DNA from: Bradyrhizobium septentrionale
GTDB lineage: Bacteria > Pseudomonadota > Alphaproteobacteria > Rhizobiales > Xanthobacteraceae
Direction of reading: 5' to 3'
Assembly (NCBI RefSeq): GCF_011516645.4
Contig: NZ_CP088285.1
Coordinates: 9,318,501 to 9,382,500, forward strand
DNA length: 64,000 bases
Shown: positions 1 through 64,000 of the stretch, piece by piece
How positions within the stretch are numbered: position 1 is the stretch's first letter
How the letters are laid out: each line of letters opens with the position of its first letter
Translations under genes and position numbers: made by a program
The notes under the pieces: generated by a model
Seen by the model: only the letters and a program-made list of their open reading frames with translations
Told to the model about the DNA's origin: nothing
Databases searched by the model: none

Positions 1-364
1 GGCGCAGCTCGCGCATATAGGTCTGGAACAGGTCGGTGACACGCGGCAGCGCTGGCTTGATCGCCTCGGCCTGCTTCTCTTCCTTGACCTCGAGCACGAG
101 CTTCAGCTTGAGGTATTGCACCCGTTCGCCGGGCGCGCCGACCAGATTGACCAGCATGTCCGGCACGTCGACGAAGCTCGGCGGCTTCGGCGACGGCGCC
201 TCGGCGTGCTGCTCCTCGCCGTGGCCGCGCATGAAGACAAACCATCCGCCCCCGCCCGCGCCGAGCACGACGAGGAGGCCTGCGACGGCAATGATCAGCT
301 TGAGCTTGCCCTTCTTCGGAGCGGCCGCGCCCTCGCCGCTATCCGTCTTTTCCTCGTCCGCCAT
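1..364 (-). CDS. fliL: Flagellar basal body-associated protein FliL (partial, C-terminus outside window)
   Basis: About 121 N-terminal residues are present. A short charged, Lys-rich cytoplasmic start (KKGKLKL) is followed by one membrane segment at about residues 22-44, a polar linker, and the start of the periplasmic domain (PSFVDVPDMLVNL, YLKLKLVLEV), the usual FliL layout. FliL sits in the inner membrane around the stator and supports torque. The start is the ATG whose complement ends at 364. The gene diverges from flgF across a 382-base gap that carries a CtrA-like box pointing towards fliL, matching CtrA control of fliL in Caulobacter. The identification is firm for what is visible. Confidence 0.9.
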   Translation of the reverse strand, partial: MADEEKTDSGEGAAAPKKGKLKLIIAVAGLLVVLGAGGGGWFVFMRGHGEEQHAEAPSPKPPSFVDVPDMLVNLVGAPGERVQYLKLKLVLEVKEEKQAEAIKPALPRVTDLFQTYMRELR

Positions 365-486
365 CGTCCGCTCGCTTCACTCTGAAGGATGCGAACGCGA
401 TTTGCCCCAGCTTTGGCCTGAAGACGCGATACAAATGCCGCCAGCGCACACGCGCCCCAACGAAGGCAACGCTAGGGTCATAATGG

Positions 487-501
487 TTAACGGAAGCTTA
501 G
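487..501 (-). promoter_or_regulatory. CtrA-like box upstream of fliL
   Basis: On the minus strand the sequence reads CTAA-N7-TTAA followed directly by CCAT, one mismatch from the CtrA consensus TTAA-N7-TTAA. The TTAACCAT half recurs in the fliX/flgI and fliC/flbT gaps with the same spacing to an upstream TTTA. It lies about 125 bases before the fliL start. Binding is inferred from the motif only. Confidence 0.5.
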
Positions 502-618
502 GATTTACCATCCACTAGGAAAAAACTGCCGGGCAAACATGGTCAACAAGACCTTTCTGCCGCCCCGCGCGGCCCCCGGCAAAACACCTAAGCCATTAAA
601 ATACCTGAATATTTCAAG

Positions 619-634
619 TTGGCACGGCTTTCGC
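619..634 (+). promoter_or_regulatory. Sigma-54 (-24/-12) promoter of the flgFGAH operon
   Basis: TTGGCACG-GCTT-TCGC matches the RpoN consensus TTGGCACG-N4-TTGC at all but one base, with the GG and GC doublets ten bases apart as required. The predicted start site near 646 gives a leader of about 100 bases before flgF. Late flagellar genes of Caulobacter-type systems are sigma-54/FlbD dependent, so the context fits. Confidence 0.75.
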
Positions 635-655
635 TGAGAGGACGTCGTAACCCGC

Positions 656-712
656 GGGTTTGGGAGAACCCAATGGTTACCGACGGTCCGGCGTGAAGGT
701 TTGGGAGAACCT
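656..712 (+). promoter_or_regulatory. Two tandem small hairpins in the flgF leader
   Basis: Hairpin one (656-671) is GGGTT-TGGGAG-AACCC and hairpin two (697-712) is AGGTT-TGGGAG-AACCT. The loop is identical and the outer base pair changes from G-C to A-T, so pairing is kept. A third GGGGAGAACC at 733-742 includes the flgF ribosome binding site but forms no such stem. All lie downstream of the sigma-54 start, so they would be in the mRNA leader. The function is unknown; an RNA-binding regulator such as FlbT or CsrA is only a guess. Confidence 0.45.
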
Positions 713-746
713 CTGCATCGGATCACCTCACAGGGGAGAACCACCG

Positions 747-1511
747 ATGCAGAATACGCTTCTGGTCGGACTATCGAAGCAGATGGTGCTGGAACGGCAG
801 ATGGATGTCGTTTCCAACAACATCGCGAACATGAACACCAACGGCTACAAGGCCGACCGGTCGCTGTTCCAGGAATATCTGTCCTCGAACGCGCATGAGG
901 ACAATTTCGCGTCCTCCGACCGCCGCGTCTCCTTTGTGCAGGACCGCGCGACCTTCCACGACTTCTCGCAGGGTCCGACCGAAGAGACCAAGAACCCGCT
1001 CGACGTCGCGATCGACGGCAACGCCTTCCTGGTGGTGCAGACGCCGGCCGGCGAACGCTACACCCGCGAAGGCAATCTGCAGATCAACGGCCGCGGCCAG
1101 CTCGTCACCGCCTCGGGCTACCAGGTGCTCGGCAACGCCGGTCCGATCACGTTCCAGCAGACCGACCACGACGTCAACATCGCCGCCGACGGCAATATCA
1201 CCGTGCAAGAGGGCACGTCCCGCCTCGACTCGGTGCGCGGCAAGCTGCGCCTGGTCTCGTTCGCGCAGGCCCAGCGCCTGCTCAAGGAAGGCTCGAACCT
1301 CTACTCAACCGGCGAGGGCGCGCAGCCGCTGCCGGACACCAAGGCGCAAATCCGCCAGGGCTTCATCGAGAAGTCGAACGTCAACTCGGTCGTCGAGATG
1401 AGCCGCATGATCGAGATCACGCGAACCTATACCGCCATCGCCTCGCTGCTGCAGCAGCAGAGCGACCTGCACAAATCGGCGATCGAGAAGCTCGCCGACG
1501 TGCCGAACTGA
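747..1511 (+). CDS. flgF: Flagellar basal-body proximal rod protein FlgF
   Basis: A 254-residue rod protein. The N-terminus MQNTLLVGLSKQMVLERQ followed by the rod motif NNIANMNTNGYK is typical of the family. The central part contains PLDVAIDGNAFLVV and the C-terminus ends in the helical region VNSVVEMSRMIEITRTY. The start at 747 is chosen because AGGGGAGAA precedes it and because the rod N-terminus begins here; earlier in-frame starts would add unrelated residues. It leads flgF-flgG-flgA-flgH, with 16 bases to flgG, under a sigma-54 promoter. It builds the proximal rod in the periplasm. Confidence 0.95.
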   Translation: MQNTLLVGLSKQMVLERQMDVVSNNIANMNTNGYKADRSLFQEYLSSNAHEDNFASSDRRVSFVQDRATFHDFSQGPTEETKNPLDVAIDGNAFLVVQTPAGERYTREGNLQINGRGQLVTASGYQVLGNAGPITFQQTDHDVNIAADGNITVQEGTSRLDSVRGKLRLVSFAQAQRLLKEGSNLYSTGEGAQPLPDTKAQIRQGFIEKSNVNSVVEMSRMIEITRTYTAIASLLQQQSDLHKSAIEKLADVPN

Positions 1512-1527
1512 TCCGGAGGATTGACCG

Positions 1528-2316
1528 ATGCGCGCACTTTATACCGCAGCGACCGGAATGGCGGCACAGGAACTCAGCGTTCAGGTGATCTCCAACAACA
1601 TCGCGAACCTGCGCACCACCGGCTACAAGAAGCAGCGCGCCGCGTTCCAGGACCTGATCTACGACCACGTGCGCCGGGTCGGCGCACAGGCCTCCGATCA
1701 GAACACCATCATGCCGATGGGCATCGACCTCGGCGGCGGCGTCAAGACCGTCGGCACGCCGCGGATGATGACCCAGGGCACGCTGTCTCCGACCGGCAAC
1801 GATCTCGACGTCGCGATCCGCGGCGAAGGCTTCTTCAAGATCCTGATGCCGGACGGCACCTTCAACTACACCCGCGACGGCTCGTTCCAGATGGACAATC
1901 AGGGCCGCATCGTCAACGCGCAGGGCAACCTGGTGCAGCCGACGATCACGATCCCGCAGAACGCCTCCGGCCTCACCATCAACGCGCAGGGCCAGGTCTC
2001 GGTGACGCTGCCGGGCCAGACCGCATCGACCAATATCGGCCAGATCGGCCTGACCCGCTTCATCAACAAGGCCGGGCTGATGCCGATCGGCGACAATTTG
2101 TTCCAGGAAACGCCGGCCTCCGGCCAGCCGCAGGACGGCATCGCCAACACCGACGGCTATGGCGACATGCAGCAGAGCAACCTCGAACAGGCCAATGTCG
2201 AGGTGGTCTCGGAAATCTCCGACCTGATCGCCGCCCAGCGCGCCTACGAGATGAACTCGAAGGTGGTCTCCGCGGCCGACCAGATGATGCAGTCGACCTC
2301 CAACCTGTTCCGCTGA
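1528..2316 (+). CDS. flgG: Flagellar basal-body distal rod protein FlgG
   Basis: 262 residues, the normal FlgG length. It starts MRALYTAATGMAAQELSVQ, followed by the rod signature NNIANLRTTGYKKQRAAF, and ends in the conserved helix VNVEVVSEISDLIAAQRAYE-like region, seen here as VEVVSEISDLIAAQRAYEMN. GGAGGA upstream supports the ATG at 1528. FlgG forms the distal rod passing through the P and L rings. Its stop is followed at once by flgA (two bases between the stop and the first ATG of flgA), indicating one transcript. Confidence 0.96.
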   Translation: MRALYTAATGMAAQELSVQVISNNIANLRTTGYKKQRAAFQDLIYDHVRRVGAQASDQNTIMPMGIDLGGGVKTVGTPRMMTQGTLSPTGNDLDVAIRGEGFFKILMPDGTFNYTRDGSFQMDNQGRIVNAQGNLVQPTITIPQNASGLTINAQGQVSVTLPGQTASTNIGQIGLTRFINKAGLMPIGDNLFQETPASGQPQDGIANTDGYGDMQQSNLEQANVEVVSEISDLIAAQRAYEMNSKVVSAADQMMQSTSNLFR

Positions 2317-2318
2317 GG

Positions 2319-3377
2319 ATGATGATGTCGATGATCGCCCGCTCACTCCTGATCGCAGCCGCGCTCCTCGCGCTCACCGTGGCACCATCAGCCGCGCAAA
2401 GCCGCAGCGAGACCATCGCGGTGCCGACGCTGCGCGCCAGCATCACCGTCGCGGACGACATCGTGCGGGTCGGCGACCTCATCGACAATGCCGGCAGCGC
2501 CGGCAGCATCGCGATCTACCGCGCCCCTGACCTCGGCACGACAGGCACGCTGCCGGTCGCCCAGGCGCTGAACGTGCTGCGCAGCCACCAGGTGATCGGC
2601 GTCGACACCCGCGAGCTGAAGGAGATCACGGTCACGCGGCTGGCGCGCACCATCGACAACAAGGAAATCGAGCAGCAGGTGTCGCGCGCGCTCGAGGGCC
2701 GCCACGGCCTCGGGCGGGCCGGCAATATCGCGCTGACCTTCGACCGCGATCCCGGTGACATCCGCCTCGAGGCGACCAATACGGGTGCGATGCAGCCGAT
2801 CGGCGTGCGCTACGACGCGCGCTCGACGCGTTTCGACGTGACCTTCGAGATCAGCAACGACGCCGGGACGGCGCCGTACAAGCTGCGCCTCACCGGCACC
2901 GCGATCGAGACCATCGACGCCGCCGTGCTGGTGCGCAATGTCGAGCGCGGCGAGCTGCTGAAGGCCTCCGACGTGCTGGTCGAGCGCCGTCCGAAGGCCG
3001 AAATCGGCAACGACGCGGCGGTGCGCGACAGCACCATCGGCATGCAGGTCCGCCGCCAGCTCCGCGCCGGCCAGGCCCTGCGCGCCGCCGACCTGGTGAA
3101 GCCCGATCTGGTCACCCGCGACCAGAACGTCACGCTGATCTACCGCACCTCCGGTCTCTACCTCACGATCCGCGGCAAGGCGATCGACGGCGGCGCCGAG
3201 GGCGACGTCGTCAACGTGATGAATTTGCAGTCCAAGCGCGCCGTCTCCGGCGTCGTCACCGGCCGCGGCGAGGTCTCGATCTCGGTCGCAACCCCGCGCG
3301 CCGCGCCGGCCGCCGACGCCACCGATCCAAATTCCGCTCCCGTCAAGCTGAGTTCAGTCGCACCAAACGCCGAGTAA
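2319..3377 (+). CDS. flgA: Flagellar P-ring chaperone FlgA
   Basis: 352 residues: a Sec signal peptide at about residues 1-28 (hydrophobic run ending PSAAQ) and a C-terminal SAF-type region (ERGELLKASDVLVERRPKAE, RAGQALRAADLVKP) typical of FlgA, the periplasmic chaperone for FlgI ring assembly. It is longer than the enterobacterial protein, as is usual in alphaproteobacteria. Four in-frame ATGs are clustered at 2319, 2322, 2325 and 2331; GAGG at 2315-2318 best spaces the one at 2325. The frame is open upstream across flgG but that part is not coding. Genes on both sides belong to the same operon. Confidence 0.93.
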   Translation: MMMSMIARSLLIAAALLALTVAPSAAQSRSETIAVPTLRASITVADDIVRVGDLIDNAGSAGSIAIYRAPDLGTTGTLPVAQALNVLRSHQVIGVDTRELKEITVTRLARTIDNKEIEQQVSRALEGRHGLGRAGNIALTFDRDPGDIRLEATNTGAMQPIGVRYDARSTRFDVTFEISNDAGTAPYKLRLTGTAIETIDAAVLVRNVERGELLKASDVLVERRPKAEIGNDAAVRDSTIGMQVRRQLRAGQALRAADLVKPDLVTRDQNVTLIYRTSGLYLTIRGKAIDGGAEGDVVNVMNLQSKRAVSGVVTGRGEVSISVATPRAAPAADATDPNSAPVKLSSVAPNAE

Positions 3378-3382
3378 AGTTC

Positions 3383-4135
3383 ATGTCCCAGTACCGTATC
3401 AACCGCCTCGTCCTGGCCGGTGCGCTGTTCGCACTCGGAGCGATCGCCAGCGGTTGCTCGTCGATCGACCGTCTCTCCCAGATCGGTGAAAAGCCGAAGC
3501 TGACGGAGATCGAGAACCCGACGACGCAGCCCGGCTACAAGCCGGTGCAGATGCCGATGCCGAAGCCCGAGGTCGCTTCCTACAGCCCGAACTCGCTGTG
3601 GCGCAGCGGCTCCCGCGCCTTCTTCAAAGACCAGCGCGCCGCGCGGGTCGGCGACATCCTGACCGTCATGGTGAACATCACCGACAAGGCCGCAATCGCC
3701 AACGAAACCCAGCGCAGCCGCACCAATTCCGAAGACTCCGGGGTCACCAACTTCCTGGGCTCGCAGACCATCACGCAGCCGAACAAGATCCTGCCCGGCC
3801 GCATCCTGACCGCCGACTCCACGGCCTCGAGCGACGGCAAGGGCTCGGTCAACCGCCAGGAAGCGCTGCAGACCAACGTCGCCGCTGTCGTCACCCAGCT
3901 GCTGCCGAACGGCAACCTTGTGGTCGAAGGCAAGCAGGAGATCCGCGTCAACTACGAAATCCGCGAGCTGATCGTGGCCGGCATCGTGCGCCCGGAGGAC
4001 ATCCAGAGCGACAACACCATCGACTCCTCGAAGATCGCCCAGGCCCGCATCGCCTATGGCGGCCGCGGCCAGATCACCGATGTGCAGCAGCCGCGTTACG
4101 GTCAGCAGGTCCTCGACGTGCTGTTGCCCTTCTAA
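3383..4135 (+). CDS. flgH: Flagellar L-ring lipoprotein FlgH
   Basis: 250 residues with a lipoprotein signal: a hydrophobic stretch then IASGC, so Cys25 is the likely lipidation site. The mature part has the FlgH pattern SLWRSGSRAFFKDQRAARVG, DILTVMVNITDKA and a C-terminal YGGRGQITDVQQPRYGQQV. It forms the outer membrane L-ring bushing around the rod. It follows flgA by five bases and is the last gene of the operon, with a hairpin terminator at 4269-4310. Confidence 0.95.
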   Translation: MSQYRINRLVLAGALFALGAIASGCSSIDRLSQIGEKPKLTEIENPTTQPGYKPVQMPMPKPEVASYSPNSLWRSGSRAFFKDQRAARVGDILTVMVNITDKAAIANETQRSRTNSEDSGVTNFLGSQTITQPNKILPGRILTADSTASSDGKGSVNRQEALQTNVAAVVTQLLPNGNLVVEGKQEIRVNYEIRELIVAGIVRPEDIQSDNTIDSSKIAQARIAYGGRGQITDVQQPRYGQQVLDVLLPF

Positions 4136-4137
4136 CG

Positions 4138-4204
4138 GCATGATCCCGACCCGAAGGGCCGCGTTAGCGCAAAGTGGAAACCGGTTTTCGGAAATGGATC
4201 ATGC
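4138..4204. repeat. Dispersed palindromic repeat, family A, copy 1
   Basis: The stretch is bounded by GCATGATC and GATCATGC and contains a GTGGAAACCGGTTTTCGGAAA-like core. Related copies occur at 21422-21465, 33301-33350 and 60521-60564. All four are intergenic. It starts three bases after the flgH stop. Confidence 0.75.
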
Positions 4205-4268
4205 CTAAGTAGGATTTTCACGAGCTCCCACATCTCGTCGCGAACCTAGGCGCGGCGCGGTGTACCAA

Positions 4269-4310
4269 CACGGCCCTCGCTAGCTCCCCTGGCGAGGGCC
4301 GTGGCATTTT
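4269..4310 (+). terminator. Terminator of the flgFGAH operon
   Basis: An 11-bp perfect stem CACGGCCCTCG / CGAGGGCCGTG with a 13-base loop is followed by GCATTTT. It lies about 130 bases after the flgH stop, beyond the family A repeat. The rest of the gap to 4474 shows no other structure I can name. Confidence 0.7.
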
Positions 4311-4474
4311 GTGACCGGTAGCGTGCGCTCGCGCGATCGGCGTGCACCAGTCCGATACCGCTTTCCGAAAGTCACACGATGGCTTTCTCGGTTCGTTAAC
4401 CGTCGCAGCAGCGCACAGTGGAAGTCCGATCGATTGCAACGTAGCTAGGCGACAACGCAGGGTTTTCTATTTGT

Positions 4475-4918
4475 ATGACAGTCATGCAAAGAGACGGTCG
4501 ATATGCGGCGTGGTTCCGGACGCCGCGCGGCGAAGGCACCGGAATAGTCCAGCTCGCAAATGGCAGGATCTCGGGTGGCGACGCCATGTTCACCTATGGC
4601 GGTAGCTATCAGCTCGAGGAGGACCGCTTCACCGCGACCCTGACGACGCACAGATATGCCGACGGCCCGTTCACCACGGTGTTCGGCTGCGACGAGGTCG
4701 AGGCGCAGCTGACCGGCTCGTTCAACGGCAACCGGGCGGTGTGCTCGGGCACCGCCAAGCAGGCCCCCGGCGTGCTGTTCGAGGCCACGCTGTTTCTGCA
4801 GCAGCACGAGCCGGAGCCCGCCCCCGGCCCAAAAACGACGACAACACGCGCGGATGTCGCGAGACTGCCAAAACTCCCCGGCCGCCGCACGACCGTCGTG
4901 ACCAGGCGTTTCAGCTGA
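4475..4918 (+). CDS. GrlR-like small regulatory-fold protein
   Basis: 147 residues. The pattern GRYAAWFRTPRGEGTGIVQL, GGDAMFTYGGSYQ, DRFTATLTTHRY and FNGNRAVCSGTAKQAPGV resembles the GrlR family: small beta-barrel proteins named after a type III secretion regulator of enteric pathogens but widespread in rhizobia with no known role. The C-terminal about 35 residues are Pro/Thr-rich and basic. The start may be 4475 or the ATG at 4484; neither has a strong ribosome binding site. It stands alone downstream of the flagellar operon. The family assignment is from pattern memory and the function is unknown. Confidence 0.7.
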   Translation: MTVMQRDGRYAAWFRTPRGEGTGIVQLANGRISGGDAMFTYGGSYQLEEDRFTATLTTHRYADGPFTTVFGCDEVEAQLTGSFNGNRAVCSGTAKQAPGVLFEATLFLQQHEPEPAPGPKTTTTRADVARLPKLPGRRTTVVTRRFS

Positions 4919-5014
4919 CCCGTCCGCAATGTCGATGGCGTCTCTGCCCTATCAGGCGTAGCATTGCACATGCGCGAAGCGCAGCCCAATCGATGCAGCC
5001 GGAAGGAGGACCGC

Positions 5015-5308
5015 ATGTATGCCGCCATCCGTCACGCCAAGGCGAAGACTGGTAGCGCCGAAGAACTCGCGCGCCGGATCAAGGAAGGCGCTATTCCGAT
5101 CATCAGCGACGTCGAAGGCTTCATGGCCTATTACGTGGTCTATGCCGGCGACGACACGGTCACCGCGATCAGCGTCTTCAACAATTACGCCGGCGCCGAG
5201 GAGGCCAACCGTCGCGCGCTGGCCTGGATCGATGACAATCTCGGTCCATTGCTGATCGGCCAGGCTACCGCAGTGGCGGGTCCAGTGATCGTGCATACGA
5301 AGGCGTGA
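5015..5308 (+). CDS. Antibiotic biosynthesis monooxygenase (ABM)-like small protein
   Basis: 97 residues. MYAAIRHAKAK, then GSAEELARRIKEGAIPIISDVEGFMAYY-like spacing (EELARRI, IPIISDVEGFMAYYVV) and FNNYAGAEEANRRALAWI give the ferredoxin-like alpha-beta fold of dimeric ABM/Dabb-type proteins. The start at 5015 follows GGAAGGAGGA at 5001-5010; upstream in-frame codons are not needed. The substrate cannot be told from sequence. It lies nine bases before a small membrane protein gene on the same strand, so they may be co-transcribed. Confidence 0.75.
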   Translation: MYAAIRHAKAKTGSAEELARRIKEGAIPIISDVEGFMAYYVVYAGDDTVTAISVFNNYAGAEEANRRALAWIDDNLGPLLIGQATAVAGPVIVHTKA

Positions 5309-5317
5309 CCGCCTGCA

Positions 5318-5749
5318 ATGAACGCTCGGCCGATCACGGTCATGAAGCTGCTCGCGCATGCTTGCTGCGGCGCGGTCGGCGCCTTTGTGTTCGGCCTGTG
5401 CCTTGCAAGCTCGATCAAGCGCTTCGATGGCCTCTCCTTCGCAGTCACGATTCTCGTCCTAATTCCCGTCATCTCCGACTTGTTCTGGACGCGGCGCGAG
5501 GTTCGCCGGCTGGCCGCCGGCAAAGCCGCCGATCAGCAGGCAATTCAATTCCTGTGGTCCTATCTGTTCTTCACCATGCTCTCGACGGGCTTCGGCATCG
5601 CGGTCATGGCCGTGATTTTGCAGTCGGCGGACTTCACGCGGACATTTGGCGCAATCCTGTTCGGCGTGCTGACCTGCGCCGGGATCTATCCGGTTGTCCG
5701 CGACGCGAGGCGGCTTGCCGATACAGTTGAGCCACGGACTATCCCTTGA
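5318..5749 (+). CDS. Small integral membrane protein of unknown function
   Basis: 143 residues with four hydrophobic segments (around residues 10-30, 40-57, 78-100 and 108-126), so probably a four-helix inner membrane protein. No family motif is recognised. It follows the ABM-like gene by nine bases. Its last 11 bases overlap the 3' end of the convergent acetyltransferase gene. The start may instead be the ATG nine codons later (MKLLAH). Hypothetical protein, but coding is well supported by a clean frame and codon bias. Confidence 0.7.
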   Translation: MNARPITVMKLLAHACCGAVGAFVFGLCLASSIKRFDGLSFAVTILVLIPVISDLFWTRREVRRLAAGKAADQQAIQFLWSYLFFTMLSTGFGIAVMAVILQSADFTRTFGAILFGVLTCAGIYPVVRDARRLADTVEPRTIP

Positions 5750-6254
5750 TCTGGCCGCTCCCCTCGGGCCTGTCGCTCAAGACAACAAAGACCTTGCCGT
5801 TGAAGTCGTACCGCGCGACCTCGCGCATGCCGAGCCGAAGATGCGCCTTGAGCGAGCGCGGATTGTCGTCCCTGATGAAAAGGATCGCCTCACGGCCGGG
5901 AAAATTTGCCTGCAGCCTCGCGTACAAAGCCTCCAGGACTCCAAGGCCGCGCGCGTCCTGCGAGATGCATACGGGACCATACACATAGGCATCCGGACGC
6001 CCCGGCCAGGCCTGCAGCATGGCCTGCACCGGCGGAGCCTCGTCAAACCCCTTCTCCGACGTCAGGAGCGCGCCGAGCAGCCTGCCCGCTTCGTCGATCG
6101 CGATGACGATCGATTGCCCGCTTGCAATGTGCGTCTCGATCGCATCGCGCGGCCATTGCCCGAGCAGCATGCCGCCCCGGTCACCGCTGTTGGCTGTCAG
6201 CAGCGCGGAGACGGCTTCCGCGTCCGACGACGTGGCGAGCCTGGTTGTGATCAT
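5739..6254 (-). CDS. GNAT-family N-acetyltransferase
   Basis: 171 residues. The N-terminus MITTRLATSSDAEAVSALL and the core VYGPVCISQDARGLGVLEALYARL match the GNAT acetyl-CoA binding region (motif A, around residues 95-115). NPRSLKAHLRLGMREVARY is the usual C-terminal motif ('N..S...H..LGF'). It transfers an acetyl group to an unknown amine. The gene is convergent with the membrane protein gene (11-base overlap). Substrate unknown. Confidence 0.85.
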   Translation of the reverse strand: MITTRLATSSDAEAVSALLTANSGDRGGMLLGQWPRDAIETHIASGQSIVIAIDEAGRLLGALLTSEKGFDEAPPVQAMLQAWPGRPDAYVYGPVCISQDARGLGVLEALYARLQANFPGREAILFIRDDNPRSLKAHLRLGMREVARYDFNGKVFVVLSDRPEGSGQIKG

Positions 6255-6295
6255 TTCAGCTCGATCGAGTCAGCGGGCCAACGCACGATCGCAAC

Positions 6296-6730
6296 TCACG
6301 CCTTTTTCTTCGCGGCCGCGCGGGCACCCGCCGCAGCCTTCTTCGCAGCTTTCTTGGCCGGCTTCTTCGATTTGGCCTGGTTGAGCTCGATCGCGGCGCG
6401 GATCAGGGCCTTGAATGCGCGGTCGTTGATCTTGTCGCCCTCGAACAGGTCGATCGCGCGCCGCACATTGCCCTCGAAGCCGGTGTTGAACAATCCGTCG
6501 GGGTCCGGCAGCTGCGCACCGTACATGAAAGTCAGCTTCACCTTGCCCTTGTGCGCGTTGCCGACCGCGATGATGCCGTCACGCGACCACACCGGGCTGC
6601 CCATCCACTTCCACTCCTCGATGACGCCGGGGTCGGCGGCGAGGATGCTCTTGCGCAGGCTGGCCAGCGTCTTGCCGCGCCAGTCGGTGAGATCCTCGAT
6701 CATCCGGTCGATGCGTTCCGATGCCGTCAT
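6296..6730 (-). CDS. DUF1801 / YdhG-type protein with basic C-terminal tail
   Basis: 144 residues from the chosen ATG at 6730 (an upstream GTG/ATG-type start would add 11). IDRMIEDLTDWRGKTLASLR, then EEWKWMGSPVWSRDGIIAVG and VKLTFMYGAQLPDP is the DUF1801 fold, found in small proteins of unknown biochemical role. The last 30 residues are almost all Lys and Ala (KKPAKKAAKKAAAGARAAAKKK), like a histone H1-type tail, which suggests nucleic acid or membrane surface contact, but this is inference. Confidence 0.8.
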   Translation of the reverse strand: MTASERIDRMIEDLTDWRGKTLASLRKSILAADPGVIEEWKWMGSPVWSRDGIIAVGNAHKGKVKLTFMYGAQLPDPDGLFNTGFEGNVRRAIDLFEGDKINDRAFKALIRAAIELNQAKSKKPAKKAAKKAAAGARAAAKKKA

Positions 6731-6785
6731 GTCCGCCTCGTATTCCTCGCCTGCCCTATGCAATCATATTTGGGATGCCCGGGCA

Positions 6786-7010
6786 TCACACTTGTGATGC
6801 CGAGGTCGATCCCCGCCGTGGTGCCAGATAGGGCAACGCGAACAGATATAGGCCGGTAAGCAGCATGAGGATCAGCGGGAACAGCGCCAGCAGGCCGATC
6901 CACACGGCTTGCTGCTGATGCACCATGGCGATGATGTTGATGATGACGGCGACCGTGAAGGCAATCGAAAGCCAGCGGTGAAGTTGCCTGATCCAGTTGT
7001 TCCAGTTCAA
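6786..7010 (-). CDS. Small two-helix membrane protein, TTG start
   Basis: 74 residues. The start is TTG at 7010, chosen because AGGAGGT sits five bases before it and no ATG precedes the first helix. Two hydrophobic segments (about residues 14-30 and 36-56) follow an aromatic N-terminus (NWNNWIRQLHRWLSIAF). No family is recognised. It lies between the DUF1801 gene and the SRPBCC gene on the same strand, 34 bases downstream of the latter, so it is likely in the arsR operon. Confidence 0.7.
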   Translation of the reverse strand: MNWNNWIRQLHRWLSIAFTVAVIINIIAMVHQQQAVWIGLLALFPLILMLLTGLYLFALPYLAPRRGSTSASQV

Positions 7011-7044
7011 TGTGACCTCCTGTTTGATAGGTGTTGTGCGGGCC

Positions 7045-7476
7045 TCACTCCGGCCGCGCCATCAGCTGATCGAGATTCTCCAGGAACTGCTTCCATCCGG
7101 CATGGGCGCCGCCATAGGCCTGCTTCTGATGTGGCTGGAAGCCGGACTGCTCGACGCGCAGATGGGTGCCCTTCGCCGTCGGCGTCAGCGTGAACACCAC
7201 CACGCTCTCGAGATTGTAGGCGGCATCCGCATGCGCGAAATTCCAGGTGTAGGACAGCGTCTTGTGCGGCTCGACGGCGAGCACCTTGCAGTCCAGCACG
7301 CCGCCCCACTCGCCGCGCAGATTGAAGCTGTGCCCGACCTCGGGCTTGAAGTCGTTCTTCATCAGCCACTCCTCGATCAGATGCGGTTGGGTCAGCGCAC
7401 GCCAGAGCTTTTCCGGCGCATGGGGAAATTCACGCTCGACGATCGCGGAGCGCGTCTCACGGGTGGTCTTGTTCAT
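7045..7476 (-). CDS. SRPBCC / AHSA1-family protein
   Basis: 143 residues with the START-like ligand cavity fold: VEREFPHAPEKLWRALTQPHLIEEWL at the N-terminus, the beta-sheet region FNLRGEWGGVLDCKVLAVEP, and the C-terminal helix HAGWKQFLENLDQLM. Relatives of this type are commonly coupled to an ArsR regulator, as here: the two genes overlap by four bases (ATGA). The ligand is unknown. The pair is probably self-regulated through the large palindrome at 7803-7852. Confidence 0.88.
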   Translation of the reverse strand: MNKTTRETRSAIVEREFPHAPEKLWRALTQPHLIEEWLMKNDFKPEVGHSFNLRGEWGGVLDCKVLAVEPHKTLSYTWNFAHADAAYNLESVVVFTLTPTAKGTHLRVEQSGFQPHQKQAYGGAHAGWKQFLENLDQLMARPE

Positions 7477-7808
7477 TGGTCCATCCTTTTGAGGAGATCT
7501 TCGAGGTGGTCGAACCGGTTCTGCCAGAAGCCCGCCATCTGGCTGGTCCAGTCGATCAGCGGCGCCAGTGCGCCGAGTTGCGCGCTGTAATGCGTCTGCC
7601 TTCCTTCATGGCGATCGCGCACCAGCCCGGCCTGCTTCAGCACGCCGAGATGTTTCGACACCGCCGGCTGCGAGATTTTTGCGCGGGCGGTCAGCGCGCC
7701 GACGGTCTGCTCGCCCTCGCGGCACAGGCGCTCGAAGATCGCCCGGCGGGTCGGGTCTGCGAGGGTTCGAAACAGCATGTCGTGGGCGTCAGGCATTTTG
7801 CGATCCAT
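7473..7808 (-). CDS. ArsR-family winged-helix transcriptional regulator
   Basis: 111 residues. TLADPTRRAIFERLCREGEQ, then the recognition helix SQPAVSKHLGVLKQAGLV and the wing HEGRQTHYSA are typical ArsR. No metal-binding CxC is present, so it is of the non-metal subgroup usually paired with SRPBCC proteins. The ATG at 7808 lies inside the left arm of the palindrome at 7803-7852; the in-frame ATG at 7796 has better GGA spacing and would leave the operator fully upstream. The next gene overlaps by four bases. Confidence 0.9.
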   Translation of the reverse strand: MDRKMPDAHDMLFRTLADPTRRAIFERLCREGEQTVGALTARAKISQPAVSKHLGVLKQAGLVRDRHEGRQTHYSAQLGALAPLIDWTSQMAGFWQNRFDHLEDLLKRMDQ

Positions 7809-7852
7809 AACCTGGTGGTTATTGATTAACGTATAACCAGCCAGTTATGGAT
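7803..7852. promoter_or_regulatory. Candidate ArsR operator (long inverted repeat)
   Basis: Two 20-base arms, 7803-7822 and 7833-7852, are inverted copies with about three mismatches and are separated by a 10-base AT-rich centre (TGATTAACGT). The outer halves ATCCATAAC / GTTATGGAT and inner halves GGTTAT / ATAACC pair exactly. Position at the arsR start fits autorepression. No gene is evident to the right, so the operator seems to serve only the arsR side. Confidence 0.6.
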
Positions 7853-8044
7853 GAGTCAATGGGGAATCCGGGCGGGCTGAAGGACGTCGAATTCTTCCTG
7901 CCGTTCGGTGGCTCGATCCTGAAACTCGCCGCTTCGGCTTTTCATAGCCCACCGGTTATTCGCCGGCACGAACTGCCCGTCGGGCAACTCAGCAAAATCT
8001 GTCAATCACCCCGCGCAAAAATATTTCGGTTTATCGTAATGACA

Positions 8045-8450
8045 ACTCAGTGTATGGTTTGCCCGTCTCACCCGATAGAGGGGCGGGTCGCGATCGTCAC
8101 GAACGCGGTGTGAGATGCGACGGACGCCGATTGCGCGATTGACGAATGCGCATGAGGCGGACGGCGAAGTCGTGTGGTCCTGACGCCCTAGCGGCCGGTG
8201 TCCCCAAGCAAAGCGCGAATGCGTTTTGCGAAGGCGGTGACAAAAAAGCCCAGTCTCGCCGGGGAGAGCACGAAGTAAGCCGTAACCCATCGCGCAGGGA
8301 AAGCCGGATTGTTCGGTTTCACCTGTGGTCCTACCCCCGAGCTTTCTACCTTTTGCTCGGGGCCCATGGGTGCGATCGGCACCCGGCTTTCCCTGCGCCC
8401 TCTGTTCAAGAGAGGGCGAAACGAGACGCAAAGCTCGGGCAAATCATGTC
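8045..8450. repeat. Long intergenic repeat of a Bradyrhizobium type
   Basis: The stretch contains the segments GGGGAGAGCACGAAGTAAGC and CGGCTTTCCCTGCGCCCTCT with complementary AGGGAAAGCCGG / CCGGCTTTCCCT arms around 8297-8308 and 8389-8400. Its minus-strand translation (YGLLRALPG, GRQDHTTSPSA) matches a sequence I remember being annotated as spurious hypothetical proteins across Bradyrhizobium genomes. It is therefore best read as a repeated non-coding element. The exact ends are uncertain. Confidence 0.5.
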
Positions 8451-8481
8451 GCGAGAATGCGCAGTTGCGTCCCCACCCACA

Positions 8482-8586
8482 CTGTCATCGCCCGGCTCGA
8501 CCGGGCGATCCAGTACGCCGCGGCCTCTCGGCTCAAGCACCAGCGTCTCTGGAATACTGGATCACCCGCATGCGCGGGTGATGACA
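8482..8586. repeat. Inverted-repeat element with hairpin ends
   Basis: The left end reads TGTCATC then GCCCGG-CTCGA-CCGGGC then ATCCAGTA; the right end reads TACTGGAT then CACCCGC-ATGC-GCGGGTG then ATGACA. The ends are inverted copies of each other and each end is itself a hairpin. About 105 bases, non-coding. Confidence 0.7.
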
Positions 8587-8630
8587 CTGAACAAGCTGTT
8601 TGACTGTTGAATCGAGAACCATCCTCATCG

Positions 8631-8776
8631 TCGTCCCGGCGAAGGCCAGGACCCATTACCACAAGTGGTTATTGTCGCACGTTGCTGGAACGACGCGTCC
8701 CGTTCCCGTTCAGTACATCTGCTGCGGCGTATGGGTCCCGGCTCCCGTGCGCAATTGCGCACTAGGCCGGGACGAC
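8631..8776. repeat. Hairpin-ended MITE-like element, degenerate copy
   Basis: Aligns over its length with the element at 9661-9780 in the same orientation (shared blocks include GACCCAT, GCTGGAACGACG, GTATGGGTCCC), with an extra palindromic GTGCGCAATTGCGCAC segment near the right end. The ends are imperfect inverted repeats. It ends 98 bases before the carbonic anhydrase gene. Confidence 0.65.
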
Positions 8777-8874
8777 GGTGGTGTAGGCGGCGCGACATGA
8801 GAGCCCGCTGCGATGGCGCTGCGCATGATTTACAACCATTGCGCGGATGCAGTCCTTGTTCACGGAGATCCTTG

Positions 8875-9627
8875 ATGTGCCAGCTCTGCGACGTCACTCT
8901 TCCCACCCAGACCTCACGGCGCCGCTTCCTCGCTGCCGCGGCGTGCAGCGCAGCCAGCCTCGCCCTTGCGCCGCAGGTCTTCGCCAAAGAGACGAAACCG
9001 CCGCCGAAACCGCAGAACGTGCTGTCGCCGGACGCGGCGCTGGACCGGCTGGTGAAGGGCAATCTCCGTTATGTCGAGGGCGTCTCGCGGCGGCATGATT
9101 TCAAGCACGAGCGCGAGGCGCTGGCGGGCGGACAGAATCCGTTCGCCGGCGTCCTGAGCTGCGCGGACTCCCGCATCGCGCCGGAGTACGCCTTCGACGC
9201 CGTACGCGGCGATCTGTTCGTCTGCCGCGTCGCCGGCAATTTCGCCAGCGATGAGATGATCGCAAGCCTCGAATATGCGGCGGCGGTGCTCAACGTACCG
9301 CTGTTCATGGTGCTCGGCCATGACGCCTGCGGGGCAGTCGACGCCACCATCAAGTCGCTGAAGGACAACACCACCCTGCCCGGCCATCTGCCCTCGCTGG
9401 TCAACGCGCTCGCGCCGGCCGTAAAGGCGACCGAAGGCAAGCCCGGCGACCGGCTCGCCAACGCCATCACGCAGAACGTCATCGACAATGTCGCGAAGCT
9501 CAAATCGGCGACGCCGATCCTCAGCGCCGCGGTCGATCAGGGCAAGCTCAGGATCGTCGGCGCGGTCTATCGGCTGGCCGACGGCAAGGTCGAGCTGGTC
9601 ACGGACGCGAAACGACCGGCGACGTGA
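8875..9627 (+). CDS. Beta-class carbonic anhydrase with Tat signal
   Basis: 250 residues. A twin-arginine signal (SRRRFLAAAA, residues 14-23, then a hydrophobic stretch ending PQVFA) predicts periplasmic export of the folded protein. The zinc site of beta carbonic anhydrases is complete: Cys96 and Asp98 in SCADSR, and His149 and Cys152 in GHDACG. It converts CO2 and water to bicarbonate. The ATG at 8875 follows GGAG and begins MCQLCDVTLP, giving a normal signal; the frame is open further upstream into repeat DNA. It is a single gene flanked on both sides by copies of the same MITE-like element. Confidence 0.92.
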   Translation: MCQLCDVTLPTQTSRRRFLAAAACSAASLALAPQVFAKETKPPPKPQNVLSPDAALDRLVKGNLRYVEGVSRRHDFKHEREALAGGQNPFAGVLSCADSRIAPEYAFDAVRGDLFVCRVAGNFASDEMIASLEYAAAVLNVPLFMVLGHDACGAVDATIKSLKDNTTLPGHLPSLVNALAPAVKATEGKPGDRLANAITQNVIDNVAKLKSATPILSAAVDQGKLRIVGAVYRLADGKVELVTDAKRPAT

Positions 9628-9660
9628 AAGTCAGGTGAACGTCGCTCCGCACATTCAGTG

Positions 9661-9780
9661 TCGTCCCTGCGAAAGCAGGGACCCATAACCACGAATGCTG
9701 ATTGTTGTGCATCGCTGGAACGACGAGCCCCGTTCACAACAACCGCCGCGGAGTATGGGTCCCTGCTTTCGCAGGGACGA
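9661..9780. repeat. Hairpin-ended MITE-like element with perfect 27-bp inverted ends
   Basis: Positions 9661-9687 and 9754-9780 are exact inverted copies (27 of 27). Each end alone folds as GTCCCTGC-GAAA-GCAGGGAC, an 8-bp stem with a GAAA loop, so the element can form one large or two small hairpins. No transposase is encoded. It is the better preserved partner of 8631-8776. Confidence 0.8.
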
Positions 9781-9820
9781 CGTCTTCATGTGGATACAAG
9801 CGCCTCAGCCTAACGTCATC

Positions 9821-10606
9821 TCAGGTGAACGTCGCTTCCACCTTGCCGAGCCCCTCGAGCTCCATCACGACGGCATCGCCGGCCTTCAGCCATATCGTCT
9901 TGACCAGGCTGCCGGTCAGCACGATCTGGCCGGCATGCAGGCCGCGGCCTTCGGCGGCGAGATGATTGGCGAGCCAGGCGAGCGCATTGTGGGGATGGCC
10001 GAGCACGTCGGCGCCGGTGCCGCGCCCCTCCTCCTTGCCGTTGACGAGCGCGCGTCCGGTGACCTGGCGCAGATCGGGCACGGTGATGCGCGGCACCGCC
10101 TCGCCGAGCACGCAGCCGGCCGCGAAGAAGTCGTCGGCGATCAGCGTCGGCGCGCCCAGCGTCTCCCATTTGACGTAGCGGTCGTCGACGATCTCGATCG
10201 CCGGATAATAGGCCTCGATCGCCTCCGCGACCCATTCGGCGGTGAACGGCGCTTCGCCGGGCGCGAGATTGCGCGCGAGCCGCACCGCGATCTCGCACTC
10301 GACGCCGACATGGACGAAATCGGCCGCCGGCAGCTGCACGCCGCTGTCATGCACGACCTTCTCGAACACCCCGCCGCCGCAGGGATGCGGGATGTTGATG
10401 TATTCCTGCATCACCGCGCTGGTGCAGCCGATCTTGTAACCGACCAGGCTGCCGACCTGTTCCAGCAGCAAATCGTGCAGCGCGCGCTGCACCTCGTAGC
10501 CTTCGGCCTCGTCGCGCGGCACGACGTCCTTGGCGAGCGCCTTCAACGGCGCGCGATTGCGGCGCGCGGCGGCGATCGCCTTTGCGGCCGCGACGACCCG
10601 GTCCAT
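9821..10606 (-). CDS. Fumarylacetoacetate hydrolase-fold hydratase (2-keto-4-pentenoate hydratase type)
   Basis: 261 residues. VGYKIGCTSAVMQEYI, GVECEIAVRLARNL, AIEIVDDRYV and VLTGSLVKTIWLKAGDAVVMEL follow the MhpD/FAH-family order, with the acidic metal ligands in ECEIA and EIVDDR. Such enzymes hydrate 2-oxo-pent-4-enoates in aromatic ring cleavage pathways, but no other catabolic gene is adjacent, so the real substrate is open. The start at 10606 follows AGGGAGG; the frame continues 18 codons further upstream without another clear ribosome binding site. Confidence 0.82.
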   Translation of the reverse strand: MDRVVAAAKAIAAARRNRAPLKALAKDVVPRDEAEGYEVQRALHDLLLEQVGSLVGYKIGCTSAVMQEYINIPHPCGGGVFEKVVHDSGVQLPAADFVHVGVECEIAVRLARNLAPGEAPFTAEWVAEAIEAYYPAIEIVDDRYVKWETLGAPTLIADDFFAAGCVLGEAVPRITVPDLRQVTGRALVNGKEEGRGTGADVLGHPHNALAWLANHLAAEGRGLHAGQIVLTGSLVKTIWLKAGDAVVMELEGLGKVEATFT

Positions 10607-10714
10607 CTGCGCAGCCTCCCTGATGTTCTCGGCGGGGCCGTGGCGCCCCTGCCTGCTCACAGCAATTCAGCACTCGCCGACGCATCTGGCAAGCACGCTG
10701 GACGTGAGCTGCCG

Positions 10715-11743
10715 TCAGGCCTTGACCAGACCGAGCCTGATCAGGCTCTCGGCGGTCGCCACAATCATCTCCTCATTGCCGCGCGGCCGCCAGCCAAGCA
10801 GGTTCTGCGCCTTGGCGCTGGTGGAACGCCGCACCTTGCCCAGCAACGGCAAGGCCGCGCGGGCCAGCGGATTGCGCCGTGCGGCGAGCCGGATCAGCCA
10901 ATCCGGCGCCTGGAACCGGGGCACACGCCGCGCCTTGCTGCCGAGTTTTTCACGCAGCAGGCGGGCAACGGCAAGCACCGACAGGGTCTCTCCGGCGACC
11001 GCCAGGAAGCGCTCGCCCCTGGCCTTGGGCGAGGTCATGGCGCGCAGATGCAGGTCGGCGACATCGCGCACGTCGACGAGCCCGAAATGGATCCGCGGCA
11101 CCGCCGGCATCGCGCCGTCGAGCAGCGCCTTGATGATGCCGATCGATTCGGAGAAGTCGGGCCCCAGCGCCGGGCCGAACACCGCGGTGGGATTGACCAC
11201 AGCAAGCTCGAGACCATTGCCTTCGCGCGCGATGAAATCCCAGGCGGCGCGCTCGGCCAGCGTCTTGGATTTGGGATAGGCCTGCACATCACCGCCATCG
11301 AGATTGGACCAGACGGTCTCGTCGAATGGCGCCGCTTGCGGCGGATGGCCATAGCCGACCGCGGCGAACGACGATGTGATGACGACGCGTTTGACGCCGG
11401 CCTCGCGCGCCGCGCGCAACACCCGCAATGTTCCTTCACGCGCCGGAACGATCAGCTCGTTCTCGTCCTCAGGCACGTGGGCGCCGAGCGGCGACGCGAC
11501 ATGGAGCACGTATTCGCACCCCGAAGCGGCCTCGCGCCAGCCGTCGTCGCGCAAGAGATCGGCGGTGACGAAGCCGACCTGGTCGGGCGTATCGGCACCG
11601 CCCTCGCGCAGCATCGCGGTGACGTCCTTGCTGCGATCCGGATTGCGCAGCGTGGTGCGCACCGCGTGCCCGGCGGCGAGCAGTTGCAGAATCGTATGCG
11701 CGCCGATGAAGCCCGTTCCGCCCGTGACCAAAACCGTGCTCAT
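10715..11743 (-). CDS. Extended short-chain dehydrogenase / NAD-dependent epimerase-like reductase
   Basis: 342 residues. The N-terminal Rossmann motif VTGGTGFIGAH (residues 6-16), the catalytic YPKSK (about residue 160) and the substrate loop region VVNPTAVFGPALGPD place it with dihydroflavonol-4-reductase-like extended SDRs acting on aldehydes or ketones with NAD(P)H. It diverges from an HxlR regulator across 95 bases, the common arrangement for redox-responsive control of reductases. The substrate is unknown. Confidence 0.88.
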   Translation of the reverse strand: MSTVLVTGGTGFIGAHTILQLLAAGHAVRTTLRNPDRSKDVTAMLREGGADTPDQVGFVTADLLRDDGWREAASGCEYVLHVASPLGAHVPEDENELIVPAREGTLRVLRAAREAGVKRVVITSSFAAVGYGHPPQAAPFDETVWSNLDGGDVQAYPKSKTLAERAAWDFIAREGNGLELAVVNPTAVFGPALGPDFSESIGIIKALLDGAMPAVPRIHFGLVDVRDVADLHLRAMTSPKARGERFLAVAGETLSVLAVARLLREKLGSKARRVPRFQAPDWLIRLAARRNPLARAALPLLGKVRRSTSAKAQNLLGWRPRGNEEMIVATAESLIRLGLVKA

Positions 11744-11838
11744 GCCCTCGCCCTCTCCATGGTTCAGCGGGTCCGGACGTCACGCCGCCCACCCTGCACA
11801 GACCGCATCTGGTCACTATCTCTGTTCGGGCAAGTAGA

Positions 11839-12267
11839 ATGAAAATCGAGACCGGTATGGAAAACAATACCAGCGATCTGTGTGACGGCGGTGACTGCGA
11901 GAGTTGCCCGACCGACCCCGCCCTGCTGCTCGAGTTCAAGCACGCGATCCACGCGCTCAGCGGCAAGTGGAAGCTCGAGATCCTGTTCACGCTGATGAAT
12001 GGCGGCGTGCGGTTCGGCGCGCTGCGCCGCGCGCTCGCTCCGATCACCCAGCATATGCTGACCGCGCAGCTGCGCGAGCTCGAGCGCGACGGGCTGATCG
12101 CGCGCAAGGTGCTCACCGAGAAGCCGCTGCAGGTCGCATACGAGCTGACGGATTCGGCCTGGAGCCTGACGCCGGCCTTCCGCGAATTGCTGGCGTGGTC
12201 GAAGACATTCGGTGCCCGACGAAGCGCCGTGGCAGGCGAGACGCAGCTTGGAGTTGGAATTGACTGA
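11839..12267 (+). CDS. HxlR-family transcriptional regulator (pairs with divergent SDR)
   Basis: 142 residues. LSGKWKLEILFTLMNGGVRFGALRRAL, ITQHMLTAQLRELERDGLI and the wing YELTDSAWSLTPAF are the HxlR winged helix. The N-terminus carries three Cys in CDGGDCESCP; cysteine oxidation controls some HxlR proteins, so redox sensing is possible but inferred. It is divergent from the SDR gene, its likely target. Confidence 0.88.
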   Translation: MKIETGMENNTSDLCDGGDCESCPTDPALLLEFKHAIHALSGKWKLEILFTLMNGGVRFGALRRALAPITQHMLTAQLRELERDGLIARKVLTEKPLQVAYELTDSAWSLTPAFRELLAWSKTFGARRSAVAGETQLGVGID

Positions 12268-12297
12268 GTGAGGACCGATTGCATCGGCAATGGGACT

Positions 12298-12428
12298 CGG
12301 CCCCCTCTCCCGCTTGCGGGGGAGGGTTGGGGTGGGGGTATCACCACGAGTCGTATTGCGGAGAGAGCCCCCACCCGGATCGCATCTAACGATGCGATCC
12401 GACCTCCCCCGCAAGCGGGAGAGGTAGA
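12298..12428. repeat. Intergenic palindromic repeat
   Basis: CTCCCGCTTGCGGGGGAGG near the left end is mirrored by CCTCCCCCGCAAGCGGGAG near the right end, with an inner pair GCATCTAACGATGC. It lies between the HxlR gene and the convergent dioxygenase gene and could also act as a bidirectional terminator. Confidence 0.65.
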
Positions 12429-12450
12429 CCAAGTTCGCGGAAGCGCCGCA

Positions 12451-13253
12451 TCAACCCATGCCGAGCGCGCGCCGGATCGCGATCTCGACCGGCGAATACG
12501 CGCCGTCGTCACGCTCGAGCCGGTATGGCTCGCCGCTGCCGAGCGACGGCTGGGCCATGAAGCGCGGCCTCGTTCCCCGATGCGGTTGCGCGGCATGCAC
12601 GAGGAAGGGATGGCACAGATAGACCGTCCCCGCCTCGCCCGTCGCGAACGCGACCTCGCAGTCGGCGCCCATCTCGTCGAGCACCATGCGCGCCCGGCCT
12701 CGCCCGCCGGCGCGAGGTAACGCGCCATCGGCAGGTGCGAGCCGACCCGGATCCGGGTCGGCGCGTCGTGCTCGCCGATGTCGGAGAACAGGAACAGCAT
12801 CAGCAGCGCCCGGCCGCGCGACACGATGTTGACCCGCCAGGCGGAGAAGTTGCTCCGCTCGTTCGGGTCGCAATCGTCGCCGGGAAAGCTGACATCGATA
12901 TGCCAGCCGGCATCGCCGGGATCGTCCGGATGCGGAAACCGCACCGGAAAGGTCCCGATGTTGTGGCGCGGCGACCAGCGGCCGGGGCCGGCGATCTGGT
13001 CGAACGCCCGATACAGCACCGGCATGTTGATCGCCTGCCGGAACGGTTCCTCGCCATAGCCCGGCAGCCGCACCACCGGATGCGTCCAGGTCGAGGGATC
13101 GTGCTCGCGGCATGGCAGGTCGCGCCACATGATGGCGCGTCCGGCATCAGCGAGTTCGCGGGGAAAGGCGTTGTCGATCCGGACAAAGCCCTGTTCGATG
13201 AATTGCTCAATCTGCGTGCCGTCAAGCGGACGCGCGTCGTCTCGATGAATCAT
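12451..13253 (-). pseudogene. Phytanoyl-CoA dioxygenase (PhyH)-like gene with frameshift
   Basis: Translation is coherent in one frame from 13253 (MIHRDDARPLDGTQIEQFIE, then the iron ligands HID in GWHIDVSFPGDD) to about 12690, then continues in another frame to 12451 (MVLDEMGADCEVAF, HPFLVHAAQPH with the distal His, FMAQPSL). The two frames join at GGGCGCGCATGG. One lost base, for example a G in the GGG run, would restore EAGARMVLDEMG. Family members are Fe(II)/2-oxoglutarate hydroxylases. Either the gene is dead in this strain or the base call is wrong; both halves look well conserved, which favours a recent or artefactual change. Confidence 0.75.
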
Positions 13254-13490
13254 GATTGTCTCTCAAACTGTCGCCAGCCATCGCTGCTCCGCGATGCGCG
13301 GAACCTGACCGGCTCATTCGGTTCACTGGAACCCGGCCAAGCAGATCTTGCCGGGGCGATCAGCGCTTCCTCGTGGAAGCGGGATCAGCCCAGGAAGAAG
13401 ACCGAGGCGATGTTGAGAGTACGTGTCATCATAGCGGCGCGAACCTACAACCGGTGCGCACCGGGATCAATCCGTGGCGATCAACCGCCA

Positions 13491-13901
13491 CTATTCGTCG
13501 CGATAGACCTTCTCGCGCTTCTCGTGGCGTTCCTGCGCCTCCACCGACAGCGTTGCGATCGGGCGGGCTTCGAGCCGCTTCAGCGAGATCGGCTCGCCGG
13601 TCTCTTCGCAATAGCCGTAGGTGTTGTCTTCGATGCGCTGGAGCGCCGCGTCGATCTTGGAGATCAGCTTGCGCTGACGGTCGCGGGCACGAAGTTCGAT
13701 CGCACGGTCGGTTTCCGAGGACGCTCGGTCCGCGAGGTCGGGGTGATTGACGTTCTCTTCCTGCAACGTCTGCAGCGTGACCTTCGATTCGCGGAGGATC
13801 TCATCCTTCCAGGCCAGCAGCTTGGCGCGGAAATAGTCGCGCTGCCGCTCATTCATGAAAGGCTCTTTTTCAGTCGGCCGGTAGTTCTTCAGCTTTTCCA
13901 A
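13491..13901 (-). CDS. dksA: RNA polymerase-binding transcription factor DksA
   Basis: 136 residues. FMNERQRDYFRAKLLAWKDEILRES forms the coiled-coil start, DLADRASSETDRAIELRARDR the tip region, and YGYCEETGEPISLKRLEARP the zinc-finger region. Only one Cys remains there, so it is a cysteine-poor DksA, as often in alphaproteobacteria. It works with ppGpp at the polymerase secondary channel. The start is uncertain: TTG at 13901 is in frame and ATG at 13856 begins MNERQ, while an ATG at 13911 with AGGGA before it is one base out of frame. Removing one T from the TTT at 13897-13904 would give MAALEKLKNYRP. Confidence 0.9.
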   Translation of the reverse strand: MEKLKNYRPTEKEPFMNERQRDYFRAKLLAWKDEILRESKVTLQTLQEENVNHPDLADRASSETDRAIELRARDRQRKLISKIDAALQRIEDNTYGYCEETGEPISLKRLEARPIATLSVEAQERHEKREKVYRDE

Positions 13902-14091
13902 AGGCAGCCATGTCCCTGTCAGGCGGAGGGAACAAAAACCCCTCCGCGCGGCGCCTTATATAGCCACGACATGTGACAGACAATATCTGCAACCGGGAAA
14001 GGCGGGCTGCCCCCAAGGCCTTGCACAGGCAAACTTATCCGCCCTGCCTGGGGGCCGCCCTTCGCCCTCTCTTGCGCCGCCTCCCGCCCCC

Positions 14092-14703
14092 TCAATAACC
14101 GACCGTGAAACGCCTGCGGATATGGGCCGGGCGCTCGATTTCGTCGGCGAGTGCAACTGCGAAGTCCTCGAACGAGATCCAGCTTTTTCCGTCGGCGGCG
14201 GTCAGGAGCTGGTCGGTGCCCAGGCGGAACTTGCCGGTCCGCTCGCCCGCCACGAACAGGGCCGAAGGCGACAGAAAGGTCCAGTTCAGGTCCTTTTCCT
14301 GCCGCAGCAGGTCGAGGAACTCGGCCCCCTTCGAGGCTTCGGCCTTGTACTGGGCCGGGAAGTTCGGGGTGGTCACCAGACGGACGCCGGGGGCCACTTC
14401 GAGGCTGCCGGCACCGCCGACCACGAGATAGCGGCCGGTCCCGGACGCCTTGGCCGCCCCGATCAGCTTGGCGGGGTAGCTGACCGAGAAATGGACGGAA
14501 CTGATTGCGGCATCGTGGCCGGCCCACAGCGCGGCCAGGGCGGCCTCGTCGTTCACGTCGCCCTCCTTGGCGGTGACACCGGGCAGATCGGCGATCTTCT
14601 CCGGGTTGCGGGCGATGGCGGTGATGGCGTGGCCGCGGCGGGCGAGTTCCGCCGTGATGCGCGAGCCGGCCTGGCCGGACGCGCCGGCGATGGCGATCTT
14701 CAT
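14092..14703 (-). CDS. NAD(P)H-binding oxidoreductase (NmrA/YwnB-like atypical SDR)
   Basis: 203 residues. MKIAIAGASGQAGSRITAEL is the Rossmann nucleotide-binding start, followed by VTAKEGDVNDEAAL, YLVVGGAGSLEV and NWTFLSPSALFVAGERTG. The catalytic Tyr-x3-Lys of classical SDRs is not apparent, as usual in this group. The start at 14703 is set by GGAG eight bases upstream. It is divergent from an HxlR regulator, the second such pair in this window. Substrate unknown; relatives are often linked to quinone or electrophile response. Confidence 0.87.
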   Translation of the reverse strand: MKIAIAGASGQAGSRITAELARRGHAITAIARNPEKIADLPGVTAKEGDVNDEAALAALWAGHDAAISSVHFSVSYPAKLIGAAKASGTGRYLVVGGAGSLEVAPGVRLVTTPNFPAQYKAEASKGAEFLDLLRQEKDLNWTFLSPSALFVAGERTGKFRLGTDQLLTAADGKSWISFEDFAVALADEIERPAHIRRRFTVGY

Positions 14704-14807
14704 CTCAAGTCTCCAATTGAAGGTTTCCAATAGTGACTAGATAGCGAAATGGATGTAGGTGTGAAGAAGGCACTCTAGTCTCACCTGATTACGCCGGAGT
14801 AACCCCG

Positions 14808-15194
14808 ATGAAAGCCGCCAGCCTGAAGCCGGACGCCTATGCCGCCAACTGCCCGACGCGCCAGATCCTCGACCGGGTCGGCGACAAATGGGCGGTGCTG
14901 ATCCTGTTATTGCTGCGCAGCGAGCCGATGCGATTCAACCAGCTCCGCCGCGCCATCGAGGGCATTTCGCAGAAGATGCTGTCGCAGGTGCTGAAAAGCC
15001 TGGAGCGCGACGGCCTGCTGCGCCGCCGTGCGATCGCGACCGTTCCGGTCACCGTGGAATATTCGATCACGCCGCTCGGATCGACGCTCGCCGAAGCGGT
15101 CGATCCGCTACGCGATTGGGCCGAACAGAATCTGAAGGAAGTGCTGGCCGCGCAACGCCGCTACGATACGCAGCGCAAGGCACTGGCTGCCTGA
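14808..15194 (+). CDS. HxlR-family transcriptional regulator
   Basis: 128 residues. NCPTRQILDRVGDKWAVLIL, MRFNQLRRAIEGISQKMLSQ, LKSLERDGLLRR and VEYSITPLGSTL give a complete HxlR winged helix. One conserved N-terminal Cys (NCPT) is at the position used for redox or electrophile sensing in some relatives. It is divergent from the NmrA-like gene with 104 bases between, its likely target. Confidence 0.9.
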   Translation: MKAASLKPDAYAANCPTRQILDRVGDKWAVLILLLLRSEPMRFNQLRRAIEGISQKMLSQVLKSLERDGLLRRRAIATVPVTVEYSITPLGSTLAEAVDPLRDWAEQNLKEVLAAQRRYDTQRKALAA

Positions 15195-15242
15195 AGGCAC
15201 TGGCGTCAGTTGCGCAAGACAGGTGAGTTGATCGGGAGGAGC

Positions 15243-15656
15243 CTAGTACTGCCCGGCCTTGGCGAGCTCGACCTCGACGCGCAGCTCGATCTCGCCGAGC
15301 ACGGCATCGAGGCCGGGATCGCCGGAGGATTCCTTCAGGTTCGCCGCCGCGCTGCGCAGCTGGCTCACGGTGGAGGGATCGAAATTGCCAGACAGCAGTC
15401 CGAGCTTGAGCGCGTCGAGCACGTCGAGCGCCCCCTTGCCGCGGGCCACCGAGCGCTTGCGGCGTTCGGTCGGGTCTTCGACGCCCTGCAGCGCGAGCAG
15501 CGCATCGAGGCTGGCGGCGGCCTTCGGCGCCGCACTGGAGCGGACCTCCTCCTGCGCGGTGGTCGCGTCCGGCAGCGAGAAGCCGCTCGACGAGGTCCGC
15601 CGCGTGGAGCTGGTCGACGTGCCAAGCGTGGTGCCGTTCGGTCCGTAGATGCGCAT
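15243..15656 (-). CDS. fliX: Flagellar assembly regulator FliX
   Basis: 137 residues. MRIYGPNGTTLGTSTSSTRR, GFSLPDATTAQE and SLDALLALQGVEDPTERRKR followed by DVLDALKLGLLSG match FliX, the alphaproteobacterial protein that couples basal body assembly to FlbD/sigma-54 activity in Caulobacter. Its presence marks this as a Caulobacter-type flagellar hierarchy. It diverges from flgI across 264 bases holding a CtrA-like box on the fliX side and a sigma-54 promoter on the flgI side. Confidence 0.92.
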   Translation of the reverse strand: MRIYGPNGTTLGTSTSSTRRTSSSGFSLPDATTAQEEVRSSAAPKAAASLDALLALQGVEDPTERRKRSVARGKGALDVLDALKLGLLSGNFDPSTVSQLRSAAANLKESSGDPGLDAVLGEIELRVEVELAKAGQY

Positions 15657-15704
15657 CGTGGTGATCCCGCAGGCCTGAATGCCGCGAGCATCGCTGTTTT
15701 ATGG

Positions 15705-15719
15705 TTAACGGTGCGTAAA
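15705..15719 (-). promoter_or_regulatory. CtrA-like box in the fliX/flgI gap
   Basis: On the minus strand GTTTACGCACCGTTAACCAT contains TTTA-N7-TTAA followed by CCAT, one mismatch from TTAA-N7-TTAA. The same 5' G and 3' CCAT flank the box in the fliC/flbT gap. It is about 50 bases before the fliX start, a good place for CtrA activation of fliX as known in Caulobacter. Confidence 0.55.
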
Positions 15720-15835
15720 CGACCCGGCAATTTCTGCCGCCACACGGCAGTTTCGCGCGCCCTGGCGAACCGGAGGCGAATGGCGCGCCGACAATTTCGA
15801 TAAATATATCAATACATTGTGCCGATGAAGCGATG

Positions 15836-15850
15836 TGGCACGCCACTCGC
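15836..15850 (+). promoter_or_regulatory. Sigma-54 promoter of flgI
   Basis: TGGCACG-CCAC-TCGC differs from TGGCACG-N4-TTGC at one base, the same TCGC variant as at flgF. The spacing of the GG and GC doublets is correct. The predicted transcription start near 15862 leaves a leader of about 60 bases before flgI. Confidence 0.7.
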
Positions 15851-15920
15851 ATGGTTAATGGCGGATCGCCGTCATGGGAGTGTCGCGTGATCCGCGAGTT
15901 AGGTCTGAGGGGAGTTTGGG

Positions 15921-17045
15921 ATGCCTGGCATCCGGATCGCGCGTTTATTCGGGATGGCCTGCGCCGCACTGCTGGCGCTGGCGGCGTCCGCCATGCCTGC
16001 GGCCGCGACGTCGCGGATCAAGGATCTCGCCAACATCGAGGGCGTGCGCCAGAACCAGCTGATCGGCTACGGCCTCGTGGTCGGCCTCAACGGCACCGGC
16101 GACACGCTGAACAACATCCCGTTCACCAAGCAGTCGCTGCAGGCGATGCTCGAGCGCATGGGCGTCAACATCCGCGGCGCCACCATCCGAACCGGCAACG
16201 TCGCCGCCGTGATGGTCACGGGCAATCTGCCGGCATTCGGCACCCAGGGCACGCGCATGGACGTCACCGTCTCCGCGCTCGGCGACGCCAAGGATCTGCG
16301 CGGCGGCACCCTGCTCGTCACCCCGCTGCTCGGCGCCGACGGCAATGTCTACGCGGTGGCGCAGGGATCGGTGGCGGTCGCCGGCTTCGCGGCCGAAGGC
16401 GCCGCGGCCAGCGTCGTCCGCGGCGTGCCGACGGTCGGCCGTATCGCCAACGGCGCCATCATCGAGCGCGAGATCGAGTTCGCGCTCAACCGCCTGCCCA
16501 ATGTGCGCCTGGCGCTGCGCAACGCCGACTTCACCACTGCCAAACGCATCGCCGCCGCGGTCAACGACTATCTCGGCGTCAAGACCGCCGAGCCGATCGA
16601 CCCCTCGACCGTGCAGCTCTCGATCCCGCCGGAGTTCAAGGGCAACGTCGTCGCCTTCCTGACCGAAATCGAGCAGCTGCAGGTCGACCCCGATCTCGCG
16701 GCGAAGATCGTGATCGACGAACGCTCCGGCGTCATCGTGATGGGCCGCGACGTCCGCGTCGCCACCGTTGCGGTGGCGCAAGGCAATCTCACCGTCTCGA
16801 TCTCCGAAAGCCCCCAAGTCAGCCAACCCAATCCGCTGTCGCGCGGCCGAACCGTCGTGACGCCGCGCACCAGCGTCGGCGTCAGCGAGGACGGCAAGAA
16901 ATTTGCGGTCGTCAAGGACGGCGTCTCGCTGCAGCAGCTCGTCGACGGCCTCAACGGCCTCGGCATCGGGCCGCGCGACCTGATCAGCATCCTGCAGGCG
17001 ATCAAGGCCGCCGGCGCCATCGAAGCCGACATCGAGGTGATGTGA
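15921..17045 (+). CDS. flgI: Flagellar P-ring protein FlgI
   Basis: 374 residues with a Sec signal peptide (about residues 1-30, ending MPAAAT). The mature start SRIKDLANIEGVRQNQLIGYGLVVGLNGTGD is a hallmark of FlgI, as are FALNRLPNVRLALRNADF and the end DLISILQAIKAAGAIEADIEVM. It forms the periplasmic P-ring with FlgA help. It begins the flgI-flgJ-flgN-like operon; its stop shares one base with the next ATG. Confidence 0.96.
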   Translation: MPGIRIARLFGMACAALLALAASAMPAAATSRIKDLANIEGVRQNQLIGYGLVVGLNGTGDTLNNIPFTKQSLQAMLERMGVNIRGATIRTGNVAAVMVTGNLPAFGTQGTRMDVTVSALGDAKDLRGGTLLVTPLLGADGNVYAVAQGSVAVAGFAAEGAAASVVRGVPTVGRIANGAIIEREIEFALNRLPNVRLALRNADFTTAKRIAAAVNDYLGVKTAEPIDPSTVQLSIPPEFKGNVVAFLTEIEQLQVDPDLAAKIVIDERSGVIVMGRDVRVATVAVAQGNLTVSISESPQVSQPNPLSRGRTVVTPRTSVGVSEDGKKFAVVKDGVSLQQLVDGLNGLGIGPRDLISILQAIKAAGAIEADIEVM

Positions 17046-17401
17046 TGGCGAGCCTGATCAACAGCACCACGGGCAGCATGCCGAACAAGGCGTTGATGCC
17101 GATGTTCAACGGCCGCCCCGATCCCGTGCTGCAGGACGCGATGAAGAAGGTGTCGCCGCAGCAGATCACCAAGGCGAAGGCGACCGCGACCGATTTCGAA
17201 TCGATGTTCCTGAATTCGATGTTCTCGCAGATGACGACCGGCCTGAAGGGCGACGGCCCGTACGGCGACACCGTCGGCACCGGCGCCTGGCGGTCGATGC
17301 TGACCGACGAATATTCGAAGAATTTCGCCAAGGCCGGCGGCGTCGGCATTTCCAACGAGGTGTTCCGCTCGCTGATCCTGCAGCAGGCGAACAAGAGCTG
17401 A
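17045..17401 (+). CDS. flgJ: Rod-binding protein (FlgJ N-terminal type, also called CheL)
   Basis: 118 residues containing only the rod-binding domain: ATDFESMFLNSMFSQMTTGL, GPYGDTVGTGAWRSMLTDEY and GGVGISNEVFRSLI. The muramidase half of enterobacterial FlgJ is absent, as is usual in alphaproteobacteria, where a separate enzyme must cut the wall. The ATG overlaps the flgI stop by one base, so the two are translationally coupled. Confidence 0.9.
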   Translation: MASLINSTTGSMPNKALMPMFNGRPDPVLQDAMKKVSPQQITKAKATATDFESMFLNSMFSQMTTGLKGDGPYGDTVGTGAWRSMLTDEYSKNFAKAGGVGISNEVFRSLILQQANKS

Positions 17402-17423
17402 TACGGTCCCAAGGAGAAGCGCG

Positions 17424-17921
17424 ATGAACCAGCGTCCACCGCAGCGGCCAGCGCCCGCCCCCGCCGCGCGTCCCGTGACGTCGACGCCTCCGGACGTCGC
17501 GCGGCTCGCCAACGAGCTGACGGAAGTGATGAGCGGGCTGCTCGCCGTCATCGAGCAGGAGACCGAATTCGTCCGCGCCGGCAAGATCCGCGAAGGCATG
17601 CGGCTCGAGGCGCAAAAATCCGAGCTGTCGCGGCGCTACATGCTCGCGGTGGAGCACCTGAAATCGATGCAGAAGATGCTGTCGCAGACTGATCCTGAAC
17701 TGCTCGCAACGCTGCGGCGTCATCACGAGACGTTCCGCGCCATGCTCCAGGTCAACTTGACGGTACTTGCGACCGCGCACGCCGTCTCCGAAGGGATCGT
17801 GCGCGGCGTCAATGCCGAGGTGCAGCGCCGCAACATCCCGAACACCTACACCGCAAGCGGACAGCGCGCCACGCCGGGCCCGCGCAACATGACGCCGATC
17901 GCGGTCAGCCGCACGCTCTGA
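17424..17921 (+). CDS. FlgN-like flagellar export chaperone
   Basis: 165 residues, mostly helical. A Pro-rich N-terminus is followed by LANELTEVMSGLLAVIEQETEFVRAG, KSELSRRYMLAVEHLKSM and RHHETFRAMLQVNLTVLATA, a FlgN-type helical bundle. FlgN chaperones the hook-filament junction proteins FlgK and FlgL, both encoded in this window. It follows the rod-binding gene by 22 bases with AAGGAGAAG upstream. The identity rests on pattern and place. Confidence 0.75.
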   Translation: MNQRPPQRPAPAPAARPVTSTPPDVARLANELTEVMSGLLAVIEQETEFVRAGKIREGMRLEAQKSELSRRYMLAVEHLKSMQKMLSQTDPELLATLRRHHETFRAMLQVNLTVLATAHAVSEGIVRGVNAEVQRRNIPNTYTASGQRATPGPRNMTPIAVSRTL

Positions 17922-18055
17922 CGCGCATGCTTGCAATTTAGCTCAATTCGACGCGGCCGCGGCAGCGCGGCATTCAGCGTGTTTTCTAACACCGTATTGA
18001 GAGGTTCCCCGTAGAGTTGCGGATCGTGAGGGGTTGGGATTTGACTCAAGCAAAC

Positions 18056-18071
18056 TAGTGCATGTGCACTA
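18056..18071. promoter_or_regulatory. Perfect short palindrome before the FlaG-like gene
   Basis: TAGTGCA-TG-TGCACTA is a 16-base palindrome with 7-bp arms, ending exactly at the ribosome binding site (ACGAGG) of the next gene. It could be an operator or a tight hairpin. Function is not known. Confidence 0.3.
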
Positions 18072-18081
18072 CGAGGCTGCC

Positions 18082-18468
18082 ATGAGTACAGATTTCAACA
18101 TCAAGCCGGTGGGGGCACCGGTCGCGGCGCCGATGATCACTCCCGTGAGCGATGCGGCGCAGAAGGCGGTCAAGACCGAACTGCCGGCGAGCCAGAGCGT
18201 CACCGCTCCGGAGCCGAGCGTGCGCGTCACGATCGATCCCAACGCCGTCAACGCATCGATTTCAAATCAGGCGCCGTCGGTCACCGACCAGGTCATCATC
18301 GACCGCGACGCCCGCGCCGTGGTCTACCAGGTGGTCGACAATCGCACCAACCTGGTGGTGAGACAGTTTCCGGAAGAAGCCGTATTGCGCCGCCGCGCCT
18401 ATTTCCACGCGCTCGATCTCAGCAAGGACGCGCCGACGCGGGCGCGCGCGACCGACCGCCGCGCATAA
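18082..18468 (+). CDS. FlaG-like flagellar protein
   Basis: 128 residues. The N-terminal half is low in order (Ala, Val, Pro, Thr rich). The C-terminal part VVYQVVDNRTNLVVRQFPEEAVLRRRAYF resembles the FlaG core ('VVD..TG.V.RQ.P.E..L'). FlaG affects filament length in some bacteria. The start at 18082 follows ACGAGG and begins MSTDFNIKPV; 16 upstream in-frame codons cross the palindrome and are less likely. It lies among flagellar genes, convergent with the next gene. Confidence 0.7.
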   Translation: MSTDFNIKPVGAPVAAPMITPVSDAAQKAVKTELPASQSVTAPEPSVRVTIDPNAVNASISNQAPSVTDQVIIDRDARAVVYQVVDNRTNLVVRQFPEEAVLRRRAYFHALDLSKDAPTRARATDRRA

Positions 18469-18486
18469 GCGCAGACCAACGCCCCG

Positions 18487-18852
18487 TCAGGTCTTCTGGG
18501 TGGCGTAGGCCTTGTCGAGATAGGTCGATCCGGTCGCCGGATCGGTGACGACATTGGCGATCAGCGCCGTCCCCTGCTGCACCAGCGAGAATTTGGTATC
18601 GCCGATCCGGAAGGCGCCGTCCTTGATCAGCACGTCCTGATACTTGCTGGTGCTATCGCTCTGATAGTGGACCTTGGCGCGGAAGCCCTCGACGTTCGAC
18701 ACCGAGATGTTGAACGATTTGTTGTTGGCGTATTTGCCGCTCCAGCTGCCCTCATAGAGCTTCGGATCGACAGCCACATAGGGCGTCTTTGACGGGACTG
18801 TCAGGCCGGCGGCCTTGTAGTTGGCCGACAGGATGCTCAACACGTCGGCCAT
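18487..18852 (-). CDS. Conserved-looking protein of unknown function in the flaF operon
   Basis: 121 residues, starting MADVLSILSANYKAAGL. The middle alternates hydrophobic and polar residues (SWSGKYANNKSFNISVSNVEGFRAKVHYQS, STKYQDVLIK, FSLVQQGTALIANVV), so a small beta-sheet domain is likely. There is no signal peptide or membrane helix. It begins 28 bases after the flaF stop on the same strand and has GGAG nine bases before its ATG, so it is very probably co-transcribed with flaF. I recognise no family. Confidence 0.75.
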   Translation of the reverse strand: MADVLSILSANYKAAGLTVPSKTPYVAVDPKLYEGSWSGKYANNKSFNISVSNVEGFRAKVHYQSDSTSKYQDVLIKDGAFRIGDTKFSLVQQGTALIANVVTDPATGSTYLDKAYATQKT

Positions 18853-18880
18853 ATCGTGGGCTCCGTCCTGAACCGGGCGA

Positions 18881-19246
18881 TCAGCCGCGGCCCGAGAGGC
18901 CGGCGGCGATGTTGCAGTTGATGTCGATCAGCGACTTCAGCTTCGCCGGGTCCGGATTCATCTGGATGTCGATGGTCTGCTTCATCACGAACACGCTGAT
19001 GTTGGCGATGTTCTGACGCACCTCGAGCGGCTGCGGATTGTCGTCGCCCTCTGCCGCGCTGAGGAAGATCGACCACAGGCGGCGATTGAACAGCAACGCA
19101 TGATCGAGCGCCTTGTCGAGGCCGTTCCAGTTCGCCTGAACTTCCTGCAGCTGCCGCGCAGCCTTCAACAGCGCCTGCGCCTCGATTTCACGTGGGGACG
19201 CCGTCGTGGTGGACGTGCGGGCGTAGGCCTGGGCTGCATTCGACAT
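18881..19246 (-). CDS. flaF: Flagellin synthesis regulator FlaF
   Basis: 121 residues. MSNAAQAYARTSTTTASPRE, EAQALLKAARQLQEV, WNGLDKALDHALLFNRRLWSIF and LEVRQNIANISVFVM are the FlaF pattern. FlaF is an alphaproteobacterial chaperone-like factor needed for flagellin secretion or translation and acts opposite FlbT. It follows flagellin on the same strand but beyond a terminator at 19401-19430, so it probably has its own promoter or relies on read-through. Confidence 0.94.
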   Translation of the reverse strand: MSNAAQAYARTSTTTASPREIEAQALLKAARQLQEVQANWNGLDKALDHALLFNRRLWSIFLSAAEGDDNPQPLEVRQNIANISVFVMKQTIDIQMNPDPAKLKSLIDINCNIAAGLSGRG

Positions 19247-19400
19247 TAATGACCTCGATGGGATGCGGATTTCTCGAGCCGCGGGGACGCAATTCTAGCG
19301 CCCGATATTTATGCATCGGCCGCCTTTAAATATGGTTAGCAGGCGTTACGAAATGCGTCGTTCTGACGGCATGGATAGATACCGTAATATCCCGGAGACA

Positions 19401-19430
19401 AAAGAAAACGGCGGGGTTTCCCCCGCCGTT
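19401..19430 (-). terminator. Flagellin gene terminator
   Basis: On the minus strand AACGGCGGGG-GAAA-CCCCGCCGTT is followed by TTTCTTT. A 10-bp perfect stem, GNRA-type loop and T-rich tail, 20 bases after the flagellin stop. Confidence 0.85.
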
Positions 19431-19449
19431 CCCTGTGTGCTTGTCGCGC

Positions 19450-20619
19450 TTAGCGGAGCAGCTGCAGCACGCTCTGCTGGCTCTGGTTGGCGAGCGCCAG
19501 CGCGGAGACCGCGATCGACTGGCGGGTCGACAGCGCCTGGCTGTTGGCCGCTTCCTCGTTGGTGTCGGCCAGCGTCAGGTTCGACGAACCGGTCTGCAGT
19601 ACGTTGATCAGGTTCTTCGAGAAGTCCTGACGGATCTGCACGATCGAGAGGTTCGAGCCCAGCGTCGAGGCTTCGCTGCGCAACGAGGAGCTCGCCGTGC
19701 CCAGCGCCGTCAGCACCTTGTTCGCCGAGTTGTTGTCGAGGAAGTCGGTGCCCGCGGTCAGCGAGTTCAGGCCGAGGCCGGCGGCATTGAAGGTGACGCC
19801 GGTGATGCTGAGCGTGGACTTGCCGGTCTCGTTGAAGGTCAGCTTCAGGCTGTCGCCGTTCAACAGGTTGATGCCGTTGAACGACGCGTCCTGCGCCGTG
19901 GTCGTGATCTGCGCGATGGTGTTGTTGTACTGCGTCACCAGGGCGGCGCGAGCCGACTGCGAGGCCGAGTCGGCAACCGGAGCCGTGCCGGCCGCGCTGA
20001 ACGTCGCGGTACCGCCGCCGGTGTTGGTGAAGGTCACCGCACCGATCGTCGAGGACGCCGCGTCGTTGGTCGTGGAGATGACGAGCTTGTTGGAGCTGTC
20101 CAGCGTCGCCGTCAGGTTGCTCGCCGCCAGCGACGAGTTCAGCTGCGCCAGCGAGTTGCTGGCCCCGAAGGTGAAGGTGAAGGCGGGCTGGCCGGCCGAC
20201 GCCGCGATCGACAGCACGTCGCCGCTCTTGATGGTGGTGCCGTCGACGAGGTTGGCGGAGGTGCCGCCGAGCGCCGCGTTGGAGGTGACCTGCGACCTCG
20301 TGGTGTAGCCGGTCGGGCTCTGCAGTACCTGGTTGGCGATCGACTTCGCGGTATCGACCAGCTTCTGCAGCGAGGTGATGCCGGTGTTGGCAGCCTGCAG
20401 CACCTGCACACCGTTGCCGATGCCGTCGAGCAGGTTGTTGATGTCGCTGGCGCGGTTGTCGAGCGACTGTGCGGTGAAGAAGTTGGTCGGGTTGTCGAGC
20501 GCCGTATTGACCTTCTTGCCGGTGGCAAGACGGTTCTGCGTGGTGGAGAGCAGATCGGCGGTGGACTGGAGGGAGAGGAGGTTCTGACGAACGGAGGAGG
20601 AGAGAATGATATCGGACAT
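19450..20619 (-). CDS. fliC: Flagellin
   Basis: 389 residues. The D0/D1 N-terminus SVRQNLLSLQSTADLLSTTQ with RLATGKKVNTALDNPTNFF and NNLLDGIGNGVQVLQAAN, and the C-terminus RQSIAVSALALANQSQQSVL, are classic flagellin. The variable centre (residues about 130-290) is Ala, Ser and Thr rich. The start at 20619 is preferred over the ATG two codons earlier because AAAGG is then seven bases away. It diverges from flbT. A degenerate sigma-54 element is at 20648-20663. Confidence 0.95.
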   Translation of the reverse strand: MSDIILSSSVRQNLLSLQSTADLLSTTQNRLATGKKVNTALDNPTNFFTAQSLDNRASDINNLLDGIGNGVQVLQAANTGITSLQKLVDTAKSIANQVLQSPTGYTTRSQVTSNAALGGTSANLVDGTTIKSGDVLSIAASAGQPAFTFTFGASNSLAQLNSSLAASNLTATLDSSNKLVISTTNDAASSTIGAVTFTNTGGGTATFSAAGTAPVADSASQSARAALVTQYNNTIAQITTTAQDASFNGINLLNGDSLKLTFNETGKSTLSITGVTFNAAGLGLNSLTAGTDFLDNNSANKVLTALGTASSSLRSEASTLGSNLSIVQIRQDFSKNLINVLQTGSSNLTLADTNEEAANSQALSTRQSIAVSALALANQSQQSVLQLLR

Positions 20620-20647
20620 TTTCATACCTTTCTGGTGTGAAACTGAG

Positions 20648-20663
20648 GAAAAAGCCGCGCCAA
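20648..20663 (-). promoter_or_regulatory. Degenerate sigma-54-like element upstream of fliC
   Basis: The minus strand reads TTGGCGCG-GCTT-TTTC. Compared with TTGGCACG-N4-TTGC there are two mismatches, one of them in the important -12 GC. The N4 spacer GCTT is identical to that at flgF. The predicted start would lie about 18 bases before the flagellin ATG. Weak candidate. Confidence 0.3.
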
Positions 20664-20848
20664 TCCTTTCTGATCGGGCGGATGAGCCGATCCTGCGGTC
20701 AAGCCGCCAAGGAAAAAGAAATCTCCAGCACGGCATTTGAGACGAATGCCGAAGAATAAAATTGTCGCTATTGGGCGAAGTTCGCCGCGAAAACTACTGA
20801 GACAATTGCCGATTCCGGACGAGCGGCGACACCCGCGCCCGCCCTCTG

Positions 20849-20863
20849 TTTACGAAGCATTAA
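20849..20863 (+). promoter_or_regulatory. CtrA-like box upstream of flbT
   Basis: GTTTACGAAGCATTAACCAT holds TTTA-N7-TTAA followed by CCAT, with the same flanks as the box in the fliX/flgI gap. It is 126 bases before the flbT start. Confidence 0.5.
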
Positions 20864-20988
20864 CCATCATGGGAAAGGATCGCTGTCGCATCGGCACCTA
20901 GCCGCATCGGCGGCTGCTAAGCAGTGCCGAACACAATTTCGTTCCGCTAGCGACGACATCGCGCGACTGCCGGCAAAGGAGAACGGTC

Positions 20989-21420
20989 ATGGCCCTGAAG
21001 GTCGAACTCAAACCGAACGAGCGCATCATCGTCGGCAATTGCGTGATCACCAACACCGATCAGCGGGCCCGCCTTTTGATCGACGGTGATCGGATTCCGA
21101 TCCTGCGCGAGAAGGATATCCTGACGCCGGAGACCGCGGACACGCCGGCGAAGCTGATCTATCTGGCCGTGCAGCTGATGTATCTGTCGCCGGATCCGAT
21201 GGCGCACCACCCGACCTATTTCAGCCTGGTGCGCGACATCATCACCGCGACGCCGAGCGCCTGGCCGTTCATCGAAAGCGTCAACAATTTCATCCTCAAC
21301 GGCGATCTCTATCATGCGTTGAAGGAATCCAAGAAGCTGATCGCGCATGAGGAGAAGCTGCTGGAAAGCGCGCGCAGTCAGCAGAACGCCAATCAGGACG
21401 ACACCCGCAAGAGCGCGTAG
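20989..21420 (+). CDS. flbT: Flagellin mRNA regulator FlbT
   Basis: 143 residues. MALKVELKPNERIIVGNCVI, RARLLIDGDRIPILREKDIL and AKLIYLAVQLMYLS are diagnostic for FlbT. In Caulobacter FlbT binds the flagellin mRNA 5' leader and limits its translation until the hook is done. AAAGGAG upstream supports the start. It is transcribed alone, away from fliC, and is followed by a family A repeat plus a long hairpin that may end transcription. Confidence 0.95.
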   Translation: MALKVELKPNERIIVGNCVITNTDQRARLLIDGDRIPILREKDILTPETADTPAKLIYLAVQLMYLSPDPMAHHPTYFSLVRDIITATPSAWPFIESVNNFILNGDLYHALKESKKLIAHEEKLLESARSQQNANQDDTRKSA

Positions 21421-21421
21421 A

Positions 21422-21517
21422 GCATGATCCGGAAAAGTGCGAAGCGGTTTTCGAAAAGATCATGCACAAACAAAGAGCTAAAGCGCGATGATGATTCATA
21501 ATCTCATCGCGCTTTAG
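21422..21517. repeat. Family A palindromic repeat (copy 2) with attached 14-bp hairpin
   Basis: GCATGATC...GATCATGC spans 21422-21465. It is followed by a perfect inverted repeat, CTAAAGCGCGATGA at 21478-21491 and TCATCGCGCTTTAG at 21504-21517. It begins two bases after the flbT stop. Confidence 0.8.
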
Positions 21518-21538
21518 ACTCCCCTCACCGAAACCAAA

Positions 21539-21567
21539 AAGGCCTCCGCGAGGAGGCCTTCTTGCTG
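21539..21567 (-). terminator. Terminator of the flgE-flgK-flgL operon
   Basis: GGCCTCC-TCGC-GGAGGCC on the minus strand is followed by TTTTTGG. The stem lies about 25 bases after the flgL stop. A TTCTT tail on the plus side could let it serve both directions. Confidence 0.8.
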
Positions 21568-21590
21568 TCCATGGATGCCGCGCCGCGCGA

Positions 21591-23471
21591 TCAGCTGATC
21601 GGCAGATATTTCAGCAGCGTGGTCTGATACAGCATCGACGTCGTCTGGTACGACGCCTGCAGGCTGGTCTGCAGCGCCAGGATCTTGGTCGCGACCTCGT
21701 CCTGATTGACGCCCTCGACCGAGTCGAGCATCGTTTCCGCCATGCCCTTGAGCTGGGTCTGACGATCGGTGGCCGCCTTGGTTGCCGTCTGGGCGCCGGC
21801 GAATTCCGCCTGCACGTCCTGGATCTGCTGCTGACCGTTCTGCGGGGCGAGGTTGGCGCTGACGCGCTGCGCCAGCGCCGTCACCTGCTGGCTCGCATTC
21901 GGATTGCTGGCATTGGTGGTAACAGCGGCATACACCGCGACGTTCTGCAACAGATAGCGGAAGGCCTGCTCGTTGGCGCGCGCGCCATACTGCACGGTGA
22001 TCGATTGATCGACCTGTGCGACGGCTGTGCCGCGCGCCGATCCCGGGCCGTTCTCGCCTGTGTACCAGTAGACGGTGTTGACCGGCGTGCCCGCGACCAG
22101 GTTGGTCGCGGTGTCGAATGGCGGCCCTCCGACTCTGAGCGGCGCCGGCGTCGCGGTCGTATTGTTGGCGATGCCAAGCGCGCCGAGCGCTGCCGCATTG
22201 GAGCTCGAGATCGACAGGCTCTCGCCGTCAGCGCCATGCAGCGTGATCGCACCATTGCTGATGGTCGACGGGTTCTTGGTGCCGCTGATCTGGTCGATCT
22301 TCGCCATCAGCGTCTGCACGCTGTCGGTGACGTTGAGCTGGTTGCCGGTGGCGCCCGAGGCAACGAAGGTAATCGGGGTGCCGTTCACCGTGATGGTGTC
22401 ACCGGCCGCGAAGCTCGTGGACAGCGAGTCGGTGCCGGCTGCACCCGAAAGCGCCGTGGCACCGCTGATCGGCGCCGGCGGCGTGTTGTGGTTGTTGACG
22501 GCGGCGCCCGAGACGGTCGCGACCGGATTGAAGAAGTTGTTGGACGCCGCGATCGCGGAGGCCGCGACCAGCGAGGTGTCGCTCAACGTCTTGATCGACG
22601 AGGTCAGCGTCGACTGCAGGTTGGCGGTCGTCGCCGCAGTGTCGGCGCCGATCAGGAAGGAGCCCGCGGGCGGCGGGTTCGTCGTCGTCGCCGTCAACTC
22701 GATCGCATCGGTGGTGCCGTCGGGCAGCGTGAAGTTGAACTTGATCTTGTCGCCATCTTTCGGATTGACGGCGCCGAGATCGACCGAGGTCGACTTCGGC
22801 GTGCCGGTCGGCTGTGTCACGGTGGCGCCGGTCAATGACGACTGGACCGACAGAAGCTTGAGGCCGAACGGCGAGCCGTCCTCGGCGACGCTTGTCACCG
22901 TCATGGTCGCCGGCGGCGACGAGACGCTCAGCCGCCCCATCCCGTTACTGCCCTGATCGGCCTGCTTGCGCTCATTGATGAGCTGGGTTAGGCCGGCCTG
23001 GGTTGCCGTGCCCTTGAGCATCGTGTCGGCGGACACCGTGGCCGGGGTATCCATCGCGCGGCCGGAAAACAGGTAGCGGTCACCCGACTGGCTGTTCAGC
23101 ATCGCGACCGCATTGGCGAAGGCCGCTTGCGCCGTGATCTGCCCCGAAGTCTGGCCGCTGTCGTTGAGCGTCAGCGTCGCCGTCGTCGCGGAATTCTTCA
23201 CCTGGGTGCCGACGTCGGACAGCCCCTGCAAAGTGAGGTTGGCGACGCTCAGGCGCGTGTTGAGGTTGGTGGCCGTGTCGGAGAACGCATTGATGCCACT
23301 GATCTGCGCGCGCAGGCTGAGCGCAAAGCCGCGATCGAGCCCCTGCCCCGCGTAGGTCGTCGAGACCTTGCCGGTCGCAAGCTGCGTCGTCAGGTCGTTG
23401 AGCTGATTGCGCAGGTTGAGGATCGTGGTGCCGATATAGGAAGTTCTGCCGCTTACGCCGTCGATCGACAT
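21591..23471 (-). CDS. flgL: Flagellar hook-filament junction protein FlgL (enlarged)
   Basis: 626 residues, about twice the enterobacterial length. The flagellin-like N-terminus TTILNLRNQLNDLTTQLATGKVS and SVANLTLQGLSDVG, with YLFSGRAMDTPA, identify FlgL; the C-terminus ends LALQTSLQASYQTTSMLYQT. The extra length is a central region including a module at about residues 354-433 (AGDTITVNG, FVASGATGNQLN, GALGI) that is nearly the same as one in FlgE. It joins FlgK to the filament. Seven bases separate it from flgK; it is last in the operon. Confidence 0.92.
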   Translation of the reverse strand: MSIDGVSGRTSYIGTTILNLRNQLNDLTTQLATGKVSTTYAGQGLDRGFALSLRAQISGINAFSDTATNLNTRLSVANLTLQGLSDVGTQVKNSATTATLTLNDSGQTSGQITAQAAFANAVAMLNSQSGDRYLFSGRAMDTPATVSADTMLKGTATQAGLTQLINERKQADQGSNGMGRLSVSSPPATMTVTSVAEDGSPFGLKLLSVQSSLTGATVTQPTGTPKSTSVDLGAVNPKDGDKIKFNFTLPDGTTDAIELTATTTNPPPAGSFLIGADTAATTANLQSTLTSSIKTLSDTSLVAASAIAASNNFFNPVATVSGAAVNNHNTPPAPISGATALSGAAGTDSLSTSFAAGDTITVNGTPITFVASGATGNQLNVTDSVQTLMAKIDQISGTKNPSTISNGAITLHGADGESLSISSSNAAALGALGIANNTTATPAPLRVGGPPFDTATNLVAGTPVNTVYWYTGENGPGSARGTAVAQVDQSITVQYGARANEQAFRYLLQNVAVYAAVTTNASNPNASQQVTALAQRVSANLAPQNGQQQIQDVQAEFAGAQTATKAATDRQTQLKGMAETMLDSVEGVNQDEVATKILALQTSLQASYQTTSMLYQTTLLKYLPIS

Positions 23472-23478
23472 GTTACCC

Positions 23479-25356
23479 TCACGTGAGCTGCAGCAGCGCG
23501 TCGTACATCTGCTTGATCGACGACATCACGCGCGCATTGGCGGAATAGGCGTTCTGCAGCGAAAGCAGATGCGCCATCTCCTCGTCCATGTTGACGCCGG
23601 AGGTCGAGTCCATCTTGGTCTGCAGCGTGTTCAGCACGACGTCCTGGCCGTCGGCCAGTTGCTTGGCGGCGGTCGCCGACTCGCCCTGCTGGCTGATGAA
23701 CTGCTTGGCGAAGTTCAGCAGCGTGCCGGTGAACGGCGCGCCCGTGGTGCCAAGGCCGGTCTGCGGCGAATAGCTGTACGAGGCGTTCGACAGCTGGTTC
23801 AGGATCAGGTTGGCGCGCGTGGTGTCGCCGGCCGGGGTCTGCGGATTGGTCGAATAGATGACCATGCGCGAGGGATCGCCGACCAGCGCGGTGTTGACGC
23901 TGATCCGCGCGGCAAGGCCGGTGGTCTGCGAGCCGTTCGCGGTGATCGCGCCGGTGTAGAGCCCGCCATTGTCGGTGAACAGCGGAAGCTGCGGATCGCC
24001 CGATGTCAGCGACGAGACGGTTGACGTGACCGACGCCGCGGTCACGTCGGCCTTGTTGGCCGCGCCGTCGTCGAGCACGCGCAGCGTCGATCCGGACGGA
24101 TTGGAGAACTGCAGGCCGGTTCCGCCGAGCGCCCCGTTGAGCTGCGACAGCACCGAGCTCATGCCGCCGGAGAAATCCACTCCCAGGACCTCGTCGTTCG
24201 GATCGACGGTCGCGGTGTTGCTCAGTGGCAGCACGCTCGGATCGTCGACGCGGACGATCGACAGATTGTGCGTGAGGCCTGTGGTGTTGTCCTTGTAGGA
24301 GACGTGGATGGTATTGCCGCTCTGCAGTCCCGAGAGGTCGAGGTCGAAGCCGGACTGCGCCCCCGCCGTCGCGGCAGTGCCGGCGGTCGTCTTGTCCGAC
24401 AGCGCGCTCGACATCGCGGCGGCGAACTGCTCGATCTGCGTCTGCGCCTGCGCCAGCGTGTTGTCGCGCAGCTCGAGATAGGCTGCGATCTTGCCGGAGC
24501 GGATCGAGTTGGTCGACACCATGTCGTAGGTGCCGCCATGCGGGAACGTGATGGTGATGGTGCCGACGGTGCTCTTGGTCGGATCGGTATTGTACAGCGT
24601 GTTGGGCGTCATCGTGCCCTGGGCGTTGAAGCTGAGCGCCGCCGCCTCGGTGCCGACCAGCTGCACGCCGGAATTGGTGAACACGGTCACCTGGTTCTGG
24701 CTGTTGGTGACGGTGCGGATGTCCATCAGCTGCGAAAGCTGCGTGACATAGCGATCGCGCTGATCGAGCAAGGCCGCGGTCGACGCGTCGGCCGTGCAGC
24801 CATTGGCCTGCAGCTGGACATTGAGACGTGCGATCTGCTGCAGCGCGTTGTTGGCGGTGTTGATGGAGTCGCTGATGCCGGCCTCGGCGTTGGCGCGCAG
24901 CGTCTGGATGCCCTGCGAGGTCGCGTTGAGCTGCTGCGCCATCGATTGCGCGGCATTGACGACGCCGATGCGGGCCGATTGCGATTCCGGGCTGGTCGAC
25001 AAGCCCTGGACCGCGGTCAGGAATTTGTTGTAGGCGTCCTCGATCGTGCCGGTGGAGTCCGGATTGCCGTACACACCCTGCAGATTGGAAAGGAAATCCG
25101 AGCGGACGTCGGCGTAGGCCGCTCCCGAGGTCTCGGTGCGCAGCTGGGTCTGCAGGAATTCGTCGAGCTGGCGGTTGACGCCGGTGATGAGGACGCTCGA
25201 TCCGTACTGGCCGGTGGTGCCGGTGACCTGGTTGAGCGTCTTCCTGACGTAGCCGGGCGTCTCCGCGTTGGCGACGTTCGACGACACGAGCGAGAGCGAG
25301 GCCTGCGTGGCGCGCAGGCCCGACATCGCGGTGGAAAGGGCTTGGCCCAAACCCAT
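23479..25356 (-). CDS. flgK: Flagellar hook-associated protein FlgK
   Basis: 625 residues. MGLGQALSTAMSGLRATQASL, SNVANAETPGYVRK and the C-terminal EEMAHLLSLQNAYSANARVM are FlgK hallmarks. It forms the first junction layer on the hook tip. It lies 46 bases downstream of flgE and just before flgL on the same strand, with no promoter or terminator between. FlgN-like chaperone for it is encoded at 17424-17921. Confidence 0.95.
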   Translation of the reverse strand: MGLGQALSTAMSGLRATQASLSLVSSNVANAETPGYVRKTLNQVTGTTGQYGSSVLITGVNRQLDEFLQTQLRTETSGAAYADVRSDFLSNLQGVYGNPDSTGTIEDAYNKFLTAVQGLSTSPESQSARIGVVNAAQSMAQQLNATSQGIQTLRANAEAGISDSINTANNALQQIARLNVQLQANGCTADASTAALLDQRDRYVTQLSQLMDIRTVTNSQNQVTVFTNSGVQLVGTEAAALSFNAQGTMTPNTLYNTDPTKSTVGTITITFPHGGTYDMVSTNSIRSGKIAAYLELRDNTLAQAQTQIEQFAAAMSSALSDKTTAGTAATAGAQSGFDLDLSGLQSGNTIHVSYKDNTTGLTHNLSIVRVDDPSVLPLSNTATVDPNDEVLGVDFSGGMSSVLSQLNGALGGTGLQFSNPSGSTLRVLDDGAANKADVTAASVTSTVSSLTSGDPQLPLFTDNGGLYTGAITANGSQTTGLAARISVNTALVGDPSRMVIYSTNPQTPAGDTTRANLILNQLSNASYSYSPQTGLGTTGAPFTGTLLNFAKQFISQQGESATAAKQLADGQDVVLNTLQTKMDSTSGVNMDEEMAHLLSLQNAYSANARVMSSIKQMYDALLQLT

Positions 25357-25402
25357 GATCTGTACTCGCCTTTACTGCTTCGCACGTGCATCGTCGATGC
25401 GA

Positions 25403-27214
25403 TCAGCGCACGACGTTCAGGAGATCCTGCACCATTGAATTGGTTGTGGTGATGACCTTGGTGTTCGCCGAATAGGCCTGCTGGGTCACGATCAGCTTGG
25501 TGAACTCGTCGGCGATATCGGTGTTCGAGCTCTCGAGCGACGAACCGACGATGGTGCTGCCGCCCTTGCCGAACAGCGCGCCACCGGACTCGTCGGTCGC
25601 CTCGAACGCACCGCCGTCGATGCGCTTGAGGAAGTTGGTGCCGTTGAAGGTCGCCACCGAGATCTCGGCGAGGTCGATGTTGCGGCCGTTGGTGTAGTTG
25701 CCGACGATGCGGCCGTTGGTCGAAACGCTGACCGACTGCAGCTGGCCGGCGGGAAAGCCGTCCTGCTGGATCTGGTTGACCTGGACGTTGCCGTTGGCGT
25801 CCGCGAACTGGGTCACGCCGCCGGAGCCGAAATTGATCACGGGGTTGCCGAGCGACACGCCGTTGACGACCGCATTGTTGAGCGCCACCGAGGAGATCGC
25901 CGGCGACATCTGGCCGTTCGAGGCGAAGGTGAAGTTGATGTTGGCGTTCTGCCAGGAGACCTGCGTGCCGGTCGCATTGGGATTGACCTGATAGAACAGG
26001 TTCCAGGTATCGGTATGCCCGGAGCCCAGCGAGGAGCTGTCGGTCTTGGCCCAGCGGAATTGCAGGTTCACCGGCGCACCCGACACGTCGTAGGCCGTGA
26101 CCGCGCCGCCCGAGACGGATTCGTTCAGGAAGGTCGAGTTGTCGTTGCCGACGACCTGGCCGGTGCCGACCGTTCCGCCGCCGCCGCGGTTCGCAACGGC
26201 CGAGCCGGTGAAGCCGAGCGCCGCGAAGGCTGCGGTGTTCGAGCTCGTTACGTTGAGATCGGCCGCGGTGCCGGAGTGCATCGTGATCGAACCGTTGCTG
26301 GCAATCGTCGACGAGATCCCGGAGGCAGTGATCGTGTCGATCTTGTTGAGCAGCGTCCCGATCGTGTCGGTGATATTGAGCTGGTTGCCGGTGGCGCCCG
26401 AGGCGACAAAGGTCAGGACGGTGCCGTTGACCGTGATGGTGTCGCCCGCCACGAAATTGGAGGCGATCGAGTTGCTGGGCGCGGTACCGTTCAGCGCGGT
26501 GGCGAGGGTATTGGCCACCGACGGCGTCGCCTTGTTGTTTTGTGCGGTGCCAGTGACGGAGGAGTCGGTCGGGGGCGCGGCCGGCGTACCGATCACCAGC
26601 GGGTTGTGACCGGCACTGAACGCGCCCGGCCGCAGCAACTCGGAGCCGGGAACCGAGGTGTCGTGCGCGGTGGTCAGGGGGTAGGAAGCGAGGTTGGCGC
26701 GATAGTCGATCTTGGTGGTCTGCTGCGCCGGCAGGAAATCGTTCTTGAATTGCAGCACCTGCGGCGAAGAGCCGGCGGGGTTGCCGGTAGTCGGATCGAT
26801 CGGCACGCCCTCGAGGTAATAGCCGGCGCCGTTGACCAGATAGCCGTCCTTGTTGAGCTGGAAATCGCCGCGGCGGGTGTAGCGGTCGACGCCGTCGAAC
26901 ACCGGCGCACCGTCGGTGAAGCTGCCGGGCTTTTGCACCGCGAAGAAGCCGTTGCCGTTGATCGCCATGAAGGTCGCGACCGATGCCGACTGCACGTCGC
27001 CCTGCACCGAGTTGGTCGAGCGCGACTGCGCGGTGACACCGCCGGCGAGCTGCGCCGTCAGCGCGGTCTGCGGGACGAGGTCGAGGAACGAGGTATCGAT
27101 GCGCTTGAAGGCGGTGGTCTGCGAGTTGGCGATGTTGCCGGAGATGTTTTCGAGCGCGTACGACCCTGCGCGCAAGCCACCGACCGCCGTCGTAAGAGCG
27201 CCGAAGATACCCAT
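25403..27214 (-). CDS. flgE: Flagellar hook protein FlgE
   Basis: 603 residues from the ATG at 27214, which has GGAGAA six bases upstream. MGIFGALTTAVGGLRAGSYA, ISGNIANSQTTAFKR and the C-terminal EFTKLIVTQQAYSANTKVI are the conserved hook D0 ends. It is larger than the enterobacterial hook protein because of a central insertion; residues about 251-334 (AGDTITVNG, FVASGATGNQLN, FAALGF) form the module shared with FlgL. A perfect sigma-54 promoter lies 70-85 bases upstream. First gene of flgE-flgK-flgL. Confidence 0.95.
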   Translation of the reverse strand: MGIFGALTTAVGGLRAGSYALENISGNIANSQTTAFKRIDTSFLDLVPQTALTAQLAGGVTAQSRSTNSVQGDVQSASVATFMAINGNGFFAVQKPGSFTDGAPVFDGVDRYTRRGDFQLNKDGYLVNGAGYYLEGVPIDPTTGNPAGSSPQVLQFKNDFLPAQQTTKIDYRANLASYPLTTAHDTSVPGSELLRPGAFSAGHNPLVIGTPAAPPTDSSVTGTAQNNKATPSVANTLATALNGTAPSNSIASNFVAGDTITVNGTVLTFVASGATGNQLNITDTIGTLLNKIDTITASGISSTIASNGSITMHSGTAADLNVTSSNTAAFAALGFTGSAVANRGGGGTVGTGQVVGNDNSTFLNESVSGGAVTAYDVSGAPVNLQFRWAKTDSSSLGSGHTDTWNLFYQVNPNATGTQVSWQNANINFTFASNGQMSPAISSVALNNAVVNGVSLGNPVINFGSGGVTQFADANGNVQVNQIQQDGFPAGQLQSVSVSTNGRIVGNYTNGRNIDLAEISVATFNGTNFLKRIDGGAFEATDESGGALFGKGGSTIVGSSLESSNTDIADEFTKLIVTQQAYSANTKVITTTNSMVQDLLNVVR

Positions 27215-27282
27215 GACATGTTCTCCAATTCGATTCCCGGCGGCTGGCAATCACAAGAGTGGCCGCATCGGCGGAGCATGTC

Positions 27283-27297
27283 GCAAGGGTCGTGCCA
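27283..27297 (-). promoter_or_regulatory. Perfect sigma-54 promoter of flgE-flgK-flgL
   Basis: The minus strand reads TGGCACG-ACCC-TTGC, an exact match to the RpoN -24/-12 consensus. The predicted start near 27271 leaves a leader of about 57 bases. It is the strongest such element in the window. Confidence 0.85.
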
Positions 27298-27323
27298 GGA
27301 AACGAATCGTAACAAAATCATGC

Positions 27324-27357
27324 GCTTGAAAAAAAAGCCCCGGCCGTTTAACCGGGG
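27324..27357 (-). terminator. Rho-independent terminator downstream of msrB
   Basis: On the minus strand CCCCGG-TTAAACGG-CCGGGG is followed by C and eight T residues. It separates the msrB transcript from the flgE promoter. It sits about 125 bases after the msrB stop, beyond a family B repeat. Confidence 0.85.
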
Positions 27358-27424
27358 CACAATTGCCGGGCAGGCAACAATTGCCGGGACGGAGCGCCGT
27401 TCCGACCGCGCTCTTTCGTTATAG

Positions 27425-27475
27425 TTTGACGCGTTTTCTCGACGCGAACCGGCAGCCACTTCGCTTGAAAACGCT
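27425..27475. repeat. Dispersed repeat, family B, inverted copy
   Basis: It runs from TTGACGCGTTTTCTCGACGC to ACTTCGCTTGAAAACGCT and is the reverse complement, with few changes, of the copy at 33823-33879. It is an imperfect palindrome between msrB and its terminator. Confidence 0.7.
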
Positions 27476-27483
27476 ATGGCCCG

Positions 27484-27987
<504 letters not shown>

Positions 27988-28060
27988 TCATCTCCGTTTG
28001 CGGAGGGCCCAAGGTACGTGCCCACGGTTCGTTACCAGGTACGAACACCGCCCTCCGACG

Positions 28061-29548
28061 TTACATCCGCCCGTCGGATATCTGCTCACTTTCTTGCGAG
28101 GCGGGAGGATGCGGCTCCTCGGCCGGCAGGGTTGCGGGTGGCGGCATTGGCCGCGCCACGGGCACCGGCGGACGGCGCGGCGCCGGCCCCCTGGTTCCCG
28201 CCTTGAAATTGGCCTCGGCCAGCCGCGCCTCGCGGAGGCGTTCCTTCGCACGTGCACCCTCGCGGTAGCGCGCCAGGACGCCCGCGGCGGACGAGGCTCC
28301 CCTCGCCCACAAGCCGATGAAATGACCGGCAACCCGGCCGGTGGTACCGCCGGCCCAGACCAGCTCGAATGGCGAAAACAGCCGCCAGCGGTCGTCGCCC
28401 CACAGGATGCTGCGCGCGATCAACTGTCCGGCGAGCGCCGAGGTATTGAGCCCCTGCCGGCCAAAGCCGCTCGCCACCCACAGCCCTCTGCGCAACTGCC
28501 CGATCTGCGGCATGCCGTGCACGGTGACGCCGACCGCGCCGCCGAACATCTCCGCGATCGGAACCTTGCCGAGCTGCGGAAACACCGTGGCGATGCGGCG
28601 CTGCACCGCCGCGCCAAGGCGCTGCGGCCGCGCGTTCCAGGTGGTTTCCGGACTGGCCCACAACAGACGATCGGCATCGACGATGCGGAAATGGTCGATG
28701 CCGTCGCTGTCGGCGACCGAGCCGGAAAACGCGATGGTCTCCGAAAGCCGTTCCCCGAGCGGCTCGGTCAGCGCCGCATAGCGCCACACCGGTAGCAGCG
28801 TGTCGGACAAGCGCTTCAGCGGCGCACCGAGATGGATATTGCCGGCGAGGACAATATGGTTGGCGCGCAGCCGCGCCGTCGGCGTCACGATGCGTTTGCG
28901 GATGCCGGAAAAATCGATGCTGACGACCGGCGTCTCCTCGAAGATCCGCACGCCCGCCCGGGTCGCCAGCGCGGCGAGGCCGTGCACATATTTCCGGCCA
29001 TCGATCTGGAACGCCTTCGGATAATAGATGCCGTGGAAATAGCGGCCGGTCTTCAGCACGCTGCGCACACGATCGACCTGCCAGCCTTCGACCTCGGTCG
29101 CAAAATCCACACCCAGCGTCTGCAGCCGGCTGATCAGCGCCTCGCCTACATCGACATTGGATACTTCGAGCGCGCCATCGCTCGGGCTGATGCCCGGGAT
29201 CAGATCCTCGGTTGCGGTGGCGCGGACATAGTCGGCGCCCTCCTTCGACAGCGCCCACAATTCACGGGCGTCGTCGAGGCCGACACGCTCGATCACATCT
29301 GACATCGGCAGGCCGAAGCCCGGCATCACGGTGCCGAGATGGTGGCCGGAGGCGTTCCAGCCGACCTGGCGGCCCTCGAGCACGGCAACGCTCGCGCCGA
29401 GCCGCGCCGCCTCGCGCGCCACGGTCAGGCCGGCCAGCCCCGCTCCGACCACGCAGATGTCGACGTCGAGGTCGAATGCCAGACGGTCGCGGAACGGCGA
29501 TGCCGCCTCGTCAGGGCCGTCCGCCGCACTTGTGGAAGTCTCGCTCAT
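28061..29548 (-). CDS. FAD-dependent oxidoreductase (DAO/PuuB-like)
   Basis: 495 residues. The FAD-binding motif VVGAGLAGLTVAREA is at residues 33-47, preceded by a short acidic leader. VAVLEGRQVGWNASGHHLG, and a C-terminal VASGFGRQGLNTSALAGQL close the FAD fold, as in D-amino acid oxidase and gamma-glutamylputrescine oxidase relatives. The last about 45 residues are Pro-rich (RRPPVPVARPMPPP) and look disordered, an extension not needed for catalysis. Substrate unknown. Divergent from the SixA-like gene across 95 bases. Confidence 0.87.
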   Translation of the reverse strand: MSETSTSAADGPDEAASPFRDRLAFDLDVDICVVGAGLAGLTVAREAARLGASVAVLEGRQVGWNASGHHLGTVMPGFGLPMSDVIERVGLDDARELWALSKEGADYVRATATEDLIPGISPSDGALEVSNVDVGEALISRLQTLGVDFATEVEGWQVDRVRSVLKTGRYFHGIYYPKAFQIDGRKYVHGLAALATRAGVRIFEETPVVSIDFSGIRKRIVTPTARLRANHIVLAGNIHLGAPLKRLSDTLLPVWRYAALTEPLGERLSETIAFSGSVADSDGIDHFRIVDADRLLWASPETTWNARPQRLGAAVQRRIATVFPQLGKVPIAEMFGGAVGVTVHGMPQIGQLRRGLWVASGFGRQGLNTSALAGQLIARSILWGDDRWRLFSPFELVWAGGTTGRVAGHFIGLWARGASSAAGVLARYREGARAKERLREARLAEANFKAGTRGPAPRRPPVPVARPMPPPATLPAEEPHPPASQESEQISDGRM

Positions 29549-29643
29549 GGCGTTTCTTACGAACCGCTGCGGCGCTTGTCACCTTGTCCGGGGCATGAGC
29601 CTGTAGAATTAATGCGACCAGACCGAATCGAGAATGGAAGTCC

Positions 29644-30186
29644 ATGCGCCGTTTGCTGCTGCTGCGTCACGCCAAAACCCAAACCGACGCGCCTTCGGGG
29701 CAGGACCAGGACCGCCGTCTCGACGAGCGCGGCCACCGCGATGCGGCGGAGATCGGCGGCTGGATCGCCCGACACCCGCCCCTGCCCAACCTGGCGCTGG
29801 TGTCGCCGGCAGTCCGCACCACGCAGACCTGGGAGATCGTGCGCGAGGCGCTGAAGGGTGCTGGAGCTGCGCCGAAGGTCGAATTCGTGCCGGACCTCTA
29901 CGGCGCCGATCCGGCACAACTGCTGACCGCGATCCGGATGGCCTCGGTCACCGATCCGAAGCGGCTGATGCTGATCGGCCATAACCCCGGCATGCACGAG
30001 CTCGCGCTGACGCTGACCGGCAGCGGTGACGAGGCCGCGAAGCGCGCGCTCAGCGACAATCTGCCGACCTCGGGGCTCGCCGTCTTCGACTTCGCAACCG
30101 ACGACTGGAACGACGTCTCGTTCCGGCGCGGCAAGCTCGTCCTGTTCGTCAGCCCTAAACTGTTGAAGCAGGCCTCGCGCGGCTGA
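29644..30186 (+). CDS. SixA-like histidine phosphatase
   Basis: 180 residues. The RHG catalytic start is LLLLRHAKTQTD (His at residue 9), then RRLDERGHRDAA, SPAVRTTQTWE and the second catalytic His in LIGHNPGMHEL. This layout matches SixA, which removes phosphate from phosphohistidine in phosphorelay or PTS proteins. The target is unknown; an Hpt protein is encoded at 52527-52904 but there is no direct link. Confidence 0.88.
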   Translation: MRRLLLLRHAKTQTDAPSGQDQDRRLDERGHRDAAEIGGWIARHPPLPNLALVSPAVRTTQTWEIVREALKGAGAAPKVEFVPDLYGADPAQLLTAIRMASVTDPKRLMLIGHNPGMHELALTLTGSGDEAAKRALSDNLPTSGLAVFDFATDDWNDVSFRRGKLVLFVSPKLLKQASRG

Positions 30187-30343
30187 CGCGTGCGGACAGC
30201 GCCGCTCTGCCATGCTATATTGCTGTCGGCGCGACAGGGGGACCGGTTCGCGGCGACACGACAAGTTGCTTCAAGAAAAAGAAGGCGCGCGTCCCGGCAC
30301 GGGGACCAAACGGCTCCAGACCAATCGCGGACAGGAGGCGCAG

Positions 30344-30769
30344 ATGTATAGGTCCATTCTCGTTCCGATCGACCTCTCCGATACCGATCTGGCGAAGCCA
30401 GCGATCGCAACCGCTGCGACGCTGTCGCAGACATGGAACGGCTCGGTGCGCCTGCTCAACGTGCTGCCGATGACGCCGGTGATGCTCGCCGAATATGTGC
30501 CGGCGGATTTCGACAGCCAGCAGCGCGAAACGTCGGAAGAGGCGCTCGCGATCGTGGCGCGCGAATCCGGCATCGCACCCGAGCGCATCTCGGGCGTGGT
30601 CCGCCAGGGCGGCATCTATCACGAGATCCTCGAGGAGGCCGCGATCATGAAGGCCGACCTGATCGTGATGACCTCGCACCGCCCGGCGATGCGCACCTAC
30701 TTCCTCGGCTCAAATGCCGGACACGTCGTGCGCTACGCCAAATGCTCGGTGCTGGTGGTGCGGCACTAG
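30344..30769 (+). CDS. Universal stress protein (UspA family)
   Basis: 141 residues. MYRSILVPIDLSDTDLAKPA is the Usp start, and the nucleotide-binding signature G-2x-G-9x-G(S/T) appears near the end as MTSHRPAMRTYFLGSNAGHVVRYAKCSVLVV, slightly divergent (TSHR in place of GSRG). The start at 30344 follows ACAGGAGG. It stands 157 bases after the SixA-like gene and may have its own promoter. Likely a stress or respiration-linked regulator; role unknown. Confidence 0.9.
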   Translation: MYRSILVPIDLSDTDLAKPAIATAATLSQTWNGSVRLLNVLPMTPVMLAEYVPADFDSQQRETSEEALAIVARESGIAPERISGVVRQGGIYHEILEEAAIMKADLIVMTSHRPAMRTYFLGSNAGHVVRYAKCSVLVVRH

Positions 30770-30850
30770 GCTAGACAAAAACTCGAAAACAACCCCATGC
30801 ACAGTAGGGATTGGGGCCACTATAGTCTCAGCGCCGCACCACGCGGCGGC

Positions 30851-31087
30851 TCACCGGACCCGCACCAGCTCAAGGTCGAGATCGCCGGCGACGGCGGGCT
30901 CGATCTGGCAGCGCGAAATTCCGATATCGCGCAGCGTCCGGTCATCGAGCTGGCGCAGCGTCTTGATCGCCTCGCGGCGCACCCAGTGGGTCGCGAGTGC
31001 ATCGCCCCACGTTCGGAGCAATCGGAGCAATCCGCCCAGCATGCTGGACCGCGCGGGCGGTGACGCGGCTGAGGATATCGTCGTCAT
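30851..31087 (-). CDS. DUF1127 family small protein
   Basis: 78 residues from the ATG at 31087, six bases after AAGGAG (another ATG two codons earlier touches the Shine-Dalgarno). The C-terminal THWVRREAIKTLRQLDDRTL with LRDIGISRCQIE is the DUF1127 (YjiS-like) motif; small Arg-rich proteins of this family bind RNA or tune phosphate and carbon responses in some alphaproteobacteria. It is divergent from the MocR regulator gene, which might control it. Confidence 0.8.
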   Translation of the reverse strand: MTTISSAASPPARSSMLGGLLRLLRTWGDALATHWVRREAIKTLRQLDDRTLRDIGISRCQIEPAVAGDLDLELVRVR

Positions 31088-31225
31088 TGTCATCTCCTTC
31101 GATGCTCCTACAGCAAGGCTATGCCGTTGACGCAGATGCCGTTTTGGCGCCTGCGCCGTCGTCACCTCGGATTGCTTGCGCGCTCCTCGGTACAATCAGG
31201 GGCTTGTTCCCTCTTCAATGATCCG

Positions 31226-31267
31226 GTACATTGCTCGGAGCAAGTAAAACATTGCTCTCGGTGCAAT
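31226..31267. promoter_or_regulatory. Candidate MocR operator
   Basis: Two related sites lie just before the MocR start: TTGCTC-G-GAGCAA and ATTGC-TCTCGGT-GCAAT. Both are palindromic and both begin ACATTGCTC, so they also form a direct repeat 20 bases apart, as is common for MocR/GntR targets. Confidence 0.45.
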
Positions 31268-31268
31268 A

Positions 31269-32612
31269 ATGTCGCGATTCGAGTACCTGAAACTGGCGGA
31301 TACGGTGGCCGCCGAGATCGCCAGCGGCGCGCTCAAGGCGGGCGACCGCCTGCCGCCGCAACGCCATTTCGCCTATGACCGCAACATCGCCGTCTCGACC
31401 GCGAGCCGGGTCTATACCGAGCTGTTGCGGCGCGGATTGGTGGTCGGCGAAGTCGGCCGCGGCACCTTCGTGTCCGGCGAGGCGCGGCGCGGCAGCGCGG
31501 CCCCGACCGAGCCGCGCGGCGCCCGCATCGACCTCGAATTCAACTATCCGCTGCTGCCGCATCAGGCGACGATGATCGCCAAGAGCCTCGAAGGGCTCGA
31601 ACGGCCCGAGGTGCTCGAAGGCGCGCTGCGGCCGGCCACCAGCTTCGGCACACGGGCGGCGCGGACCATTTCCGCGGAATTCCTCGCGCGCAAGAGCTGG
31701 GCGCCGAATCCCGACCAGATCGTGTTCACCGCCAACGGTCGGCAATGCATCGCCGCCGCGCTCGCCGCCGTCGTGCCGCCCGGCGGACGCTGCGGCGTCG
31801 AGGCGCTGACCTATCCGTTCGTGAAGGGCATTGCCGCACGGCTCGGCATCGCACTGGTGCCGCTCGCGATGGACGAGCATGGCGTGCGCCCGGACGGCGT
31901 GCAGAAGGCGCACCGCGAGGCGCATCTGTCCGCGCTCTACATCCAGCCCACGATCCAGAACCCGCTCAGCATCACGATGCCGGCCGAACGGCGCGCCGAG
32001 CTGCTGCGCGTGACCGAGAAGCTCGGCCTCGTCGTCATCGAGGACGGCGTCTACGGTTTCCTCGACGACCAGGTGCCGCTGGCCGCGCTCGCGCCCGACA
32101 GCTGCATCCTGCTCGACAGCCTCTCGAAGAAGGTGGCGCCGGGCCTCGCGCTCGGCTTCATCGTCTCGCCGCCGCGGCTGCGCGAGAGCATCATGGCCGC
32201 GGTGCGCTCCGGCGGCTGGACGGCGTCGGGTTACGCCTTCGCCGCCGGGCAGCGGCTGATGGCCGACGGCACCGCCGCCGAATTGTCACGGCTGAAGCGG
32301 ATCGACGCCGGCCGCCGCCAGCAGCTGGCGGCGAAATATCTGGCCGACTTCGAGATCCAGACCAACCCAAAATCCTATCACCTCTGGCTGACCCTGCCGC
32401 CGCATTGGCGCTCGCAGACCCTGGTCGCCGCCGCGGCGCGCCGCGACATCGCGCTGACGCCGTCAACGACCTTCGCCGCCACGCCGGGACACGCGCCCAA
32501 TGCGGTACGGCTCGCGCTGGCCGCGCCGCCGCTGGAGCAGCTCGAGCTCGGCCTGCGGACACTGGCAGGAATGCTCGGCGCGACCGAAGAGGATTTTGAT
32601 TCGACGGAGTAA
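31269..32612 (+). CDS. MocR-type transcriptional regulator (GntR HTH fused to aminotransferase fold)
   Basis: 447 residues. Residues about 1-75 are a GntR winged helix (LADTVAAEIASGALKAGDRL, STASRVYTELLRRGLVVGE, GRGTFVSGEA). The rest is a fold-type I aminotransferase domain with the PLP Lys in DSLSKKVAPGLALGF and IEDGVYGFLDD before it. MocR proteins use PLP or an amino-compound as effector rather than catalysing. The divergent neighbour is the DUF1127 gene. Target unknown. Confidence 0.92.
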   Translation: MSRFEYLKLADTVAAEIASGALKAGDRLPPQRHFAYDRNIAVSTASRVYTELLRRGLVVGEVGRGTFVSGEARRGSAAPTEPRGARIDLEFNYPLLPHQATMIAKSLEGLERPEVLEGALRPATSFGTRAARTISAEFLARKSWAPNPDQIVFTANGRQCIAAALAAVVPPGGRCGVEALTYPFVKGIAARLGIALVPLAMDEHGVRPDGVQKAHREAHLSALYIQPTIQNPLSITMPAERRAELLRVTEKLGLVVIEDGVYGFLDDQVPLAALAPDSCILLDSLSKKVAPGLALGFIVSPPRLRESIMAAVRSGGWTASGYAFAAGQRLMADGTAAELSRLKRIDAGRRQQLAAKYLADFEIQTNPKSYHLWLTLPPHWRSQTLVAAAARRDIALTPSTTFAATPGHAPNAVRLALAAPPLEQLELGLRTLAGMLGATEEDFDSTE

Positions 32613-32633
32613 ACGCGACGATGTCGCGGTTCA

Positions 32634-33278
32634 TCACGCTTGATTGCGGGGTCGCTTCGGCAGCAGAGCATCGGGCAATCGATCGAAGCTGTAGCGCCGC
32701 GGCCGGTTGCGGGTGACGAAGCCGCCGACCTGCCAGGCGAACAGCGCGGCAAAGCCGACCAGGAACAGCGCGCCCATCCAGTTCGATGTCAGCAGCGCCA
32801 TCAGCAACAATCCGATCATTGCCACCGCAAGGCACGCCAGCAACGCCAGCGCGGCGGTGTAGGTCTTCGGCCCGAGACCTCCGACCAGCCTGGCCGTGCT
32901 GCCCGCGGCCTGCATCCGGCGATGCAGATCGACGATGAAGACGCGATACAGATCTCCCTGCGGCGCGACCAGCGTCGCGGTCTGCCAGGTGGTCGAGAGG
33001 ACCGCAATCCGTCCTCCTTTGGCATTGTCGATGTCGGCGCGAAATCGCTGCTGCTGCATCGAGACCGGGCGATAGGACAGTTTCACGGCGGAAATGTCGG
33101 CGTAGTCCCACACGCCAGACCTGCCGGCGATCCGCCACGCCAGCCCGTCCTCGGTCAGCTCGAACTGGTGCGCCGAGCCGACCAATGAGGCCTTATAGGC
33201 ATAGCGCACGGCTGAGCCCTCGCCTGCCTCCGACCGATCCTGCAACGTTGTTGGCAATCCGCCGTTCCACCCGTTCAT
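32634..33278 (-). CDS. Membrane protein of unknown function
   Basis: 214 residues from the ATG at 33278 (the frame is open 18 codons further, into a family A repeat; a GTG at about 33212 with GAGGG is another option). The N-terminal half is soluble-looking beta-rich (YADISAVKLSYRPVSMQQQR), the C-terminal half has two hydrophobic helices (ALALLACLAVAMIGLLLMAL and WMGALFLVGFAALFAWQV). No family is recognised. It is convergent with the MocR gene, 21 bases apart. Confidence 0.7.
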   Translation of the reverse strand: MNGWNGGLPTTLQDRSEAGEGSAVRYAYKASLVGSAHQFELTEDGLAWRIAGRSGVWDYADISAVKLSYRPVSMQQQRFRADIDNAKGGRIAVLSTTWQTATLVAPQGDLYRVFIVDLHRRMQAAGSTARLVGGLGPKTYTAALALLACLAVAMIGLLLMALLTSNWMGALFLVGFAALFAWQVGGFVTRNRPRRYSFDRLPDALLPKRPRNQA

Positions 33279-33300
33279 GCACGCGCTAGATTCTTTGCTT

Positions 33301-33350
33301 GAGCATGATCTTTTCGGAAAACCGGTTTCCACTTTTCCGGATCATGCTCT
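33301..33350. repeat. Family A palindromic repeat, copy 3
   Basis: AGCATGATC ... GATCATGCT forms a near-complete palindrome with core CGGAAAACCGGTTTCCA. It separates two divergent membrane protein genes. Confidence 0.8.
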
Positions 33351-33389
33351 AGCTTGCGCGAAGCGTCATGCCTATCCTACAAGCGAGCC

Positions 33390-33824
33390 ATGCCCGAGAC
33401 GACCTATTTTCCGCGTTACCTCATCCTCGGCGGCGCGATGATATCAGGCGTGCTGCTGGCGCTTGCCGTGCATATGCTCGGCGCGCGTTACGGGCTCGAT
33501 CTCGGCGGCCTGTGGCGCTCCGATACCCACGAGTTCATGCCGGCAGGTGCTGCGATTGCGTGGTGGCTGATCGCGAGCGTCGGGTTTTCGGGGGGCTACT
33601 TCACCGCCAATCTGATGCACAGCGCGGTGGCCGGCCAGATTCCGCAGCGGATGCGGCAATTCCTGATCGTCGTCGGCGTGCTGATGCTGGCGGGCGCCGG
33701 CCAGGCCGCGGCGGCGCCGAGCACGGTCTCGACCATCTCCGCCGTGCTGGCCGGCCTCGCCGCGCTGTGCCTCGGCGCCGTCATGGCGTTTTGCGGCGCC
33801 TATTTTGCACTGCGCAAGAGCTAG
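33390..33824 (+). CDS. Four-helix membrane protein of unknown function
   Basis: 144 residues beginning MPETTYFPRYLILGGAM. Four hydrophobic stretches (about residues 10-30, 52-75, 88-108, 113-140) suggest a small integral membrane protein. No motif is recognised. The stop TAG is part of the family B repeat that starts here (AGCTAGAGCGTTTTCGAGC), so the repeat appears to define its 3' end. Confidence 0.7.
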   Translation: MPETTYFPRYLILGGAMISGVLLALAVHMLGARYGLDLGGLWRSDTHEFMPAGAAIAWWLIASVGFSGGYFTANLMHSAVAGQIPQRMRQFLIVVGVLMLAGAGQAAAAPSTVSTISAVLAGLAALCLGAVMAFCGAYFALRKS

Positions 33825-33879
33825 AGCGTTTTCGAGCGAAGTGGATGCCGGTTCGCGTAAAGAAAACGCGTCCAAACAA
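33823..33879. repeat. Dispersed repeat, family B
   Basis: It runs from AGAGCGTTTTCGAGCGAAGT to GAAAACGCGTCCAAACAAG, an imperfect palindrome (GCGTTTTC ... GAAAACGC). An inverted copy lies at 27425-27475. It overlaps the stop codon of the preceding gene. Confidence 0.75.
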
Positions 33880-33905
33880 GAAGCCAGCGTCCTCGCCGTC
33901 GTTGA

Positions 33906-36313
33906 TCAAGCCACCGATCGTTCCGGCAGCCTGCGCAGCAGCATCTTGGCGACATCAGCCGCCGGCCGCGGCGGGCTGAACAGATAGCCCTGCGCCTGCG
34001 TGCAGCCCTCCTGCCGCAGCAGGTCGAACTGGGTGTCGGTTTCGACACCCTCGGCCGTGGTGACGATGCCGAGACTCTTGCCGAGGCCGGTGACCGCGCG
34101 CACGATCGCCATCGAGTCCTCGCGCGTCGCAAGGTCCGTCACGAAGGAACGGTCGATCTTGATCTTGTCGAACGGGAAGCTGCGCAGATAGCTCAGCGAG
34201 GAGTAGCCGGTGCCGAAATCGTCGAGCGAGATGCGGACACCGAAACCACGCAGCTCGTGCAGCACCGCAAGCGTCGCCTCGCTGTTCTGCAGCAGCACCG
34301 ATTCGGTGATCTCGAGCTCAAGCCGATCCGCCGACAGGCAGGATGCTTCCAGCGCCGCCTTCACCGACGACACCAGGTTCGGATTCTTGAACTGCACCGG
34401 AGACAGGTTGACGGCGACCGCGATGTCCTTGGGCCAGCCTGCGGCATCGGCGCAGGCCTTGCGCAGCACGATGTCGCCAAGCGGAACGATCAACCCGGTT
34501 TCCTCGGCGACCGGAATGAAATTGTTGGGCGCGATCAGGCCGCGCAGCGAATGGTTCCAGCGCGCCAGCGCCTCGAAGGCGACCACCTGATCGCCCACGA
34601 CATCGCGGATCGGCTGGTAATAGACCTCGAACTCGTCGCGCTCGAGCGCGAGCCGCAGGTCGCGCTCCAGCAGGCGGCGCGCCTGCGCGCGCGCATCCAT
34701 CCCGGTCTCGAAGAACCGGTAGGTGCCGCGGCCGTCGGCCTTGGCGCGGTACAGCGCCAGATCGGCCTTTTGCAGCAGTTCGTCGGGACCCTTGCCGTCT
34801 TCGGGTGCGAGCGAGATGCCGATGCTGACGCCGATCACGAGCTGATGGCCGCCGATCTCGTAGGGCGCGGCGATCCGCTCGACCACGAGACTTGCGAGCT
34901 GCGACACCACTGATGGTTCGCAGTTGCTGCAGAACTGCACGATGGCGAATTCGTCGCCACCGAGCCGAGCCACGGTGTCATGCTCGGTCACGCATTCGCC
35001 GAGCCGCCGCGCGACCTCGCGCAGCAGCGCGTCGCCGATCGGATGCCCAAGCGTGTCGTTGATCTCCTTGAAATGATCGAGGTCGAGGCAGAGCACCGCG
35101 AGCTGGTCGGAGCGCTTGGCCAATCTCGAGGCCTTCTCGAGCTGCTCGCGGAACAGCGTCCGGTTCGGCAGGTTGGTCAGCGCGTCATGCCGCGCCATGT
35201 GCGAGATCTGTTCCTGGGCCTGCTGCCATTCAGTGATGTCTTCGAAGGTTGCGACCCAGCCGCCGCCCTTCATCGGCTGGTCGACCACGCGGATCGCGCG
35301 GTCATTGCGGCTGACGATCCGCGTCGCGCTTTGGCCGGCCTTTGCCTCGGCAACGAGAGCATCGCAGAACTCCTCGGGATCGCCGTCCCACTCGCCGATG
35401 GAATGCAGGTCCTGCAAGACGTCGATCAGCAGGCGTCCCTTGAGCGGCACGCGGTTGCGCCCCATGATGTCGCTGTAACGCTCGTTGAACAGCATGATGC
35501 GGCCATCGGCGTCGAACATGCACAGCCCCTGCGACATGTTCTCCAGCGCGGTATCCAGCACCACTTTCTGCTTGTGAAGCTCGGTCTTGGCGCGGCGATC
35601 GAGGATGGAAGCGATCAGCGACAGGCCGAGGATCGCGAAGGCTGCAACCGCAGTCATGAACGAGAGCACGCGCGGCGAGACCGAAAGCCCGTCGGGAACG
35701 ATCGTCGGATCCGGGACCAGGGTGACCGCACCCATCGCGGTGAAATGGTGCGAGACGATCGCAACGGTCAGAAGGCCGGTCGCAGCCGCGGTGGTGCCCA
35801 GGCGTTCGCCACGCGTGGCAACGACAAGCGCCAGCGCGCCAAACAGGCTTCCGAATGCGATCGATGCGGCCACGATGCCGGGCGACCAGACGATGCGCGC
35901 CGGCAGTTGCAGGCCCAGCATGCCGGGGTGTAGTGCATCGCCGCGACACCTGCGCCGACGATCGCGCCACCAGCCGCCACCGTCCACCAGCGCTCGTCGA
36001 GCGTGGCGACGGCCAATCCGACGGCCAGGATCGCAACCGCGAGCACCAGCGACAGCAGCGTGATGGGAATGTTGTATCCAGCCTCGATGCCGGGATCATA
36101 CGCCAGCATGGCGACGAAATGGGTGGCCCAGATCCCGCAACCGCCGACCGCCGCATCAAGACCGAGCCAGATCTCGCGGGCGCGGCCCTCTGCGGCGCGG
36201 GCACGGTGAAACAGGCTGATCGTGACGGCGCTGGCGAGCAGGCAGATTACCCCACCAAGGACGACCAGCCGCCAGTCGTGTTCCAAAGTGAGACAGGTCA
36301 AAACGCGATACAT
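33906..36313 (-). pseudogene. MHYT-PAS-GGDEF-EAL signalling protein gene with frameshift in the MHYT domain
   Basis: The N-terminal frame from 36313 (MYRVLTCLTLEHDWRLVVLG, IWATHFVAMLAY, AAMHYT) runs to about 35930 and the rest continues in another frame to 33906. The join is at TACACCCCGGCATG; one more C would give MHYTPGMLGLQ. Downstream are a third MHYT-type segment (SHHFTAMGAVT), a PAS region (GLCMFDADGRIMLFNERY), GGDEF (RLGGDEFAI, without an RxxD inhibitory site) and a complete EAL domain (FEALARW, VNLSPVQF, EITES, DDFGTG, KIKID, AEGVET). It would make and break c-di-GMP under a membrane gas or redox sensor. A sequencing error in the C run is possible. Confidence 0.8.
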
Positions 36314-36339
36314 TATAGGCCCCATTTATGGACCTATAA
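36313..36339 (-). promoter_or_regulatory. Inverted repeat over the start of the GGDEF-EAL gene
   Basis: TTATAGG at 36313-36319 and CCTATAA at 36333-36339 pair exactly around a 13-base loop containing an alternative ATG (36325). In the mRNA the stem would cover bases just before the likely start ATG, so it could limit translation; it could equally be an operator. Confidence 0.3.
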
Positions 36340-36454
36340 AAACCAGCGCATTCGTGTACGAACGGTAACCGCACTGCAACACGGCTTCGCGCATGGTGAA
36401 AAAGCCTTGAACGCAGAGCATTTCAGGCAGGGAAAGCGCCAGCTGCAGTTCGGC

Positions 36455-38473
36455 TCAGCCGCGCAGCCCGGGCACCAGTTCAGCTCCGGTCTCGACCTTG
36501 AGTGACGAGCCGGCGAAATCGTTTCCGATGGGCTGGCAACGGCCGCCGAGATGTTTGGCAAGGAACGCTTCGGTGATGCCGTAGAAGGCAAGCCGATTTT
36601 CCGGCCGCACAAAACCGTGCCCCTCGTCAGCGAATGTGACGTAAGTCACGGGTATTCCGCGCTGCTTGAGCGCATTGACCATCTGCTCGGACTCGGCAGC
36701 CACAACCCTGACATCGCGCAGGCCCTGCGCGATCAGGATCGGCTTGATGGCACGGTCGATGTGGGTCAGCGGCGAACGTTCGACCAGGAATGCGCGGCCG
36801 GCCTCGGTGTCGGGATCGCCAAGCCGGTTTTTCCAGACACTGATCCACGGGCCCCAGTAGGGCGGGATCGTCGCCATGAAGGTGACGAGGTTGGAAATGC
36901 CGAACAGATCGACGATGCAAGCGAACACATCGGGCGTCTTGGTCGCCGCCATCAATGCCGAATAGCCGCCATAGCTGCCGCCGAAGAAGCCGACGCGCTT
37001 CGGATCGGCGATACCTTGCGCGATCGCCCAATCGACCGCATCGATCAGGTCGTCGTGCATCTTGCCGCCCCATTCGTGGTCGGCGGCGGTGACGAAGGCT
37101 TTGCCGAAGCCGGTCGAGCCGCGGTAGTTGACGGCGAGCACCGCATAGCCCCGGCTGGCGAGCCACTGATGGACCGGGCTGAATCCCCAGCTGTCACGAT
37201 AATACGGTCCGCCATGGATCACGAGCACCAGCGGCACCCGGCCGGCCTCGGCCTCGACCGGCCGGGTCAGATAGCAGTTGAGGCGCAGGCCGTCGCGCGA
37301 GGGGATCACGACCGGCTCGAGCTTGCGCAGCGCAACGCCGTCAAGCGTGTGGCGCTGCGTGAACAGCTTGCGCACCTCGCGCGTGCGGCGGTCGAGCAGC
37401 GCGTATTCTCCGCTCTCGGTGTCGCGCTCGAAATGGACCGTGCCCAGTTGGAGATCATCGCTGTTGCTGACAAAACTGATGTCGCCGGCGCCATAGCGGC
37501 CCAGATCGGCGAGGTCGCTAGCGACGCTTTGATCGACGGCATGCCAGTGCATCCGGTCCGTGATCGCCAGCGCCGCCAATGGCCGGCGATTCTCGTCGAA
37601 GATCGCCCGCACGATATCGGCGTCATCATCGGCGGCAAGCAGTGTGGTCTGACGCGTGGCCATGTCGAGGGCGAACAACGCTGCCTTGTCGCGGCCGCGT
37701 GAATCGATCAGGTATAGCGTCTTGCCGTCGGCGCTGAAATCCAGCATCTGGGTCGTATCGGTGTCGGCGATCGGCACCGTCATGAAGGGCGCCCAACTAC
37801 CGTCCGGACGGCGCTCGAACACCTCGGCCGAGCCGTCGGCAATCAGGCGATATGCCAGGCGCAGCTGGAACGCGCTGTCGGTGATCAGGCCGACATAGTC
37901 GTGGTTCTCGTAGACGAGCTCGCTGGTGCCGGTCACGACGTTGACGCGGTACAGGTCGAAGTAGCGCTTGTCGCGCTGGTTGTGCCGCAGCAGCATCTCG
38001 TCGGGGAATTTGCGGTCGGACTCCTGGACGAAGGCTTTGACGCCGGTCTCCGGCGTCAACGGCACAACCTTCCCGTCGGTGATGTCGACGCTGGCGGCAC
38101 GCCAGTTCTCGTCGCCGTCACGCTCGCGGAAGAACACCACATGGCGGTTGGTATGTGCCCAGCGATAGCCGGCCGAGATATTGCGATCGGTAACGCGCGT
38201 GACCGGCCGTGCCGCCTTGAGATCGGAAAGAGGGGCGACCCAGAGATTGTTCACACCGTCGAGCGGCGCGACATAGGACAGCTGCGTCCCGTCCGGGCTG
38301 AGACGGACATTGAGGTAGTCGGGATTGTCGAAGAACACCCTGCGCGCGACCAGGTCGGGCGCCTCACCGCGGGCCGAACCGATCAGACCAGCGAATGGCA
38401 GCGCCGCGCCAAGCATGACGGCGCGCTGCAGCAAGAGGCGACGGTCGATTGTCGTGGGCATCTTCATGGGCAT
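36455..38473 (-). CDS. S9-family serine peptidase (prolyl oligopeptidase / acylaminoacyl peptidase-like), exported
   Basis: 672 residues. A twin-arginine-like signal (TIDRRLLLQRAVMLGAALPF) predicts export. An N-terminal beta-propeller (repeated WAHTNRHVVFF, LDFSADGKTLYLI-type blades, residues about 50-400) precedes an alpha/beta hydrolase domain: oxyanion region LVIHGGPYYRD, nucleophile in GGSYGG near Ser499, Asp in GLRDVRV near 586, and His in DEGHGF near 620. It likely cleaves oligopeptides in the periplasm. The gene stands alone. Confidence 0.92.
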   Translation of the reverse strand: MPMKMPTTIDRRLLLQRAVMLGAALPFAGLIGSARGEAPDLVARRVFFDNPDYLNVRLSPDGTQLSYVAPLDGVNNLWVAPLSDLKAARPVTRVTDRNISAGYRWAHTNRHVVFFRERDGDENWRAASVDITDGKVVPLTPETGVKAFVQESDRKFPDEMLLRHNQRDKRYFDLYRVNVVTGTSELVYENHDYVGLITDSAFQLRLAYRLIADGSAEVFERRPDGSWAPFMTVPIADTDTTQMLDFSADGKTLYLIDSRGRDKAALFALDMATRQTTLLAADDDADIVRAIFDENRRPLAALAITDRMHWHAVDQSVASDLADLGRYGAGDISFVSNSDDLQLGTVHFERDTESGEYALLDRRTREVRKLFTQRHTLDGVALRKLEPVVIPSRDGLRLNCYLTRPVEAEAGRVPLVLVIHGGPYYRDSWGFSPVHQWLASRGYAVLAVNYRGSTGFGKAFVTAADHEWGGKMHDDLIDAVDWAIAQGIADPKRVGFFGGSYGGYSALMAATKTPDVFACIVDLFGISNLVTFMATIPPYWGPWISVWKNRLGDPDTEAGRAFLVERSPLTHIDRAIKPILIAQGLRDVRVVAAESEQMVNALKQRGIPVTYVTFADEGHGFVRPENRLAFYGITEAFLAKHLGGRCQPIGNDFAGSSLKVETGAELVPGLRG

Positions 38474-38553
38474 CTGATCGGCCTCCCGTCGGCGACGCCT
38501 GCCGACGGGGCAAAGTTAGTTGCAGCCTTGCGATCACGCAATCGCCGGTTCAA

Positions 38554-39972
38554 TCATTGCCGCGCTTGTGATGATGCACCGATCCAGATCAGCGCGGCGG
38601 CCGCAAGCAACAATGCGGCGGAGATCACGAGCGCTGCATGCAGGCCGGCAATGAAGGCCGCGGACCGGCCGACCATCGAGCCGAACAGCGCGACACCGAG
38701 CACGCTGCCGGTCTGCCGGGTCGCATTCAGCACCCCGGCCGCGATGCCGGCATGCTGCGGCTCGGCGCTGCCGAGCAGCGTGGATGTCAATGGCGGCACC
38801 AGCAGGCCGAGGCCGGCGCTCATGGCGAGCAGTTGCAGACAGATCGCGGGGTAGCTGGTGCCGGGGCCGATCAACAGCAGTCCCACACATCCGGCGGCCG
38901 AGGTCGCGGCGCCGAGCGCGATGGTCCCCGGCGCGCCGATCCGCTCCGCAACATGCGGCGCGATCAAATTGGCGGGCAGCACGGCGCCGAGCATCGGCAC
39001 GAACGCCAGACCGGTTGCGAACGCCGACAGGCCGTTGACCTGCTGGAAGTAGAGGCTGAGCACGAAGATCAGCCCGTAGAACGCGACGTTGACCAGGAGG
39101 CCGACCAGCGAGGTCAGGGCAAACATCCTCCGGCGGAACAGCGAGAGCGGCAGCATCGGCTGCGCCGCGCTAGCCTCACGCCACACGAACAGCACGGAGA
39201 AGACGGCGGCGAGAATAATGCCTGCAACCACGAACGGGCTGCCCCAGCCAAGCGCGCCGCCCTCGATGAGCGCGCCGGCCAGCGTGCCGAGCGCGGCGAT
39301 CGCCGCAAGCTGGCCCGGCAGATCCAGCTGGTGCTGCTGATGGCGCGTGGTTTCGCCGGCAAAGCGCCAGGCGAGCCACAACCCGGCCAGGCCGATCGGC
39401 AAATTGACCAGGAAGATCGCGCGCCAGCCGACCAAGGTGATCAGTCCGCCGCCGACGAACGGACCGGCGGTCAGCGCCAGGCTCGCGCCTGCGGCCCAGA
39501 CGCCGACCGCGCGTCCCCGCGCCTTCTCGTCCGCATAGGCGTGGCGGAGCAGCGCGAGCGAGTTCGGCACCAGGATCGCCGCAGCCAGTCCCTGCACGCA
39601 GCGCGCGGCGATCAGCGTCACGGCGTCGGGCGCGATTGCGCAGGCGAGCGACGCCGCGGTGAAGATCGCAAAGCCTGCCATGAAGACGCGTTTGGCGCCG
39701 ATCCGGTCGCCAAGCGCGCCGGCGGTCAGGATGAAGGCGGCAAAGGCGATGGTGTAGGCGCTGACCACCCATTGCAGCTCGGCAACGCCGCCGCCGAGCG
39801 AGCCGCCGATGGCATTGAGCGCCGTGTTGACGATGGTGACGTCGAGCTGCACGACGCCGTAACCGAGACTCATCGCGGCCAGCGTCAACGTTGCCGCAAG
39901 GCCGGTCGGCGCCTGATGGCAGGCTGCGCTCCCGTCCGGCATACGCCGAGCGTTCAGGGATGTCTGCCGCAT
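38554..39972 (-). CDS. MFS multidrug efflux transporter (DHA2/EmrB-QacA type)
   Basis: 472 residues and about 14 hydrophobic helices. VVQLDVTIVNTALNAIGG (motif D1 of the 14-helix family), LGDRIGAKRVFMAG (motif A) and RCVQGLAAAILVPNSLALL (motif B region), with WRAIFLVNLPIGL (motif C neighbourhood), place it in the drug:H+ antiporter DHA2 group. The start at 39972 begins MRQTSLNARRM; the frame stays open 71 codons upstream but those residues look non-coding. Substrate unknown. 80 bases downstream of it lies the S9 peptidase start. Confidence 0.9.
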   Translation of the reverse strand: MRQTSLNARRMPDGSAACHQAPTGLAATLTLAAMSLGYGVVQLDVTIVNTALNAIGGSLGGGVAELQWVVSAYTIAFAAFILTAGALGDRIGAKRVFMAGFAIFTAASLACAIAPDAVTLIAARCVQGLAAAILVPNSLALLRHAYADEKARGRAVGVWAAGASLALTAGPFVGGGLITLVGWRAIFLVNLPIGLAGLWLAWRFAGETTRHQQHQLDLPGQLAAIAALGTLAGALIEGGALGWGSPFVVAGIILAAVFSVLFVWREASAAQPMLPLSLFRRRMFALTSLVGLLVNVAFYGLIFVLSLYFQQVNGLSAFATGLAFVPMLGAVLPANLIAPHVAERIGAPGTIALGAATSAAGCVGLLLIGPGTSYPAICLQLLAMSAGLGLLVPPLTSTLLGSAEPQHAGIAAGVLNATRQTGSVLGVALFGSMVGRSAAFIAGLHAALVISAALLLAAAALIWIGASSQARQ

Positions 39973-40579
39973 GGTCTTGTCCTCGCTCTGGCCAACCAAT
40001 GCGAGAGATAGGCCTTCGTTTCGACGCAATACTTCGCCACCGATCGAAGTGTGCTGTCGTCGTGCCGGCCGGCCCATGCAGCGGCTGCTGCCATCTTGCG
40101 CGGCGTTTTGCCTCAATAGACCTACGGACCGGGTCTTGCGCGACTCATCCGGGCCCGAGCGGCGGTCTGCAGCCGGACCACGCACATGTGCACGGCGACT
40201 TCACGCTTTGGTAAACGCCGCGGCCGCGCTCCGGCGTCCCCGTGCTGATGCATATCGTCTATTCGCTGCCCCGCGCCGGTGCCGAGACGGCGGCAAAATC
40301 GGCAAAAATGCGGATGAAATCGCCGGGAACGGCCGCAGAACGGCGGAACATGCCGCATCCTCGCCGCAGCGGACGGATACAGGCGACTCACATTCCGCAG
40401 AGCGAGACCATATGTAGCCAATATGACAATGACGCTGAACGTGAGCCGAAGGTTGGCTTGTCAAGGGCTGCACAACGCATCGGTTTTGCCTTATGGGTCA
40501 TCGCGTACGGTGCGTTTGCCCGTTACCCGTCGCTATCCGTGACCGGGTCCCACTGAAATTGTCCCTGCCGGGAGGATGA
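39973..40579. other. 607-base gap with no recognisable gene
   Basis: The space between the divergent MFS and UPF0104-type genes. I see no ORF with good codon use, no repeat of families A or B, and no strong promoter motif. The only clear signal is GGGAGGA at 40569-40575, the ribosome binding site of the next gene. Confidence 0.5.
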
Positions 40580-41656
40580 ATGCTTCGGCTGCTGACCACG
40601 CTTGGGCGTGGCTTCAAGGAAAAGATCGGCTGGAAACGGCTCGGGATCGCTGCGAGCGTGCTCATCATCGCGTTCGCAATCACGACGCTGGTCCACACCC
40701 TGAAGGGCGTCGATACCGGTATCATCCTCACTGCGCTGACCGACATCGCACCGCACCGGATCGCGCTGGCGGCGCTCTGTGTGGTCGGGGCGTTCTGTAC
40801 CCTGACCTTCTATGACTTCTTCGCGCTGCGCACGATCGGCAAGACCCACGTCCCCTACCGCATCGCAGCGCTGTCGAGCTTCACGAGCTACACGATCGGC
40901 CACAACATCGGCGCCACCGTCTTTACCGGCGGCGCGATCCGCTTCCGGATCTATTCCGATTACGGCCTGTCCGCGATCGACGTCGCCAAGATCTGCTTTC
41001 TGTCGGGCCTGACGTTCTGGCTCGGCAATCTGTTCGTGCTCGGCTTCGGCATGGCCTGGCACCCCGCGGCGGCATCGGCAATGGACCTGCTGCCGCCGGC
41101 AATGAACCGCCTGATCGCACTCGGCTGCCTCGCCGGCATCGGCGCCTATTTCGTCTGGCTCCTGACCGGCGAGAAGCGCCGCGAGCTCGGCCAGAACGGC
41201 TGGAAGGTGGTGCTGCCCTCCGCCAGGCTGACGCTATTGCAGATCATCATCGGCGTGGTCGATCTCGGCTTCTGTGCGCTTGCGATGTACCTGTTGATGC
41301 CGACCGAGCCGCATATCGACTTCGTCTCGCTCGCCGTCGTGTTCATCCTGGCGACCCTGCTCGGCTTCGCCAGCCATGCCCCCGGCTCGATCGGCGTGTT
41401 CGATGCCGCAATGCTGGTGGCGCTGCCGGAGTTCAGCAAGGAACAATTGCTGGCGACGCTGGTGGTGTTCCGCATCCTCTATTTCCTGATCCCGTTCGGG
41501 ATTTCGATCTCGATCATGGGCATGCGCGAGCTCTGGCTCAACGTGGTGAAGCCCTGGCAAGAACGAAAGCGACTAAGCCAAGCCTGCACGGCTTCGGCGA
41601 CCGTGCGGCAACCGATCGAAAGCCGGCAGCAGCAGATCAGGCGGCTGAGGCGGTAA
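40580..41656 (+). CDS. UPF0104 / lysylphosphatidylglycerol-synthase-type membrane protein
   Basis: 358 residues with about eight hydrophobic helices. YDFFALRTIGKTHVPYRIAA, SYTIGHNIGATVFTGGAIRFRIY and LGFASHAPGSIGVFDAAML are conserved signatures of the YbhN/MprF N-terminal (flippase-like) family. The soluble aminoacyl-transferase part of MprF is absent, so it is likely a lipid-related transporter only. GGGAGGA precedes the start. The C-terminal 30 residues are basic and polar. Stand-alone gene. Confidence 0.82.
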   Translation: MLRLLTTLGRGFKEKIGWKRLGIAASVLIIAFAITTLVHTLKGVDTGIILTALTDIAPHRIALAALCVVGAFCTLTFYDFFALRTIGKTHVPYRIAALSSFTSYTIGHNIGATVFTGGAIRFRIYSDYGLSAIDVAKICFLSGLTFWLGNLFVLGFGMAWHPAAASAMDLLPPAMNRLIALGCLAGIGAYFVWLLTGEKRRELGQNGWKVVLPSARLTLLQIIIGVVDLGFCALAMYLLMPTEPHIDFVSLAVVFILATLLGFASHAPGSIGVFDAAMLVALPEFSKEQLLATLVVFRILYFLIPFGISISIMGMRELWLNVVKPWQERKRLSQACTASATVRQPIESRQQQIRRLRR

Positions 41657-41772
41657 CAGCGACGTTATCGGCCCCAAATCCCGGCTCTCGGTCCCAGCTC
41701 TTCGATGCCGGTTTTTCGATCCCCGCACCCGATTCTCTTATTTTCGCCGTACCGCTCACGTCAAACCGCGCC

Positions 41773-43731
41773 ATGATTGGCTCTTTGGTTCGATTTTCGT
41801 TTCGTGTGACGGTCTGCAGCGCGCTGCTCGGCAGCGCGCTGCTGGCGGTATTCGCATCAGCCGCGGACGCGCAGGACAGTCAGCTTCAGATCTCCTGGGA
41901 GGTCCGCAATCGCTTCCGTCTGTTCCGCGAGGAGCGCGACTTCCGCCTCCATGTCGAAAGCGGGCTTGGCCGCAGCGTGCTGGCCACGGAACAGGCGCTG
42001 GAACTGCAAAGCGATGGCCGCGGCTGGGCGCGCAACATGGTCAACCGACTCTGCATCGACCTGCAGGGCCGCGTCAGCGAGCCCTGCACCCGCGACAACG
42101 TCAAGGAAAGCTACCTGACGCCGATCGATCACCCGATCGTGGTTCGCCTCACCGGCCCGGTTCCGGTCGGTGCGACCTGCGCCTGGTCGTTCGACGACGG
42201 CGACGGGCCGCAATCCTCGACCTTCGATTGCGCCGAGCCGGTCAATCTGCGCGTCCGTTACGGCCGCACCACGGTCGCGACCGTCGATGTCGCAAGCGGC
42301 GCGGACGCCAACCAGCGCCTGACGACGCAGATCGCGGTGCGCGATCTGCTGATTGCGGGCCTCGGCGACAGTATCGCATCCGGCGAAGGCAATCCCGACC
42401 GCGCGATTGCGCTCTCCGACGAGGGCTTCTGCTTCCGCTCCTATCTCGGCGGCGCGCAGTATTACCGGCCAAGCCGCGCCGGCTACAAGGGCGGCCGCGC
42501 CTGCGAGGCGCCGGACACCCTGACCAACTGGCAGCGCCAGAGCGCGCTTTGGCTCAACTCGGCCTGTCACCGTTCGCTGTACAGCTACCAGACCCGCACT
42601 GCGCTGGCGCTTGCCGTGCAATATCCGCACATCGCGGTGACCTATCTGCCGCTGGCCTGCACCGGCGCCACCATCGCCGACGGCCTGCTCGGCTCGCAGC
42701 AGGCGCGGGAATGCCTGCCGACCAAGACCGCCAACACCTGCTCGGGCACCGTCAACGGCCAGATTGCGGAGCTGCGCACGGCGCTGGCGGCCGCCAAGCG
42801 CCGGCAGCCGGACCGCACGCTCGACCTCATCTTGCTCTCGGTCGGCGCCAACGACATCTATTTCTCGGGCCTCGTCGCCAACGTGATCGTCGACACGCCC
42901 ACCGAACGCGCGCTGTTCAGCCAGGGCGGCTCGATGGCCAGCGTCGACGATGCCCGTTCGGCACTGGCGCGCGACCTGCCGGCCGATTTTGCCAAGCTGC
43001 GCGATGCGCTGAAGCCTCTGGTCGGCGGCGACCTCTCGCACGTCGTCTACACGGCCTATGCCAATCCGGCGCTGGCCAATGGCGGCGCGCCCTGTCCGGG
43101 CGGCCGCGCCGGCTTCGAGATCCATCCCTCGTTCAACGCCGATCCCAAGCGGCTCGCGTCGGTCACGGGCTTTGTACAGAACGAGTTCCTGCCGCAGCTC
43201 AAGGCGATCGCGCAGCGCCAGTCCGGCATCATCTGCCGCAATCCGCAGGCCGACCGCATGACCTTCGTCGACGCGCATCAGGATGCGTTTGCGAGCCATG
43301 GCTTCTGCGCACGCGCGTCGACCGATCCGGAATTCGACCGCGACTGCTTCGCCGCCAATGGCGACAGCTTTGTGTCCGACATCGTCGCCGCGGCCAACCA
43401 GCCGCTCAAATGCGGCCGCAGCGCCGGCGAATATCGCGCCTATCTGCCGCGCGCGCGCTGGATCCGCGATGCCAATGACAGCTATTTCGCGGCGATGACC
43501 TATCCGCAAGGCCTGCCGTCCTCGATGCAGCCAACCGACATCCATGACGCGACATGGGGCATCTTGTCGGCGGTGTATGGCGGCGCGGTGCACCCGAGCG
43601 CAGAAGGCCATGCGGCGATGGCCGATGCCGCGGTCCCCGCGGCCGCCACCGTGCTGCGATTGAACACCGTCGTGCCCGAGGTGACGTCCGAGCCGGTCGC
43701 ACCGCTGCAGATCGCGCCGGAGCAACGCTGA
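41773..43731 (+). CDS. Exported SGNH/GDSL-type hydrolase
   Basis: 652 residues with a Sec signal peptide (about residues 1-33, ending ADAQ). The hydrolase domain begins near residue 195 with block I GLGDSIASGEGNP (nucleophile Ser), block V as SVGANDIYFSG, and the Asp/His block as HPSAEGHAAM near the end. The first 160 residues form an extra beta-rich region (NMVNRLCIDLQGRV, CAWSFDDGDGP, PKD-like). Several Cys pairs suggest disulfides and a periplasmic or secreted place. Ester substrate unknown. Confidence 0.83.
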   Translation: MIGSLVRFSFRVTVCSALLGSALLAVFASAADAQDSQLQISWEVRNRFRLFREERDFRLHVESGLGRSVLATEQALELQSDGRGWARNMVNRLCIDLQGRVSEPCTRDNVKESYLTPIDHPIVVRLTGPVPVGATCAWSFDDGDGPQSSTFDCAEPVNLRVRYGRTTVATVDVASGADANQRLTTQIAVRDLLIAGLGDSIASGEGNPDRAIALSDEGFCFRSYLGGAQYYRPSRAGYKGGRACEAPDTLTNWQRQSALWLNSACHRSLYSYQTRTALALAVQYPHIAVTYLPLACTGATIADGLLGSQQARECLPTKTANTCSGTVNGQIAELRTALAAAKRRQPDRTLDLILLSVGANDIYFSGLVANVIVDTPTERALFSQGGSMASVDDARSALARDLPADFAKLRDALKPLVGGDLSHVVYTAYANPALANGGAPCPGGRAGFEIHPSFNADPKRLASVTGFVQNEFLPQLKAIAQRQSGIICRNPQADRMTFVDAHQDAFASHGFCARASTDPEFDRDCFAANGDSFVSDIVAAANQPLKCGRSAGEYRAYLPRARWIRDANDSYFAAMTYPQGLPSSMQPTDIHDATWGILSAVYGGAVHPSAEGHAAMADAAVPAAATVLRLNTVVPEVTSEPVAPLQIAPEQR

Positions 43732-44113
43732 AGCCGTGGCCCGTTCCTGAAGCGGGCGACCTTCAGAAATTCGGCGCGGAACCAGAAATTTATTCAATCG
43801 CAATTACTTACGGGCTCCGCGCAAACTGCGGACAAGTACTGAGTGCGATTGAATCAATTCCAGCGAGCATCCTGCCGATGCAACCCTGGATACCGACTTC
43901 CGCGCCCTGCCCCTATTCATTCGACACGCGCCCTGGTCACCTCACCAGCGACATTTCGAACCGGATCGCGCACCACGTGCCGCCCCCGATGGTTGTCCGC
44001 CCCCTCGCTTTTGAGGCTGCACACGTATTGGACCCGATCGCTGTCAACGTGTGCTTGCGCTTGACGTGCTGCGAGTGGTCAACTCGCTGATCAATACTCC
44101 CGTTTGGAGAAGC
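43732..44113. other. Gap before the ABC importer operon, with an 11-bp inverted repeat
   Basis: 382 bases without a gene. ATTCAATCGCA at 43792-43802 and TGCGATTGAAT at 43844-43854 are exact inverted copies around 41 bases, about 260 bases before the importer's first gene. It may be an operator or a transcript-end structure. TTGGAGAAG at 44105-44112 region is the ribosome binding site of the substrate-binding protein. Confidence 0.45.
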
Positions 44114-45703
44114 ATGATGTTCAAGCAGATTGCGATAGTGGCAGGTTTGGCACTGGCACTATCCGCCGCGGCGGAGGCCCAGACACCGCGCAAGGGCGGT
44201 ACCATTCGTATGACCGCGCCCTATGGCTCAAGTTTCACCAGCATGGACATCCATACGACACAGCGCGCCCAGGACGAGATCTACGCCAAAGCGCTGCATC
44301 GGTCGCTCTACATCTGGAATTCCGTCGAAGGCAAGCCGGTGCTGGAGCTTGCCAAGGAGGACATCGTCTCCGGTGGAGGTCTTGTCCATACCTTCAAGCT
44401 GCGCGACGACGCTTACTTCCATCATGGTCGCAAGATGACGGCCGATGACATCATCTGGAGCTACAATCGCATCATGGACGGCAGCAAGGCCTATCCCGGC
44501 GCGCGTTTTGTCCGCGTGATCGAGGGCGCCGCCGCGGTCGAGAATGGAACAGCCAAGGAAATCTCCGGCCTGAAAAAGATCGACGACTTCACGCTCGAAA
44601 TGAAGCTGACCGAGAAAGTCGATCCGGGCTTCTATTTCTTCACCGCGCTGACCTCGATCTATCCCGCCGACGAGGCCGCGAAGGAGGGCTTCCTGCAGAA
44701 GCCGATCGGTCTTGGCCCATTCAAATTCGTCGAGCACGTGCCGGGATCGCGCGTCGTGCTTGAGCGGTGGGACAAATTCTACAAGCCCGGCAAGCCGTAC
44801 GCCGACAAGCTCATCGTGTCGTTGATGGGTGAAGCCGCGGCGCGCGATGTCGCCTTCCGCAACAAGGAAATCGACACCTCGGTGCTCGGGCCCGCGCAGT
44901 ATGTCGCCTATCAGGCCGACCCCGATCTCAAGGGCACCATCGTCGAAGTCGCCGAAGTCTTCACGCGTTACATGGGGATGAATCCCGCATTCAAACCGTT
45001 CTCCGACAAGCGGGTCCGGCAGGCGATCAACCATGCGATCGATACCGATCTGATCATCAAGAAACTGGTCAAGGGCAAGGCCTATCGCGCCACGAGCTGG
45101 CTGCCCCTGACCTCGCCGTTCTACGACAAGACCATGAAGCCCTACGCCTTCGATCCCGCGAAGGCGAAGCAGCTGCTCGCGGACGCAGGTTATCCTTCCG
45201 GCTTCGAATTCGAATGGACGACCAGCCAGAATGAAAGCTGGGGCCTGCCGATCGTCGAAGCCATTATACCGATGCTGGACAAAGTCGGCATCAAGGTGAA
45301 GGTCAAGCAGGTCGAAACCGCGGTGTTGTCGGAAGTCATTCGCAAGGGCGACTTCCAGGCCTATGTCTATTCGCAGTCGACCGGCCCGGATCCCCAGGCG
45401 GCCCTCAAATGCTTCCACTCGGCGACGCCGCAATCAGCCTGCAACTACATGAGTTTCAAGAACGCCGACTTCGACAAGCTGATCGACGAGGCCGGGCAGA
45501 CCGATGACGCCGCCAAGCGCGGCCAGCTGCTGCAGAAGGCCAATGCGCTGCTCTATGACGAAGCGCCGGTCTGGTTCTTCAACTACAACAAGGCGGTCAT
45601 GGCGGTGCAGCCGTGGCTCAAGGGAATCCAGTTGAACGCAACCGAATTGACCCACCAGAACGTCGAAGACCTCTGGGTCGACGAGACCTCGCCCGCGAAG
45701 TGA
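44114..45703 (+). CDS. Peptide/nickel-type ABC transporter substrate-binding protein
   Basis: 529 residues. The start MMFKQIAIVAGLALALSAAAEAQ is a Sec signal peptide and follows TTGGAGAAGC; an upstream in-frame start would spoil it. RKGGTIRMTAPY, FKLRDDAYFHHGRKMTADDI and VRQAINHAIDTDLI are the SBP family 5 (DppA/OppA) signatures. It binds small peptides, or another ligand carried by this family, in the periplasm. First gene of a complete five-gene importer operon; 60 bases to the first permease. Confidence 0.93.
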   Translation: MMFKQIAIVAGLALALSAAAEAQTPRKGGTIRMTAPYGSSFTSMDIHTTQRAQDEIYAKALHRSLYIWNSVEGKPVLELAKEDIVSGGGLVHTFKLRDDAYFHHGRKMTADDIIWSYNRIMDGSKAYPGARFVRVIEGAAAVENGTAKEISGLKKIDDFTLEMKLTEKVDPGFYFFTALTSIYPADEAAKEGFLQKPIGLGPFKFVEHVPGSRVVLERWDKFYKPGKPYADKLIVSLMGEAAARDVAFRNKEIDTSVLGPAQYVAYQADPDLKGTIVEVAEVFTRYMGMNPAFKPFSDKRVRQAINHAIDTDLIIKKLVKGKAYRATSWLPLTSPFYDKTMKPYAFDPAKAKQLLADAGYPSGFEFEWTTSQNESWGLPIVEAIIPMLDKVGIKVKVKQVETAVLSEVIRKGDFQAYVYSQSTGPDPQAALKCFHSATPQSACNYMSFKNADFDKLIDEAGQTDDAAKRGQLLQKANALLYDEAPVWFFNYNKAVMAVQPWLKGIQLNATELTHQNVEDLWVDETSPAK

Positions 45704-45763
45704 CATGTGCTCTCGCCCTCCCTCCATCGCAGGGACTGATGGAGGGAGGGAGGAAAACGTCCA

Positions 45764-46699
45764 ATGCTCGCCTTCCTGATCCGTCGAATCCTGCAAACCA
45801 TTCCGACCGTGCTGGCCGTCGTGCTGGTGATCTTTGTGCTGTTCAGCGTCGTTCCGGGCAGCATCGTATCGAGCATGGGCGATGACGGCAGAGGGCCGAC
45901 GGACCCGCAGGTCGTGGAGCGCATGAAAAAGCAGCTCGGCCTCGACGATCCCGTCTACATCCGCTTCGGCTCCTATATCTCGAGGCTTGCGACAGGTGAT
46001 TTCGGGACGTCGTTCCGGACCCGCGAGCCCGTCACCACCATGATCGCCAAACGGATGTGGCCGACGCTGCAACTGATATTCGCAGCCATGACGTTTGCGA
46101 TTGCGATCGGGGTACCGCTCGGTTTCATCGCGGCACTGCGGCCAGGCGGCTTCGTCGACACGGTCTCGATGGTGGTGGCGGTGTCCGGCCTCTCGATGGC
46201 GAAATTCTGGCTCGGGCTGCTGCTGATGTACCTGTTTGCGTTGAAGCTCGGCTGGCTGCCGAGTTTCGGCTATGGCGATGGCGGGCTCAAATATCTGATC
46301 CTGCCTGCCGTGACACTCGGCGTCTCGCCGATGGCGTTGCTGGCACGGACGACGCGCGCCGCGGTCCTCGAGATCATGACCGCGGATTTCGTGCGGACCG
46401 CGCGCTCGAAGGGCATGAGCGAGACCCGGGTCGTGAAATGGCATGTGTTGCGCAATGCGCTCGTGATCATTCTCACGACCATTGGCCTGCAATTCGGCGC
46501 GTTGATGGGACAGGCGGTCGTGGTCGAGAAATTGTTCTCCTGGCCCGGCATCGGCTCACTGCTCGTCGACAGTGTCCTGCAGCGCGATATTCCCACCGTC
46601 CAGGGCTCGATTCTCGTGGTGGTGCTGTTCTTCCTCGCGGTCAATACGTTGATCGACGTGGCCTATGCCGTGATCGATCCGAGGATCAGATACGCATGA
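45764..46699 (+). CDS. ABC importer permease, DppB type
   Basis: 311 residues. MLAFLIRRILQTIPTVLAVV is the standard DppB start; six helices follow, and the EAA loop is EIMTADFVRTARSKGMSETRV. It forms half of the transmembrane channel. A short Gly/Asp-rich periplasmic loop follows helix one as usual. Its stop TGA overlaps an ATG that opens a 24-codon frame leading exactly to the next permease. Confidence 0.94.
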   Translation: MLAFLIRRILQTIPTVLAVVLVIFVLFSVVPGSIVSSMGDDGRGPTDPQVVERMKKQLGLDDPVYIRFGSYISRLATGDFGTSFRTREPVTTMIAKRMWPTLQLIFAAMTFAIAIGVPLGFIAALRPGGFVDTVSMVVAVSGLSMAKFWLGLLLMYLFALKLGWLPSFGYGDGGLKYLILPAVTLGVSPMALLARTTRAAVLEIMTADFVRTARSKGMSETRVVKWHVLRNALVIILTTIGLQFGALMGQAVVVEKLFSWPGIGSLLVDSVLQRDIPTVQGSILVVVLFFLAVNTLIDVAYAVIDPRIRYA

Positions 46700-46770
46700 G
46701 CGCCGGTCGGCTCTCCCACAGCTGCGCGCGATCGACCGCACCGCCTGTCGTGGCGGAGCGGCCGCGATGA
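46696..46770 (+). other. 24-codon ORF bridging the two permease genes
   Basis: An ATG overlaps the stop of the first permease gene (ATGA) and the frame ends in a TGA that overlaps the ATG of the second (ATGA again). The product MSAGRLSHSCARSTAPPVVA plus four residues has no recognisable feature. It may only carry ribosomes across the 67-base gap. GGAG at about 46756 lies inside it for the next gene. Confidence 0.3.
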
Positions 46771-47588
46771 AGCTCGGAACCAGTCTCATCATCGGCGGCG
46801 CGCTGTTCGCGCTTGCGGTCTTCGTCGGTCTGTTCGCGCCCTGGCTGGCGCATACCGATCCCGTCATGGATGCCAACCTCTTGAATGCGGAGGAGCCGCC
46901 GAGCTGGATCTGGTGGTTCGGCACCGACGCGCAGGGTCGCGACATCTACTCCCGCGTCGTGTACGGCGCGCGCATCTCGCTGACGGTCGGCATCGTCTCG
47001 CAGCTCGTCAACAGCGTGATCGGCGTGACGCTGGGTCTCACCGCCGGCTATTGGGGCGGCTGGTGGGACGACTTCGTCAACGGGCTGACCAATCTCATGC
47101 TCGCAATTCCCTCGCTGATCTTCGCGCTCGCCATCATGGCGGTGCTTGGACCCGGCCTGACCAGCCTCCTGATCGCGCTCGGGCTGACCAACTGGTCGTT
47201 CTCCTGCCGGATCGCACGGGCGTCGGCGCTGTCGCTCAAGAGCCAGGGTTATGTGCAGGCGGCAAAGGTGCTGGGCTACGGCGATCTGCGCATCATGATC
47301 ACGCAGCTGCTGCCAAACATGCTCGGACCCATCATCGTCATCTCTACGCTGGGCATGGGCGGCGCGATCCTGGCCGAAGCCTCGCTTTCGTTCCTCGGCC
47401 TCGGAATCCGCCCACCCTTTCCAAGCTGGGGCAGCATGCTCTCGGAGGCCCGCGACCAGATCACCACGGCACCGTGGCTCTCGGTTTTCCCTGGCCTCGC
47501 GATTTTCCTGACGGTGCTCGGCCTGAACCTGCTCGGCGACGGCTTGCGTGACATTCTCGATCCACAGTCGCGGAGCCGGCGCACATGA
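46767..47588 (+). CDS. ABC importer permease, DppC type
   Basis: 273 residues. WFGTDAQGRDIYSRVVYGAR is the conserved DppC segment, the EAA loop is LKSQGYVQAAKVLGYGDLRI, and the end LNLLGDGLRDILDPQ is typical. Five to six helices. It pairs with the DppB-type permease. Its stop overlaps the start of the first ATPase by four bases (ATGA), so translation is coupled. Confidence 0.94.
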   Translation: MKLGTSLIIGGALFALAVFVGLFAPWLAHTDPVMDANLLNAEEPPSWIWWFGTDAQGRDIYSRVVYGARISLTVGIVSQLVNSVIGVTLGLTAGYWGGWWDDFVNGLTNLMLAIPSLIFALAIMAVLGPGLTSLLIALGLTNWSFSCRIARASALSLKSQGYVQAAKVLGYGDLRIMITQLLPNMLGPIIVISTLGMGGAILAEASLSFLGLGIRPPFPSWGSMLSEARDQITTAPWLSVFPGLAIFLTVLGLNLLGDGLRDILDPQSRSRRT

Positions 47589-48559
47589 CGCCCCCTCTGA
47601 TCGAAGTCGAGAACCTGCGTATCGACCTCGACAACGGGTCCAGCCGGGTTGCGGCGGTCGAGGGCGTTTCATTCCGCATCGATCGCGGCGAGACATTCGG
47701 CCTGGTCGGCGAATCCGGCTGCGGCAAGAGCATCTCGGCGCTCGCCTTGATCGGTCTGTTGCGCCGGCCGCTTTCGATCGGCGCCGGCGCCATCCGATTT
47801 GAGGGCCGCGAGATCCAGGGACTTCCAGCGGCCGAACAACGCGCGCTGCGCGGCAATCGCATCGCCATGATCTTCCAGGAGCCAATGACGGCGCTCAACC
47901 CGGTCTCGCCCGTTGGCCGGCAGATCGCGGAGATGTTCGTGCTGCACCAGGGCAAGAGCTGGCGCGAAGCCAACCAGCTGGCCGTCGAGGCACTGGCGAG
48001 CGTCCGCGTCCCCGCGCCCGAGCGACGGGTGAAGGATTACCCGCACCAGCTTTCGGGCGGCATGCGTCAGCGCGTGATGATCGCCGCACTCGCATGCGGG
48101 CCGGACCTCCTGATCGCCGACGAGCCGACCACCGCGCTTGATGTGACCGTGCAGGCGGAGATCATCGAGCTGATGCGGAATCTATGCGCCGAGCGAGGCA
48201 CGGCGATCCTGATGATCAGTCACGATCTCGGCCTGGTCGCCAACCTCTGCCGCCGTGTCGCCGTCATGTATGCCGGCCGCATTGTCGAGGAGCGCGGCTC
48301 GGACGATGTCTTCCGTGCATGCGCGCATCCCTACACCCAAGGCCTGGTCGACGCGTTGCCGCGGCTCGGCACGCGTGCGGCACTCGGCCGGAGCAGGCTC
48401 AGGGAGATCGCGGGTGTCGTCCCGGCGATTGCGGATTTCCCGGCGGGATGCCGGTTCAATCCACGTTGCGCGCGAGCGACCGACATTTGTCGGACCACCG
48501 CGCCGGAGATGACACTGCTCGGGCAAGACGGATTTGTCAGGTGCCATCACCATGCATGA
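47585..48559 (+). CDS. ABC importer ATPase, DppD/OppD type
   Basis: 324 residues. Walker [10 protein letters not shown]-loop [12 protein letters not shown], signature [12 protein letters not shown], Walker [14 protein letters not shown] and the H-loop SHDLG are all present. The C-terminal oligopeptide-binding extension with Cys in [16 protein letters not shown] is present; these Cys bind an Fe-S cluster in some relatives. It powers uptake with the second ATPase. Confidence 0.95.
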
Positions 48560-49595
48560 ACCTGCGCACGGGTCCGGCGACGATGTCATCCTCAGCGTGC
48601 AGGATCTCGCGGTCCATTTTCCGATTGGTGGCGGTTTCCAGGGCGGCGGCCGGAGGCTGCTGCGTGCGGTCGACGGCATCGATCTCGAACTGAAGCGCGG
48701 TGAATGCCTTGGTCTCGTCGGCGAATCCGGCTGCGGCAAGTCGACCGTCGCGCTTTCGATACTTGGCCTGCTGCTGCCGACGCGCGGCCGCATCGTGCTG
48801 GACGGTCAGGTCGTGACCGGACGGCAATCGGTCGATCGAAAGGCGTTGGCCCGCATCGTCCAAATCGTGTTTCAGGATCCCTACGCTTCGCTCAATCCCC
48901 GCCAGACCGTTCGTCGCACGCTCGAGGCCCCGCTGCGGCTGCATGGCGTGACGGCGAAGAGCGAGATCGACGGACGCGTCGAGGCGATGCTCAAACATGT
49001 AGGCCTGCGGCCCGAGCAGGCCGGCCGCTACCCGCATGAGTTCTCGGGCGGCCAGCGTCAGCGCATCGGCATCGCTCGCGCGCTGATCCTCAATCCCAGG
49101 ATCGTCATCTGTGACGAGCCTGTGTCGGCACTGGATGTCTCCATCCGCGCCCAGATCATCAATCTGCTGCTGGAGCTGAAGGAAACGCTCGGTCTCTCCT
49201 ACATCATGATCAGCCATGACCTCGGCGTCGTCGAGCACATGAGCGACCGGGTCGCCGTCATGTATCTCGGCCGCATCGTGGAGACCGGCGGCTGGCGCGA
49301 AATCTTCGAACGTCCGGCGCACCCATATACGCAAACACTCATCGCGGCGATTCCCGATCCGCTACGCCGCGCGCCGCTTGCGACGACAAGGGGCGAGCCT
49401 CCCAGTCCGCTGAATCCGCCGGACGGATGTGCGTTCAATCCGCGCTGTCACTATGCCGAAGCGATCTGCTGCCGCGAGCCTGGGCCATCGCTGGAAACGC
49501 GCCCCGATGGACACGCGGTCCGGTGCTGGCGAACTGAAGAGATTGCCGGTCGGGCTTTCGCCGACCCGGCCCCAGCCTTCAATCGAGATATCTGA
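48552..49595 (+). CDS. ABC importer ATPase, DppF/OppF type
   Basis: 347 residues from the ATG at 48552, which overlaps the previous stop by eight bases. Walker [11 protein letters not shown]-loop [15 protein letters not shown], signature [12 protein letters not shown], Walker [15 protein letters not shown]-loop SHDLG and the C-terminal extension [15 protein letters not shown] are complete. Last gene of the operon. No clear terminator follows before 49690. Confidence 0.95.
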
Positions 49596-49690
49596 AGTTC
49601 TTTGGATCTAATTCAGAACTCAGCGCTCTCGCTCCAAGGAAATCCTTGGCGCGCACGGGAGCACAACTCAAACCAGGCTGAGAGAGGGCC

Positions 49691-50275
49691 TTACCGCTTC
49701 TTCAGCGGCTGCGGCGGTGGCGGCGGAGGCGGCTTCACCGCTGCGGCTTGTGCCGGCAGATATTTGGCGACGATCGCGGGATCGAGCTGGGCGATCGCGG
49801 TATCCGGCAGCCGGGTCCAGACCTCGTCCTTGCCGAACAGCGAGATGCCGAGATAGCCGCGCATGGTTAGCGTCTGTCCATCGGCGCTCAGCGACATCTT
49901 GGCCTTGTAGATCTTGCCGTCACGAGGATCGAGCACGTTGCCGTTCTCGTACTTCAGACCATCGCGCTTCATGTCGCGGATAAAGGACAGACCAAGCCAC
50001 GGCGCGTTCTTGCGGTCGTCAGTGCATTTCGAGCAGATCGGATTCGGCGGATCATCCGGATCGGAGAAAATCTTGGCGATCACGCCCTCGAAGATGCCGT
50101 TGTGGTCGATCACCAGGAACCAGCCGTCGGGCTTGCCGTCCACTAGCTTCTGCCAGAGGCCGGCCGCGGATGATGGGTCGGCCGCCCTGGCTGAAAGCGG
50201 AGCAGCTAGAACGAAGGCTGCCGCGATCGCAAGGATCAGCCGAAGTCTGGTCAGCGTGTTCCGCATCATCATCAC
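49691..50275 (-). CDS. DUF2147 exported protein
   Basis: 194 residues with a signal peptide (about residues 1-31, ending LSARAA). [62 protein letters not shown] are the DUF2147 pattern: small periplasmic beta proteins of unknown role. The C-terminal Pro run ([13 protein letters not shown]) is an added tail. A CxxC pair may bind metal or form a disulfide. Start is one of four consecutive ATGs. Confidence 0.82.
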
Positions 50276-50392
50276 CTGATCGATCGACTACTCGAATAGA
50301 AGCAGACTACGGCCATTTCACGGAGGGTTCCAGTACCCGCACCGCGCAGGTCATGGCCGATGCCTCCGGCATAGGTCGCTATTGGAGTGGAA

Positions 50393-51433
<1,041 letters not shown>

Positions 51434-51546
51434 TCAGTTGAAATCGGCTGGACGGCTTTCGCCTGCCCAACCAAGTATGGCGACATGCATAATAGGGACA
51501 GCGGCTGGCGCGGCAACCCCTTGCCGAGCCTGCGCAACTCGGCTGT

Positions 51547-52038
51547 ATGGGCGGGAAACCGACGGAGATCCCCCTCGTGAACGCCCCTGTCCGCGCCGAC
51601 GATGCGCTGCGCCTGGAAGACTTTCCCTACCGCCTGTCCGACAATGTGCGCTTTGCCGATCTCGACCCGAACGGGCACGTCAACAACGCGGTCTATGCAA
51701 GCTATTTTGAAACCGGCCGCGTCACGCTGGTGAAGGACCGCAGCATGGGGCTGATGCCGGCGGGGCTCGGCTGGATCATGGTGCGCCTCGACATCCATTT
51801 CCGCGCCGAGTTGCACTGGCCGGGTCAGATCGAGCTCGGGCTCGGTCTCGTCAAGTTCGGTCGGACGTCGACCACCTTCGATCAGGTGGTGTTTTCGGAA
51901 GGCAGACGCGTGGCGTCGGCGAAGGCGGTCACGGTGATGATCGATGAGGCCACGCGCAGGCCGACACCGCTGCCGGCGGAGGTCAAGGACAACTTCCGCC
52001 GCTGGGTCCGTCGCGGTGTGAACCCGGACGGCGAATAA
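51547..52038 (+). CDS. Acyl-CoA thioesterase (4HBT hot-dog fold)
   Basis: 163 residues. VRFADLDPNGHVNNAVYASYFETGRV holds the 4-hydroxybenzoyl-CoA thioesterase motif with the catalytic Asp in DLDPNGHVNN. IHFRAELHWPGQIELGLGL and RVASAKAVTVMID follow the hot-dog strands. It hydrolyses acyl-CoA of unknown chain. It lies between the ferredoxin reductase and ferredoxin genes on the opposite strand. The start could be slightly later (GTGAACGCC). Confidence 0.87.
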   Translation: MGGKPTEIPLVNAPVRADDALRLEDFPYRLSDNVRFADLDPNGHVNNAVYASYFETGRVTLVKDRSMGLMPAGLGWIMVRLDIHFRAELHWPGQIELGLGLVKFGRTSTTFDQVVFSEGRRVASAKAVTVMIDEATRRPTPLPAEVKDNFRRWVRRGVNPDGE

Positions 52039-52044
52039 GGGACC

Positions 52045-52365
52045 TTAAGCTTGCCGCTCCGGCGTCGACACGACCAATCCGTCGAGGTCGTCGGTTACCT
52101 TGATCTGGCAGGACAGCCGCGAGTTCGGACGCACGTCGAAGCCGAAATCCAGCATGTCCTCTTCCATCGGCGACGGCGCGCCGACCTTCTCGCGCCAGGC
52201 TTCGTCGACATAGACATGGCAGGTTGCACAGGCACAGGCGCCGCCGCATTCGGCTTCAATGCCGGGAATCGCGTTACGGATCGCGCCTTCCATCACCGTC
52301 GCGCCGTTCTCGATATCAATGGAGCGTTTCTCTCCGGAATGGTCGATAAAGTGGATTTTGGCCAT
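52045..52365 (-). CDS. 2Fe-2S ferredoxin (adrenodoxin/FdxB type)
   Basis: 106 residues. The four cluster ligands are in [14 protein letters not shown] (C-x5-C-x2-C, residues about 40-49) and [15 protein letters not shown] (Cys near 86), the vertebrate-type/bacterial P450-class spacing. [15 protein letters not shown] matches the acidic partner-binding helix. It carries single electrons, probably from the reductase encoded at 50393-51421, to P450 or Fe-S enzymes elsewhere. Confidence 0.92.
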
Positions 52366-52526
52366 GATTGCTCGTGCTGCCGGAATGCGCCGGACGATGG
52401 TTGGAAAGGTCCCGGCAGTCGTATAACGGGTCGATCCGCACTGCGCTAGCGCGGAGACCGAAAACCTGCCGGCCGGCCCGGACGGGCGCTCAGGCCGCGG
52501 CGGCGGGCCGTAGAAGCGCTGTAGGG

Positions 52527-52904
52527 CTAGGAACGGCGCAGAATCAGCTCAATCGCCGTGCGCGCCTCGGCGATCGCAGCCCCGAGCGCAGCCAGCGGCT
52601 GGGCCGGATCGGAACCGCCGATCAGCGCGGTTTCGAGCTGGGCGGCAGCCTCGGCAACGCCGAATGCGCCGATCGCCCGCGCCGATCCTTTCAGGGTGTG
52701 GGCATGGGTCGCCGCCTCGGGCGGCAAGACAGCCAGCTCACCGAGGATCCGGGCGGACTGGGTCGAGAACATGGCCAGGACTTCCCGCTCCAGCCCCCGG
52801 TCGCCCAGCGTCATGCGCTGCAGGTGATCGAGGTCGATCGGCCCGTCGCCGGGCGCGAGCGGTGGCGATTGCGTCCATTCAACCCGTTCGAGATGAAGCG
52901 GCAT
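52527..52904 (-). CDS. Histidine phosphotransfer (Hpt) domain protein
   Basis: 125 residues from the ATG at 52904 (open further upstream without support). [20 protein letters not shown] begins the helical bundle and [20 protein letters not shown] is the Hpt phosphorylation motif, with His69 the likely site. It would move phosphate between response regulators. In this clade such single-domain Hpt proteins can serve the CtrA phosphorelay (ChpT is a different fold), but no partner is adjacent. Divergent from the giant gene at 53284. Confidence 0.82.
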
Positions 52905-53283
52905 GGCCTGTCCCTGTCGTCTCCGCCGGGTCTCGCCGGCGGCGCGTTGGCCAAGCCAATCACGAAACTGGTTAACGGATTGTTGTCGGGATGATCGGCA
53001 AAACCGCCCCATTCTGGACAATTTCTGGACACAATCGACGCGCTAACGCAGGAATTTCGAGTACCCATAAGGCCTTATGGCGCAAAGCTGTTAACGATGA
53101 TTAAGAAAGTATTAATCGCAAGCATTTCATTCGCATCGCTCAGCCAATAGGATGTTTGCGGATGTAGCGGACAAGCCGCCGAGGGGGGCGCTTGCCTCCG
53201 CTTGTGGGCACCGGCTTCGAGCTTGCGTGGGGACGATCGCAGGCTCGCCGACGCGTAAAATAGTGAGAGGGCTTGGACTGAAC
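52905..53283. other. Divergent control region between hpt and the giant gene
   Basis: 379 bases without a gene. It contains a direct repeat TTCTGGACA at 53013-53021 and 53024-53032 (11-base period) and three TTAA half-sites at 53091, 53101 and 53112. The ATG of the giant gene follows AGAGGGC. No hairpin terminator is present. Confidence 0.55.
53101..53115. promoter_or_regulatory. Perfect CtrA box upstream of the giant polar-protein gene
   Basis: TTAA-GAAAGTA-TTAA is an exact match to the Caulobacter CtrA consensus TTAA-N7-TTAA. Another TTAA starts ten bases earlier (53091), making a cluster of three half-sites. It is about 170 bases before the ATG at 53284 and about 200 before the hpt start, so either or both genes could be the target. 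Confidence 0.6.
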
Positions 53284-56200
53284 ATGGCGAACACTCCCAA
53301 GAAGGTCAAAGATCCCACCGAAGTCGCGCTTTCTGCCATCCAGGAAGCCCTCAACATCAGCGAACAGAGTGCGGAGAACCGCAGCTCCCTCAACGAAGGC
53401 GCCGCGCCGCCAAATCTGCCGCCGCCTGCGCCCGATTTTTCAGCTGCATCGTTGGATCAGCGTCCGAATGTCGATCGCCCGGCGTTCGAGCCGATCGAGG
53501 AGTCGCGCGCGCCGCGCCGCGCCGCCAACGATGATCGCGAGACCATCGGCCAGATGCTGCAGACGTTGCAGGGCGGCCGTTCCGCACGCAACGCCTTCAC
53601 GCTGTTCTTCGTCTGCTCCGGCGCCTGGCTGCTCGGCGGCGCGATCCTCACCATCGCCTTCTGGCCCGCGCTGCAGGCTTCGATGGCCCAGGGCACCGGC
53701 GTGCTGGTGCTCGCCGGCCTCGCCGCGCTGTTCGCCGTGCCGATCCTCCTGTTCTACTATCTCGCCAGCCTCGCCGCGCACGGTCAGCGCATGCAGATGA
53801 TCGCGCAATCGATGGCGCAGGTCGCAATGCGATTCTCCGAGCCGGAAAACGCCGCCGCCGATTCCATGGTGACGGTCGGTCAGGCGATCCGCCGCGAGGT
53901 CGCGGCGATGGGCGACGGCGTCGAGCGCGCGATCGCGCGCGCCGGCGAACTCGAGACGCTGGTTGCCAACGAAGTGGCGGCGCTGGAACGCGCCTATTCC
54001 GACAACGAAGTGCGCATCCGCGCGCTGCTGCAGGACATCGCCCACCAGCGCGACAATCTGGTCGGCCAGGCCGAGCAGGTGCGCAGCGCGATCTCCGGCG
54101 TGCAGATCGACCTGCGCCACGACATTGCGCTGATCTCGGACGCGATCGCCTCGCGCGTCGACGAGGTCGCCAAGAGCATCACCGGCGCGCTGGAAGAGCG
54201 CGGCCAGCACATCACGACGGCGCTGAGCCATGCCGGCGACAACATGATCCTCGCGCTCGGCGAGCGCGGCGGCGACCTGCTCGACCGCCTCGAGGAAGCC
54301 AGCGCCGAGACCACCCGCGCGGTGATGGACGCCTCCGAGCGGCTCACCACCAGCCTCAACTTCAAGACCGGCCACGTCCATGACGAGTTCGTCGATCTGG
54401 CCGATCGCGTCCACGAGATGCTGAACGAGCGTGTCGACCGCATCACCGGCGAGTTCGAGCAGCGTTCGTCTGCGATCGTCGACGGCATCTCCGACCGCAC
54501 CGAAGAGGTCCACGACTCCCTGAAGAACTCCGCGGACTCGCTGCTGCTGGAGCTCGAGCTGCGCAGCAACGACCTCGTCAGCAAGATCGACGACGCCGGA
54601 AACCGCCTCGCCGGCCAGATCATGACCTCCGGCGACAAGGCGAGCGAGGCGCTCGACGTCACCGTCAATTCGCTGGTCGCCAAGGTGGTGGGCCAGACCG
54701 AGACCGCACACGATTCGCTGTCGCTGCAGATGAGCGCGTTCGACGACCTGGTGAAGAACCACGGCAGCGAGCTCGCCGAGAAATTCGCCCGCGACTCCGG
54801 CACGCTCGGCGCACTGATTACCCGCCACATCTCGGAATTCGACCGCACCGTGAAGACCTTCGGCGGCGATATCGTCGAGCGCATGGGCCAGCGCACCCAG
54901 GACATCGCCGACAGCCTGAAGATCTATGTCGACACGTTCGACCATCGCGTCACCACCAACAGCGGCGACATCACCGCCTCGCTCGACCAGCGCCTGCTGC
55001 AGTTCGAGACCACGCTCGGCAGCCGCGTCACCAATCTCGACGCCTCGCTGAACGACAAGCTGTCGTCGTTCGACTCCTCGCTCGCCAGCAAGATCGGCTC
55101 GTTCGACGGCCGTCTGCAATCGCTGGATGACACTATCGACGGCCGCATGAGGACGCTCGAAGTCACCTTCGAGAGCCGCGCCAAGTCGGTCACCGACACC
55201 ATCGACGGCCATCTCGGCACGCTCGCGACGCAACTCACCGAAGGCGCCACCCAGGCGATCCAGTCGATCGACTCGCGGCTCGGCCTGCTCACCACGACCC
55301 TGACCGAGGGCACGGTGCAGGCGATCGCCGCGGTCGACCACCGTATCAACGGCGTCACCGAGACGATCGACGGCCACAGCATCCGGCTTGCCGACACCAT
55401 CAACGGCCACAGCACCCGCCTCGCCGAAACCATCGACGGTCACAGCACTCGCCTCGTCGAGACCATCAGTGGTCATAGCTCGAACCTGACCGACACCATC
55501 ACCGCGCGCTTCACCGATATCCGGCAGGGCATCGAGAGCCGCGTCGGCGTCATCGCCGGCGACATCGACACCCGCGTCGCGCAGTTCGAGGACCTGCTGG
55601 GCTCGCGCGTCGAGGCCGTCGCCGGCCGCATCGAGAGCAGCGGCCGCCAGGCGAGCGAGGACCTGATGTCCCGCGCCGAGCTGTTGTCGTCGAGCATCAA
55701 ATCCCATGTCGAGGACGCCGAGCGCTCGCTGACCAACCTCGTGGTCAACACCAGCGAGACGATCCAGACCGGCGCGCGCACCGCTCAGCAGGCGCTGCTC
55801 TCAGTGTCTTCGGACGTCGGCAACCAGCTCAAGCAGAGCTCGGCCGAGGTCGAGAGCGTGCTGACTGCCGTCGGCACCAGCGCCGCCAATTCGATCCTCA
55901 CCAGTGCCCGCGACGCGCAGGTCTCGCTGGTCTCCGCCTCCGGCGACGTCGCCTCCCAGATCAAGGCGCTGTCGGAGGATGTCGAGCGCACGCTGCAGGC
56001 CGCCGGCAGCGCCACCGCAGCCTCGGTGCTGTCGGGCGCCCGCGACGCGCAGACCACGCTGGTCTCGGCGTCGGCCGAGGCCGCCAGCCAGGTCAAGTCG
56101 CTCGCCGCCGATGTCGAGCAGTCGCTGTCGATGTCCGGCTCTGCCGCCGCCGAAGCGATCATGACCGGCGCGCGCGAGGCCCAGACCACGTTGATCGCGA

Positions 56201-59200
56201 CATCGACCGACGTCACCGGCCAGGTGAAGTCGCTCGCCAGCGACGTCGAGCGCTCGCTCTCGATGGCCGGCAGCGCGACCGCGGAAGCCGTCGTCGCCTC
56301 CGCCCGCGAGGCCCAGAGCACGCTCGCCGGCGCCTCCACCGAAGCCGCCAATCTAGTGCGCACGCTCGCGGCCGACGTCGAGCACTCGCTCTCGACCGCC
56401 GGCACCGCGACCGCGGAAGCCGTCGTCGCCTCCGCCCGCGAGGCCCAGAGCACGCTCGCCGGCGCTTCCACCGACGCCACCAATCTGGTCCGCACCCTGT
56501 CGGCCGACATCGAGCGCTCGCTGTCGATGGCCGGCACCGCCACCGCGGAAGCCGTCGTCGCCTCCGCCCGCGAGGCCCAGAGCACGCTTGCCGGTGCGTC
56601 CACCGAGGCCACCAATCTGGTCCGCACCCTGTCGGCCGATATCGAGCGCTCGCTTTCGATGGCCGGCACCGCCACTGCGGAAGCCGTCGTCACTTCCGCC
56701 CGCGAGGCCCAGAGCACGCTTGCCGGTGCGTCCACCGAGGCCACCAATCTGGTCCGCACGCTCGCGGCCGATATGGAACGCTCGCTGTCGATGGCCGGCT
56801 CGGCCACCGCGGAATCGATCACGTCAGGTGCGCGTGAAGCCCAGAGCATGCTGGTCAGCGCATCCGCCGAGTCTGCGACACAGGTGACGGCGCTTGCCGC
56901 CGACATCCAGCGCGTGCTGTCGATGGCCGGCAGCGGCACCGCCGAGGCGCTGACCGCAGGTGCCCGCGAGGCGCAGAACACACTGGTCAGCGCGGCGACG
57001 GACGCCGTCAACCACGTCAAGTCGCTGGCCGTCGATGTCGAGCGCACCCTGACGGCGGTCGGCACCAACACCGCCCAGTCGATCCTGGGCAGCGCCCGCG
57101 ACGCCCAGAACTCGTTCGTGGCAACGTCCAGCGAGACCGCAAGCCAGATCCGCGCGATCTCCGCCGAGATCGAGCGCTCGCTGACCACGGCCGGCGCGGA
57201 GACCGCGCAGACCGTGCTGGGCAGCGCCCGCGAGGCCCAGAGCTCGTTTGCGTCAACCTCGGCCGATGCCGCCGCCCAAATCCGCACGCTCTCGACCGAT
57301 ATCGAGCGCGCGCTGGGTGCGGTCACGGCCAAGACCACCGACAACATCCAGACGTCGGCGCAGAACGCGCAGGCCGCGCTGATCAACATGTCCAACGAGG
57401 TCTCGACCAAGGTCAAGACGACCTCCGCCGACATCGAGCGCTCGGTGCTGTCGGCCTCCAGCGCGTTCGGCTCGGCGATGACCGGCAAGACCGACGAGAT
57501 CGTCACCTATGTGCAGCAGCAGACCGAGCGCCTGTCGCAGATCGTCGACGGCCGCCGCGGCTCGCTGGTCGAGGCGCTGACCGCCAAGACCACGCAGCTT
57601 GCGACCGACATGGATCGCGCCACTGCGGATGCGCTGAAGGCGATCGAAACCCGCGGCCTCGCCTTCTCGCAGTCGATGTCGGCGCACGGCGGCGACGTCG
57701 CGCGCAACATCACCTCGGCCGGCGACCAGGCGACCGGCGCGGTGGCGAAGTCGCTCAAGGAGCTCGAGCAGGCCTCTCGCGCGGCGATCGATCAGTCGCG
57801 CCAGGTCTCGATCTCGGCCGTCACCGAGATGCAGGAGACCAGCAAGATCCTGCGCACCGATACGGTCGCGCTGTTCGAGCGGCTGCGCGAGGGCAACATC
57901 CTGCTGCAGGAAGTGTTGACCGGCGCCCACGACAACCTCAACTCGCTGGAGCGCGCGCTGGTGACCCGCGTGGCCGACTTCGTGTCCGCCATGAACGACG
58001 TCACCTCGCGCAACGGCGTGGCGACCCAGACGCTGGAAGACCAGCTCACGGTGTTCAACAGCAAGACCGGCAAGGCGCTGGAAGATCTCGGCGCGTTGTC
58101 GAGCGAGTTCGAGACCCATGGCAAGGCGCTGATCGACGCGGCTGCCGTGGTCGAGCAGGCCAACCGCTCGACGACGGCCTCCGTCAGCGAGCGCAAGTCG
58201 GCGCTGGAATCGCTGGTCACCACCATCGACCTGCGCACCACCGATCTCGACCAGCGGCTGTCGCGCTTCACCGGGCTGCTCGATGAATCGCTGGCCGCGG
58301 CCGAGGAGCGCGCCCGCGACATCGCACGCGTGGTGGCGGAGACCGCAGGCGCCGGTTCGGCGGCGATCAGCAAGCAGTTCGAGGCGGTGCGCATGGCGGC
58401 CGAGAACGAGCGTCAGCAGACCGTCGACGCCATGAACGACCTCTACCAGCAGAGCAACGCCGAGACCGATGCGATGTTCAAGGACTCGACGGAGAAGTTC
58501 TCCGCGATGGTCACGGCGATGAAGCAGATGGCGAGCGAGATGCACAACGAGCTCGAGGCCACCCGCAACGAGCTGCGCCGCGGCGTGCTCGAAATGCCGC
58601 AGGAGGCCGCCGAGAACACCGCGCAGATGCGCAAGGTGATCGTCGACCAGATCGAGGCGCTGGCCGAACTGAACCGCATCGTCGCCCATCACGGCCGCGG
58701 GCTCGACGTCGTCAGCACCAACCGCGCCAGCGTCCGCCACGAGGAGCCGGTGATGGCTGCCGCCGGCGGCCGCGGCGACGTCCGGATGCGGGACAATGGC
58801 AACAGCGCCGCGACGCTGCCGCCGCCCGATCTCGGCATGGCGAGTTCGCGCCGCACCGAGGCCCCGTCGGTCAGCCCGGCAAGCCCCAACAACAACAACG
58901 GCGACGGCTGGCTGTCCGACCTGCTTAACCGCAGCGACGCGCCGCCGCCGGCGCAGCCGAGCCGCGAGGCCCAGCGCCCGCGTCCGCAGCAGCAGCCTGC
59001 CGCCAATCCGCTGGAGTCGCTGTCGCTCGACATCGGCCGGCTGATGGACCGGACGCTTGCCGCCGAGATGTGGGATCGCTACCAGCGCGGCGAGAACAAG
59101 GCGTTCAGCAAGCGCCTCTACACCCCGGCCGGCCAGAAGGCCTTTGATGAGGTGGCCCGCAAGTACCGCGCCGACCGCGGCTTCAAGCAGACGGTCGACC

Positions 59201-59340
59201 GCTACATCGCGGAGTTCGAGCGGCTGCTCGACGAAGTCGCCCGCGAAGGCCGCGGCCAGCAGGAGCTGGCTGGCCACCTGACCTCGGAGACCGGGCTGGT
59301 CTACACCCTGCTCGCACATGCCGCGGGACGGCTGGGGTAA
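53284..59340 (+). CDS. Giant membrane-anchored coiled-coil repeat protein, Growth Pole Ring (GPR)-like
   Basis: 2,018 residues. A disordered Pro-rich N-terminus is followed by two membrane helices (about 103-127 and 137-160) with a very short loop, then about 1,650 residues of alpha-helix in 11-residue periodicity. Residues about 694-737 are four 11-mers (TIDGHSIRLAD type); residues about 823-1394 are 13 units of 44 residues (AREAQSTLAGASTEA core). A Pro/Gln linker leads to a conserved-looking C-terminal domain (LESLSLDIGRLMDRTLAAEM, YRADRGFKQTVDRY). Size, two N-terminal helices and apolipoprotein-like repeats match GPR of Agrobacterium (Atu1348), which organises polar growth. The homology is inferred from architecture. 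The ATG at 53284 fits the start MANTPKKVKD. Confidence 0.88.
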   Translation: MANTPKKVKDPTEVALSAIQEALNISEQSAENRSSLNEGAAPPNLPPPAPDFSAASLDQRPNVDRPAFEPIEESRAPRRAANDDRETIGQMLQTLQGGRSARNAFTLFFVCSGAWLLGGAILTIAFWPALQASMAQGTGVLVLAGLAALFAVPILLFYYLASLAAHGQRMQMIAQSMAQVAMRFSEPENAAADSMVTVGQAIRREVAAMGDGVERAIARAGELETLVANEVAALERAYSDNEVRIRALLQDIAHQRDNLVGQAEQVRSAISGVQIDLRHDIALISDAIASRVDEVAKSITGALEERGQHITTALSHAGDNMILALGERGGDLLDRLEEASAETTRAVMDASERLTTSLNFKTGHVHDEFVDLADRVHEMLNERVDRITGEFEQRSSAIVDGISDRTEEVHDSLKNSADSLLLELELRSNDLVSKIDDAGNRLAGQIMTSGDKASEALDVTVNSLVAKVVGQTETAHDSLSLQMSAFDDLVKNHGSELAEKFARDSGTLGALITRHISEFDRTVKTFGGDIVERMGQRTQDIADSLKIYVDTFDHRVTTNSGDITASLDQRLLQFETTLGSRVTNLDASLNDKLSSFDSSLASKIGSFDGRLQSLDDTIDGRMRTLEVTFESRAKSVTDTIDGHLGTLATQLTEGATQAIQSIDSRLGLLTTTLTEGTVQAIAAVDHRINGVTETIDGHSIRLADTINGHSTRLAETIDGHSTRLVETISGHSSNLTDTITARFTDIRQGIESRVGVIAGDIDTRVAQFEDLLGSRVEAVAGRIESSGRQASEDLMSRAELLSSSIKSHVEDAERSLTNLVVNTSETIQTGARTAQQALLSVSSDVGNQLKQSSAEVESVLTAVGTSAANSILTSARDAQVSLVSASGDVASQIKALSEDVERTLQAAGSATAASVLSGARDAQTTLVSASAEAASQVKSLAADVEQSLSMSGSAAAEAIMTGAREAQTTLIATSTDVTGQVKSLASDVERSLSMAGSATAEAVVASAREAQSTLAGASTEAANLVRTLAADVEHSLSTAGTATAEAVVASAREAQSTLAGASTDATNLVRTLSADIERSLSMAGTATAEAVVASAREAQSTLAGASTEATNLVRTLSADIERSLSMAGTATAEAVVTSAREAQSTLAGASTEATNLVRTLAADMERSLSMAGSATAESITSGAREAQSMLVSASAESATQVTALAADIQRVLSMAGSGTAEALTAGAREAQNTLVSAATDAVNHVKSLAVDVERTLTAVGTNTAQSILGSARDAQNSFVATSSETASQIRAISAEIERSLTTAGAETAQTVLGSAREAQSSFASTSADAAAQIRTLSTDIERALGAVTAKTTDNIQTSAQNAQAALINMSNEVSTKVKTTSADIERSVLSASSAFGSAMTGKTDEIVTYVQQQTERLSQIVDGRRGSLVEALTAKTTQLATDMDRATADALKAIETRGLAFSQSMSAHGGDVARNITSAGDQATGAVAKSLKELEQASRAAIDQSRQVSISAVTEMQETSKILRTDTVALFERLREGNILLQEVLTGAHDNLNSLERALVTRVADFVSAMNDVTSRNGVATQTLEDQLTVFNSKTGKALEDLGALSSEFETHGKALIDAAAVVEQANRSTTASVSERKSALESLVTTIDLRTTDLDQRLSRFTGLLDESLAAAEERARDIARVVAETAGAGSAAISKQFEAVRMAAENERQQTVDAMNDLYQQSNAETDAMFKDSTEKFSAMVTAMKQMASEMHNELEATRNELRRGVLEMPQEAAENTAQMRKVIVDQIEALAELNRIVAHHGRGLDVVSTNRASVRHEEPVMAAAGGRGDVRMRDNGNSAATLPPPDLGMASSRRTEAPSVSPASPNNNNGDGWLSDLLNRSDAPPPAQPSREAQRPRPQQQPAANPLESLSLDIGRLMDRTLAAEMWDRYQRGENKAFSKRLYTPAGQKAFDEVARKYRADRGFKQTVDRYIAEFERLLDEVAREGRGQQELAGHLTSETGLVYTLLAHAAGRLG
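55363..55494 (+). repeat. Four 33-bp (11-residue) tandem repeats inside the giant gene
   Basis: The units begin at 55363, 55396, 55429 and 55462 and encode TIDGHSIRLAD, TINGHSTRLAE, TIDGHSTRLVE and TISGHSSNLTD. They show directly the hendecad unit of which the later 44-residue repeats are four-fold multiples. Confidence 0.85.
55753..57468 (+). repeat. Thirteen 132-bp (44-residue) in-frame tandem repeats
   Basis: The Ala codon of the A-R-E/D-A-Q core recurs at 55774, 55906, then every 132 bases to 57358. The four units beginning with GCGGAAGCCGTCGTC at 56281, 56413, 56545 and 56677 are nearly identical over more than 45 bases each, while outer units are diverged. The period equals four 11-residue turns. 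Confidence 0.9.
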
Positions 59341-59369
59341 GCTGAGTGGCGAATAGCGAGTAGCGAATG

Positions 59370-59399
59370 AAAAACGGAGACCGAAAGGTCTCCGTTTTT
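59370..59399. terminator. Bidirectional terminator after the giant gene
   Basis: AAAAACGGAGACC-GAAA-GGTCTCCGTTTTT is a perfect 13-bp stem including the A and T tracts, 30 bases after the stop. It works in both directions in principle. Confidence 0.88.
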
Positions 59400-59456
59400 G
59401 CTTGGGGCGGCGGCCGCTGAGTCTCGCCGTGGAAAGGCGCTCCGGTGTTAGCCGGC

Positions 59457-59543
59457 GTCATTGCGAGGAGCGCAAGCACGAAGCAATCCACGCAACAGCG
59501 AGTCGAGAGATGGATTGCTTCGCTTCGCTCGCAATGACTGGTG
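59457..59543. repeat. Intergenic inverted-repeat element
   Basis: The ends read GTCATTGCGAGGAGCG and CGCTCGCAATGAC, and further in GAAGCAATCCA pairs with TGGATTGCTTC. It is a palindromic element of about 87 bases between convergent genes, flanked by GCGAGTAGCGAAT-type short repeats at 59350-59369 and 59562-59582. Confidence 0.7.
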
Positions 59544-59588
59544 TGTCAGACTGGAGCGCTACTCGCTACTCGCCATTCGCCGATCACG

Positions 59589-60458
59589 TCACTGCCGCCG
59601 CCGCGGTCCGGGTGCTGCGGCCGGAGCCGGCGCGGGTTCGGGTGCGGCGTTGTTGCTGCCGCCGAAGATCACCCGGCTCGGGTTGCGGTCGAAATTGTTC
59701 ACGGCGCGGCTGATGTCGGAGAGCGTGCGGCGGCCGTCGGTGATCAGGGCGGTGGAGCGCTTGTCGAGATCCTCGGCGAGCTCGCGGATCGACTTCACCA
59801 TCAGGTTCAGCTCGCTGCCGCTGTTGCCGCCGGCGATCGCATTGAGGCCCAGCATCAGACTGTCGGCCTTGCCCATCACGCCGTCGACCTTGAGCATGAC
59901 GTTGTCGATCTTCTCGGAATTGCGCGCCAGCGCCTGGGTGAAGACCTCGAGGTTCTTCAGCGAATTCTTCACCGACTGCTGATTGTCGGCGACGATGCGG
60001 TTGACGTTTTGCAGCGTGGCGCGGATCGCCTCGGTGACGTCCTGCAGCGCATTGGGGTCGGCGGTCAGAACCGGGATGCCGTCCTCGTCGAGCGGCACCG
60101 GCGGAGCGGCCTCCTCGCCGCCCTTCAGCGAGATCGCGGCAACGCCGGTGAGGCCCTGGAATTCGAGACCGACCAGGGTGTCCTTGCGGAGCGGCGCGTT
60201 GTTCTCGATCATCGCCAGCGCGACCACGCGCCGCGGGTTGTCGAGCTTCACCGAGACCACTTCCCCTATCCGGATACCGTTAAAATTGACATTGCCGCCA
60301 TTGCGGAGGCCCGATGCCGGTCCCTCGAAGATTACCCGCAGGGGGCTGCGCTGCTTGGTGGTGTGCAGGCTCTGGAACCACAGCACGAAGCCGAACGCGG
60401 CGGCGATCACCGCCAGCGTGAAAGCCCCGATCAAGACGTAGTTCGCCCGCGTTTCCAT
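59589..60458 (-). CDS. MCE/MlaD-family lipid transport protein
   Basis: 289 residues. METRANYVLIGAFTLAVIAA gives an N-terminal membrane anchor, followed by the MCE domain (VIFEGPASGLRNGGNVNFNGIRIGEVVSVKL, then GVAAISLKGG) at about residues 40-120. A long helical part and an Ala/Pro tail ending PGPRRRQ follow. In the Mla system MCE hexamers form the periplasmic ring or channel for phospholipid movement. Last gene of mlaE-mlaF-mlaD order; 106 bases and a family A repeat separate it from the ATPase gene. Confidence 0.92.
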   Translation of the reverse strand: METRANYVLIGAFTLAVIAAAFGFVLWFQSLHTTKQRSPLRVIFEGPASGLRNGGNVNFNGIRIGEVVSVKLDNPRRVVALAMIENNAPLRKDTLVGLEFQGLTGVAAISLKGGEEAAPPVPLDEDGIPVLTADPNALQDVTEAIRATLQNVNRIVADNQQSVKNSLKNLEVFTQALARNSEKIDNVMLKVDGVMGKADSLMLGLNAIAGGNSGSELNLMVKSIRELAEDLDKRSTALITDGRRTLSDISRAVNNFDRNPSRVIFGGSNNAAPEPAPAPAAAPGPRRRQ

Positions 60459-60520
60459 CAATCACTCCTGAGCTCTCGCGCAGTCAGCCTGCGTTCGAGC
60501 CCGTCGAATTCCCTGTTGGC

Positions 60521-60564
60521 GCATGATCTCGTCCGAAAACCGGTCTCCTCGCTTCGGGATCATG
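60521..60564. repeat. Family A palindromic repeat, copy 4
   Basis: GCATGATC ... GATCATG with a core CCGAAAACCGGTCTCC. It is located between the ATPase and MCE genes of one operon, the only copy found inside an apparent operon. Confidence 0.7.
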
Positions 60565-60566
60565 GG

Positions 60567-61337
60567 CTAGGCCACAACGGCACGGGCGCGCTTGCCGTTG
60601 AAATATTGCTGCAGCCATGGATGCTGCGATGCCTTCATGTCGGCAATCGATCCTGCAGCAATGATCTTACCGTTCCCTAAAACGGCGATACGGTCGCACG
60701 CGGTGTAAAGACTGTCGAGATCGTGGGTTACCATGAAAACGGTCAGCCCCAAAGTGCGCTGCAGGGTGCGCACCAGCTCGTCGAAATCGCCGGCGCCGAT
60801 CGGATCGAGGCCTGATGTCGGCTCGTCGAGAAACACCAGTTCAGGATCGAGCGCGAGTGCGCGCGCCAGCGCGACGCGCTTGATCATGCCGCCGGACAAT
60901 TCCGACGGGTAGCGATCGGCGACCTCGGGCTTCAGCCCGACCATCACCAGTTTCGCCACCATGATCTCGTCGAGCAGCCGCTGCGAGACGCGCAGATACT
61001 CGCGCGCCGGAAACTGGATGTTCTGGCGCACCGTAAGCGAAGAGAACAGCGCGCCCTGCTGGAACAGGATGCCCCAGCGCCGCTCGACCGCTCGGCGCTG
61101 CGCCGAGCTCGCAGCATCGAGATCGACGCCGAACACTTCGATGCGGCCGGAGACCTTCGGCACCAGGCCGATGATGGTGCGCGTCAGCACCGACTTGCCG
61201 GCTCCCGACGGACCGACGAAGCCGAGGATCTCGCCGCGCTTGACGTCGAGGTCGAGGCCGTCGAGCACCCGCGTCTTGCCGAATTGAACGGTAATGTCGC
61301 GGACCCGGATGATGGCGTCGTCGCCTTGCTCGGCCAT
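60567..61337 (-). CDS. ABC transporter ATPase, MlaF type
   Basis: 256 residues from the ATG at 61337; a GTG two codons earlier overlaps the permease stop. Walker A GPSGAGKSVL, Q-loop LFQQGALFSSLTV (the QQGALF form is typical of MlaF), signature LSGGMIKRVALA, Walker B LVFLDEPTSGLDP and H-loop THDLD are complete. It powers the Mla/MCE phospholipid transporter. It follows the permease gene with coupled stop and start. Confidence 0.94.
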   Translation of the reverse strand: MAEQGDDAIIRVRDITVQFGKTRVLDGLDLDVKRGEILGFVGPSGAGKSVLTRTIIGLVPKVSGRIEVFGVDLDAASSAQRRAVERRWGILFQQGALFSSLTVRQNIQFPAREYLRVSQRLLDEIMVAKLVMVGLKPEVADRYPSELSGGMIKRVALARALALDPELVFLDEPTSGLDPIGAGDFDELVRTLQRTLGLTVFMVTHDLDSLYTACDRIAVLGNGKIIAAGSIADMKASQHPWLQQYFNGKRARAVVA

Positions 61338-61339
61338 GG

Positions 61340-62473
61340 TCACATCCCGATCGCAGCGAAGAAGATCGCGAACACGCCGTCCATCACGATCACGAAGAAG
61401 ATCCCTTTCACCACCGAGGCGGTGGTGTGCTGACCGAGCGACTCCGCCGAGCCCTGCACCGCCAGCCCCTCGACGCAGGCGACGATGCCGATCACCGCCG
61501 CCATCACCGGTGCCTTGACCATGCCGACGACGAAATGGTCGATCGATATGGCATCACGAAGGCGGAGCAGGAAGGCTTCCGGATCGACGCCGCCATAGAG
61601 CCAGGCCACAAGCCCGCCGCCATAGAGCGCAGCCATCGCGCCGAGGAAGGCCAGGATCGGCAGCGCCAGCACCAGCGCCAGCATGCGCGGCAGGATCAAG
61701 ACCTCGATCGGATCGAAGCCCATGGTGCGCAGCGCGTCGATCTCCTCGCGCATCTTCATCGAGCCGAGCTCGGCGGTATAGGCCGAGCCGGAGCGGCCCG
61801 CGACCATGATCGCGACCAGCAGCACGCCGATCTCGCGCAGCACCAGCACGCCCAGCATGTCGACGACGAAGATGTCGGCGCCGAACCTGCGGAAATGGAA
61901 GATGCCCTGCTGCGAGATGATGCAGCCGATCAGGAAGGTGATCAGCACCACGATCGGCACCGCGCGCCAGCACACCTGCTCGAGGTGATGCACGGTCGAG
62001 GTCAAACGGAAGCTGCGCGGATGGATCAATACTTTGCCGGCGGCCGCTATCACGGCACCGAGCATGTCGACCAGGCCGACGATCGTGCCCCCGACACCGG
62101 CCACGGTGCGGCCGATCTGCTCCAGCATGCCTGAGATCGACAGCGGATCGCTTGCGATGCTGGGCGCTGCGCCGACGCGACGGACCTCGTCGACCAGGCT
62201 GGAATAGTTGGCGGAGAGGCCCGCGATCTCCGCCTCCGCAGAAGCGTTGCTGAGGCTGCGGCGCAGCCGCTCGATCAGCCATGCGCCGAACGTATCGAGG
62301 CTCGCGACCTGCGACACGTCGATGAAGATGTGCGGGCGGCTGCCGCGCAGCTTCTCGGCGTCGGAGACGATCCGCTCGAGCGCAGGGGCAAAGCGGGCGG
62401 TCCAGTTGCCCGCCGCGCACAACGCCAGTCCTTCGCCTTGGGCTATCCGCTCCAGTGTCGGGTCGCCGCTCAC
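61340..62473 (-). CDS. MlaE-type permease with N-terminal STAS-like domain
   Basis: 377 residues. Residues about 10-100 form a STAS-like domain (HIFIDVSQVASLDTFGAWLIERL), which in other bacteria is a separate protein, MlaB. The rest is MlaE: IVVLITFLIGCIISQQGIFH, GVLVLREIGVLLVAIMVAGR, SAYTAELGSMKMREEIDALR, and five or six helices. The start is GTG at 62473 after GAGGGGTAGG; the frame is open far upstream but that is antisense to the epimerase gene. First gene of the operon, diverging from the epimerase gene. Confidence 0.9.
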   Translation of the reverse strand: MSGDPTLERIAQGEGLALCAAGNWTARFAPALERIVSDAEKLRGSRPHIFIDVSQVASLDTFGAWLIERLRRSLSNASAEAEIAGLSANYSSLVDEVRRVGAAPSIASDPLSISGMLEQIGRTVAGVGGTIVGLVDMLGAVIAAAGKVLIHPRSFRLTSTVHHLEQVCWRAVPIVVLITFLIGCIISQQGIFHFRRFGADIFVVDMLGVLVLREIGVLLVAIMVAGRSGSAYTAELGSMKMREEIDALRTMGFDPIEVLILPRMLALVLALPILAFLGAMAALYGGGLVAWLYGGVDPEAFLLRLRDAISIDHFVVGMVKAPVMAAVIGIVACVEGLAVQGSAESLGQHTTASVVKGIFFVIVMDGVFAIFFAAIGM

Positions 62474-62614
62474 CTTTTGCCTACCCCTCGAAGCCGGCTG
62501 GCCGTTACAACGCAGATATCCGGCACTGCCGGATCGGCTTGTCGAATCTGCCACTAACCAGCCATAGTTGGTTGCGCGTCGCAAGCTACGGTTCAGGAAA
62601 TAGTAGACTTTAAA

Positions 62615-63616
62615 ATGACTTCCACCCCATCCCGAGCTATTTCCCTTAACGTGGGGATCGAGCGCTGGCCGATCGCAGGGACCTTTACGATCAGCCGCGG
62701 CGCCAAGACCGAGGCCGTTGTCGTGGTGGCCGAGGTGAGCCAGGGCGGTCTCATTGGCCGCGGCGAATGCGTGCCCTACCCGCGCTATGGCGAAACGCCT
62801 GAGGCGACGCTGCAAGCGATCCAGGCGATGCAGGAACCGCTCGCCGGCGGCATGGACCGGATTGCCCTGCAGGCCCGGATGCCCGCCGGCGCCGCCCGCA
62901 ATGCGCTGGATTGCGCACTGGCGGACCTCGGGGCCAAACGCGCCGGTACGCGGATCTGGAACCTGCTGGGACGGCCGGCACCGGAGCCCCGCACCACCGC
63001 CTACACGATCTCGCTCGGAACGGCGGAGGCGATGGCCGAGGCCACCGCGAAGGCCGCACACCGCGCGCTGCTCAAGATCAAGCTCGGCGGCGATGGCGAC
63101 GGCGCACGGATCGCCGCCGTGCGCAAGGCGGCGCCGGCATCCGAACTGATCGTCGACGCCAATGAAGCCTGGACCGAGCACAACCTTGCCGCCAATCTCG
63201 CGGCCTGCGCCGACGCCGGCGTCACGCTGATCGAGCAGCCGTTGCCGGCGGGCAAGGATGAGGCGCTGGCGCGGATCAAGCGCCCGGTTGCGGTCTGCGC
63301 CGACGAGAGCGTGCATGACCGCGCCTCGCTTGCGGGCCTGCGCGACCGCTATGACGCCGTCAACATCAAGCTCGACAAGACCGGCGGGCTGACCGAAGCG
63401 CTGGCGATGGCGGATGCCGCAAGCGCGCTCGGCTTCGAGATCATGATCGGCTGCATGGTGGCGACCTCGCTTGCGATGGCGCCGGCGATGCTGATCGCGC
63501 AAGGCGCGCGCTTCGTCGATCTCGATGGCCCGCTGCTGCTCGCGCGCGACCGCGACAACGGCCTGCGCTACGAGGGCAGCCTGGTCTACCCGCCGGACGC
63601 CGCACTTTGGGGCTAA
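62615..63616 (+). CDS. Enolase-superfamily dipeptide epimerase (L-Ala-D/L-Glu epimerase type)
   Basis: 333 residues. The capping domain (RWPIAGTFTISRGAKTEAVV, GRGECVPYPRYGET) precedes the barrel with Lys pair in LLKIKLGG, metal ligands in LIVDANEAW, LIEQPLP and VCADES, the second base in VNIKLDKTGG, and the DxD motif near the end as VDLDGPLLL, typical of dipeptide epimerases. It recycles or edits cell wall peptides such as L-Ala-D-Glu. Its last four bases overlap the convergent MFS gene. Confidence 0.9.
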   Translation: MTSTPSRAISLNVGIERWPIAGTFTISRGAKTEAVVVVAEVSQGGLIGRGECVPYPRYGETPEATLQAIQAMQEPLAGGMDRIALQARMPAGAARNALDCALADLGAKRAGTRIWNLLGRPAPEPRTTAYTISLGTAEAMAEATAKAAHRALLKIKLGGDGDGARIAAVRKAAPASELIVDANEAWTEHNLAANLAACADAGVTLIEQPLPAGKDEALARIKRPVAVCADESVHDRASLAGLRDRYDAVNIKLDKTGGLTEALAMADAASALGFEIMIGCMVATSLAMAPAMLIAQGARFVDLDGPLLLARDRDNGLRYEGSLVYPPDAALWG

Positions 63617-64000
63617 TGGATTAGTCGCTTACGCGACAGCCACATCACCAGCCCGCCCATCGCCGCCATCGCAGCCATCATGTCGTAGACACCGAGCCCG
63701 ATGCGCGCATAGACCAACCCGCTGACGATCGCCGTGGTGCTCGCGACAATGCCGGCGCAGGCGGTGAGATACCCCTGCGCGCGCGCCATCACGTGAACCG
63801 GCACGTGATGCACCATCAGGCCCATGATGCCGACCTGGGTCAGTCCGAAGCTCAGTCCGTGTCCGAGCTGGACCACCGCCAGCACCGCAAGCGGCGGGTC
63901 CTGCGCGGTGATTGCCCAGCGCGCCGCGGCGCTGGCGGCCGCGATCATCACCAGCACAGCCGACGGCAGCGTGAAGCGCGGCGACAGCGCGAACAGCACG
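63613..64000 (-). CDS. MFS transporter (partial, N-terminal part outside window)
   Basis: The C-terminal 128 residues are present. Four hydrophobic helices, with VQLGHGLSFGLTQVGIMGLM and ARAQGYLTACAGIVASTTAI, resemble the second half of PPP-type (phenylpropionate permease-like) MFS proteins. It ends WLSRKRLIH. It overlaps the epimerase stop by four bases tail to tail. Confidence 0.75.
   Translation of the reverse strand, partial: VLFALSPRFTLPSAVLVMIAAASAAARWAITAQDPPLAVLAVVQLGHGLSFGLTQVGIMGLMVHHVPVHVMARAQGYLTACAGIVASTTAIVSGLVYARIGLGVYDMMAAMAAMGGLVMWLSRKRLIH

Follow-up and report, generated by a model that had tools for sequence, protein, structure and literature searches.

The GPR protein of Agrobacterium (Atu1348) and the RgsE protein of Sinorhizobium meliloti are the closest described relatives of the protein considered here, and depletion of either disturbs pole growth and cell shape (PMC8262873, PMC7327166). 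GPR has two membrane domains and a proline-rich region, its extended helix is given as 600 nm, and the published view is that it folds into apolipoprotein-A-IV-like bundles (PMC8262873). The usual elongation machinery is missing from the group whose polar growth GPR organizes, and the GPR/RgsE family has already been reported across the Rhizobiales. Long rods composed of 11-residue (hendecad) repeats are found in the DivIVA-like proteins Scy and FilP of Streptomyces, which have an Ala-rich core and are tied to poles and division; Scy exceeds 1,000 residues, almost all of them in hendecads (PMC9858780).

We examined a 64,000-nucleotide window of Bradyrhizobium septentrionale DNA (contig NZ_CP088285.1; positions given are those of the window), in which a forward-strand reading frame at 53284..59340 encodes a protein of 2,018 residues. 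The frame is supported as the single-copy orthologue of gpr and rgsE, with one match in a search of its own genome. The similarity extends beyond generic coiled coil, as the non-repeat ends align with A. fabrum C58 GPR at 44% identity over residues 1-270 (z 66 against shuffles) and 51% over residues 1890-2018 (z 42), and with S. meliloti RgsE at 38% (N-terminal) and 55% (C-terminal), with z-scores within 42-66. The records compared (GPR, locus L141, 2,115 aa; RgsE, locus L137, 2,089 aa) have the published lengths. Of 199 genomes surveyed in the order, 194 have a match, one each. The named records that match best are from Bradyrhizobium, which supports the genus. Protein-database searches gave 350 and 546 matches, of which the best 120 each were listed; the longest among those listed is 1,935 aa, so GPR and RgsE are not among them. 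Orthologue P0045 begins with the same MANTPKKVKDPTEVALSAIQEALNI as the frame at 53284; an upstream in-frame ATG at 53152 would lengthen the reading frame.

Gene order upstream is held in common with both described systems. A divergent Hpt-domain gene (52527..53021, reverse strand; Pfam Hpt 38.2 bits) and a 2Fe-2S ferredoxin-like gene (52045..52365, reverse strand; best NCBIfam match fdx_isc at 62.7 bits, below cut-off) lie upstream in the window, in A. fabrum C58 and in S. meliloti, and of 54 loci from outside the Bradyrhizobium set, 46 have the ferredoxin gene upstream and divergent and 41 the Hpt gene. On the downstream side, profile matches identify a convergent MlaD/MCE protein (59589..60461), an MlaF-like ATP-binding protein (60567..61343) and an MlaE-family lipid ABC permease whose start codon is not fixed (61340..62419), all on the reverse strand, followed on the forward strand by a recurrent neighbour, the N-acetyl-D-Glu racemase DgcA (62615..63616; NCBIfam equivalog, 487 bits). 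This side differs from the described systems, in that no Mla match was present within the 6 kb downstream examined in A. fabrum C58, and transposase and cytochrome genes rather than Mla follow rgsE in the S. meliloti record compared.

From N- to C-terminus, two membrane segments are followed by a helical rod of ~1,560 residues, then a Pro-rich linker, and finally a compact C-terminal domain. The membrane hairpin (residues 103-167; 53590..53784, forward strand, as are all parts of this gene) contains hydrophobic segments at residues 103-134 and 132-167 by hydropathy and is followed by a conserved N-terminal block recognized by alignment (residues 168-310; 53785..54213), in which residues 181-310 have a period of 3.58. 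The Pro/Gln/Ser-rich linker, delimited approximately by composition (about residues 1800-1895; 58681..58968), precedes a C-terminal domain (residues 1909-2018; 59008..59337) that is matched in 194/199 genomes of the order and predicted as confident helix by AlphaFold2. A first-pass annotation had proposed a 2,018-residue GPR counterpart with two N-terminal membrane helices, 11- and 44-residue repeats, a Pro/Gln linker and a distinct C-terminal domain, and translation, hydropathy, repeat analysis, composition, structure prediction, end alignment and upstream gene order all agree with it.

We place at about 85% the probability that this Bradyrhizobium GPR/RgsE orthologue is a hairpin-anchored hendecad coiled-coil rod with a linker and C-terminal domain, serving as a scaffold at the growing pole. 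Through the hairpin the N-terminus would be fixed in the inner membrane, leaving the two ends of the protein cytoplasmic; a continuous hendecad coiled-coil rod would take up the ~1,560 residues that follow, and the flexible Pro-rich linker would lead to a small helical domain most likely used for docking partners; at the growing pole, such a scaffold could localize wall and membrane synthesis. The topology, the coiled-coil oligomer, an extended rod in the cell, a polar ring and a role in polar growth are all inferred from published work on GPR and RgsE. A ring is reported in Agrobacterium, and a limited literature search returned no experiment on the protein in Bradyrhizobium.

Within residues 186-1840 the top ten autocorrelation lags are all multiples of 11 (z 10.5 to 29), led by 88, 44, 22 and 11; the best rod lag is 22 in GPR and the best lags are 22 and 11 in RgsE, compared with 88/44 in the window protein. 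The GPR rod is likewise a hendecad rod. In the window protein the hydrophobic period is 3.665 residues (power 111; the highest of 20 shuffles reached 8.3). The pure 11-residue phase is limited to about residues 311-1480 (54214..57723), a continuous rod containing no proline, and the flanking blocks at residues 181-310 and 1481-1740 (the latter a distal helical region, 57724..58503) have periods of 3.58 to 3.62. Three of the eleven hendecad positions hold 65% of the large hydrophobic residues, which thus form a narrow seam. One genus, that of locus L117, has rod repeats of 29 and 36 residues, which can be read as the coiled-coil-like combinations 11+11+7 and 11+11+7+7.

Part of the rod carries a longer repeat. 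Over residues 831-1420, lag 44 reaches z 36.6 with 57% identity, and when the sequence is read in 44-residue units, an unbroken run of exactly thirteen Ala-rich units (residues 809-1380; 55708..57423) scores z 5.9 to 16.5 against the consensus, values that are partly by construction because the consensus was built from eight of the thirteen. The flanking units are weak (765-808, z 3.6; 1381-1424, z 4.3), and tandem DNA repeats of period 132 cover 55892-57315. Unit-by-unit scoring thus recovers the thirteen copies of the first-pass annotation, but its suggestion of a thirteen-copy length ruler is not supported as a fixed length, given the wide spread of both array copy number and rod length among orthologues. 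The array spans ~6.2 to 14.1 units across 72 close orthologues by a lag-44 identity measure (which gives the window protein 11.2 units where unit scoring gives 13), and protein length ranges from 1,710 to 2,134 aa in the Bradyrhizobium orthologue set, so that we reject a fixed-length ruler; rods of 439 to 2,285 residues occur in 52 members of the order. The 44-residue period had also been called unusual, a description that does not suit the genus and its near kin, where lag 44 is best in 70/72 (the window protein, whose own best is 88, being counted among the 72); in other lineages it is rarer, being the best lag in 4/53, from four families.

The conserved quantity of the rod is instead its 11-residue phase, and length changes almost only in whole hendecads. 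Gaps within the rod are multiples of 11 in 49/53 cases for the Bradyrhizobium set and 26/29 for Agrobacterium, compared with 0/110 and 0/43 outside the rod, and over all nearest-neighbour pairs, which are not disjoint, the figures are 158/172 rod gaps and 2/369 elsewhere. Three gap-penalty settings gave 49/53, 48/50 and 49/53 in-phase rod gaps in Bradyrhizobium and 26/29, 24/27 and 26/29 in Agrobacterium, with none outside the rod at any setting. An aligner artefact was rejected as the source of the multiples of 11, since 107/108 planted random out-of-phase deletions were recovered as new out-of-phase gaps. Loci lacking a C-terminal match (L007, L032, L039, L040, L046) or an N-terminal match in the same frame (L041, L077, L123) were dropped before counting, the Agrobacterium-genus analysis used 39 genomes minus G612 (short frame), and the long loci were taken from part of the 199 order genomes. 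Off-phase rod gaps are 89, 26, 19 and 8 in the Bradyrhizobium set, where 89 misses the phase by one residue and 8, 19 and 26 are outright exceptions, and 80, 29 and 18 in Agrobacterium. Every number above 59 is a sum of 11s and 7s, so lengths of 65, 80 and 89 are uninformative on stutters; evidence for coiled-coil stutters comes only from 18 and 29 in Agrobacterium and from 29 and 36 in the L117 genus.

These steps might be ascribed to neutral repeat expansion by slippage, with the 44-residue array having no structural meaning. Slippage between units would by itself produce steps of 11, 22 or 44, array copy number differs between relatives, and units within residues 985-1160 match the next unit at 38 to 43 of 44 residues and 118 to 125 of 132 nucleotides. 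We nevertheless consider this improbable, as gaps of 10 residues or fewer are nearly absent from the rod in the Bradyrhizobium set (1 in 53,507 residues, versus 106 in 16,278 outside), a scarcity that points to selection against phase change. Closer to the published view, the helical region could fold back into short lipid-binding bundles, as proposed for GPR from domain deletions and SWISS-MODEL bundles (PMC8262873). The window protein shares the 11/22-residue helical periodicity of apolipoprotein A-IV and scores 173.5 bits against PF01442 (curated cut-off 90; GPR 171.9, RgsE 257.8), and a PDB sequence search at E 0.001 or better gave only two matches, both apoA-IV over residues 336-608 (9hx4, E 2e-5; 3s84, E 7.8e-5), with no solved GPR structure among them. 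Apolipoproteins A1, A4 and E, however, consist of helical 22-mers punctuated by proline, and the window protein has no proline in residues 311-1480, is far longer, and has a narrow hydrophobic seam and a membrane hairpin. The coiled-coil reading of the 29- and 36-residue repeats argues in the same direction, and because 1,700 residues at 0.15 nm come to 255 nm, below 600 nm, the published size argument for folding loses some force; the ~1,560-residue rod would measure ~234 nm if fully extended. Folded bundles therefore seem unlikely to us, and we read the rod as a continuous, probably nearly straight hendecad coiled coil. Its resemblance to Scy and FilP is one of working principle only, as their N-terminal DivIVA-like motif has no match in the window protein, for which a Pfam scan to E 0.01 gives Apolipoprotein only.

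Alternatively, the protein could be a long coiled coil that has nothing to do with polar growth. Beyond the order, 108 sampled genomes of the class also carry the C-terminal domain, with MreB in all 20 followed up, and a different role for distant homologues has been raised (PMC7327166). Orthology and common gene order with two pole-growth proteins (PMC8262873, PMC7327166) make this very improbable for the window protein. The phase-locked, length-variable rod is a concrete model: it predicts that function survives in-register changes and is lost with out-of-register ones, and that rod length follows the geometry of the ring or cap from one species to another. The model also bears on the published GPR deletions, of which 1036-1381 left less function than 232-494 (PMC8262873); these domains of 346 and 263 residues are 5 and 10 modulo 11, neither a multiple of 11. 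The A-IV-4cc deletion, its size given variously as 20, 21 or 22 residues, interfered most strongly (PMC8262873), which speaks against a simple phase reading of the deletions.

No MreB above the model cut-off was detected in the window's own genome, which fits polar growth. Among the 52 order members, rods above 1,000 residues occur in 0/9 MreB-positive and 32/43 MreB-negative genomes (Fisher 4.6e-5, a raw test, and a missing MreB in a draft genome can also be an assembly gap). As long rods in this set are confined to genomes without MreB, lengthening may have followed MreB loss. This association is a lead: in a tree built from the GPR ends, the long rods are L148 and 31 rows of a single 32-row clade (support 89, not starred), and an independent-pairs test with 3 pairs on starred branches has no power. 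Tentatively, and with considerable doubt about the whole, GPR might be a straight, phase-locked hendecad rod rather than an apolipoprotein, evolving in 11-residue quanta; its ancestor would have been short and membrane-anchored, and lengthening after MreB loss would have made it a spacer setting growing-pole geometry. In six sampled relatives outside the order, rods above 1,000 residues occur together with MreB.

The ORF at 53284-59340 (+) encodes a protein of 2,018 residues with no match besides itself in its own 10.4 Mb genome. Two N-terminal membrane helices, proposed in the first-pass annotation, correspond to hydropathy segments at residues 103-134 and 132-167, and helical-repeat sequence spans about residues 181-1740. 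Across residues 186-1840 the ten top autocorrelation lags are without exception multiples of 11 (z 10.5 to 29), and within residues 831-1420 lag 44 reaches z 36.6. The thirteen 44-residue units of the same annotation were recovered consecutively at residues 809-1380, scoring z 5.9 to 16.5 against a consensus built from eight of the thirteen units scored; this array is rich in Ala. Large hydrophobic residues recur with a period of 3.665 residues (power 111 vs <=8.3 across 20 shuffles), and 65% of V, I, L, M, F, Y and W sit at three of the 11 hendecad positions, a clustering that is the narrow seam of a coiled coil. Between residues 311 and 1480 there are 0 prolines and the 11/3 phase drifts merely gradually in 130-residue blocks; the flanking blocks have periods of 3.58 before and 3.58-3.62 after. 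The C-terminal domain is confidently predicted as a helical bundle (mean pLDDT 83.5), and a search of the PDB returned no significant relative for it. Three minus-strand frames lie antisense to the gene, as ORFs only: 53440-55707 (755 aa), 55785-57506 (573 aa) and 57253-59319 (688 aa).

Identification as the counterpart of Agrobacterium GPR held when examined outside generic coiled coil, as both ends of the protein align. Residues 1-270 are 44% identical to GPR and 38% to Sinorhizobium meliloti RgsE, and residues 1890-2018 are 51% and 55% identical, respectively, with z of 42 to 66 against shuffles. The A. fabrum C58 GPR came from a genome in which 9,000 bases are identical to the C58 plasmid pAt; counted from the second ATG of its frame it has 2,115 aa, in agreement with the length in PMC8262873. 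RgsE was located in CP090106.1 with 2,089 aa, likewise matching the length in PMC7327166. This 3.7 Mb S. meliloti replicon, which has folP and cytochrome c1 genes besides rgsE, is labelled plasmid pSymB, probably wrongly. Across the order, 194 of 199 genomes gave a match to the C-terminal domain, each a single one; in two loci (L041, L077) the GPR frame is apparently split, the N- and C-terminal matches falling in separate ORFs. Since PMC7327166 already reports RgsE homologues from all Rhizobiales families, membership of this protein in the family is not new.

The 11-residue phase of the rod is conserved, unlike its length. Among 36 disjoint pairs from Bradyrhizobium, Rhodopseudomonas and near kin, 49 of 53 gaps in the rod are multiples of 11, compared with 0 of 110 outside it, and 19 disjoint pairs from 38 Agrobacterium genomes gave 26/29 and 0/43. 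Counting all nearest-neighbour pairs gave 158/172 in the rod and 2/369 outside. An aligner artefact as the source of this pattern was ruled out, because 107 of 108 runs with planted out-of-phase deletions recovered them. Gaps of <=10 residues in the Bradyrhizobium set number 1 per 53,507 rod residues vs 106 per 16,278 outside; this scarcity shows which changes are not tolerated, and slippage may supply the steps in rod length. Of the ten relatives nearest to the window, four show no gap in the rod, five are shorter by exactly one 44-residue unit (with an added 11 in one case), and L009 has gaps of 11 and 89 residues, of which the 89 misses the phase by one residue. Of 125 orthologues, 121 have a multiple of 11 as their best lag. 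The four exceptions (L117, L118, L120, L121) belong to a single genus in which lag 29 scores best and lag 36 is also strong, repeats that read from sequence as 11+11+7 and 11+11+7+7 replacing pure hendecads; comparison of the three complete members of this genus gives rod gaps of 29, 36 and 65.

The suggestion that the array acts as a length ruler failed in the sense of a fixed length, since array size varies between about 6.2 and 14.1 units in 72 orthologues (from Bradyrhizobium, Rhodopseudomonas and near kin) and rod length from 439 to 2,285 residues in 52 measured order members. At the textbook rise of 0.15 nm per residue, residues 311-1480 would extend over about 176 nm and the whole core over 234 nm. 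Hendecads have almost no supercoil and their dimers favour alanine in the core (PMC9858780), and together with the Ala-rich array this leads us to read GPR as what would be a straight coiled-coil rod. Folding has been argued in PMC8262873 from foci of 50 nm vs 600 nm for an extended helix; however, 1,700 residues x 0.15 nm is 255 nm, and the paired foci described there are of N-terminal GFP fusions and report the membrane end of GPR, so that the rod may still be extended. Matches of the protein to PF01442 (Apolipoprotein A1/A4/E) and apoA-IV we infer to reflect a common 11-residue periodicity. Literature searches on hendecads and polar growth returned Gram-positive proteins only, and those on hendecad coiled coils together with indels returned nothing; in PMC8262873, no word of the main text begins with repeat, hendecad, periodic, ruler or synteny. 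The original GPR paper (PMC6561148) lies outside this coverage, and novelty of the phase result is therefore claimed only against the literature searched.

Of 289 genomes sampled across the class (157 non-matching rows being outside the listing), 112 gave a match to the C-terminal domain, 108 of them outside Rhizobiales. Among 20 such outside relatives (L223-L242), the N-terminal profile is matched as well in 14, the rod has <1,000 residues in 14, measured from the end of the N-terminal profile (else residue 150) to the start of the C-terminal domain, and the best lag is 25 (7+7+11) in 13. MreB exceeds the model cut-off in all 20, vs 9 of 55 order members examined, and does not in the window's genome. 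Rods of >1,000 residues occur in 0 of 9 MreB-positive order members vs 32 of 43 others, an association that on the GPR tree is close to a single event; six of the 20 outside relatives combine MreB with such a rod.

Upstream of the GPR gene, in divergent orientation, the window, Agrobacterium and Sinorhizobium all have ferredoxin and Hpt genes, and both are present at 73/73 loci of the Bradyrhizobium/Rhodopseudomonas set. Outside it, with loci cut by contig ends scored as misses and several loci sharing one family, upstream divergent ferredoxin was found at 46 and Hpt at 41 of 54 loci, with convergent downstream MlaD at 23, MlaF at 25 (three weak matches may be other ABC transporters) and MlaE at 22. 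Hpt and Mla neighbours are kept in four of the 20 relatives outside the order (L223, L224, L225, L235). The window has the conserved order ferredoxin - Hpt - GPR - MlaDFE - DgcA at 52045-63616, and at five loci, representing four families, DgcA immediately follows GPR at a spacing of about 30-120 bp, an arrangement that may link GPR to envelope lipid or D-Glu/murein-peptide genes. Elsewhere the window carries flagellar features: a flg-Rhizobiales RNA at 647-792 (114.8 bits), a frame with a rod-binding protein domain at 15833-17401 and a FlgK-like protein at 23479-25356.
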